Of a DNA stretch of 31,822 nucleotides, positions 1-31,822 are shown in pieces. Within the stretch, counting starts at the first letter, position 1. Each line of letters begins with the position of its first letter. A program made the translations under genes and the position numbers. The stretch is taken from positions 1 to 31,822 of the IMG/VR virus record IMGVR_UViG_3300027746_000065; one strand, given 5' to 3'. Source of the stretch: a virus. The notes below the pieces were generated by a model. It was given only the letters and a program-made list of their open reading frames with translations, was not told the DNA's origin and did no database searches.

Positions 1-166
1 CCAAGGATCAGCAGCACCTCGGTCTCCTTCGCCACAGATATGACAGACGGTGGCGTTAGCCCTCACCCATTTTGCTTTTGTTTTGTAATCGCCTTGATAG
101 TGCGTTCGGAGTTTGTTGCGCTTGGACTGATGCTTTGCTTCGCATAGGTCGCATCGCATTGGTTGG
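1..166. repeat. Left copy of the contig-end direct repeat
   Basis: These 166 bases recur at 31657-31822 with a single difference: A at position 40 here, G at 31696 there. The difference is silent (CAT versus CAC, both His) in the HNH gene that crosses the ends. The simplest reading is that a circular or circularly permuted genome was assembled with an overlap, giving a unit length of about 31,656 bp. The mismatch suggests population variation or an assembly error. A true short terminal repeat on the virion DNA is possible but less likely, because the repeat lies within a coding region. Confidence 0.9.
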
Positions 167-213
167 GTTGTGAGTTGCCTGCACGATAGGCATGGACGCT
201 GGATGGGTGGCAT
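1..213 (-). CDS. HNH endonuclease, N-terminal part (gene continues at 31656 when closed)
   Basis: When the genome is closed, this frame joins the HNH gene ending at 31564. The right-hand copy alone can only start at 31815, equivalent to position 159. The circular sequence allows an ATG at 213, which adds 18 residues containing CLSC. With this extension the 101-aa protein has two N-terminal Cys pairs (C8/C11 and C21/C24), then CHIC (57-60), then the DH and HRSCN elements of an HNH nuclease. The paired cysteines argue for the 213 start. The next stop upstream in this frame is the TAG at 244-246, which ends the primase-helicase gene. No strong ribosome binding site precedes either start. Confidence 0.75.
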   Translation of the reverse strand, partial: MPPIQRPCLSCRQLTTQPMRCDLCEAKHQSKRNKLRTHYQGDYKTKAKWVRANATVCHICGEGDRGAADPW

Positions 214-243
214 GGGCTTGGGGTGGGGGTGGGTGTGTGGGTG

Positions 244-2229
244 CTAGTAGTTGTTGTCTAGATCGAAGTCATCAATGGTTTGTAATCTGTCGGAACGGGC
301 TGGTACCACCCCGTACCTATCGGTACGGTGTGTGGTTCCCATAGCCACCATAGGGTCTAGAGGGTGGTTCCCGAGGGTGGTTCCCGATTCTAGGGGGTCT
401 GAGGTGGGTAGTTGGCGACATTGGATGGCTCGGGAGAGTACAGATTTGCGTCCGAGTTTGGCTCCGAGTTCTTTGGCGATGCGCTGTGCTTCGTTGACTC
501 CAGCGTTCTTTGGGATGCCTAATGTGTCGAGGTGTTTGGCTAGGGCGATTTCTTGGACTGTCCAGCCTTTGGTTGCTCTGGTGCGTTGTCGAATGGTGGT
601 GATGTCGTCAAACTCTTCGACGATGAGGTCAATCTTCTCTGGTACCCAGCTGATCCGTGTGTGGGTTCTTACAAGCATCAGTCCGTCGTCGGTCTTGTCG
701 AGCCGGTACACGATGTCCACGTCGTCGTTCTTGGCTGATGATCCGCGTTGGCCGTGTTTCTTGCCACCGTCTTTGCCTGCGTGATCTGTGCGCACACAGG
801 CGATACCTGCGCGCTTGAGGGCTAGTCCTGTGGTTCGTGCGAACTCGCGATATGAGTCAGCAGAGTTCTCTTCACCTTCGATGGCTCGTCCTGTTGTGTC
901 AATCACTACAACCTCAGCCTTGGTCAGTTCACACAGTCGCATGATGGCTGAGGCACCTTCAGCGGTGTTCAGTGGGGGTAGGGATGGTATGAGCGCGTAG
1001 TGGAGGTGGGACAGGTCATCTTCTTCTGTGTAGCCGAATTGTTCTAGGCGTTCATACAGGTCGGCTTCAACCATTTCATAGTCCAAGTACAAGACGTGGA
1101 CATGTGCTACAGGTGGGTGTCCGAGGATTTGTTTGCCTGTGGCAAGTGCTGCAACGACGTTGAGTGTGAGCCATGACTTACCTGTCTTTGCACCGGCAAA
1201 CAACGCTGTCTGTCTTGCACGTGCGATCAACGGTTTGGCAATCCAATCTTCGATGACGTGTTCTTGTGTCCAGAATGTTTTCCAATCCACCAGCATGCCG
1301 AGCATCTCGTCGGGTGTGATGGTGGTGTTGTCGGCTGGGGTGGTGTTGTGGGCTAAGAATTGTTTGGCTGCTTGTTTCCAGTCGCCGTGATGGTCACGTG
1401 CAGCCATGTATCCGAATCGGTTGTATCCGCCTTCGGGGAGCCATGCAACGGCTGAGGTGAACACGATGAGTGCATCGTTGCCGTTGTGACCAATCGTGGC
1501 CGAGATGCCATCACGCGAGTCTTTGCCTGGTCGAGTCCAATGTTGTTCACCATGTCGGTCTGTTTTGGCGAGTGTCCAGCCGTCTGGGATGAGGAGCTGC
1601 TCCCATGTGGTTTGCGCACAGTATCTTGCGCTCGGTGTCGTTGGGTCAGCGAGGAACAGGTCGGTCGTGCCTTGGGGCTTGACCATCTGTGGGTTGGTCG
1701 TGAGAAGCGTCAGGAGCCACTGTGGTGCGTTGGCAGGCCGTCTGTCCATAGGTGACCACCCATCAACCCACTGGTACTGCTTACCGTTTGGATGCACCGT
1801 TGGTGCAGCCAAGACTTGCCCACCCTCACCCCGAATATCTAAGCCCACCCCAAGCCGTGACCCAGCATCATTCCGCACCTCAACCGGTGAGTAGAAGTAC
1901 AGGTGTTGTCCTCCTGTGCCGGTGATCGCTGTGACCGTTTCAGGTAACGCACCGTAACGCTGCTCCAAGTCGTGCAACGTGTCTGAGCCTCGATACTCGT
2001 CGCGATCATCCACATCAACGACAAAGATTTGTCCGTACTTTGTGCGACCTGTGGCGATGCCGATGCCGTAGCTCTTGTAGTCACCAGTGAACCATGATGT
2101 GACCACATCGGTGTCATCGGTTGCTTTGGTTTGCCAAGCATCAATGCCAGGGTATTTGTGTCCAGGACGAATCGGTATCACCCTGATACCTAATTGTGTA
2201 TAAGCGATTGCTGTCTCAAGTGTTGTCAC
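244..2229 (-). CDS. Bifunctional primase-polymerase / RepA-like helicase ATPase
   Basis: This 661-aa replication protein has an N-terminal AEP primase-polymerase domain (about 1-180). Its motif I is VDVDD (D72/D74), its motif II GTGGQH (H109), and its motif III lies around LDIRGEGG (D131). A RecA-fold RepA-like ATPase follows, with Walker A GAKTGKS (346-352) and Walker B VVVID (440-444), plus TDHAGKDGG near 481-489. It probably primes and unwinds phage DNA; no separate replicative DNA polymerase was found. The start is a GTG at 2229, overlapping the upstream endonuclease gene by 14 bases. The last 50 or so residues look unconserved and coincide with repeats and a hairpin in the DNA (see 301-385). 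The family assignment is firm; the division of labour with the PrimPol at 17294 is unknown. Confidence 0.9.
   Translation of the reverse strand: MTTLETAIAYTQLGIRVIPIRPGHKYPGIDAWQTKATDDTDVVTSWFTGDYKSYGIGIATGRTKYGQIFVVDVDDRDEYRGSDTLHDLEQRYGALPETVTAITGTGGQHLYFYSPVEVRNDAGSRLGVGLDIRGEGGQVLAAPTVHPNGKQYQWVDGWSPMDRRPANAPQWLLTLLTTNPQMVKPQGTTDLFLADPTTPSARYCAQTTWEQLLIPDGWTLAKTDRHGEQHWTRPGKDSRDGISATIGHNGNDALIVFTSAVAWLPEGGYNRFGYMAARDHHGDWKQAAKQFLAHNTTPADNTTITPDEMLGMLVDWKTFWTQEHVIEDWIAKPLIARARQTALFAGAKTGKSWLTLNVVAALATGKQILGHPPVAHVHVLYLDYEMVEADLYERLEQFGYTEEDDLSHLHYALIPSLPPLNTAEGASAIMRLCELTKAEVVVIDTTGRAIEGEENSADSYREFARTTGLALKRAGIACVRTDHAGKDGGKKHGQRGSSAKNDDVDIVYRLDKTDDGLMLVRTHTRISWVPEKIDLIVEEFDDITTIRQRTRATKGWTVQEIALAKHLDTLGIPKNAGVNEAQRIAKELGAKLGRKSVLSRAIQCRQLPTSDPLESGTTLGNHPLDPMVAMGTTHRTDRYGVVPARSDRLQTIDDFDLDNNY
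301..385. other. Repeat and hairpin cluster, candidate replication origin
   Basis: Three exact copies of GTGGTTCCC lie at 332-340, 364-372 and 377-385. The last two sit inside a 13-base tandem repeat, GAGGGTGGTTCCC (360-372 and 373-385). Just beside them is a perfect 7-bp hairpin, CCGTACC (311-317), loop TATC, GGTACGG (322-328). The cluster falls in the 3' end of the primase-helicase gene, where the protein tail shows no recognisable domain. The 13-base unit is not a multiple of three, so the repeat is not explained by repeated protein sequence. Iterons beside a hairpin in an initiator gene suggest an origin, but this is inference. Confidence 0.3.
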
Positions 2230-2644
2230 GCGGGTCTCTATTCTTTTCTAAATATTGAACTGCTTGCCTGAGTATTCCAATGTCATCTTGAAACTTGCCA
2301 AGTCCGAGATTGCATGCTGTGCAAAGTAATCCTCGATAGCAACCAGTCCGATGATTGTGGTCTACCGACAATCGTCTGATGGTGCTTTTTTGCTGAGCAG
2401 TTTCGGGTTGACCACAAATTGCGCAAACATAATTTTGTTTCTGTAATTCCAACTCATAATCCTCCAAGGTCAATCCTTTACCTTTCAGTAAAGATTTGTA
2501 ATGTTTGCTTCGAATATAATCTTGGCCTTGTCTTTCTCTCCATGAATCGTTCTGACATTTCTCAGTGCAAAAACGCTGCCTACCATTGCGCGTTTGAAAC
2601 TGGCTGGGGCAATACTCGCATCGTTTATTTTTGATAGTTTTCAC
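2216..2644 (-). CDS. Endonuclease VII-like HNH/zinc endonuclease
   Basis: This 142-aa protein carries a zinc-type N-terminal segment (C9, C12, C26, C30), then CAIC (74-77), DHNH (95-98), a GLLC segment and CTACN (108-112). This is the arrangement of recombination endonuclease VII-type proteins (T4 gp49 family), which either resolve branched DNA or act as free-standing HNH nucleases. It overlaps its upstream neighbour by ATGA (2641-2644) and the primase-helicase by 14 bases. The gene is clearly more AT-rich than its flanks: 2461-2520 has 20 G+C in 60 bases, against 31 in 60 at 901-960. Codons such as AAA and TTA are common. It may be a recent arrival, possibly as a mobile nuclease. A resolvase-like nuclease is also encoded at 7377-7763. 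Confidence 0.8.
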   Translation of the reverse strand: MKTIKNKRCEYCPSQFQTRNGRQRFCTEKCQNDSWRERQGQDYIRSKHYKSLLKGKGLTLEDYELELQKQNYVCAICGQPETAQQKSTIRRLSVDHNHRTGCYRGLLCTACNLGLGKFQDDIGILRQAVQYLEKNRDPRDNT

Positions 2645-3033
2645 CGCATCACCTCATGCCATACGTCGTGGTGTTGTTTGCAGAGATAGCCCTGTGGCCA
2701 TCGGTCTGCTTCTTCATAGCCGAATCGTGCTTTGGGTGCGAAGTGGTGACGCTCGACTAGATGGTGTGGTGTTGTGCAGCCTTGGTATTGGCATGGGTTA
2801 ACTTCGCAGTTGGGGCATCCTTGTCCGGCACAATGTTGGCATCGATCATCAATGACTTGGTGGTCATCAATGTCGAGCCATTTGATTGTGTTGCCTGCGA
2901 TGAATTGTGTTCTGCCTTCGCAATGTGTACACATGATGTACCAGTGGGATACGTTGCGGTTGCATAGGCGTTGAACGACATCGCCTTCGCACATGATGTT
3001 GCACTTCTTGCAACGATGATCATGTGTTCTCAT
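2641..3033 (-). CDS. Cys-rich putative HNH-type zinc nuclease
   Basis: This 130-aa protein begins with ATG at 3033, overlapping the TGA of the HTH gene (ATGA); a longer frame to 3054 exists but is not needed. It contains several CxxC pairs: CKKC and CTHC near the N terminus, then CQHC and CPNC. The C-terminal segment has HHLVERHH followed by GYLCKQHHDVWH. The His-rich end resembles small HNH domains that bind DNA and cut with a metal, while the leading CxxC pairs look like zinc ribbons. I infer a DNA-binding zinc protein, probably a nuclease. It sits between an HTH protein and the endonuclease VII gene, at the early/replication end of the genome. Confidence 0.65.
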   Translation of the reverse strand: MRTHDHRCKKCNIMCEGDVVQRLCNRNVSHWYIMCTHCEGRTQFIAGNTIKWLDIDDHQVIDDRCQHCAGQGCPNCEVNPCQYQGCTTPHHLVERHHFAPKARFGYEEADRWPQGYLCKQHHDVWHEVMR

Positions 3034-3254
3034 GGGCAAACATCCAAGAACCATGACGGCCAGACTTCTGCTGGATGTTTGCCGATCTTGCAGGCGTATT
3101 GATCTGCACGTCGTTCGTTCAGCATTCGTCCTTCGTTGCGCCAGCCGACAATGGTTGCCCTGCCCACACCAAACTGCTCAGCCAAGAATGAGGCATGAGA
3201 GTCTGGTGGGTACAGTTTGATCAGGTTGATCGCTGGATATATGTAGCCGCTCAC
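3030..3254 (-). CDS. Small helix-turn-helix DNA-binding protein
   Basis: This 74-aa protein contains ASFLAEQFGVGRATIVGWR (about residues 21-39), a clear helix-turn-helix of the Cro/excisionase style. It is followed by ERRADQYACKIGKHPAEVW, similar to the second half of many actinophage HTH proteins (a decoding helix, then a 'YA...G.HP..VW' element). It overlaps both neighbours by ATGA. It is the only obvious Cro-like regulator among the early genes, so it may control them; no operator was identified. With no integrase or CI-like repressor seen, a temperate switch role is unlikely. Confidence 0.7.
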   Translation of the reverse strand: MSGYIYPAINLIKLYPPDSHASFLAEQFGVGRATIVGWRNEGRMLNERRADQYACKIGKHPAEVWPSWFLDVCP

Positions 3255-3580
3255 CAGTCGTTTGCTTGGGCAAGATCGTGGTACACACCTTCACCGAACA
3301 GATCAATCAGGTATGCCTCGTTGCCAAGTTCACCTGATGCTGCTGTGGGTTGGTTGTGGTTCCATGTTCGTCCATCGAGCGCACCGATTGGTTGCGCGTA
3401 TGGTTGCCATGCTGATACCTCGTCGTGAATGGCGAGTGTCTCAAACATGTCTTGATCGCGCAAGGCGTTGTATGCGCCTACGGTGGTGACTCCAGCTGCA
3501 CGAAGTTTGGCTTCGGTGGCTTTGCGTCTGCGACGGATGAGCATCGCAAGGTTGGCTGTGAGCAAGATAGGGATGAGCAT
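3251..3580 (-). CDS. Hypothetical protein with N-terminal hydrophobic helix
   Basis: This 109-aa protein is not recognised. It starts with a hydrophobic stretch (MLIPILLTANLAMLI) followed directly by RRRRK, the pattern of a single-pass or signal-anchor membrane protein with its bulk inside the cell. The remaining 85 or so residues are soluble and mixed in charge, with aromatic and acidic residues towards the end (DLFGEGVYHDLAQANDW). The start overlaps the preceding stop as TAATG, and its stop overlaps the next start as ATGA, so it is tightly coupled in the small-gene cluster. A host membrane or takeover role is possible but unsupported. Confidence 0.6.
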   Translation of the reverse strand: MLIPILLTANLAMLIRRRRKATEAKLRAAGVTTVGAYNALRDQDMFETLAIHDEVSAWQPYAQPIGALDGRTWNHNQPTAASGELGNEAYLIDLFGEGVYHDLAQANDW

Positions 3581-3849
3581 TAGTAGTTCTCCCCGTCTTC
3601 AAACACTGATGCCAGTTTTGTGATCTGTTCATCGGAGAACAGATTGGCTTTGGCGATGATGCAGTATGCCTGCTCCGCATCGTATGTCTCCATGTCTAGT
3701 GAATCGATACCGGTTGCCTCGATGTGGTCTTGCACGACACCAAGGATTGATCCGAGTTGTGTTGCTGTGATGATGACATCGCCTGGCAATGTTTCATCGA
3801 AGTTGATGCGTGTTGTGCCAAGCATCGTGTTGATGTATATCTGTTTCAT
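3580..3849 (-). CDS. Hypothetical 89-aa protein of the early cluster
   Basis: The ATG at 3849 is preceded by a strong ribosome binding site (AGGAGGACTTCA before ATG), which favours it over the longer frame reaching 3957. The protein (MKQIYINTMLGTTRINFD...) is acidic and predicted soluble. It has a repeated alternation of hydrophobic and acidic residues and no metal-binding or HTH motif. I do not recognise a family. It ends in a TAATG overlap with the membrane-anchored protein downstream. Confidence 0.65.
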   Translation of the reverse strand: MKQIYINTMLGTTRINFDETLPGDVIITATQLGSILGVVQDHIEATGIDSLDMETYDAEQAYCIIAKANLFSDEQITKLASVFEDGENY

Positions 3850-3859
3850 TGAAGTCCTC

Positions 3860-4150
3860 CTATTGGTCTTCGTCTTTTTTGGGTTGGAATGGTTCGCAGT
3901 TGAATCCACGTTGCGTGAATCCTTGTGTGCCTTGGCTTGGTCGTGGCTTGCGCGCACGTTTGATCTGGGCTTTGGCTTCGGTCGGGAAGTGAACTACACC
4001 GCCACGAATCTGTTCGTGCAGGCTCAGTGCTTCCCATTGGCGATCAACGCCACCTTCGACTAATGCTTGCGCGAGTGTGTCGCACAAGTGTCTAAGGTTC
4101 TGTGTCTCCGTGAACAATGCGTCCACGAACTTGCTCTCTTGCTTATTCAT
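3860..4150 (-). CDS. Hypothetical 96-aa protein
   Basis: The start at 4150 follows AAGGAGGGCGA, an excellent ribosome binding site, and both neighbouring gaps are short (20 bases upstream, 10 downstream). The N-terminal half is helical (FVDALFTETQNLRHLCDTL). The C-terminal part is rich in Lys, Arg, Pro and Gln (KAQIKRARKPRPSQGTQ), suggesting a nucleic-acid-binding or disordered tail. No family is recognised. It belongs to the chain of small early genes between the SSB-like gene and the HTH gene. Confidence 0.65.
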   Translation of the reverse strand: MNKQESKFVDALFTETQNLRHLCDTLAQALVEGGVDRQWEALSLHEQIRGGVVHFPTEAKAQIKRARKPRPSQGTQGFTQRGFNCEPFQPKKDEDQ

Positions 4151-4170
4151 TCGCCCTCCTTAGGGGGTTA

Positions 4171-4392
4171 CTAGGTGCCTTCGGTAAGGCTTTTTGCTAT
4201 CCGATATTGTTCCGCTGATGTTGCTGATACCAGCAATCCAAGCGTAGTACTCGATGTCTGCCTGTTCAGTGTCGTGATCCAAAAACTTTGTGAACCATCA
4301 ATTCGTTCAACTGTTGCCACCACCACATAGGCCGTGCAGAGTCCGTCTGCTGCTGCTTCAATGAACTCTGCAACAGGGTCTTCAATGATCAT
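4171..4392 (-). CDS. Hypothetical 73-aa protein
   Basis: A small protein (MIIEDPVAEFIEAAADG...) that overlaps the previous stop by ATGA at 4389-4392. Alternating beta-type hydrophobic stretches (AYVVVATVERI, FWITTLN) suggest a small mixed alpha/beta fold. No motif is recognised, and the assignment rests on frame, tight coupling and position in the cluster. Confidence 0.55.
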   Translation of the reverse strand: MIIEDPVAEFIEAAADGLCTAYVVVATVERIDGSQSFWITTLNRQTSSTTLGLLVSATSAEQYRIAKSLTEGT

Positions 4393-4565
4393 GGTGCTTT
4401 GCCTTCGAGGATGGTGAGGTCAACTTGAGAGTAATGAATGAGTTTGCCTGCTGGACTCAAGCCAATCCACGTTGGACTGTCCGAGTCGCACAAGCATCCG
4501 GTGGTGCGTTGGTCGTCTAATTTGACTACACCTTTGCAGGCGTTGCAACGTACCTGGATGATCAT
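4389..4565 (-). CDS. Small zinc-ribbon-like protein, 58 aa
   Basis: This short gene was read directly from the minus strand: ATG at 4563-4565, TGA at 4389-4391, with ATGA overlaps at both ends. The product starts MIIQVRCNACKGVV and continues with GCLCDSD. The C-x2-C plus C-x-C arrangement (C7, C10, C24, C26) looks like a small zinc-binding ribbon, then a soluble tail (WIGLSPAGKLIHYSQVDL). Such mini zinc proteins are common in phage early regions, where they may bind DNA or host enzymes. No precise family is assigned. Confidence 0.6.
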   Translation of the reverse strand: MIIQVRCNACKGVVKLDDQRTTGCLCDSDSPTWIGLSPAGKLIHYSQVDLTILEGKAP

Positions 4566-4738
4566 TCCGCTACCGCTTTGATGATGCCTTGATGCACGAA
4601 CTCGCGCTTCAATGCTTCATGCGCGAGGTGCAGCTCATCGGTCAGACGATCCACTTCTGATTTGTACCAGTCACGCTCACGCGCAATCGCCATCATGTGA
4701 TCGTGCAGTCGGTCATAATGTTCACTCGGATTCATCAT
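4562..4738 (-). CDS. Small helical protein, 58 aa
   Basis: This reading frame runs from ATG at 4736-4738 (a second ATG follows directly) to TGA at 4562-4564, and overlaps both neighbours by ATGA. The product (MMNPSEHYDRLHDHMMAIAR...) is charged and predicted to be almost wholly helical, probably a coiled coil. It is the first of three consecutive small helical proteins (4562-5174), perhaps derived from one another or partners in a complex; that relation is inference. No family is recognised. Confidence 0.6.
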   Translation of the reverse strand: MMNPSEHYDRLHDHMMAIARERDWYKSEVDRLTDELHLAHEALKREFVHQGIIKAVAE

Positions 4739-4959
4739 TGTGTGTCCATTCGTAGCGCGTGTAGTTCACCGGACATCGCAGCCAAGGTCGTTTCCAAGAC
4801 TTGGATGTGCGAGTTGAGTCGAGCGATTTCAATGCCAAACTCTGCAATCTGAATCTGTGCTTTACGTGTGGCCAACTGGTGTTGTGCTGTTTCGTAGATC
4901 AGTTCTGCGATGCGGAACTGTTGGTTCTTGATCGTCATGTCATAGTCACTGATGCCCAT
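4735..4959 (-). CDS. Small coiled-coil protein, 74 aa
   Basis: The ATG at 4959 overlaps the upstream TAA (TAATG); an extended frame to 5037 exists but would overlap the previous gene. The 74-aa product has a long amphipathic helix with heptad-like spacing (IAEFGIEIARLNSHIQVLETTLAAM), indicating a coiled coil. It may pair with the neighbouring coiled-coil protein at 4959-5174. No catalytic motif is visible and no family is recognised. Confidence 0.6.
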   Translation of the reverse strand: MGISDYDMTIKNQQFRIAELIYETAQHQLATRKAQIQIAEFGIEIARLNSHIQVLETTLAAMSGELHALRMDTQ

Positions 4960-5174
4960 TACAACTCTGCGCCTTGGGCTAGGTACACGCGCAAGCGTGA
5001 GATGTCTGAGTGGGCTTGGGTGAGTGTCACTCGACATGCTTCGAGTTCGTGCATGAGGCTGTTGCCTGCGTCTCGCAGGTTGTCTCGATCTTCGGTGACC
5101 AACTCAAGTGCGACTGAGAGTTCGCTGATGCGTTGTTCTAGTTCGGTGATGATGTTCACGGTGTCTGGTGTCAT
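4959..5174 (-). CDS. Small coiled-coil protein, 71 aa
   Basis: Coupled by ATGA (5171-5174) to the gene before it and by TAATG to the one after. The whole protein looks helical (ITELEQRISELSVALELVTE, then RVTLTQAHSDISRLRVYL), with leucines and isoleucines at heptad positions. It likely forms a dimeric or heteromeric coiled coil. Its function is unknown. Confidence 0.6.
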   Translation of the reverse strand: MTPDTVNIITELEQRISELSVALELVTEDRDNLRDAGNSLMHELEACRVTLTQAHSDISRLRVYLAQGAEL

Positions 5175-5305
5175 TTTGGTTTGCTCCTTTTATTGAGTTC
5201 TGTTTTGAGTGCTTCTAAGGTGGCGAAGAATCTGTCTTGGTCTGCTACCCCGATGACCATCTTCTCTAAGAATTGGATTGCGTTCTGTATGTCTTGCTTT
5301 GTCAT
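5171..5305 (-). CDS. Small helical protein, 44 aa, first gene after the inverted repeats
   Basis: The ATG at 5305 follows AGGAGCAAC, a good ribosome binding site; the longer frame reaching 5494 runs into the SSB-like gene and is rejected. The product (MTKQDIQNAIQFLEKMVIGV...KRSKPK) is a short helical protein with a basic end. It is the first gene after the 5327-5375 inverted repeats, so its expression, and that of the coupled genes behind it, would respond to any attenuation there. No family is recognised. Confidence 0.6.
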   Translation of the reverse strand: MTKQDIQNAIQFLEKMVIGVADQDRFFATLEALKTELNKRSKPK

Positions 5306-5326
5306 GTTGCTCCTGTTGGTACGGGA

Positions 5327-5375
5327 TTGCTGGGTGGGGTTCAACGGTTCGGGGGAGCGACTCCCCACCCAGCAA
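5327..5375 (-). promoter_or_regulatory. Nested, mutually exclusive inverted repeats (attenuator-like)
   Basis: A perfect 13-bp inverted repeat (5327-5339 with 5363-5375) encloses a second perfect hairpin of 6-bp stem and 3-base loop (5352-5357, loop 5358-5360, 5361-5366). The two share bases 5363-5366, so both cannot form fully at once. They sit in the 91-base gap between the SSB-like gene and the next small gene. No U-rich run follows on the transcribed strand, so it is not a classical terminator. A pairing switch, RNA-processing site or protein-binding element are the candidate roles. Confidence 0.5.
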
Positions 5376-5396
5376 ACTTGTGTCATCGAGTGTGGG

Positions 5397-5798
5397 TTAC
5401 CACATCGATGCTGATTCGTCAGTTGCACCAGGCTCAACTTTGGCCTTGTACAACTTCGGTGCGTTGAAGCCCTTGGTCTTCTTCTCACCATCACCTGTGT
5501 ACTTCACAGTGAGATTGGTACCGACCATTGCGGTCACGTTCGCAGCTGTGGCTGCTTCACGGATTGTTTTGACCATGTTGCCGCGCGCCCAAAGGTTGCC
5601 AATCTCGGTGCCGGTGTTGATCGTGAACACGAACACGTATCGCAAGTCTCCGTTGTCCCAAGTCTTCGTGTTGCCTTGTGGGTCACGGTCTTCCAACTTC
5701 TTGACTTCCAAAACTTTGCCCGAATGGGTGTCGCCTGGTGTCTCGAACTTGAGCGCAGGATACTTTGATCCTCCGTCTTGTAGGAATATGTCTGTCAT
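5397..5798 (-). CDS. Putative single-stranded DNA-binding-like protein
   Basis: This 133-aa protein resembles a group of actinophage proteins usually placed with DNA metabolism as OB-fold/SSB-like. It has an N-terminal glycine-rich entry, a conserved 'W.NGD.RYVFVFTI' strand pair near the centre, an 'L.ARG.MVKTIREA' helix, and 'L.VKY.GDG.KK.KGFN.PK.Y.A' near the end. The C-terminal tail (ATDESASMW) is short and mildly acidic, unlike the longer tails of cellular SSB. It lies behind the exonuclease and an unknown gene, as expected for a recombination partner. It overlaps its upstream neighbour by ATGA. Confidence 0.55.
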   Translation of the reverse strand: MTDIFLQDGGSKYPALKFETPGDTHSGKVLEVKKLEDRDPQGNTKTWDNGDLRYVFVFTINTGTEIGNLWARGNMVKTIREAATAANVTAMVGTNLTVKYTGDGEKKTKGFNAPKLYKAKVEPGATDESASMW

Positions 5799-6226
5799 TT
5801 GCTTTCCTCCTGAACACGGAATGTGTTCTGTTCTGGGATGTATTGGATTGTCACTTGATCAACTGTGATGCCGTAACAGATTTGAGCGAACAGCTCAGCC
5901 TGTTTGACATCGAGGTGACCTAGTGCTTCGCCTGCCTTTTGGTATGTCTCCTTGGTGATGTGGGAGCAGATGCCCTTCACCAAGTCTCGGTCAAACTGTC
6001 CGTCTTGCATGAGAAGCAGAATGCCCCTAGCAATTTCGTATCGTCTGTGAGATTTGTTTGCGCTCAGATTGATGTTCCGTTTCGCTGACTGGGCATCAAT
6101 GAGCAAGGTTGCGTATTGGTCGCGTCGTTCGTGATCGAGCGATTGGATTTGTGTCTTGATGTAATTCAACGCCAAGATGTCTTCGCTGCGCACGTCGTAT
6201 GCACGACCTTCGATTGGGTCGATCAT
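5795..6226 (-). CDS. Hypothetical protein in the recombination module
   Basis: This 143-aa soluble, mostly helical protein (MIDPIEGRAYDVRSED...) sits between a PD-(D/E)XK exonuclease and an SSB-like protein, with ATGA overlaps at both ends. That placement suggests a role in the same DNA-processing pathway, perhaps as a partner of the nuclease or annealing step. I see no annealase signature (Erf, RedB or RecT). The basic SAKRNINLSANKSHRRYE segment could contact DNA. No family is recognised. Confidence 0.7.
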   Translation of the reverse strand: MIDPIEGRAYDVRSEDILALNYIKTQIQSLDHERRDQYATLLIDAQSAKRNINLSANKSHRRYEIARGILLLMQDGQFDRDLVKGICSHITKETYQKAGEALGHLDVKQAELFAQICYGITVDQVTIQYIPEQNTFRVQEESK

Positions 6227-7323
6227 CCTGGGTACGCATCGTCTGGGTTGTCGAAGCCTGCGATCTTGCGTTTCTTCGGCTTCGGTTTCGTTGGATCAAC
6301 AACAAAGAACGGTGCAGAGTGTTCAGCCTCCACCAACTCGATGACTCGTACCAGCGCATCAAAGTGTTCGTTGGTGCATTGGTCGAAGTGTGGCACCCCT
6401 TGAGGCCATGACAAGATCAGCATCTTCTGTGCTTCAACAGTCAAGGCTTCGATTCGTGCCTTCATCCAACCTTTACGTGCAGTCAAGGACTTGGGTGTTT
6501 CCACGACTTTGGTGGGTTGGTCGGCTTTGTAGGGCTTGAATAGGTCTTTGCGTTTGCGCCATTCACGGGTGGTGAATGATTGTTTCGCTGCTTCCCATCC
6601 TGCTACAAGGTTGACTTCGTGGAAGGCAACTGTTGCGTCTCCTGCTGGTAGGTGGCAGATGATGCCCACTGTCTTGTCGATGGCTGGCATTGGTGTGCGT
6701 TCGCCTGTCTTCCAGTTGTACATCCAGTCTGCGTTCGCATACATGGCGAGCTGCACAGCAATGTTGCCGTAGGAGTACGACAGGTCTGTGCCGGTCTTCA
6801 AGTCGAAGATGACAAGTCGGCCATCCATGAGTGTGACGATGCGGTCTGCTGTACCTGCGTACTCAAGTTCATCATTGATGAGCAACACTTCAATGAACTC
6901 GTTGTGCATGATGATGCCGTGTGATTTGATTCCTGCAACATACGCATCGATGTCTGCTTGCAAACCTGGCAAGATTGCAGGCTTCAAACCAAGATCAATC
7001 TGTTCGGTGATTGCGTGTAGTGCTGTTCCAAGATTGGCACGACTGTACGCACCTGCTGCTTCTACACAATCGTTTGCAATCTTGTTCATGCGAGTGCGAT
7101 CATCAATCGCTGTTGATGCTTGTGCAAGTAGGTCTGGTCGTTGTACCAATCCTGTGATTGCCATGCGTACTTTCCAATCAGCAAGTGATGCTGTGTCATC
7201 AAGTGTCTTTGCGACAGTTGTGACTCTGGTGTATCCGCGTGACTTGCCTTCAGGTTGTTGGATCAGGTATCTGCCCCAACGATCCTTCGGTGCTTCTTCT
7301 TGAATGAAGTCTTCTGTACTCAT
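6223..7323 (-). CDS. RecB/Cas4-like PD-(D/E)XK exonuclease
   Basis: This 366-aa nuclease has motif GTALHAITE with H103, then YAGTADRI (D160), then IFDLKTG (D174, K176), then QLAMYA (Q191). These are the ordered active-site motifs of the RecB/Cas4 (PD-(D/E)XK) exonuclease group, here in a single domain. It probably resects double-stranded DNA ends in phage recombination, with the SSB-like protein downstream. AAGGAGCCTGCGAA gives a strong ribosome binding site before ATG at 7323. The C-terminal 130 residues are charged and lack a known domain. The family is confident; polarity and partner are not known. Confidence 0.85.
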   Translation of the reverse strand: MSTEDFIQEEAPKDRWGRYLIQQPEGKSRGYTRVTTVAKTLDDTASLADWKVRMAITGLVQRPDLLAQASTAIDDRTRMNKIANDCVEAAGAYSRANLGTALHAITEQIDLGLKPAILPGLQADIDAYVAGIKSHGIIMHNEFIEVLLINDELEYAGTADRIVTLMDGRLVIFDLKTGTDLSYSYGNIAVQLAMYANADWMYNWKTGERTPMPAIDKTVGIICHLPAGDATVAFHEVNLVAGWEAAKQSFTTREWRKRKDLFKPYKADQPTKVVETPKSLTARKGWMKARIEALTVEAQKMLILSWPQGVPHFDQCTNEHFDALVRVIELVEAEHSAPFFVVDPTKPKPKKRKIAGFDNPDDAYPG

Positions 7324-7337
7324 TTCGCAGGCTCCTT

Positions 7338-7374
7338 AGTGCTTGGGAATTATTAGGATTGTGACTGTAGCACT
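7338..7374 (-). promoter_or_regulatory. Inverted repeat around a TAATAAT box
   Basis: The 53-base gap between the resolvase-like gene and the exonuclease carries AGTGCT at 7338-7343 and its reverse complement AGCACT at 7369-7374. These flank an AT-rich centre with a -10-like TAATAAT on the minus strand. It may be an operator-controlled promoter for the exonuclease operon. No good -35 element was found at the proper spacing, so this is tentative. Confidence 0.25.
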
Positions 7375-7376
7375 TG

Positions 7377-7763
7377 TTATGTGTGCCGATGGGGATACTC
7401 ACCTGGGGGTGTTGCAGGGTTGTTTGGTTGGTCTAATTCGAGCAGCAGTTCAGCCCATTTCTGTGCAGGCATCACCGCATACCAGTCAGCAGGATCGGTT
7501 GATCCACGCCGTTTCACGATGACTGCACCTGCCCAAGCCTTGGCGTTCTTCATCTCAACCTCCAGCTCACGGAGATACCCAGGCAGGTCAATTCTTTTCT
7601 CATTCTTCACCTCGATGCACACACCTGGCATGCCGTCAATGTCGCCTCGATCATCTGTCCATCCGGCACGGGAGCGTTCAGCACCAGTCCAGCCAAGACG
7701 GTTGAGCCACTTAGCCACCGCCAACTCTGCTGCTGATCCTTTGCGCTTCTGAGGTGATGTCAC
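7377..7763 (-). CDS. Holliday-junction-resolvase-like PD-(D/E)XK nuclease
   Basis: This 128-aa protein begins with KRKGSAAELAVAKWLNRLGW (a helix with E13) and continues with RGDIDGMPGVCIEVKNEK. The D41 to E51-x-K53 spacing is the PD-(D/E)XK nuclease core as seen in small archaeal/phage Hjc-type resolvases and VRR-type nucleases. A trailing LPGYLRELEVEMKNA helix and an AVIVKRRG strand complete the fold. The start overlaps the WhiB stop as ATGA. The Pro-rich tail (NNPATPPGEYPHRHT) is probably disordered. It may resolve junctions from replication or recombination. Confidence 0.75.
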   Translation of the reverse strand: MTSPQKRKGSAAELAVAKWLNRLGWTGAERSRAGWTDDRGDIDGMPGVCIEVKNEKRIDLPGYLRELEVEMKNAKAWAGAVIVKRRGSTDPADWYAVMPAQKWAELLLELDQPNNPATPPGEYPHRHT

Positions 7764-8059
7764 GATGTCAAGACTCTAATGTTCTTTCGGAGCGCACGTC
7801 GTATGCGTTCACGTTCATTGGTTGATGTACCAGCCCAAATACCTTGGTCATCGTTCTTCATTGCGAACGCTAAACATTCGCGTCGCACAGGGCAGGTGCC
7901 ACAAATAACTTTTGCTGCACGAACAAAAATGCTGTTGCCTTCGTTGAAGAACAGATCAGTCTGACCTTTGCATTTCGCTTGAGTCATCCATTCAGGTTGT
8001 GTTGGTCTGAAGACATGTGCGCCTTCAGACCAACTATCAACAACGTGACCTTCGCTCAT
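7760..8059 (-). CDS. whiB: WhiB-family Fe-S transcription regulator
   Basis: This 99-aa protein carries the WhiB hallmarks: C30 followed by KGQTDLFF, then C53, C56 and C62 (CGTCPVRREC), then GIWAGTS, and a basic C-terminal helix (RERIRRALRK). Four cysteines hold a 4Fe-4S cluster, and the tail contacts DNA or sigma factor. WhiB proteins are confined to Actinobacteria and their phages, which is the best host clue here. ATG at 8059 overlaps the previous TGA (ATGA); a longer frame to 8200 covers the upstream membrane protein and is not used. It may redirect host transcription, or in some phages counter host WhiB function. Target genes cannot be told from the sequence. Confidence 0.95.
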   Translation of the reverse strand: MSEGHVVDSWSEGAHVFRPTQPEWMTQAKCKGQTDLFFNEGNSIFVRAAKVICGTCPVRRECLAFAMKNDDQGIWAGTSTNERERIRRALRKNIRVLTS

Positions 8060-8334
8060 TTGTGTGTTGGATGGTTGAGTCGAGCCTTGGCAACACGCTT
8101 CAAAGTTTTGATGGCGCGTTTGTTGGCACGATGTTCTTTGCTGATGAGTAGATGAACAAGGATGAGCATCACGAAGTTGATGATGATCCAAGTCACCCAC
8201 GCTTGTTGGGATACTGGTGTTGGTTGTCCTTCTGGAATATCTTCACCGGTCATTGGTAACAGGAAGAACAACCATCCAATCATTGTGAATGCGATGATCC
8301 AGCCTGCCTTGATTCTGTCTGTTAGTGGTTCCAT
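8056..8334 (-). CDS. Two-TM membrane protein, holin-like
   Basis: This 92-aa protein has two transmembrane segments, around 12-27 (IIAFTMIGWLFFLLP) and 47-64 (WVTWIIINFVMLILVHLL), followed by a basic tail (RANKRAIKTLKR). The ribosome binding site is strong (AGGAGGGCAAACAA before ATG). It directly follows the secreted transglycosylase gene, so a holin or other membrane role in lysis is plausible. A second set of membrane proteins lies at the endolysin (10417-11654), so the true holin is uncertain. Confidence 0.7.
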   Translation of the reverse strand: MEPLTDRIKAGWIIAFTMIGWLFFLLPMTGEDIPEGQPTPVSQQAWVTWIIINFVMLILVHLLISKEHRANKRAIKTLKRVAKARLNHPTHK

Positions 8335-8397
8335 TTGTTTGCCCTCCTATGGGTCGTCTTCGACTGTAGGGCATTGATGGTGCAAGATGGTGGATGG

Positions 8398-8931
8398 TCA
8401 CCAACCGCCCTCTGGGACGATCCAAGGCGACCAATCAGAACCTGTTGCCCTGAACAGGAGCAGACCAGCCTTGAGGTTGGTGAGCGCGTCAAGCAAGGGT
8501 TCTTGGGTGCATATCTTCATCTGGGTGCAAATAGGCGCATACTTGTTTCGCTTCGGGTCGTAATTTATTCCATTGATTTGGAGGGCTCCAGCATCACTGC
8601 GATGATTCGAGCTGTCATGCCCGATCACTTCGCAGTTCTTATTCACGATGTCACCGCCCCTTCGGTTCGGGCATCCACCCGATTCTCGAAGGATGATTTG
8701 ACCGAGCCGTTTCCATGTGCGAGGTGGCCATCCTGCTTCGGCTGCGAGCTGTGGCAACCAACTGATGTCGCCATGTTGGAACACGATGTTCGGTTGGCGT
8801 TCTTTTGGTATCACTTCGCTTCGGGTTGTGGAAGGGCTGTGGGTGGGTTCGGGGGCTTGGACTGCGTGTGCTGTTCCGATGCCGATGGTGAGTAGAACTG
8901 TGGTGACGATGGTTGCTGTAATGCGTCTCAT
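8398..8931 (-). CDS. Secreted lytic transglycosylase-like cell-wall enzyme
   Basis: This 177-aa protein has a signal peptide (hydrophobic core about 7-20, likely cleavage after AHA at 21-23) and a mature part with RESGGCPNR (catalytic-type E83) and AGALQIN (115-120), the pattern of SLT/goose-lysozyme-like muramidases. WSPW near the end suits the fold. It would cut peptidoglycan outside the membrane, as a lysis helper or to aid release. Because it has its own export signal it need not pass through a holin. Cys87, Cys100, Cys135 and Cys141 may form disulphides, consistent with an exported protein. The upstream gap carries a hairpin. Confidence 0.8.
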   Translation of the reverse strand: MRRITATIVTTVLLTIGIGTAHAVQAPEPTHSPSTTRSEVIPKERQPNIVFQHGDISWLPQLAAEAGWPPRTWKRLGQIILRESGGCPNRRGGDIVNKNCEVIGHDSSNHRSDAGALQINGINYDPKRNKYAPICTQMKICTQEPLLDALTNLKAGLLLFRATGSDWSPWIVPEGGW

Positions 8932-8967
8932 GTCTTGTCCGATCTTCGCAGGTTGATGGGTAAATAA

Positions 8968-8993
8968 CCCACACCCAAGGAGGAAGGTGTGGG
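8968..8993 (-). terminator. Hairpin between late lysis genes and the transglycosylase
   Basis: An 8-bp perfect stem (CCCACACC 8968-8975, GGTGTGGG 8986-8993) with a 10-base loop lies in the 101-base gap. On the transcribed strand it is followed by TTATTTA, a short AU-rich tail. It may be a weak intrinsic terminator separating the late operon from the next operon, or an mRNA-processing hairpin. Confidence 0.4.
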
Positions 8994-9032
8994 GGCTGTT
9001 CAGCGACCAATCGGGTGCGAACGAGCCAAGAC

Positions 9033-9293
9033 CTACCCTAGTTGATCAGGAGTGCAGATTGCTATTTTGCGCACCATTGCGCATGGAATATGGAGAACAT
9101 GGTCGATGTCGTCATCCATAGTCCGTGACTGGTACACGGTGATGTGATTCGGCTTACCGCCATCGCAGGTCGGCAGCAGGAACCCACACGTGTAGACAAT
9201 CATTTCATCTTTGTCGAGTGATTCAATCGGTGTCCAAGTTGCCACACCCGAATGAGCATCAGCCCAAGTCACCAACACCATTGTGTTGCTCAC
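9033..9293 (-). CDS. Hypothetical protein of a type common in actinophages
   Basis: This 86-aa protein opens with VLVTWADAHSGVATW and ends with a basic patch around VRKIAICTPDQLG. A central region has CGFLLPTCDGGKPNHITVYQS. This 'W.DAH...W' then 'GKP.HVT..QS' pattern occurs in small actinophage proteins of unknown function. It overlaps the metallophosphoesterase by ATGA, which suggests joint expression. A role tied to the phosphoesterase is inference only. Confidence 0.65.
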   Translation of the reverse strand: MSNTMVLVTWADAHSGVATWTPIESLDKDEMIVYTCGFLLPTCDGGKPNHITVYQSRTMDDDIDHVLHIPCAMVRKIAICTPDQLG

Positions 9294-10261
9294 GGCTGGG
9301 ATGCGAGGTAGTCAACACCACGCCACCTAGCCCAACCGTTGCGGATCGGTACCAACTCCAGCACGAAGTCACCGTCACCTGGTTCGTACTCGACTACAGC
9401 CAAACCTTGTTGCCAGTCTTCTGATCTGAATAATGGTCGTCCGTCAAGATCATGCCCACCCCTAGTCGATGGCACTGCGCCGTCGATGCGAGCAAGACAT
9501 CCTGGTGATGCAGCCAAGATTGTTCTCGCACCGTCGTAGTCATCTCTTGTTCGTTCAGCCCATTCGCGTCGGTGAATGTGTCCGAAGATCACCGAAGTCT
9601 TTTGTGTTGACAGATACTTGTGCGCGGTACTGCCACCACTGGCAACCTTGTCGCCGTGAATGACGTGCAGGCGTTCGTTGATCCAATGCGCACCGGTTGG
9701 GTATCCACTCAGATACTCCACTTCAAACTCATCCAACCGGCACAGATACGGCACCGACATCACAGGCCACTCCGACGGAACCTTCCCACGTCGCAACCCG
9801 AACGCAGCAGCAGCCGAGTCCAGAACATAATTGCCAAGGCGTTCTTCATGGTTGCCTGCAATCCACGTGATGGTGGCTTGCGGTGCGAGTTTGCGCAACT
9901 GTGCGCACAACTCTGTTGCACGATCTATCGCAGCTTGTGTGGTTCGTGCGAACGCTGGGGTGTAGCGGTACTTGCCAAACTCGCACAGGTCTAAGTTGTC
10001 GCCAACCATGACGATCTGTGCAGGCTTCGATGCTTTGATGATCCGTAACGCAACCTCTATCGCTTGCTCATCGTGGATTGCTTCCAAGCCTGTGGCACTG
10101 TGGAAATATCCGATCTGCATGTCCGGCAGGATCACAGCCGTCTGGTATTCGCCGTGCTTGATGGGTTGTGGGTTGAGGGTGGGGACTGTGTATCGTTTGC
10201 CAGGTTGGATCACTGGCCATGCTGGTTGACCTGCTTCGCGCAGGTCGTCAGCTAGGGACAT
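9290..10261 (-). CDS. Calcineurin-like metallophosphoesterase
   Basis: This 323-aa protein shows the metallophosphoesterase motifs in order: PDMQ (46-49), VGDNLD (86-91), GNHE (136-139), HGD (202-204) and GHIH (227-230). The usual first DxH is D47-x-Q49 here, so one metal ligand differs from the classical set; this is seen in some phage members. It likely hydrolyses a phosphate ester of nucleic acid or nucleotide. It overlaps an HTH protein gene and the gene behind it, a grouping known from actinophages. Substrate and role in infection are unknown. Confidence 0.85.
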   Translation of the reverse strand: MSLADDLREAGQPAWPVIQPGKRYTVPTLNPQPIKHGEYQTAVILPDMQIGYFHSATGLEAIHDEQAIEVALRIIKASKPAQIVMVGDNLDLCEFGKYRYTPAFARTTQAAIDRATELCAQLRKLAPQATITWIAGNHEERLGNYVLDSAAAAFGLRRGKVPSEWPVMSVPYLCRLDEFEVEYLSGYPTGAHWINERLHVIHGDKVASGGSTAHKYLSTQKTSVIFGHIHRREWAERTRDDYDGARTILAASPGCLARIDGAVPSTRGGHDLDGRPLFRSEDWQQGLAVVEYEPGDGDFVLELVPIRNGWARWRGVDYLASQP

Positions 10262-10475
10262 TGTGGTTGTCTCTGTAACGGGTGATCGATGATGGTGACA
10301 GTTTCAATCCACGCTTCTTGAGTGCATGGATGATCTGCATTGGTCTGATCGTTGGATCGTTCAATGCTTCGCGCAAGTCTTTGCCATCTTCCGCAGAGAG
10401 TTTGGCAATAATGTCGTCAATCTTTGACGCGCCTCTTAGTTCTTGGGCTTTGATTTCCTGTAGAAACTTTGCCAT
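10248..10475 (-). CDS. Small HTH-like DNA-binding protein
   Basis: This 75-aa protein starts MAKFLQEIKAQ and carries TIRPMQIIHALKKRGLKLSPSSITRYR, a helix-turn-helix-like pair with a basic recognition part. Actinophages often place such a protein just before a metallophosphoesterase, as here. AAGGGGGTACCTA before ATG at 10475 supports the start, even though the frame overlaps the end of the membrane protein gene by 59 bases. It could regulate late genes or act in packaging; neither is shown. Confidence 0.65.
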   Translation of the reverse strand: MAKFLQEIKAQELRGASKIDDIIAKLSAEDGKDLREALNDPTIRPMQIIHALKKRGLKLSPSSITRYRDNHNVPS

Positions 10476-10674
10476 TAGGTACCCCCTTGAGATGCCAATC
10501 GATGTGTCCGTCCAACTTAGTCCCGATAGTCGTCACATTTCCACTAAGCACCTCCAACGCATCCACAACCTTTGCATGGTCTTGCGTGTTCTCCTTACGC
10601 ATCACCAACATCAGCGTCGTCAAAACCCCACCCACAGCCGTGATCAACGCAGCGACAACAATGCCCCAGTCCAT
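10417..10674 (-). CDS. Membrane-anchored coiled-coil protein, lysis cassette
   Basis: The ATG at 10674 overlaps the endolysin stop (TAATG). The 85-aa protein has one N-terminal transmembrane helix (WGIVVAALITAVGGVLTTLM) and a cytoplasmic segment with heptads (AKVVDALEVLSGNVTTI), then a basic tail ending KRRVKD. This is the design of holin-like or antiholin proteins that follow endolysins in actinophages. Three small membrane proteins flank the endolysin, so their roles (holin, antiholin, spanin-like) cannot be separated from sequence. Confidence 0.65.
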   Translation of the reverse strand: MDWGIVVAALITAVGGVLTTLMLVMRKENTQDHAKVVDALEVLSGNVTTIGTKLDGHIDWHLKGVPNGKVSTGNQSPRTKRRVKD

Positions 10675-11252
10675 TATGCGCCCAGCGTTGGGTTGGCTGT
10701 CTCGTAGTCGAGGACGGCTTGTGGCATTGCTTGACCTTCGGTGAACCTCAGATGCCAAGGTTCTGCACCAGGCATGTCAACAACTTCGTGACTGAATCCG
10801 AACCGTTGCTCGTTCTCTAGCAACCAACTAAGAACCTTCCCAGATGCGTTTGCGACATCGACTGCGATGCCCATCATGTGACGTGAACACTTCGCAGGAT
10901 CATCAACAGGACTGGCAAGAACAGCCATGCCCTTCTTCAGATACCACTTCTTGCCGTCATAGGTTCGGGTCTGTGCGCCTTCAATAACTTCCAACTGGAA
11001 CCGTTGCAAGAACCCAGCCTTCTGCTGAGCGATGCTTCGATACGTGTCACCGGAACTAGTCGGCTTCAGATTGATCCCACCCTCAGCCATCGCTGCATGC
11101 TTCATTGCTTCCCAAGCCCGAGCAGCACAGTGATGCAACTGACCGCCACCTGTGATGGGTCGCAACATCGTGAGCGAAACCTCAGAAGGCTTCTTGCCTT
11201 TGAGATGTTCGCACCACTTGATAGGGACTACAGGCCAAGGCATCTTGGTCAT
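10674..11252 (-). CDS. M15/VanY-type peptidase endolysin
   Basis: The chosen ATG at 11252 gives 192 aa; a frame to 11294 would run into the holin-like gene. It carries SRHMMGIAVD (S123-x-H125-x2-G-x-A-x-D132) and EPWH (E164, H167), the zinc-ligand and catalytic motifs of M15 D,D-carboxypeptidases and L-Ala-D-Glu/D-Ala endopeptidases such as VanY and phage endolysins. It would cut the peptide part of peptidoglycan. There is no signal peptide, so export needs a holin, consistent with the small membrane genes on both sides. The N-terminal 60 residues (around CEHLKGKKPSEV and HCAARAWEAM) are not a known wall-binding domain. Confidence 0.85.
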   Translation of the reverse strand: MTKMPWPVVPIKWCEHLKGKKPSEVSLTMLRPITGGGQLHHCAARAWEAMKHAAMAEGGINLKPTSSGDTYRSIAQQKAGFLQRFQLEVIEGAQTRTYDGKKWYLKKGMAVLASPVDDPAKCSRHMMGIAVDVANASGKVLSWLLENEQRFGFSHEVVDMPGAEPWHLRFTEGQAMPQAVLDYETANPTLGA

Positions 11253-11256
11253 TGAG

Positions 11257-11490
11257 TTACTTCTTCTTCGCGCCGAATGCGTCGTTGATTTCATCCATCG
11301 TCAGGTTGCCATCAAGCGATGACTGAGCCAACTTCTGAATCACGGTGGCAGTAGCGGCGAAACCTGCTAAAACTGCCGACTTCCATATCTCCAGTTCCGG
11401 TGCAATGACGGCACTGCCGCCGACAATCGCCAAGGCTGACGATAGGAACACTGCAACGATACGACCTGCAACATCTTGGAACTTCTTCAT
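11257..11490 (-). CDS. Holin-like membrane protein, 77 aa
   Basis: The ATG at 11490 overlaps the preceding TGA (ATGA). The protein has hydrophobic segments around 10-30 (GRIVAVFLSSALAIVGGSAV) and 36-52 (AVLAGFAATATVIQKL), then a tail with LDGNLTMDEINDAF and AKKK. This matches the small actinophage holins of r1t-like type, where two membrane helices precede an EF-like acidic tail. It lies directly before the endolysin with a 4-base gap. Holin is the best call, but the 55-aa protein before it is a rival. Confidence 0.75.
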   Translation of the reverse strand: MKKFQDVAGRIVAVFLSSALAIVGGSAVIAPELEIWKSAVLAGFAATATVIQKLAQSSLDGNLTMDEINDAFGAKKK

Positions 11491-11654
11491 TCTGATTCTT
11501 CTTTCTTGGTGAGTGCGCCGATCAGGTGCAGAACTAATGCTCCAACAGTAAGCCAGATCACGACTCGTTGGATAGCCCCAGACAACGTGAGGATCGTCGT
11601 GACAGATGCAGCAATCGTCCACAGCAACGCATGGAACTCACCCCATATCTTCAT
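11487..11654 (-). CDS. Two-TM holin-like protein, 55 aa
   Basis: This gene was read directly: ATG at 11652-11654, TGA at 11487-11489, ATGA overlaps on both sides. The product (MKIWGEFHALLWTIAASVTT...) has two hydrophobic helices (about 9-28 and 31-48) and a short charged end (TKKEESE). It lies just before the other holin-like gene and the endolysin. Two such proteins in tandem fit a holin/antiholin pair. Confidence 0.65.
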   Translation of the reverse strand: MKIWGEFHALLWTIAASVTTILTLSGAIQRVVIWLTVGALVLHLIGALTKKEESE

Positions 11655-13054
11655 CGTCTATTCCTTCGGATTGGTGCAGGGGCTGACACCAAGAATACAG
11701 CACTGAGAGCGATCAGCGCACGTCGAGTCTTGATAGGCACAGTCTGATTCGTCATCACATAATCATCAGCAAAACCTTGGAACAGATTCAACACGGCCTC
11801 GAATGCTTTACGCACAGATGACGGTGCATCTTGTACAGCAGCCACCAACTCAGTCGCCTGCTCCGTTGATAGTTCTTCAACCGCTACCTGCTCAAATACT
11901 TGCTCGGCTTCAGCGTTCGTTAGCACCTCAAGGATTGCCGGTTCGGATGCAATGGAGACGGCTTGGTCGGTGGTAAGTGCGAAGGTGAGCAGCTCGGTGA
12001 CGATGGCTTTGACTTCTGCTGGGGTTGCTTGCTCAATGTTGGCGAGGGCTTCAACAACAGCCTTATCGCTGATGGGTGGGAGTGGTGCGTCTTCGGCTGG
12101 TTGGCTTGTCTCAGGGGCTTGTGGTGCTTCTGGCAGGGTGTCTGGGGGTGGGGGCATGGTCGCTGGGGGCAATGGCATTGTGTCTAGGGGCAATGGGATT
12201 GTCGGTATCGTGGCTGGTGGCTCAGGCATGGTGCTTGGCACGGGAGGGAATAATGGTTGTAGTACGTATGGCAGGGTGGGTGGTGGCTCAGGGATTGTCT
12301 CTGGTGGGGCTGGCATTGTTGTGGGTGGTGGAGGCACCGTTTCAGGTGGTGGTGGCTGTGTCGATGTTGTACTTGTTGTTGAAGTTGTGGTCGTCGAAGA
12401 AGTAGTTGTTGAACTTGTAGTCGTAGTCGTGCTGCTTGTAGTTGTCTCAGGGATAGTTGTCGTTGTCTGAGGGATAGTTGTCGTAGTCTGAGGGATAGTT
12501 GTCGTAGTTGATTCACCGTTGGTTGTGAACGCATCATCCGGAACGATTGCCCATCCCTCATTGTTGATGTTCCATGCGAGCATCACACAGGTGTTCCCGC
12601 CGTTCTCGTACATCCACAAGTCGAGTGGTTGACTGCCTGCACTAATGTCTATCTGCCCAGACTCCATCCAAGAGCAACCCTGATCACCCCAGTAGCCCCA
12701 CTCGTTGCCACCAATGTTGATACGGCCACCATCATCAGAAGCCAACCAGAACTCAATCGTGTTGTGTTCAGGGATAGTGATGAACCCAGTCATGTGAACC
12801 ATGAACAGATCGCCTGTGCAATCTAGATACGGTTCACCGTCATACGAGCGGTTGATGTTGTTTTCCACCTCCGACCCACACAATGGATACTCACTGTCAG
12901 ACATGACAGGAGGAACAAGATCAATCATGTAATACGACGTGAACAACCCTGGTGCCGGATCAGCTGACGCTGACGGAATAAAACTAAAGATCGAGGCTAG
13001 AAGCGCAGGAGCAACAACTAACCAGCGGCTACGAAAGAAGGAGAACAACCTCAT
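11651..13054 (-). CDS. Secreted PA14-domain, Thr/Pro-rich surface protein
   Basis: The ATG at 13054 gives 467 aa and a clear signal peptide (hydrophobic 10-28, cleavage near SASA at 28-31); the frame also extends to 13141. Residues about 35-175 form a PA14-like carbohydrate-binding beta domain (LFTSYYMIDL, FWLASDDGGRINIGG). A Thr-rich run with 7-residue repeats (TTTTIPQ) and a long Pro-rich spacer follow, then helical segments. The end has a hydrophobic helix (ALIALSAVFLVSAP) and an Arg-rich tail. This resembles an exported, membrane-anchored cell-surface protein rather than a virion part. It sits between the tail fibre genes and the holins. Superinfection exclusion, host adhesion or a lysis role are possible; none is shown. 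Confidence 0.75.
   Translation of the reverse strand: MRLFSFFRSRWLVVAPALLASIFSFIPSASADPAPGLFTSYYMIDLVPPVMSDSEYPLCGSEVENNINRSYDGEPYLDCTGDLFMVHMTGFITIPEHNTIEFWLASDDGGRINIGGNEWGYWGDQGCSWMESGQIDISAGSQPLDLWMYENGGNTCVMLAWNINNEGWAIVPDDAFTTNGESTTTTIPQTTTTIPQTTTTIPETTTSSTTTTTSSTTTSSTTTTSTTSTTSTQPPPPETVPPPPTTMPAPPETIPEPPPTLPYVLQPLFPPVPSTMPEPPATIPTIPLPLDTMPLPPATMPPPPDTLPEAPQAPETSQPAEDAPLPPISDKAVVEALANIEQATPAEVKAIVTELLTFALTTDQAVSIASEPAILEVLTNAEAEQVFEQVAVEELSTEQATELVAAVQDAPSSVRKAFEAVLNLFQGFADDYVMTNQTVPIKTRRALIALSAVFLVSAPAPIRRNRR
12445..12507. repeat. Three 21-bp tandem repeats in the Thr-rich spacer
   Basis: Copies begin at 12445, 12466 and 12487, with core TCTGAGGGATAGTTGTCGTA and small changes in the first. 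They encode the repeated TTTTIPQ unit of the PA14 protein. Such in-frame tandem units can expand or contract by slippage, changing spacer length. Confidence 0.8.
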
Positions 13055-13271
13055 CAGCCGTGATTCCCAAACGATTGAGAATTGCTTGTCTTGCCTGTTC
13101 CTTTTCAATTTGTAATTGTTCGGCTTTGTTCTTGACGGCATCTAATTCTCTATCTGTCAAATCTGTTCTGTTGTCACTTGTGCCAATCCATATCGTGCCA
13201 TCAGGCTCAACGCTTATTGGTTCTTGATGACCTAATGCAACGGCAGCGGCAATCAATAAAATTACGTTCAT
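13029..13271 (-). CDS. Small protein with hydrophobic N terminus behind the tail fibre
   Basis: This 80-aa protein starts at ATG 13271, overlapping the tail fibre stop as ATGA, and overlaps the PA14 gene start by 26 bases. It has a hydrophobic N-terminal stretch (MNVILLIAAAVALG), a short beta part, and a C-terminal helix ending AILNRLGITADEVVLLLS. That ending recurs in small proteins that follow tail fibre genes in other phages, perhaps a tail assembly helper or an exported protein. Its DNA is AT-rich (24 G+C in 60 bases at 13081-13140). Confidence 0.65.
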   Translation of the reverse strand: MNVILLIAAAVALGHQEPISVEPDGTIWIGTSDNRTDLTDRELDAVKNKAEQLQIEKEQARQAILNRLGITADEVVLLLS

Positions 13272-14002
13272 GCTGCAATCACAATAATGGAACGGTTGCC
13301 AAATGTGCCTGTGCCGGATGATGTTTTATATTTTGCGGTAAACGTGTTTGACCCTGCGGTCAATGTGACTGGATAAACCGCGCTGTTTGACCACTCTTGT
13401 CCGCCTGTTTTCATGCCTAGCAAACTAACTGCTGTTGCATCACCTGCTGCAATAGTCGTTGCACCAGATACCGCAAAACTCATATAGGTTGCTGTGCCTG
13501 ATGTTGCGTTGTAACTGTAAGTAGTGACAATCACATACGCTGTTGTCCCTGTTGTAAGAGTTACTGCTGGGCCGGATGTAGCCAAATCTGTATAACTTGT
13601 ACTAGTAGTCGTTTGGGTTGTTGCTACTGTTGCACCGCTTGATGTCAGACCAACTCCGCCAGAAATAAAGATTGCTGCTGATGCACTAATGAAGACCAAC
13701 TTGCCTGATGCGTTTTGTGCCAGTGCCAAGGTACCGGTTGTTCCAACCGTGCATGTTCCAGCCGTTACTGTGCAAACGCCTGCACCAATGTTGGCAATCT
13801 CCACGACATCCGAAGCACCAAAGATTGAGGTATTGACGGTGATGGTGGTTGCCGATGCCGAGTTCATCACGATTCGATAACCAACGTCAGCAACTGTCAA
13901 GACATAACTGGCCGTCTTGGTTGACACAGGCAAAGTTGTGATTGCGTTGAGCTGCGATGCCAGGAGGGTATTGCCTGAACCGAATGGGAATGGTGTTGCC
14001 AT
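13268..14002 (-). CDS. Tail fibre / receptor-binding-like structural protein
   Basis: ATG at 14002 follows AGGAGCATT, a good ribosome binding site, so the 69-base longer frame is rejected. The 244-aa product begins MATPFPFGSGNTLLASQLNAI, the N-terminal style of phage tail fibre or appendage proteins, and is then Ser/Thr/Ala/Gly-rich beta sequence. The last 110 residues (around YVIVTTYSYNATSG and MSFAVSG) look like a beta-sandwich binding domain. It is likely a virion surface protein for host contact. The gene is AT-richer than its upstream neighbours (25 G+C in 60 bases at 13321-13380), which suggests exchange of a host-range module. Confidence 0.65.
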   Translation of the reverse strand: MATPFPFGSGNTLLASQLNAITTLPVSTKTASYVLTVADVGYRIVMNSASATTITVNTSIFGASDVVEIANIGAGVCTVTAGTCTVGTTGTLALAQNASGKLVFISASAAIFISGGVGLTSSGATVATTQTTTSTSYTDLATSGPAVTLTTGTTAYVIVTTYSYNATSGTATYMSFAVSGATTIAAGDATAVSLLGMKTGGQEWSNSAVYPVTLTAGSNTFTAKYKTSSGTGTFGNRSIIVIAA

Positions 14003-14009
14003 AATGCTC

Positions 14010-15260
14010 CTATTGTAGTGCGAAGTCGGTGTCGTCGAGGGCTGAGGTGTCCAGGATGAATGGTAGTACAAGTTGGACTTGACCCATTCCGATGGTGACG
14101 CGATGTGTTGATGGGTTGACTGTGTGCCGTATGGATTCGACCACTACGTTCTGTGTCACCGTTGCCGGTGTACCAGTAGAGAATGTCTTAGTCACTGACA
14201 GGATGTCACCAATCTCTAGCCCTGCCATCTGTGCTTGTTGTGCGGTAGTCAACGCATTCAACAACACATCCATCTCCGAGAACCTGACCACAGGGTCTTG
14301 GAACCGTGACAACAACGATGCAGCCAACGCTGACCCAGCAGCATCAGTGGCCAACGGAACCCCAGTCAACGACAACGCTTTGATCCCATACTCAGCCTGA
14401 CTAGCTGTACCAGACGCAATGCTTGAAGCCGTACCACCATCAATCTGCACAGCCACACGATTCAACACCGTCTCAGCCCCATACACATTCGCCAAAGACT
14501 GAATCGGAATCGCAGCCGTACCACCAAACGAAGCCACAGCCGTACCAAACGACACCGCAATCCGCTTATCAAACGACACCATCCCAGAACGATCCACAAA
14601 CAAACGCCCACCCTCAGCCGTCGCCACATCCTGCAACGCCTGCAACACATTCGTGGCATCCTCATACGCAACCGTTCCACATGTCGCAACCCCAGTCTCA
14701 ATGTTTCGCAACGCAGTGGAGAACGCCACCTCTGGTCGATCCAAGATTGCTGACACACGCGCAGATGTGAGTTGTGATGAAGGGTTGAATGCGGTCAGCA
14801 CGGTTTGACCGAGTTGGCCGAGCGCGTCGGTGGCAACGATTGTTGCTGTTGACAGGTTGGGTTCGGCATAATCAATGTTCAAGTCGTACACGAAGCCTGT
14901 GAACATTGCTGTGGTTCCGGCTGTACCGCCGTACACCTGGAACTTGCGTCGTGGTGCGATACCAACAGTGCCACCTGAATACCATTCTGATGCTGTGTTC
15001 AGTGGATCAAAGTATCGTGCAGCTGCACGGTCATCGGCTTGGATTGTGCAAGATGATGATGGGAACGAATCAAGTTGGGTGGCACGACCACGATTGATAT
15101 TGATGTTTGTTACATACTCGGTGATGTCCACAAACTCTGTTGAACCATCCAACACATCCGTGCTGTCAAGTTTGCTGGAATCCAATGTGAACGCATCAGC
15201 CAAGAAACCGACATCCAACAAGACCTTGTATGTTGAACCCCACTTCGCAGCCTTAGCCAT
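14010..15260 (-). CDS. Minor tail protein
   Basis: This 416-aa protein follows the tape measure gene (TAATG overlap at 15260) and precedes the tail fibre gene, the position of the baseplate hub or distal tail protein. It has a 'VTNININRGRATQLDSFPSSSCTIQADD' type sequence common in actinophage minor tail proteins, then a beta-rich middle, then an ending in RVTIGMGQVQLVLPF. Both termini carry the LD-rich motif: FTLDSSKLDSTDVLDG (24-39) and FILDTSALDD near the C terminus. The same motif is in the repeat protein at 26732-27418. Exact subunit role is inferred from position. Confidence 0.8.
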   Translation of the reverse strand: MAKAAKWGSTYKVLLDVGFLADAFTLDSSKLDSTDVLDGSTEFVDITEYVTNININRGRATQLDSFPSSSCTIQADDRAAARYFDPLNTASEWYSGGTVGIAPRRKFQVYGGTAGTTAMFTGFVYDLNIDYAEPNLSTATIVATDALGQLGQTVLTAFNPSSQLTSARVSAILDRPEVAFSTALRNIETGVATCGTVAYEDATNVLQALQDVATAEGGRLFVDRSGMVSFDKRIAVSFGTAVASFGGTAAIPIQSLANVYGAETVLNRVAVQIDGGTASSIASGTASQAEYGIKALSLTGVPLATDAAGSALAASLLSRFQDPVVRFSEMDVLLNALTTAQQAQMAGLEIGDILSVTKTFSTGTPATVTQNVVVESIRHTVNPSTHRVTIGMGQVQLVLPFILDTSALDDTDFALQ

Positions 15261-17284
15261 TAGTTACCTGCAAAGAACGCATTGCCGCCGTTCACTCTCC
15301 CACGTCGAGTCAACAGATCAGCGATCTGATCAGCAACATCTGAAGGCGTAGCCACCAACCCAGCATTCACATTCACCACCATCCCACCCCCAGCAGGATT
15401 CGCCATGAACCCAGTCGAGTTACCAGTCACCGTTGCCGGAATAGATGCAGCCACACCAGCCATCGGGTTCGCAGCAACAACCTTTGGATACAACAGTTGA
15501 GTCTCCCCAACCTTCTTGATCGCCTCACGATAGTTGTCCAACGCTTCAGTCTCACGTTCAATCGCCTCAGCCACAGCATCAGTCGCATCAGCCTGCTTCT
15601 GCTTCGCATCAGTCAACGCATCCGACAAAGTTTTCAATATCTCCGAACCAGCCGACGCACCAAAGACTGCCTCATTCAACAAACCAGTCGCAGTCGTCAA
15701 ACTCTTAGTCGCCTCAGTCTGCTGATCAATCGCATCAGCACTCGACAACTTCGCCTCAGCCAACGCAATCTCAGCCTCACGAATCATCTGAGGTGTTGAC
15801 TCAGGATCAGCACGAACCTTCTTCAACGCCTCCTCAGCATCTTTGATCGCAAACAACGAACCCTCCACGTTGTACCCAGCACGTTCCAACCCACGCTGAG
15901 CCTGTGTCAACTCGAACGCAGCCTTCCTAGCCTGCGGCGAATCAGCACCATACCCAGCCACAGCCTGATCCAACGCAGCCTGCGCATCAGCCACACCTTG
16001 GTTCGCAGCCGTCAACGACTTACCAGCCTGCACCGAAGCCTTCTGCGCCTGAGTGAAGGACTTCTGTGCAGAATTGCTTGACTTCAACGCATCGGTATAA
16101 ACCTTCAACTTCTCCGTCGCGGTCTTCACAGCCTTGGCCACACCGCCCCCACCCCCAGCCCCATCACCGAGCGTGTCCGCTGTGATCTTGCCAGTCTTAT
16201 TGAAGAACCGTTCAGCAGCATCAGCAGACATCAACTCAGTTTTGAAACGGTTGACAGGAATAGCAATGTTGTCAAATGATGCCTTCAAATTGTCAATATT
16301 GATTGCTGTACCAGTCAACGCTTTGTATGCATCCTTGGCTGCTTGACCTGCTGCGAATGGTGCCTCTGCGGTAGCTTTCGCAAAGTAATAAGCCTTGTAC
16401 AGAACATTGACTAATTCGGCACCTGCAACAGCCATAGTTTTGAAGGCTGCGACAACCGATGTTCCGGCACCTCCAGATTCAAATATCAGTTGCTGGAACC
16501 CTGCAATCAAACCATCTTTTCCAATAACAGTTGTGATTCGAGATACGGCAGGAGCAACCTTCTCTGTTAGAAACTTGGCAAACTGATCCAAGTATGGGAG
16601 CAACGCTGCACCAATCGTTTCAACAATCTCACCGAACTGACCTTTGATGATTTTGAGTCTGCCACTGAATGTGTCAGCAGCAGTTGCAGATGCACCACCA
16701 AAGGTCGCAGTCAACGACTCCAACACCTTCTGGAAGTCTTTGGACTTGAGAACATTCTCATCGATTGGCACACCCAACTTCTTCAATGCTGTGAAGTTGC
16801 CCAAACTGGCCTTGCCCAAACTGAGGCTCACAGCCGTCAAGTCATTACCAGTAGCACTGGCAATATCTTGCGCCAAACTCAACAGACCAGTCGCTTTGCT
16901 GTAGTCACCAGTGGCGCGAGTCAACCCACCCAACGCTGCTCGAAGATTCGTATCAGACTCACCTGTCAAAAGTTGTTGAGTTGCAATCAATCGTTCTGTA
17001 GATGCGATCAACTGATCACTAGCACCGAAGGTTGTTTGCAACTGTTTCGCTAACAACGCTTGAGACTTCTCATCTTCAGCAGCAGCCTGCACAGCCTTGA
17101 ATGCAAACGCACTCACAGCACCGAACGCAGCTGCACCAGCAATCGCCATTGTCTTGAATGACGGCAACAGACTTGACACCTGGGTCTTCAACCCACCCAT
17201 GCCATCGTTGACTTGCTTGATCCCCTTCTTGTATTGCTCAGCGTCAGCAAGGAATCGAACTACGAAGGTACGTGCGCCAGCCAT
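15260..17284 (-). CDS. Tape measure protein
   Basis: This 674-aa protein is the longest gene of the window. It starts MAGARTFVVRFLADAEQYKKGI, as siphovirus tape measures do, has a hydrophobic stretch (about 44-69, around AIAGAAAFGAVSAFAF), and long Ala/Gln/Lys-rich helical segments (about 390-600) expected of a protein stretched inside the tail. A Gly-rich hinge (DGAGGGGGVAKAV) lies near 376-388. It sets tail length and is ejected with DNA. At about 1.5 angstrom per residue, 674 residues imply a tail of roughly 100 nm; that is a rule-of-thumb estimate. It comes after the gp10-like and PrimPol genes rather than directly after the tail chaperones. Confidence 0.9.
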   Translation of the reverse strand: MAGARTFVVRFLADAEQYKKGIKQVNDGMGGLKTQVSSLLPSFKTMAIAGAAAFGAVSAFAFKAVQAAAEDEKSQALLAKQLQTTFGASDQLIASTERLIATQQLLTGESDTNLRAALGGLTRATGDYSKATGLLSLAQDIASATGNDLTAVSLSLGKASLGNFTALKKLGVPIDENVLKSKDFQKVLESLTATFGGASATAADTFSGRLKIIKGQFGEIVETIGAALLPYLDQFAKFLTEKVAPAVSRITTVIGKDGLIAGFQQLIFESGGAGTSVVAAFKTMAVAGAELVNVLYKAYYFAKATAEAPFAAGQAAKDAYKALTGTAINIDNLKASFDNIAIPVNRFKTELMSADAAERFFNKTGKITADTLGDGAGGGGGVAKAVKTATEKLKVYTDALKSSNSAQKSFTQAQKASVQAGKSLTAANQGVADAQAALDQAVAGYGADSPQARKAAFELTQAQRGLERAGYNVEGSLFAIKDAEEALKKVRADPESTPQMIREAEIALAEAKLSSADAIDQQTEATKSLTTATGLLNEAVFGASAGSEILKTLSDALTDAKQKQADATDAVAEAIERETEALDNYREAIKKVGETQLLYPKVVAANPMAGVAASIPATVTGNSTGFMANPAGGGMVVNVNAGLVATPSDVADQIADLLTRRGRVNGGNAFFAGN

Positions 17285-17293
17285 GCGCCAATT

Positions 17294-17998
17294 CTAGATG
17301 ACATCCTCACAAGCCGAGCGCAAGGCACGGAAGTCAGCCAACACAGCAGACCACAATGCTTTACCTTCAAGACCGTCGTACTTCGTTATCACCTTGCCTG
17401 CATCCCACCACGCATCATTCATCTCAACACCGATAGTGCGCTTGCGTCGAGGTTGCGCAGACTGACGTGGTGACGCAGGTGTTGGGTTCCGTGCAGGTTC
17501 GTATTGGAAGTCTGTGTCAATGAATGCACCTGATTGTTCGTGGAACTCAAACGGTTGATCTGGTGCATGTTGCGGAAGATAGAAGATACGCGCAGCATCT
17601 TTCGTTGCAGGGTCACCTTGCAAGTTGATTCGTTCATGCAACTCAGCCCACACAGCTCGCCACAGTCCTGCCGGTACACGCTCAGCCAACGGAAGAACCA
17701 AGTGGTAGTGAGGATCATCTAGTCGATGTGAGTATGTGGAATAGGCAAGATACTCAAACCCGTCAAGGTTGGCATTCGCAAACGACTCACCGTCCATGTC
17801 AACAACCAACGCTTCAATGAACCGAACCGCAGTATTACCGCGAGTCCTACCTGGGTAATACTCAACAGGTGACCACAACGCACCATCAGACTTGTGCGCA
17901 TTCTCCTCATGGTGCATCAAGCGTTCCTTGAGGTCAACCCAATTTGATGCGAACGGCTTCGGCTGAACAGACTTGACCGAATCAAAATAGACAACCAT
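17294..17998 (-). CDS. Stand-alone PrimPol-like replication protein inside the tail operon
   Basis: This 234-aa protein has the AEP primase motifs: VVDMDG (D67/D69), YSTYSH (86-91) with HYHLVLPL (97-104), and KDAARIFYLP (133-142). These match small phage and plasmid PrimPol/RepB-type primases. The C-terminal 70 residues are basic and Pro-rich, then helical (WWDAGKVITKYDG, LWSAVLADFRALRSACEDV). The start at 17998 has an excellent ribosome binding site (GGGAGGCGTTC). It lies between a gp10-like tail completion gene and the tape measure, where structural genes are expected, and is expressed in the same direction. A late or alternative priming role, or a moron inserted in the tail operon, are possibilities. 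It is distinct from the primase-helicase at 244-2229. Confidence 0.8.
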   Translation of the reverse strand: MVVYFDSVKSVQPKPFASNWVDLKERLMHHEENAHKSDGALWSPVEYYPGRTRGNTAVRFIEALVVDMDGESFANANLDGFEYLAYSTYSHRLDDPHYHLVLPLAERVPAGLWRAVWAELHERINLQGDPATKDAARIFYLPQHAPDQPFEFHEQSGAFIDTDFQYEPARNPTPASPRQSAQPRRKRTIGVEMNDAWWDAGKVITKYDGLEGKALWSAVLADFRALRSACEDVI

Positions 17999-18040
17999 GA
18001 ACGCCTCCCTATCTACAGGGTAGCGAAACCACAGCCAAAG

Positions 18041-18691
18041 TCAAGACTTATCTTCAAGCCCTTTGAGAACCTCATCAATCGCATCCAAATACACCCTGGC
18101 AATGTTGTCCTTGTTCTTGCGCACAGCAGGCCAGAAGAAGTATCCCTTCTGTCCACGATGCGGAAGGAACTGGGTAGTCCGACCCCCACCCTTACGCAAG
18201 CCATCTGAAGCAACTCGGTTGCCCTGTGAATCAACTCTTGTTGCCCGTGATCTAGCCCCAGCCGAAGTCCTATTCGATGAACCATATTTACCACCACCGA
18301 ACTCGGCACCAAAGAACACATCACCTCTGGTCACCTTGCGCTTTACCCTGCGTCGTGTCTTGATGCTGTAAGAAGACGAGAACTTCCGTGACTTTGATTG
18401 GAACGCAGAGTTCTCCTGCAACTTGATGATCGGGATTCGGTCGCGTTGCGCTCGCATACCCTTCATCACTTCCATTGCTTGCCGATTGCGTTCCACAGAT
18501 GCAGCTTCAAACTTCGCTGCAACAACTAGAAGTTCAGCAACCCGTTCACCAGCCTTGCGAGCTTCTTTGTTGAAGTCAGGATATGTCTTGGCAAGATCAC
18601 GAAGGAAGTTGTCAATCCCCTTGATCATCACAGGGTCTTTGGATAAATCCTCCGAACCTGTGAACGTGCCACCTCGACTAAGACCTGCCAT
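18041..18691 (-). CDS. HK97 gp10-like tail/head-tail completion protein
   Basis: This 216-aa basic protein has, near its end, FGAEFGGGKYGSS, then FLPHRGQKGYFFWPAVR, then a helix ending EVLKGLEDKS. The 'EFGGGKY....FLPHRG..GYFFWP' pattern is typical of gp10-like proteins of actinophages, which act at the head-tail joint or tail terminus. It follows the frameshifted tail chaperone by 9 bases. Usual gene order puts gp10-like proteins before the tail tube, so the location after the chaperones is unusual. Confidence 0.75.
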   Translation of the reverse strand: MAGLSRGGTFTGSEDLSKDPVMIKGIDNFLRDLAKTYPDFNKEARKAGERVAELLVVAAKFEAASVERNRQAMEVMKGMRAQRDRIPIIKLQENSAFQSKSRKFSSSYSIKTRRRVKRKVTRGDVFFGAEFGGGKYGSSNRTSAGARSRATRVDSQGNRVASDGLRKGGGRTTQFLPHRGQKGYFFWPAVRKNKDNIARVYLDAIDEVLKGLEDKS

Positions 18692-18700
18692 GATCCGATA

Positions 18701-19110
18701 CTACTTGCCTAGATGAATGGCTCTCCATCGAAGGTACGCCAACATTGTAAACAGCATTCGTGGTTCTTCTGCCAGCAGTGAACTCGGCGATATTCCAGTC
18801 TCGCAAGCGAGATAGGAAATTACCCAGTGTGCTGACTTGTCTCCAAAGGGACGATCACTGCGTCTGCGCTATCTCCCACTTCGAGTGCTTCAATCTCCTC
18901 GCACCATGATTCAAAGTCCAACCCAGTTTTCTTCAACCGTTTCTCTGCATGCCATCCAAGGTATGCAAGATCGGTCAAGGTGAGTTCGTCTTCAAACTTG
19001 GCGACACTGCGATTGTATTTATTCTCAAACGCAATGAAGTCAGGGAACGCAGCAATGATTGTGCGTTGCTTGCCATCTAATGCACTAGTCAAACTGAGTG
19101 CGATCTTCAT
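18701..19110 (-). CDS. Tail assembly chaperone, -1 frameshift product
   Basis: A -1 shift at the slippery heptamer CCCTTTG (minus strand, plus coordinates 18844-18850) fuses the 96-aa chaperone frame to an open -1 frame ending with TAG at 18701-18703. The predicted product is 136 aa. Its new part reads HWVISYLACETGISPSSL, then LLAEEPRMLFTMLAYLRW, the form expected for the second (gpGT-type) chaperone. In-frame codons at the site are GTC CCT TTG, so P- and A-site tRNAs can re-pair on CCC and TTT. The stop lies 9 bases before the next gene, which explains the 128-base gap otherwise left. The same mechanism is known for lambda gpG/gpGT and many siphoviruses. Confidence 0.85.
18820..19110 (-). 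CDS. Tail assembly chaperone, unshifted form
   Basis: This 96-aa product is the zero-frame version, ending in TAA at 18820-18822. It has a helical core around FPDFIAFENKYNRSV and DLAYLGWHAEKRLKKTG, as in gpG-type chaperones that bind the tape measure. GGAGGTAAAG gives a strong ribosome binding site before ATG at 19110. It lies after the tail tube gene, the standard location. Confidence 0.85.
   Translation of the reverse strand: MKIALSLTSALDGKQRTIIAAFPDFIAFENKYNRSVAKFEDELTLTDLAYLGWHAEKRLKKTGLDFESWCEEIEALEVGDSADAVIVPLETSQHTG
18844..18850 (-). other. Programmed -1 frameshift site CCCTTTG
   Basis: On the minus strand this is CCCTTTG in the zero-frame phase X XXY YYZ, within codons GTC CCT TTG. 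A 12-base palindrome (18800-18811, CTCGC/GCGAG around two bases) lies 32 bases downstream on the mRNA, beyond the usual distance for a stimulator. See the frameshift product entry. Confidence 0.8.
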
Positions 19111-19113
19111 TCT

Positions 19114-19129
19114 TTACCTCCGCAGGTAA
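19114..19129 (-). promoter_or_regulatory. Hairpin over the tail-chaperone ribosome binding site
   Basis: On the mRNA, TTACC (19129-19125) can pair with GGTAA (19118-19114) around a TGCGGA loop. The Shine-Dalgarno GGAGG sits in loop and stem, so folding would reduce chaperone translation. The stem is only 5 bp and may be weak. Confidence 0.3.
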
Positions 19130-19147
19130 GGGTTGGAATTATTGAAA

Positions 19148-19570
19148 TCAGCCGTTGGTGCCAGTCTTGGTGATTGCACCAGAGATTGGATACGTGATTG
19201 AGACGGTGGCTAGGTCGCCTATGGCACCATTTACGGGTGTCCAGCTTGTAGGCAGAACGGAAAACGCATACTGAGGCGACGTAGAGCTAGCAGCAGCAGT
19301 GCCGTTTGGCTTCACTGTCATCGGTACAGCAGTACCAGCAGTGAACGCATCCCAGAACAACTTCTCAATCGTTGGGTAATCCTGTTGCAACTCAAGCGTG
19401 ATCGAGTTATCAATCATCCCCTGGATGCGCGTCATGGCTGAAGACCCCATCGCCGAAGTCACAACTTCAGCAGCTGTCGTCGACAGAGTGATACTTGTGA
19501 CGTATGAACTGATGTCGGTTGCAGCAGTACCGAAGGTGACTGCCACGTTTGTGAGAACTTGCTTTGCCAT
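19148..19570 (-). CDS. Major tail tube protein
   Basis: This 140-aa protein starts MAKQVLTNVAVTFG and reads DISSYVTSITLSTTAAEV, then ITLELQQDYPTIEKLFWDAF, then VPMTVKPNG and ends with an Ala/Thr-rich beta strand. This matches the small major tail proteins of actinophages that stack as hexameric rings in the tail tube. It follows tail-completion genes and precedes the chaperones. The ribosome binding site AGGAG lies in one copy of a 12-base direct repeat. Confidence 0.8.
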   Translation of the reverse strand: MAKQVLTNVAVTFGTAATDISSYVTSITLSTTAAEVVTSAMGSSAMTRIQGMIDNSITLELQQDYPTIEKLFWDAFTAGTAVPMTVKPNGTAAASSTSPQYAFSVLPTSWTPVNGAIGDLATVSITYPISGAITKTGTNG

Positions 19571-19613
19571 GATGTCTGCTCCTGCCTATCGGCGTTTGAG
19601 TTGATGTCTGCTC
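19570..19613. repeat. 12-base direct repeat before the tail tube gene
   Basis: TGATGTCTGCTC occurs at 19570-19581 and again at 19602-19613, exactly 32 bases apart (about three helical turns). One copy covers the ribosome binding region and start codon of the tail tube gene. It could be a protein-binding site or the trace of a duplication. The surrounding 95-base gap (19571-19665) also holds a CGGC/GCCG hairpin and only weak promoter-like boxes. Confidence 0.5.
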
Positions 19614-19665
19614 GGCAGAGCCGATGCGATAACACTACACGCCACAACGCACACTCGGCAAGGGG

Positions 19666-20079
19666 TCAGGCGTACACCGTGACAACGAAGTCAATCGCCA
19701 GATACGTTGCGTCATTCGCTTCAAGGGTAGAGATGTTGTTTGCTGACTCGACAATCAAGTCCTGCACAACCCCACCCAAAGTCCGATCCGATTCGATCGC
19801 TTGACGAATCGAAGTAGCACCCTTGTATGACAGATACCCATCCAACAAAGTTTGCGCAGTACGCTCAGCCGAACGACCAACCACAACACTGATCGTGAAC
19901 TTGTGGGTAATCAAACCCCCACCCATAGCCCCGTTGTACTGAATTGAATCCAGCAACGGCCAAGCGAACGGGGTGTTCACATTGTCAGGCTGATAGGCGT
20001 AAGCGCGAAGACCTGACACGGTTGCCAGGTTCGCAGCCAAACCAGTTTTGATCTGGGAGACGGTAGTGGTTGAACTCAT
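19666..20079 (-). CDS. Tail terminator / neck completion protein
   Basis: This 137-aa protein (MSSTTTVSQIKTGLAANLAT...) has an N-terminal helix, a YAYQPDNVNTPFAWPLLDSIQY strand pair and a helix-strand end (LGGVVQDLIVE, then YLAIDFVVTVYA). The layout is that of tail terminator (gpU-like) or minor head-tail proteins. It overlaps the connector gene by ATGA and is followed by the tail tube gene, which fits. The exact subunit is inferred from order. Confidence 0.65.
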   Translation of the reverse strand: MSSTTTVSQIKTGLAANLATVSGLRAYAYQPDNVNTPFAWPLLDSIQYNGAMGGGLITHKFTISVVVGRSAERTAQTLLDGYLSYKGATSIRQAIESDRTLGGVVQDLIVESANNISTLEANDATYLAIDFVVTVYA

Positions 20080-20696
20080 GCGAATAGACGCATGCGTCGG
20101 TACGGCTCGACGAGCTGTGCCACGTCAGGGTCAAGCGCACGGGTTACTCTCATAACAAAATCACCGAATCCGGCAACACCCAACGGCGAATCGTAACGCT
20201 TGAAAAGTCTTGATGCCTGGATGATTGTTGCCTGAGTAATCGTTTCAGGTACAGCAGGCCAACCAAAGGTTGCTGTCACCTTCACCAACGCTTGAGAACC
20301 ATAGTTGGCATTCACAGTTGGGAACAGGTAATCACCAACAGCACGAATCTTGTCGTAAGCCCAAGTGATGCCATCAAGATCACCGTTCAACGGTTCCAAC
20401 TGCCAATCGGTTGGAGTCCAAGTTGTATCAAAAACACCATCAGCATTCGTTGAAGTTTGCAAAGTGAGTGCAGTTCCAGAGATGTCATCTATTGAACAGA
20501 AGAACGAATCCTCTGCTTGGAACACGCGAGAAGTTGCGGAGCCAGTTACCCAAAACTTGCGATTACAAAAACCATCAATAAGGCGTGAAGCAGCTCCTGC
20601 ACAGTTGTCAATCAGTGTGTCATCAATAGTGTCGGCGGTGCCGATGCGTAACGCTGCTTTGATCTGTGCTGTGGTTGCATACGCATTGGTTGCCAT
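20076..20696 (-). CDS. Head-tail connector protein (gp6-like)
   Basis: This 206-aa protein starts MATNAYATTAQIKAALRIG, then has IDNCAGAASRLIDGFCNRKFW and later ITQATIIQASRLFKRYDSP, then DPDVAQLVEPYRRM. These are typical helices of HK97 gp6-type connector proteins that ring the portal. In order it follows the glycosyltransferase genes instead of directly following the capsid gene, as is common in HK97-like phages. Confidence 0.8.
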   Translation of the reverse strand: MATNAYATTAQIKAALRIGTADTIDDTLIDNCAGAASRLIDGFCNRKFWVTGSATSRVFQAEDSFFCSIDDISGTALTLQTSTNADGVFDTTWTPTDWQLEPLNGDLDGITWAYDKIRAVGDYLFPTVNANYGSQALVKVTATFGWPAVPETITQATIIQASRLFKRYDSPLGVAGFGDFVMRVTRALDPDVAQLVEPYRRMRLFA

Positions 20697-20708
20697 AGTG
20701 TTCCAATC

Positions 20709-21356
20709 CTAGTTTATGGACGCGGCTCCACGATACTGCGTACCTTCCAAACTGTAGTTGATAAACGGATTCAACGAATAGACCTGACATCCGTACATCT
20801 CAAACAAGCGTTGCTTCATGTCTCGAAGGTGCAACTCATACAACTCCCAAGGATGCTCACCCTGCACATAACCATCCACCCGTTCAGCACCACCCAAAGT
20901 TCCACAATCAGCACCGACCAACACAATGAACTTCGCACCCAGATACGCAGCCAAGTGCATCGCACCATGAATCCCAGATGAGCCGATCACCAGAGAGTTG
21001 TCGAGCGTAGGCCAGTCCTTGCCGGACGGATTGAACGAAGTGCCAGGACGACCAGTGGTCGTTGGGAACGTGACAACCTTGGACACCTCCACCAAGAACT
21101 CTGCATCCGTGCCATGCTCGCGATGAGGCGTGAACACAGCGATTGATTCGTCACGCCTCGCTTCCAATACAGCGTCAGCGTGATAGTGGCTGAACACGTA
21201 ATACCTGCGCAGACCGAACACTGACCCAGCGAAGTTTGTTGCCACACAAATCTTGTCATCAAAGAAACTCGGTGCCAGATAGTTCAATGTCGCACCAGAC
21301 CCGAACACATAGATCGTCTCAAACTCATGCCTATTGCGGTAGTCGATCAATCCCAT
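20709..21356 (-). CDS. Rossmann-fold MptE-like/DUF115-type protein
   Basis: ATG at 21356 overlaps the previous stop and follows GGGAGTTCGG, so this start is preferred over 21386; the product has 215 aa. It contains TIYVFGSGATLNYLAP, a Rossmann-like nucleotide-binding turn, then FSHYHADAV and LVIGSSGIHGAMHLAAYLG, then FIVLVGADCGTLGG. This is the MptE-like/DUF115 pattern, found in sugar or sialic-acid related transfer loci and in some phages. It follows two glycosyltransferases, so a role in making or transferring a sugar is plausible. No direct evidence for substrate. Confidence 0.6.
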   Translation of the reverse strand: MGLIDYRNRHEFETIYVFGSGATLNYLAPSFFDDKICVATNFAGSVFGLRRYYVFSHYHADAVLEARRDESIAVFTPHREHGTDAEFLVEVSKVVTFPTTTGRPGTSFNPSGKDWPTLDNSLVIGSSGIHGAMHLAAYLGAKFIVLVGADCGTLGGAERVDGYVQGEHPWELYELHLRDMKQRLFEMYGCQVYSLNPFINYSLEGTQYRGAASIN

Positions 21357-22012
21357 CCGAACTCCCTTCGACGCTTCAAATCCCAATGCCCAGCGTCAGG
21401 CAAACCTGACTGCCAACGCAACTGATGCAACTCCTGATTCGCTTGGAAACTCTTGGCATTCTTCTCAGCCAACGACGGATCAGAAGCAATCGTTGAAGAA
21501 TTATCGTGAGCAATCTTCGCCTGCGAAACCTTCACATCAACATTGATCCGACGCGCACGATCCTCAAAATCGTTGTCCTCAAAATATGCAGGCACATAAC
21601 ATTCACTGAACAGACCAACCCGTTCAACCACACCAGCACCCACCCACGCACACGACCAAGGCTGCGCCGCACCAGTCAACGTGAGGTTGTCAGGTTCGCA
21701 ATCTTTGTAGAACGCTTCTAGTTGACCTGGTTCAAACCATGCGTCAGAGTTCAACAGAATCCAACCTTCCGCGTGAGGTGTTGCTTTGATACCAAGATTC
21801 CACGATGGTGCCACACCAAGATTCGTTGGCATCCTCCACAAATACCAGTTCTGAACATGTTGCCAAGGCGCAGTCCAAGCCAACATGTCAGCGTCATATC
21901 CATCGCCGTTGTCGATGATGATGAGCTGCTCGACGGGATAGTCCAGCGAGCGGATCGCCCGTTCTAGTAAGTCATACCTGTTCAGGACTGGGATGATGAT
22001 GCACGGCACCAT
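21347..22012 (-). CDS. Family 2-type glycosyltransferase (GT-A)
   Basis: This 221-aa protein opens CIIIPVLNRYDLLERAIRSL, then IIIDNGDG, then NLGVAPSWNLGIK, then GWILLNSDAWF (a DxD-like NSD site), then later YFEDNDFEDRARR. These are GT2 features: a nucleotide-sugar-binding N-terminal fold and a general-base-like ED motif. No transmembrane helix is seen, so it is cytoplasmic. It overlaps the upstream GT4 gene and the MptE-like gene. It may glycosylate virion proteins or host cell-wall polymers. Confidence 0.85.
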   Translation of the reverse strand: MVPCIIIPVLNRYDLLERAIRSLDYPVEQLIIIDNGDGYDADMLAWTAPWQHVQNWYLWRMPTNLGVAPSWNLGIKATPHAEGWILLNSDAWFEPGQLEAFYKDCEPDNLTLTGAAQPWSCAWVGAGVVERVGLFSECYVPAYFEDNDFEDRARRINVDVKVSQAKIAHDNSSTIASDPSLAEKNAKSFQANQELHQLRWQSGLPDAGHWDLKRRREFGWD

Positions 22013-23295
22013 TCAGCAAGTCCCTTCATCACAGGCTTCCAATGAGCATCCCAAACAGCGTCAGCGTTGTATGCCTGTGCGAAGTCCACAGCCACCTGAT
22101 CAACCCCTCTAGGAGCGTCGTAGGCGTGTCTCAGGGCATCCACAATGGAACCCACCTGGGGAGTACAGAACCAAGAACGCTGAGCATTATCCCAAAACGG
22201 TTGCACCTCCACAGCCCACCCAGACCCAACCAACTCCGGCTGAGCAGTGAAGTCACTGACGATCACTCTGGTGCCACACGCCTGAGCCTCGATCACAGCC
22301 AACCCAAACCCTTCGCCCATACTTGCGGACAACAGCACGTCAGCTGATGCGTACATGGATGCCAATGCCTGCTGAGGGAACCCAGTGCGATATGCGTACT
22401 GATCAACAATCTTGTATTGATCCTCACGGATTCCGCAGGCATGGAGCAACGCAATCAGATTGATGCCACCCATCGCACCATCCTTCTCGGTGTGCAGATA
22501 TAACAATGCGTCAGGTTTATCTTGGGCAAAAATACCGAACGCCAACATGTTCTCAGCAAACGACTTACGAGACGGAGACGCACCCTTGTTCGCTGCATTC
22601 ATCATCACCACAAACTTGTCATCAGGAACATCACCCATCAACTGCCGACCAGTGAACTCCCTACCAGCATTCGCAAACTTGACATCAGGATTGAACACCG
22701 ACTCAATCCCATGCGGAACATAGAAACATTCCACATCAGCATCATTCAACATTTTTTCACCGAACCGAGACATCGCAATCGGTTTCACATTCGGACGCGC
22801 ACACCACTCAACAACATCTGCTGGACAAGGCGCATGATCAATCGGAACCCACGACGCAATGTTCGCAACCATCTCCAACGACTTTGACTTCAACGGCCAC
22901 ACATCAAACAAAGTCATCAACAACGATGGCAACTCAGGATTACCATTCGACCAATCCATTCCGTGAGCAACCATCACATCATCGCTGTATGGTGCCATCC
23001 CACGTGGATACATTTTGATTCCATTCCAATTTGACGAAACTCCTTCAAGTCCGTACATGGCATGGATTGCTACTTCGTGACCTTCTTTGACGAGCCTTGT
23101 GACGGCTTGCGCGGTTTGCGTACCGTAACCGGTGGGGACGAAGGGAGCATTGCTGTACCAGAGGATTCGTAGCGCGTCCCCATTGGTAGGTCTGCTACTT
23201 CTGGCAAGTGTGCTATTCCCCGATGTAACAACATCTCGGCTTCGAGGGGTGGTAGTTCGACCATTGTGTTTCGGATTATTACCAGCATTCTTCAC
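21982..23295 (-). CDS. Family 4-type glycosyltransferase (GT-B)
   Basis: This product has the GT-B core: ILWYSNAPFVPTGYGTQ (N-terminal Rossmann), WVPIDHAP, YVPHGIE, VVMMNAANKGASPSRKS, and EGFGLAVIEAQACG, which contains the E-x7-E motif of GT4 enzymes. The only start in frame is GTG at 23295, giving 437 aa, and AAGGAGAAGGAA precedes it. Residues 2-43 before the core are low in complexity and overlap all of a small gene in another frame (23070-23288). The core alone (from about 23167) has no ATG, GTG or TTG close by. The N-terminal tail may be a by-product of the overlap. The enzyme likely transfers a sugar to a phage or host acceptor. Confidence 0.85.
   Translation of the reverse strand: MKNAGNNPKHNGRTTTPRSRDVVTSGNSTLARSSRPTNGDALRILWYSNAPFVPTGYGTQTAQAVTRLVKEGHEVAIHAMYGLEGVSSNWNGIKMYPRGMAPYSDDVMVAHGMDWSNGNPELPSLLMTLFDVWPLKSKSLEMVANIASWVPIDHAPCPADVVEWCARPNVKPIAMSRFGEKMLNDADVECFYVPHGIESVFNPDVKFANAGREFTGRQLMGDVPDDKFVVMMNAANKGASPSRKSFAENMLAFGIFAQDKPDALLYLHTEKDGAMGGINLIALLHACGIREDQYKIVDQYAYRTGFPQQALASMYASADVLLSASMGEGFGLAVIEAQACGTRVIVSDFTAQPELVGSGWAVEVQPFWDNAQRSWFCTPQVGSIVDALRHAYDAPRGVDQVAVDFAQAYNADAVWDAHWKPVMKGLAEWCRASSSQS
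23070..23288 (-). CDS. Small head-region protein overlapping the glycosyltransferase
   Basis: This 72-aa frame (MLVIIRNTMVELPPLEAEML...) ends in a basic tail (RKPRKPSQGSSKKVTK). It looks like the small proteins that follow the major capsid gene in many HK97-like phages: a short beta strand, an LPPLEAE.LL..GIA helix, and a Lys-rich tail. ATG at 23288 has AAGGAA at a good distance. It lies wholly inside the glycosyltransferase frame, one base out of phase, so one or both must be constrained. I consider it real but less certain. Confidence 0.5.
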   Translation of the reverse strand: MLVIIRNTMVELPPLEAEMLLHRGIAHLPEVADLPMGTRYESSGTAMLPSSPPVTVRKPRKPSQGSSKKVTK

Positions 23296-23324
23296 TTCCT
23301 TCTCCTTCGCAGATCGCAGGGGGG

Positions 23325-23369
23325 AAATAGAAATGGGATCGCCGCGCCCTGCGTGTTCGCGACGATCCC
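23325..23369 (-). terminator. Strong intrinsic terminator after the major capsid gene
   Basis: A 12-bp stem with one G-U pair (23335-23346 with 23358-23369, loop of 11 bases) lies 46 bases past the capsid stop. On the transcribed strand it is followed by ATTTCTATTT. This fits a rho-independent terminator that limits read-through from the highly expressed capsid gene. Confidence 0.75.
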
Positions 23370-23415
23370 AAGCCTAATGGGAATTATGGGATGTAAGGGA
23401 CAAGCCCCTCAAGCC

Positions 23416-24594
23416 TTATGGCTGGACGAGATGTTTTACGTGGCTGACTTGTGGCAAGTTGCCGTCAACACGGAATGTTGCACGGAAGGTTGCGAGACCT
23501 GCGCTGAAAGCGAAATCGTCGGAACGATCCAGCTTCAAACCGCCGACACTGCGCACGAAATACGAAGGCATGTGGCCAACGATTACAGACCTCAAACCAG
23601 TGGTTGCTTCAGCCATTGACGGATTCTCGTAGATTGGTTTGCCCAAGAGCATGTCTGGGGAGTCCATCGACAATGAAGGTTGGAACACGTAGTTGCCTGC
23701 CGTGTCCTTCAACTTGCGAACGCGACCAATCGACTGACCAGTCATCTGCCATGCCACACCTGGCAAGGATCTCGCACCGCCGTCAAGGGCGTAGAGTAAG
23801 TCGATCAAATTGTCTGCTGTGAAACCAGTTGCTGTGCCTGAAGTACCACCAACAGACGAAGCTGTCACGATACCGGTTGGCTCATTTGTTCCAGTTCCAA
23901 CAGTCAACGCTGAACCAACAGCGTAACCGAGTGCGTTACCGACTTGATCAGCCAAGAAGCTGAGCATGTCAACACCAGAGTCTTCAAGAAGTTCCTGCGA
24001 TACTTGTGTCAAGAAACCGTATTTGAATGCGCCGAGTGTGATGAATGCCGAGAATGCTGGATCGGATTCGCCCATTGTTGCTGCTTCCGCGTTGACAGTT
24101 CCTACTGAATAGGTCGACAAACGTGGAATCTGAAGGTTCTCGCCACCAGCGGTGTTGAGGACAGTTGATGTTGCCAAGACTGGCGCAATCAAACGTGCCT
24201 TCATAATCACTTGGTTGTAGAACGAAGTTGGTACTGGTGAACCAGTGCTGGTCTTGAGGATGTCACGACGCTCGAAATTGGCCGAACGTGATTCGCCCTT
24301 GATAAGCGCACGGATCATTGCAACATCTTCGTTCACTGGTGCCGAAGCAACAGGACGAACTTGGTCTGCAATCTCACGGGTTGCTGCGTCCATGCGAAGT
24401 TCGCGTGTTTCATCTTCACGAAGTTTGGCGATGGTTGCTGCACGGTCATTCAACTCGTTGTTCAAACGGGTGTATGTCTGTTCTTCTTCTGCTGAGAGGT
24501 CACGCTTTTCGGCTGTGGCCACGTCAATGATTGCTTTGGCTTGGTGCCAGGCTTGCTGACGAATCTCAACTTGACGGTCTAGATATTCTTTCAT
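23416..24594 (-). CDS. Major capsid protein, HK97 fold
   Basis: This 392-aa protein has an N-terminal coiled-coil scaffold (delta) domain (about 1-75, LDRQVEIRQQAWHQAKAI), which the fused protease upstream would remove, then the HK97 fold: TGSPVPTSFYNQVI, LSTYSVGTVNAEAATMGE, LEDSGVDMLSFLADQVGNAL, SMDSPDMLLGKPIYENPSM and a C-terminal DFAFSAGLATFRATFRVDG. It forms the icosahedral shell. The start lacks a clear Shine-Dalgarno (GAAAGCAGAAACAAACC), odd for such an abundant protein. Two tandem hairpins lie upstream and a terminator downstream, suggesting the gene is transcribed or processed as a separate unit. Confidence 0.95.
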   Translation of the reverse strand: MKEYLDRQVEIRQQAWHQAKAIIDVATAEKRDLSAEEEQTYTRLNNELNDRAATIAKLREDETRELRMDAATREIADQVRPVASAPVNEDVAMIRALIKGESRSANFERRDILKTSTGSPVPTSFYNQVIMKARLIAPVLATSTVLNTAGGENLQIPRLSTYSVGTVNAEAATMGESDPAFSAFITLGAFKYGFLTQVSQELLEDSGVDMLSFLADQVGNALGYAVGSALTVGTGTNEPTGIVTASSVGGTSGTATGFTADNLIDLLYALDGGARSLPGVAWQMTGQSIGRVRKLKDTAGNYVFQPSLSMDSPDMLLGKPIYENPSMAEATTGLRSVIVGHMPSYFVRSVGGLKLDRSDDFAFSAGLATFRATFRVDGNLPQVSHVKHLVQP

Positions 24595-24659
24595 GGTTTG
24601 TTTCTGCTTTCGGATTGTTGTGAATGGGGATACGCAGGGAGGTACTACTTCTCAACCTG

Positions 24660-24702
24660 ATGCGGCTCCGCATACAGCAACAAGGTTGACGGCTCCGTCA
24701 AC
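24660..24702 (-). promoter_or_regulatory. Tandem hairpins between protease and capsid genes
   Basis: Two perfect hairpins share a GGAGCC core on the mRNA: ATGCGG/CCGCAT (24660-24665, 24668-24673) and GTTGACGG/CCGTCAAC (24685-24692, 24695-24702), each with a 2-base gap in the stem. Neither is followed by a U-run, so they are not classical terminators. They may be processing or stabilising elements that raise capsid mRNA relative to the protease. A TTGACG box inside the second hairpin is promoter-like but lacks a good -10. Confidence 0.5.
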
Positions 24703-24719
24703 GATGCAGTGAACAGATA

Positions 24720-26732
24720 TTAGGCGATTGTCTTCAACAAATCAAGGTGCTTCGCCATAACACCTAGACGAGCTGGTGCGGTGTCTTGCACCGGTTCAAG
24801 TTTGGCGACAGTTTCACGCAACAACATTGCATGATCTTGCGACAAGGTTTGACCTGCTTCGAGTGTCGTGATCGCTGCTGCGAGCTGATCCGCGTCAATT
24901 CCTGTGCGAGTAGAGAGTGCATCCAACGAGCGTACAATCGCAGTCGTGGCTGTGTATGCAGGGAATCCTGTGACAACGCTCACCTCAAACAGTTTGATCT
25001 GACGAAGTTCACGTGACTGGCCATCATCTGACCATATGTCGCCACCAGAAGGAACGGTGAATCCGAACGACATCGAGTTCACATCACCGCGTTGCATCAA
25101 GACCGACAGGTCACGACCAATCGTGGTATCAGGCAACGATGCGTCAACGAGCAAGCCTTTGGAATCTTCAGATAGTCGCAGTGTTTTGGCACGGGTTGTG
25201 GCAAGAAGCATGCTCGAATCGTGGTTCATGTACATGCGCACATTGTTCTTTGATTTGAGTGATCTTGCGAATGCGCCTGGTGCAATCCGTTCAATGAATG
25301 GCAGTGGTTCCGAAGGTGAGTTGAACACGGCTGCATAACCTGTGAACGACATGCCGTTGCCTTGTGGGTCTGCACGGAGTTCAAAGTCGTTTGATGTGAT
25401 GCGACGTGTTTCAACAGTTGTGTCCATGTCGCCAATGCTAGTACCAAATTGGCTATGCGATCTAGATGACTTCGGGTGATCCTTCGGCAACAGATCATTG
25501 TCACCAATATATTTTGGGTTCTCAGGTCTGCCGTTGCGTAACAAATATAAGAACGCATTGACCCGTGCATACGACCATTGGTCACGGGTGATTCCTGGAC
25601 GATGCGAAGTTGAGAACGCTCCAGCACCTCGACGGAACACTGTGCGCAACATCCCAACAGTCGCACGTTTGGCAGGGTTGTCACCGACTGCATCGTTGTG
25701 TTCTTTGGCTTTGTTTGCCAAACCTTCTTCAATCGCACCAGACAACTCAATCGTCCCAGACCCAGCAGGAGCCTTCGCAGACCCAGCAGGATTCTTATCT
25801 GACCCCGTGACCTGATCCTTTGGTGGGGCAGGAGCATCAGCCCGTTCCGCTTTGATTGCCTCAGCCTTCCCCATAAACCAATCCATCGCAGGTTTCGGAT
25901 CGAGTGGGTTGATGCCCCAGAGATAGAAGGCAACTGCACCGGCACCAGGGAACTCTTTGTCATCAGGGTTCGAGTTCTTTGGTGCATCCAAGTCCACAAG
26001 ATGTCTTGCACCCCAAGCGTTCGCACGAATCACTTTGTCTTCTGTGATGTCACCACGCGCCATGTCCCGTGCCTCACGCACAGTCCTATCAACCAAACCA
26101 TCACCAGCCAAACCTTGACCGTAGTAGTCCAAGCCCTTGCGAGCAGCTGCACGAATATAGGCAGGCACATCCAACGACACTTGCCGAATTGAAGGCACCT
26201 CATCAGCCTTGATTGTTTTCGGGTCTTTAGTTGCGATGCCAAGTGACGCATACGCACGTCGAGCAGCAGCATCATTGTCAATCGCCAACTTGACAGGGTT
26301 TTCTTCAAGGATGTCAGCAGCCGTTTGCTTCTTATATTCGGAGGTGGGGATGCTCATATCTTCGTTGAATTGGATGTCGTTGAATTGAACACCAGCATCA
26401 GCCAACTCTTGCATCGTTTTCTCTTGATCAGATTCTGGACGACCAGTGACAATGTAGATGTAATAATCGGGATACAACGAGTTCACATAGCCCACATTCT
26501 TTTGGATACCTGAACCACCAGCAATCAGAGTGCCATCAATGTCAACGATGATCACTTCATCTGCGTCGGAGTTGCGTTCCCCACCTGGAGACATATCTTC
26601 AGCCAATGACACAGCAACCATCTGATCAACTGCATCCTGTTTGGTTTGATGGCATCCAATCACTTCGCCGTCTTCTTTGATGGTTGCCCAACCTGAACAA
26701 TCAGGTGACTTGTCAGTTATGAAATAAGGCAT
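24720..26732 (-). CDS. Capsid maturation protease fused to a HAD phosphatase-like domain
   Basis: This 670-aa polyprotein has four parts. Residues 1-45 form a small domain (CSGWATIKEDGEVIGCHQTK) often seen at the start of actinophage head proteins. Residues 58-170 form a HAD domain: DIDGT (64-68), VTGRP (95-99), K148 and IDND (151-154). Residues 185-425 form two helical regions typical of these fused proteins (YIRAAARKGLDYYGQG; FRRGAGAFSTSHRPG). Residues 445-600 form an HK97-type S78 prohead protease with H504, S555 (NSMSFGF) and E583 (LFEVSVV). The protease probably cleaves the capsid delta domain and may also release the HAD part. HAD catalytic residues are intact, so it may be an active phosphatase, perhaps on nucleic acid ends. 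It overlaps the upstream gene by ATGA. Confidence 0.85.
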   Translation of the reverse strand: MPYFITDKSPDCSGWATIKEDGEVIGCHQTKQDAVDQMVAVSLAEDMSPGGERNSDADEVIIVDIDGTLIAGGSGIQKNVGYVNSLYPDYYIYIVTGRPESDQEKTMQELADAGVQFNDIQFNEDMSIPTSEYKKQTAADILEENPVKLAIDNDAAARRAYASLGIATKDPKTIKADEVPSIRQVSLDVPAYIRAAARKGLDYYGQGLAGDGLVDRTVREARDMARGDITEDKVIRANAWGARHLVDLDAPKNSNPDDKEFPGAGAVAFYLWGINPLDPKPAMDWFMGKAEAIKAERADAPAPPKDQVTGSDKNPAGSAKAPAGSGTIELSGAIEEGLANKAKEHNDAVGDNPAKRATVGMLRTVFRRGAGAFSTSHRPGITRDQWSYARVNAFLYLLRNGRPENPKYIGDNDLLPKDHPKSSRSHSQFGTSIGDMDTTVETRRITSNDFELRADPQGNGMSFTGYAAVFNSPSEPLPFIERIAPGAFARSLKSKNNVRMYMNHDSSMLLATTRAKTLRLSEDSKGLLVDASLPDTTIGRDLSVLMQRGDVNSMSFGFTVPSGGDIWSDDGQSRELRQIKLFEVSVVTGFPAYTATTAIVRSLDALSTRTGIDADQLAAAITTLEAGQTLSQDHAMLLRETVAKLEPVQDTAPARLGVMAKHLDLLKTIA

Positions 26733-27418
26733 CAGACCAACAACAATACTTCAGCATCATCATCCACGATGGAGAACGTCACCGACCCCAACGCACCCAC
26801 ATCAACACCACCAAGCCGCGACCCAGCCTGAGCCGACACCAACACAGGCCGTCTCGGTTTTGGAATCTCAATGACGATCTGTTCTGGTAGTTCTTGTTTC
26901 TTGACTGGTGTGGCAGGTTGTCTCCACCAACGTGACCCCGAAGGTGGGATGACAGGTGGTTCAGGTGGGATCACTGTTGCTGTTGCTGAAGCAACCAGCC
27001 CATCCAACGGTGCATCAAGTACAGGGAAGATGACCGCTGACGCTGAAGCGGTTGCATCCAGTCCACCCAACGACGAAGACAACACAGGGAACAGAGTTGA
27101 TCGTGCAGTCGCAGACGCATTCAGCCCACCCAAACTTGAAGACAGAACAGGGAAGATTGTTGCTTGCGCAGATGCAGATGCACTAAGCCCACCCAGAGAC
27201 GATGACGCAACAGCCTTCACCGTCACACGTGCAGTCGCAGATGCACTAAGCCCACCCAAAGACGATGAGCATGTCGCAGGTGTTAGGAACTGACCGCCAT
27301 CAAGAACAGCTGCGCCGTCAAGCGTTGAAGTGTCAAGAATGAACGCTGCACCACCACCAAGACCGAAGCCTGCGTTGTCAAGTGTGGTTGAGTCGAGGAC
27401 GAACCGTTGAACGGCCAT
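26732..27418 (-). CDS. Repeat-containing structural-type protein with LD motif
   Basis: ATG at 27418 gives 228 aa (a GTG lies at 27421). The N terminus holds RFVLDSTTLDNAGF, then FILDTSTLDGAAVLDG. Then come five 21-residue repeats of the type SSSLGGLSASA......FPVL, the last degenerate, then a Pro-rich linker with RWWRQPATP and a final unit (GSRLGGVDVGALGSV). The LD motif is shared with the minor tail protein. No known fold is recognised. It lies between a small structural protein and the protease, so a head decoration or assembly role is inferred. Confidence 0.7.
   Translation of the reverse strand: MAVQRFVLDSTTLDNAGFGLGGGAAFILDTSTLDGAAVLDGGQFLTPATCSSSLGGLSASATARVTVKAVASSSLGGLSASASAQATIFPVLSSSLGGLNASATARSTLFPVLSSSLGGLDATASASAVIFPVLDAPLDGLVASATATVIPPEPPVIPPSGSRWWRQPATPVKKQELPEQIVIEIPKPRRPVLVSAQAGSRLGGVDVGALGSVTFSIVDDDAEVLLLV
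26954..27268. repeat. Five 63-bp in-frame tandem repeats
   Basis: The repeats encode 21-residue units (SSSLGGL then hydrophobic strand FPVL). For example, GCCCACCCAAAGACGATGA near 27249 recurs 63 bases away as GCCCACCCAGAGACGATGA. Units diverge gradually, so they arose by duplication with later drift. Confidence 0.85.
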
Positions 27419-27425
27419 CACGAAC

Positions 27426-27809
27426 CTACGATGCGAGCGTCAATGAGACGGTGAGATTGCCTGCACTGATTGTGTAGGTGTCGCCTGCTGTATAGGCACC
27501 AGCAACGATTGTTCCAGAGAACAAGAAGTTGCCTGCACTGATATTGTCCCAACAGGTGAAGTGCGTTGCATCTTGTGACCCAGCAATGTTTGTCCAAGAC
27601 ACATCAGCGTCCGATGTCAAACCACCAGCCGTCGCAGCACTGAACGACACAGCCTTGCGAGTTGTTTCAGTTGCAGGGCTTGCCGTACCAGCAGCACCAG
27701 GATCATTCGTATGCAACTTTATGTACGGCTGAGCAACAGCGAACGACGTGTTGTTGCCTAACGCATCCATCCAAGCGTTCCCCAAGTATGCGCTGATTCC
27801 GTGTGCCAT
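27426..27809 (-). CDS. Small virion structural protein of actinophage type
   Basis: This 127-aa protein (MAHGISAYLGNAWMDAL...) has YIKLHTNDPGAAGTASPATETTR, then VSFSAATAGG, then FTCWDNISAGNFLFSGTI and GDTYTISAGNLTVSLTL. It matches a common actinophage family with the 'LHT.DPG..G' pattern, usually found as a structural protein near head genes. Beta-rich sequence supports a surface or tail-fibre-like fold. Start overlaps the portal stop as TAATG. Confidence 0.7.
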   Translation of the reverse strand: MAHGISAYLGNAWMDALGNNTSFAVAQPYIKLHTNDPGAAGTASPATETTRKAVSFSAATAGGLTSDADVSWTNIAGSQDATHFTCWDNISAGNFLFSGTIVAGAYTAGDTYTISAGNLTVSLTLAS

Positions 27810-29353
27810 TAGTCTTCAACCCTTTCAGTGATCGTCAAGATACGCCCATCAGCGTCACGCTTAACAGTGCGGATCGTTGGCTTTGACTGGGGCATGTTGA
27901 CACGAACCACAGTCTCAGGAACATTGATGATCGGTGCAGGAACATTCACAGCCGGAGGCGTATAGTTCAACACCACTTCAGGCATATTGATATTCATATC
28001 CTGCGACTTCACTTCATACACCGAAGCAGGATCAGCAGGATTGATTGTTGACAACGCTTGCAACTGTGTTGAAGGAACACCAGTGTGCGCGATCTTTGGC
28101 AACTCTAACGAAGCCATCACCTCAGCAGGATCAAACCCAGACAGAATCAAACGCTGAGCAATCACCGACTTGCGATCCAACTCAGACAAGTTCGCAGCAG
28201 CAATATCCACGTTCGCCAACGGAACCCGATACACATCCCCACCCTCAGTCGGAGCCATGTCCTCGATGCGATGAATGTCGTTGATTGACAAGAACCCTGA
28301 TTGCAAACCTGTTGAGAACGCTGCATACCGTGAAGCCTGGTCGCCACGTAGCAGACCGTCCACGTTGAACTTCAAGAATGCGCGACTGTCCAACAACTTC
28401 TGGTATCCATCTTCAATCTTGGAGATGTACGGACGCAACGTATGTTGAACGAAGTGGATGCCGTTCTGCTCTACCGACGCATACGACATCGCTCCAGCTG
28501 TGGTGACACCAAGCATTGATGGTGGGCATCGGAAGATGCGACCAATCTCCTCGATGGCGAAGCGGCGTGATTCTAGGAACTGTGCCGAATCGTTGTCAAC
28601 AGTTGTCTTAGTGAACTTGGCTCCACCGAACAACACACCTGGACGGTGTGATCTGCGCAACCCACGATGACCTTCTTCAAACGATGACACCAAATCTTTG
28701 GCTTGCTCACGGGTGAGGTTGCCTGGGAACTCAATGATGCCGGACGCACTTGAACCTTGACCGAAGAATCGTGCAGCGAACTCCTCCAACGCTTTAGCCA
28801 AACCGAGGTTCTCTTTGATCAGATCAATCTTGGAACGGCCACGTAACTCACCAGGCAAACGCATCTCGGTGATATGAATCATGTCTTCCGACTGGATCAC
28901 GTCGCGTTGATCGTAGATGTAAATCGGTCTGCGTGTCACTTGGTCACGGCTGCATTCAACCTTCTCGGGGTTCAAGACCACTAACGCTGCAACACCTTGG
29001 TCGTCACGAACGATGCGTGTGAACGAGTTGCCGTTCAACAGCAACGACACCAGCACTTGTTGGAAGTGTTCGGTACGTGTCACACCAGTTTCAGGAATGT
29101 CCAGCCATGTTGGTCGAGGACGGAATGCTTTGCGTTCTGCACCTACGCGAATGTAAGTATCGACTGGCAAAGTTGAGATTGAATCGGAGATGAGACGGAC
29201 GCAGGCGTACACTGCTTCGATCTTTAGTGAATCTATTTGGGTGACTGTGGTTCCAGCATTTGTTGACGTGGCAAAACCCTCACCGGCTGCAAACAAAGAC
29301 TGGAATGAGATTGCACGATCCTCGGTGCCTTGGTTCAGAAGTCGTGACAACAT
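27809..29353 (-). CDS. Portal protein, HK97 family
   Basis: This 514-aa protein has LSRLLNQG, then SLKIEAVYACVRLISDSISTLPVD (the portal wing), then LLLNGNSFTRIVRD, then IHITEMRLPGELRGRSKIDL, then GIIEFPGNLTREQAKDLV and FRCPPSMLGV. It forms the dodecameric ring at the capsid vertex through which DNA passes. The C-terminal 70 residues are Pro/Val/Asn-rich (INVPETVVRVNMPQS), probably a disordered tail common in these portals. It follows a 50-aa membrane protein directly. Confidence 0.95.
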   Translation of the reverse strand: MLSRLLNQGTEDRAISFQSLFAAGEGFATSTNAGTTVTQIDSLKIEAVYACVRLISDSISTLPVDTYIRVGAERKAFRPRPTWLDIPETGVTRTEHFQQVLVSLLLNGNSFTRIVRDDQGVAALVVLNPEKVECSRDQVTRRPIYIYDQRDVIQSEDMIHITEMRLPGELRGRSKIDLIKENLGLAKALEEFAARFFGQGSSASGIIEFPGNLTREQAKDLVSSFEEGHRGLRRSHRPGVLFGGAKFTKTTVDNDSAQFLESRRFAIEEIGRIFRCPPSMLGVTTAGAMSYASVEQNGIHFVQHTLRPYISKIEDGYQKLLDSRAFLKFNVDGLLRGDQASRYAAFSTGLQSGFLSINDIHRIEDMAPTEGGDVYRVPLANVDIAAANLSELDRKSVIAQRLILSGFDPAEVMASLELPKIAHTGVPSTQLQALSTINPADPASVYEVKSQDMNINMPEVVLNYTPPAVNVPAPIINVPETVVRVNMPQSKPTIRTVKRDADGRILTITERVED

Positions 29354-29506
29354 TTACTTTTTGACCTTCCTCTGACCGCGCTCATAAGCGAATGCGAACA
29401 ATAGAACTTGAAAGCCGACAAACATCAGCCCGATGGGTACCGACACCAAGAATACTCCAAAACCGATGAGTGAAACAGCGAACAGTTCTAGCAGGAAGAT
29501 TGTCAT
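29354..29506 (-). CDS. Small membrane protein between terminase and portal, 50 aa
   Basis: This gene was read directly: ATG at 29504-29506, TAA at 29354-29356, immediately before the portal ATG. The product is strongly hydrophobic over two stretches (TIFLLELFAVSLIGFGVFLV and SVPIGLMFVGFQVLLFAF) with a basic end (ERGQRKVKK), so a two-TM membrane protein. GGGAG lies very close to the ATG, an unusual spacing. Function is unknown; a role in DNA entry or superinfection exclusion is conceivable. Confidence 0.65.
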   Translation of the reverse strand: MTIFLLELFAVSLIGFGVFLVSVPIGLMFVGFQVLLFAFAYERGQRKVKK

Positions 29507-29510
29507 CTCC

Positions 29511-30974
29511 CTAGACTACAAAGAAACCAGGTGTAGGTGCGACTTCCTGTTTGGATGTCGCACGATCTGATGCGATGGTCAACGCAATCGCAGCGTCAAT
29601 CTTGCGCTTCGACTTACCTTTGGACAATCGCCAACCTGACTCAGTTTGTCGTTGCGCAGCCGACAACACTTGATCAGCGAACATCGGATCACCATCGTGC
29701 GCGATCACTTGGTTCACAATGAGTTCGTACAAGTTGCCACACGCTGGGATCATTCGTGCAGCTGACTGAGGGAACTCAACCATCACATGATTCTCCGACA
29801 ACACTTCAGCCGAACGCTGGAAGAACGCAGGGTCATAGGCGTTCTCCACCACGTTGAACTCACGGTTGATGTCACGAATGTGCTGCTCAACAGCAGACAC
29901 ATCCATCGCGTTCGCATCAGGATGCCAAATCTTTGCGCGTACCACGACACGACCATCTTGCGGTTGGGCAATGACAACAGCAATCGAGTCGTGCTTCAAT
30001 GCCATATCCACCCCAACGAACGTGGGCAGATCAGGCTTCAACTCCATATCTGACCGGCACAACTCCCAGGCTGATGTTGGGAGCCACGACTCGCCATCCG
30101 TGCGAACCCATTGATTTAGACGATATCTCCTGAAGGCCACCTCAGCCGTCTGATTCATGCTGACTTCCATGTCCTCCATGTCGAGCAAGCCTTCAGCCAA
30201 GTTCGGGTTCGCAGCAGCCCAACCATCACGATCCGAAACTGCACAACCCTCTGGTGCTTCCCACCACCACATACCAAACCGCTCATCAACCTGATCGCCT
30301 GCAATGACACGCTTGCCATAGTTGTACAGTCGGCCACATAACGTGTCAGGGTCAAACCCTGCTGTGGTGATGCAAACGATGTTCGGGTCTTTACGCGCAC
30401 CCATACTCAACGAGAGCGCATTATAGAGTTCCTCATTGGGTTGTACGTGAGCCTCATCTAGAATTGCCGTGCTTGCGTTTAGACCTTGTTGAAGTTTTGC
30501 GTCAGCCGATAGCACTCGATAGATCGCACCGGTTGACGGAACCTCCACCACATCTCGATACACCTTGCAGATACCAGACAACGCAGGTGACTGACTGATC
30601 TGCCACTTCGCTTCATTGAACACGATCCGTGCCTGCATCCTGTCACCAGCAGCCGAATACACCTCAGCCCCAGGCTCACCCTCAATCAAACCGTAGAGCG
30701 CAGCAATGGAGCCAATCAAACTTTTTCCGTTCTTCCTCCCCAAACCCACGATGGAACGACGGTACCGAAGCAGACCGTCATCACGACGCTCATACAAATT
30801 GACCAACAACTCCTTCTGCCAGTCTGTCAACATCAACCGCTCCCCAGCCCGAACACCCTTGCTCACGTGCAGGAATGTCTCGGCAAAATCTATGACTGAC
30901 TGACCGCTAGACCTCTTGTACAATCTCGGCGTTGACCACGCTGGACTTGCGTTGCCTGTACTGATCAAGTTCAT
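29511..30974 (-). CDS. terL: Terminase large subunit
   Basis: This 487-aa packaging motor has an ATPase domain with Walker A GLGRKNGKS (77-85), Walker B AILDEAH (170-176) and a coupling CITTAGFDP (201-209), then an RNase H-like nuclease with VGVDMALKHD (D323), YDP (D381) and KIDAAIAL (D460). It cuts concatemeric DNA and drives it into the prohead. The ATG at 30974 overlaps the small-subunit gene by 68 bases; no better start is evident. The terminase type would fit cos ends, but that is inference. Confidence 0.95.
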   Translation of the reverse strand: MNLISTGNASPAWSTPRLYKRSSGQSVIDFAETFLHVSKGVRAGERLMLTDWQKELLVNLYERRDDGLLRYRRSIVGLGRKNGKSLIGSIAALYGLIEGEPGAEVYSAAGDRMQARIVFNEAKWQISQSPALSGICKVYRDVVEVPSTGAIYRVLSADAKLQQGLNASTAILDEAHVQPNEELYNALSLSMGARKDPNIVCITTAGFDPDTLCGRLYNYGKRVIAGDQVDERFGMWWWEAPEGCAVSDRDGWAAANPNLAEGLLDMEDMEVSMNQTAEVAFRRYRLNQWVRTDGESWLPTSAWELCRSDMELKPDLPTFVGVDMALKHDSIAVVIAQPQDGRVVVRAKIWHPDANAMDVSAVEQHIRDINREFNVVENAYDPAFFQRSAEVLSENHVMVEFPQSAARMIPACGNLYELIVNQVIAHDGDPMFADQVLSAAQRQTESGWRLSKGKSKRKIDAAIALTIASDRATSKQEVAPTPGFFVV

Positions 30975-31449
30975 TCGCCACCCTTATCTCTTGAAGACCT
31001 AGACGCGCTCGATCCGAAGGGGTGAATCCCATCAGTGACATCCAAGCCGTGTTCTGCGCATCCATCTGCTCGATCTGTTTCACAGCAGGATGCGTCACCA
31101 CCTGACCATTCGGACTGGTGTACCACCTGCGCTCCACATCCTTGCCCAACCACAACTCCAGTTCCGCGATCTTGTCGAAGTTCTTGCACAACCTGGTCAT
31201 CAACGGTGTGTCGTGCAGCTCCGACAGATGCCGCCTTCCACCAGTCCACAACACTTGCCAGTACGACGTGCCGACTAGCCCAAAGTCTTCCGGCACGGTA
31301 GGAACAACGGTCATGTCCACCAGCGCAAGCGCACTCGATGACATCGGTTGCGCCTGCAAACCCTTCCGAATCCGCGAACCCTTCAACCGCTTCTGCTCGA
31401 TTGGAAGTGTCTTGGTACCTCCACCAGTTCCCGTCCTCGGCCTGCCCAT
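30907..31449 (-). CDS. terS: Terminase small subunit (P27-like)
   Basis: This 180-aa protein starts MGRPRTGTGGGTKTLPIEQK, the basic opening of P27-family small subunits, then LVGTSYWQVLWTGGRRHLSELHDTPLM and FTPSDRARLGLQEIRVANELD. It binds the packaging site near its own gene and recruits the large subunit. It overlaps the large subunit and is preceded by a 114-base gap with palindromes and an HNH gene, as in other HK97-like cos phages. Confidence 0.9.
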   Translation of the reverse strand: MGRPRTGTGGGTKTLPIEQKRLKGSRIRKGLQAQPMSSSALALVDMTVVPTVPEDFGLVGTSYWQVLWTGGRRHLSELHDTPLMTRLCKNFDKIAELELWLGKDVERRWYTSPNGQVVTHPAVKQIEQMDAQNTAWMSLMGFTPSDRARLGLQEIRVANELDQYRQRKSSVVNAEIVQEV

Positions 31450-31563
31450 TCCCCAAGCCTAGTCGGGGGTGTCCAGCCGACCATGCATCTGCGATGCACG
31501 GCAGGGGTTCCTGCGCTCCTCGGGTCGCCGATTTTGACCCCACCCCCCGAGAATGCCAGGGGG
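31450..31563. other. Candidate cos/packaging region
   Basis: This 114-base gap between the HNH and small terminase genes has a perfect 6-bp inverted repeat (TGCATC 31484-31489, GATGCA 31493-31498) and a C-run (GACCCCACCCCCCGA, 31536-31550). HNH, cos, TerS, TerL is a known order in cos-type phages, where HNH proteins help cleave cos. The site itself is not identified; a headful phage remains possible. Confidence 0.4.
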
Positions 31564-31815
31564 TCATCGAGACCGATTCCCGATTGAAGAATTGCAAGAT
31601 CGATGCGCACTCAAGAGCAAACTGTCAGGCTCGCCAGGGTAGATGTGATCAGCCGTCCAAGGATCAGCAGCACCTCGGTCTCCTTCGCCACAGATGTGAC
31701 AGACGGTGGCGTTAGCCCTCACCCATTTTGCTTTTGTTTTGTAATCGCCTTGATAGTGCGTTCGGAGTTTGTTGCGCTTGGACTGATGCTTTGCTTCGCA
31801 TAGGTCGCATCGCAT
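31564..31815 (-). CDS. HNH endonuclease, C-terminal part (gene crosses contig ends)
   Basis: Within the window this frame is 83 aa from ATG at 31815, but on the closed genome it extends to ATG 213 for 101 aa. It has CDLC, then CHICGEGDRG, then ADHIYPGEPDSLL and AHRSCNSSIGN, the HNH pattern with metal and catalytic residues. Location next to the terminase genes suits a cos-cutting partner as in HK97 gp74. See the entry at 1-213 for the missing start. Confidence 0.85.
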   Translation of the reverse strand: MRCDLCEAKHQSKRNKLRTHYQGDYKTKAKWVRANATVCHICGEGDRGAADPWTADHIYPGEPDSLLLSAHRSCNSSIGNRSR

Positions 31816-31822
31816 TGGTTGG
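31657..31822. repeat. Right copy of the contig-end direct repeat
   Basis: Identical to 1-166 except position 31696 (G instead of A). See the left copy for interpretation. Confidence 0.9.

Follow-up and report, generated by a model that had tools for sequence, protein, structure and literature searches.

Genes of the archaeo-eukaryotic primase (AEP) superfamily (primase/polymerase-type) are common in mobile elements, and motif II differs between AEP families (PMC5862659). Several phage enzymes bear comparison with the gene described here. VapE/VirE-type primase-helicases (PHROG 256, PF05272; for example, gp96 of Brevibacillus phage Emery and gp47 of Corynebacterium phage StAB) have an N-terminal AEP domain, a fused VapE ATPase, Arg in motif II and a location in the replication module. 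Vibrio phages henriette 12B8 (VPDG_00043) and V6Aob (V6000102) encode an AEP without a fused helicase (PHROG 9765), of 308 aa and with a longer C-terminal part, beside a helicase-type gene in the replication region (L239:3860-4786 and L242:3989-4915, the former 'hypothetical' in its record); a 301-aa relative was observed in a 71-kb contig (L249). In two uncultured phages (L250 and L251), AEP-AAA_25 primase-helicases of 690 and 759 aa carry a fused RepA-like helicase and Arg at the motif II positions. The PrimPol of cyanophage S-2L is a three-domain protein including PriCT-2 and a helicase part, the AEP domain of which retains polymerase activity on its own (PMC8065100), and in the NrS-1 and pRN1 enzymes a helix bundle is required for primer initiation but dispensable for extension (PMC8718748).

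The window analysed here is the whole 31,822-nucleotide stretch of the viral record IMGVR_UViG_3300027746_000065. Packaging and head genes lie to the right, tail genes in the middle and replication genes to the left, and the main genes are all on the minus strand. ORF calling and translation placed a stand-alone AEP ORF at 17294-17998 on the minus strand, with its ATG at 17998, while the plus strand is interrupted by stops. In minus-strand reading order the genes are a tail terminator-like gene, the major tail protein gene, a 96-aa chaperone-like gene, gp216, the AEP gene and the tape measure gene. The position given by the earlier note, stand-alone between a gp10-like gene and the tape measure among tail genes, was confirmed (the gp10-like label corresponding to a weak PHROG 5 match), as was its description of the gene as a second primase-type gene beside a PrimPol-helicase, in which PF09250 and AAA_25 were found by Pfam. 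The features referred to below are as follows.

244-2229, minus strand: PrimPol-helicase gene (PF09250 + AAA_25; Pfam), co-occurring with the AEP gene
15260-17284, minus strand: tape measure protein gene; no Shine-Dalgarno sequence; TAGAAT at -12 to -7 of the ATG, putative leaderless promoter
17294-17998, minus strand: stand-alone AEP (primase/polymerase-type) gene, 234 aa (translation, PHROG matches, 154 distinct relatives, AlphaFold model, Foldseek match to S-2L PrimPol)
17999-18010, minus strand: Shine-Dalgarno sequence AGGGAGG of the AEP gene (from the sequence), within the 42 nt before the gene
18017-18044, minus strand: promoter-like motif of the AEP gene, TTGACT - 16 nt - TACCCT, overlapping the gp216 stop codon (comparative motif survey)
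18041-18691, minus strand: gp216, gp10/neck-like, directly upstream of the AEP gene (PHROG 5, E 4e-4, weak; neck/tail completion); TAGTAT box
18820-19110, minus strand: tail-assembly-chaperone-like protein gene, 96 aa, 41.9% identical to phiPsal1 gp16 at the same position; anchor in the synteny survey
19148-19570: major tail protein gene, neighbour of the AEP locus

Against PHROG, the 234-aa protein matched primase families 9765 (E 1.2e-16; the best PHROG match that it shares with the Vibrio stand-alone primases) and 256 (VapE-type, E 3.1e-10), both within residues 51-163. No Pfam family was matched even at E 1, including the PF09250 Prim-Pol model that the 244-2229 protein does match; searches of NCBIfam and PADLOC gave no match, and PDB searches by sequence gave nothing real. 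With 18 near-identical sequences AlphaFold gave a pLDDT of 31, and a usable model needed a deep alignment (91 sequences; pLDDT 82.6 overall, about 93 for residues 1-165). Foldseek of this model against PDB returned one significant match, the AEP domain of S-2L PrimPol (6zp9; E 3.8e-5, probability 1.00), which is the best solved structural match despite 11% identity, with CAPP, LigD-Pol and AsfvPrimPol ranking after it, below significance. In BFVD the top matches were many VapE-type primases and an unnamed 234-aa protein at 91% identity. The latter is the same gene, present in UniProt as an uncharacterized protein of an uncultured Caudovirales phage (A0A6J5S580).

The active site comprises D67/D69 (motif I, the acidic DxD pair), H97/H99 (motif II, the sxH motif) and D129-T132-D134-R137 (motif III), and the motifs VVDMDG, YSTYSH and KDAARIFYLP that had been quoted for the protein are all present in its translation. 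Among 154 distinct tail AEPs, positions 67 and 69 hold D in 153, the exception having E, while H97 and H99 and the four motif III residues are invariant, D129 also among all distant relatives aligned. Compared with VapE-type N-terminal domains and the Vibrio stand-alone primases, D67, D69, D129, T132, R137 and other framework residues are kept. The motif set is shared with the VapE/VirE-type domains, with R53, D129, T132, R137, Y140 and P142 invariant across both, but identity to them is 22-26% (about 22% to the Vibrio primases), and at motif II the tail AEPs have H-Y-H where VapE-type relatives align K/R-x-R, the His positions being Arg/Lys in relatives. On the strength of motifs I, II and III and of the predicted fold, all of which were found, the product of 17294-17998 was confirmed as an AEP-superfamily protein; profile search and structure prediction, proposed earlier as checks for an AEP fold, both bore out this identity. 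Catalysis has probably been kept, since the near-invariance of the active-site residues would otherwise be hard to explain.

Full-length tail AEPs are about 229-253 aa and have no fused ATPase or helicase domain. In the model, the core is followed by a disordered or flexible linker (167-194), a conserved W197/W198 and one long C-terminal helix (212-233, moderate confidence), and no helix-bundle or PriCT domain was recognisable in this predicted structure. Extension or gap filling can therefore be predicted with more confidence than de novo priming, which the protein may lack or may achieve only with a partner.

In the 80 nearest IMG/VR relatives the AEP gene always lay between gp216 and the tape measure gene wherever the contig extended far enough, and an alignment search extended this to 77 further relatives (59-66% identity) and to more distant ones (43-50%), in which the neighbouring genes were unchanged. 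A survey of relatives at this site was anchored on other genes (the 96-aa chaperone-like gene, TAC96, and conn206), which avoided the bias of searching with the AEP gene itself, and found it in 46/46 TAC96-anchored contigs reaching the site and, between gp216 and the tape measure gene, in 63/63 conn206-anchored contigs, the remaining contigs ending before the site. The AEP stop codon was separated from the tape measure start by 9 nt in 129 of 148 loci. The sole broken copy seen has TAG at codon 14, a lysine in relatives (L036:2076-2114, L036 being identical to L103), from decay or sequencing error. A chance ORF was ruled out by conservation in more than 150 distinct sequences together with purifying selection (dN/dS), and a single-assembly artefact by the number of distinct sequences.

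The sister clade is of the type of the cultured Pontimonas phage phiPsal1, the portal and capsid proteins of which are each 43% identical to those of the window. The AEP gene was not found in this group (phiPsal1, 80 loci and six larger contigs), and in 43 phiPsal1-type loci the chaperone-like gene is followed by a gene of about 170-250 aa (gp216-like) and then directly by the tape measure gene. Universal presence in one clade and adjacency of the gp216-like and tape measure genes in the AEP-less sisters point to an old, clade-defining insertion. Universal presence also rules out a recent or variable moron; of the moron proposed in the earlier note, the own promoter (see below) stands, whereas variable presence and an own terminator do not, the latter having been sought by a terminator scan near the gene in which the sole consensus match lay inside the tape measure gene (17129-17108) and counts were below the shuffle mean. 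Elsewhere in the window, two glycosyltransferase-like genes and a 225-aa gene lie between capsid and connector genes (20709-23295); phiPsal1 has glycosyltransferases at the matching place, and not all relatives have the 225-aa gene. In a 496-aa protein (11651-13141), a possible host-binding or fibre component, a weak PA14-like stretch precedes a long linker rich in Thr/Ser and Pro.

Tail AEPs formed one group in the tree (support 100/96), with the AEP domains of the two AEP-AAA_25 fusions (L250 and L251; 38-39% identical) as sister (100/89). These two phages differ in having none of the window's tail genes nearby. As the tree was midpoint-rooted and has long branches, derivation from a fusion is likely rather than proven. 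AEP distances correlated with those of structural genes (Spearman 0.61-0.84, against 0.49-0.64 when structural genes were compared with one another), and dN/dS was 0.118 relative to 0.10-0.17 for virion genes. AEPs could be 97% identical where the tape measure proteins were only 41-60% identical, so AEP conservation does not track the variable tape measure. A first scan of a bacterial genome collection gave no AEP relatives; a second bacterial scan gave a single, partial match in a Rhodospirillales MAG contig (L385:1579-1836; 31% identity to the query domain). Literature searches gave no description of a primase beside a tape measure gene, nor, in the literature searched, any earlier account of a stand-alone AEP that has its own promoter and a fixed place between neck-like and tape measure genes. 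The AEP superfamily itself is already known.

Late expression, assumed in the earlier note from the location among structural genes, is not supported by the sequence upstream of the gene, where a strongly conserved host-type promoter motif and ribosome-binding site are unlike those of every neighbouring gene tested. Actinobacterial SigA-type promoters have TTGACA at -35 and TAnnnT at -10. The motif TTGACT-16-TACCCT occurs once in the window and in none of 100 shuffles, and TTGA-16/17-TAnnnT (consensus TTGAC[T/A]-16-TAnnnT) was present in 127 of 132 distinct regions upstream of the AEP gene. The hexamers are kept while the spacers vary (43 different ones for the TTGACT/TACCCT pair alone), and in some relatives the -10 box itself differs, though still within TAnnnT (TAGGGT, TACTGT). 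Among 14 head-tail module genes scored, the motif was found at 93% for AEP versus 0-3% for the others, and a Shine-Dalgarno sequence of 5-6 nt preceded the AEP gene in 154 of 154 relatives. The motif fits a SigA-like promoter. A generic promoter scan missed it because at least 4/6 matches were demanded in each hexamer; the comparative approach found it.

The flanking genes have different signals. No Shine-Dalgarno sequence of at least 4 nt was found before the tape measure gene in 148 loci. All distinct sequences scored have a TAnnnT box at about -12 to -7 of its start codon. The window's copy, TAGAAT, shares letters with the stop codon of the AEP gene (17284-17296), and in the most divergent relatives (L332 and L342) the box is kept though no longer part of the stop codon. 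For gp216, a TAnnnT box (TAGTAT; 18691-18703 in the window) immediately precedes the start codon, at about -12 to -7, in each of 86 distinct sequences, and Shine-Dalgarno sequences are rare. These patterns fit leaderless transcripts of both genes, with a putative promoter directly before the ATG. In most sister-clade loci examined, the start codon of the tape measure gene shares letters with the preceding stop codon (TAATG). As gp216, AEP and tape measure each appear to have separate promoters, the AEP gene need not be late. A WhiB-family transcription factor is encoded at 7760-8200 (PF02467, E 3.6e-17), and phiPsal1 has one too; relatedness to phiPsal1, the WhiB gene and the SigA-like boxes would together point to actinobacteria as hosts. 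The virus group is presumably a freshwater one, judging by the sampling sites that we take to lie behind the contig names.

A PF09250 PrimPol-helicase was present in 7/7 AEP contigs of at least 29 kb tested (G000, G001, G002, G021, G022, G026 and G028, the window included), with orthologs 66-98% identical among AEP-bearing contigs, and in 0/12 contigs of AEP-less relatives. Shorter AEP contigs without it are probably fragments ending before the gene. As this co-occurrence is one contrast between sister clades and may go back to one shared event, it suggests a functional pair without proving one. The PrimPol is the sole ORF above 400 aa outside the head-tail module of the window; with no other ORF of polymerase size there, no other DNA polymerase was seen in the genome. 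In this the window resembles phage S-2L (PMC8065100).

Taken together, the intact active site and own promoter suggest that the AEP gene encodes a functional second enzyme of DNA synthesis, of unproven role, rather than having been carried along by chance. The explanation that we prefer is that a catalytically competent stand-alone AEP, either derived from the AEP domain of the AEP-AAA_25 primase-helicases of phages or sister to it, would have been inserted once between the gp10/neck-like and tape measure genes in the ancestor of this actinophage clade and kept there since. It would have a host-type (SigA-like) promoter and a strong ribosome-binding site of its own, making the enzyme available independently of late tail expression, probably early. 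Its most likely function would be accessory DNA synthesis, by making primers, re-priming or filling gaps, in trans with the genome-replicating PrimPol-helicase. We infer its catalysis, its timing, its partnership with the PrimPol-helicase and its exact substrate. Against this explanation, the long stay of a replication gene in the tail module is left without a reason, the promoter is a sequence motif, the co-occurrence may be one shared event and an initiation domain was not recognised; as a whole, an active accessory AEP with its own promoter, serving PrimPol-based replication, has in our view an even chance of being correct. A more specific form is a two-AEP system: lodged in the tail module but expressed early from a host promoter of its own, the small AEP without a helicase would act in trans with the PrimPol-helicase and divide with it primer synthesis and genome copying, there being no other DNA polymerase. 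This form is tentative and would sooner prove wrong than right.

Other roles were weighed against the same data. If the AEP made or extended nucleic acid, or acted on nucleotides, and thereby inactivated a host process or defence, the gene would be a fixed moron-like unit, which agrees with the conserved promoter and strong Shine-Dalgarno sequence, with insertion between two tail genes that directly adjoin in the sister clade and with a place outside the replication operon; but it is universal in the clade rather than variable, diverges in step with the structural genes, has no PADLOC-DB match and no terminator, and its presence tracks the PrimPol replication module, so that such a role seems unlikely, if still worth consideration. 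The AEP may instead be the main lagging-strand primase, as a separate subunit, in which case the PrimPol domain fused to the helicase would serve chiefly as polymerase or initiator. Such an arrangement is suggested by the related primase directly beside a helicase-type gene in the two Vibrio phages, by co-occurrence with the PrimPol-helicase and by His at motif II where VapE-type and AAA_25-fused relatives have Arg/Lys, but it would have to accommodate a model without a recognisable helix-bundle domain for primer initiation and a gene outside the replication module, and we consider it decidedly unlikely.

Two further roles would tie the protein to the virion or its assembly. Riding in the tail or head and acting on incoming DNA would suit a gene that adjoins the tape measure gene, and AEP genes do occur in proteins delivered with DNA (PMC5512222). 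Nothing in the data, however, points to action on packaged or injected DNA, which the earlier note had raised. The proposed precedents, conjugative primases that are transferred and packaged polyvalent proteins with PrimPol domains (PMC5512222), are large multidomain proteins or act on transferred ssDNA, while the tail AEP is small, with no peptidase or packaging domain found and with expression signals unlike those of the surrounding tail genes, and there is little chance that it is an ejected primase. Recruitment of the AEP fold to a non-catalytic structural or assembly role, for example as a tape-measure chaperone, is the least likely of the rivals and very improbable: the fixed place directly before the tape measure gene, with its prevailing 9-nt gap, would fit, but the catalytic residues are near-invariant, the sister clade builds tails without an AEP, and AEP conservation is not coupled to the tape measure.

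With this analysis a previously nameless gene of a widely sampled actinophage group becomes an enzyme family open to testing, and the case illustrates that location in a late operon can mislead about the timing of a gene. The compact AEP, with a core of about 165 residues and His at motif II, sister to Arg-bearing relatives, is useful for probing the role of that position. Should the enzyme prove to act together with the PrimPol-helicase, it would reveal how priming and copying are shared between two AEPs in phages that lack a classical polymerase.
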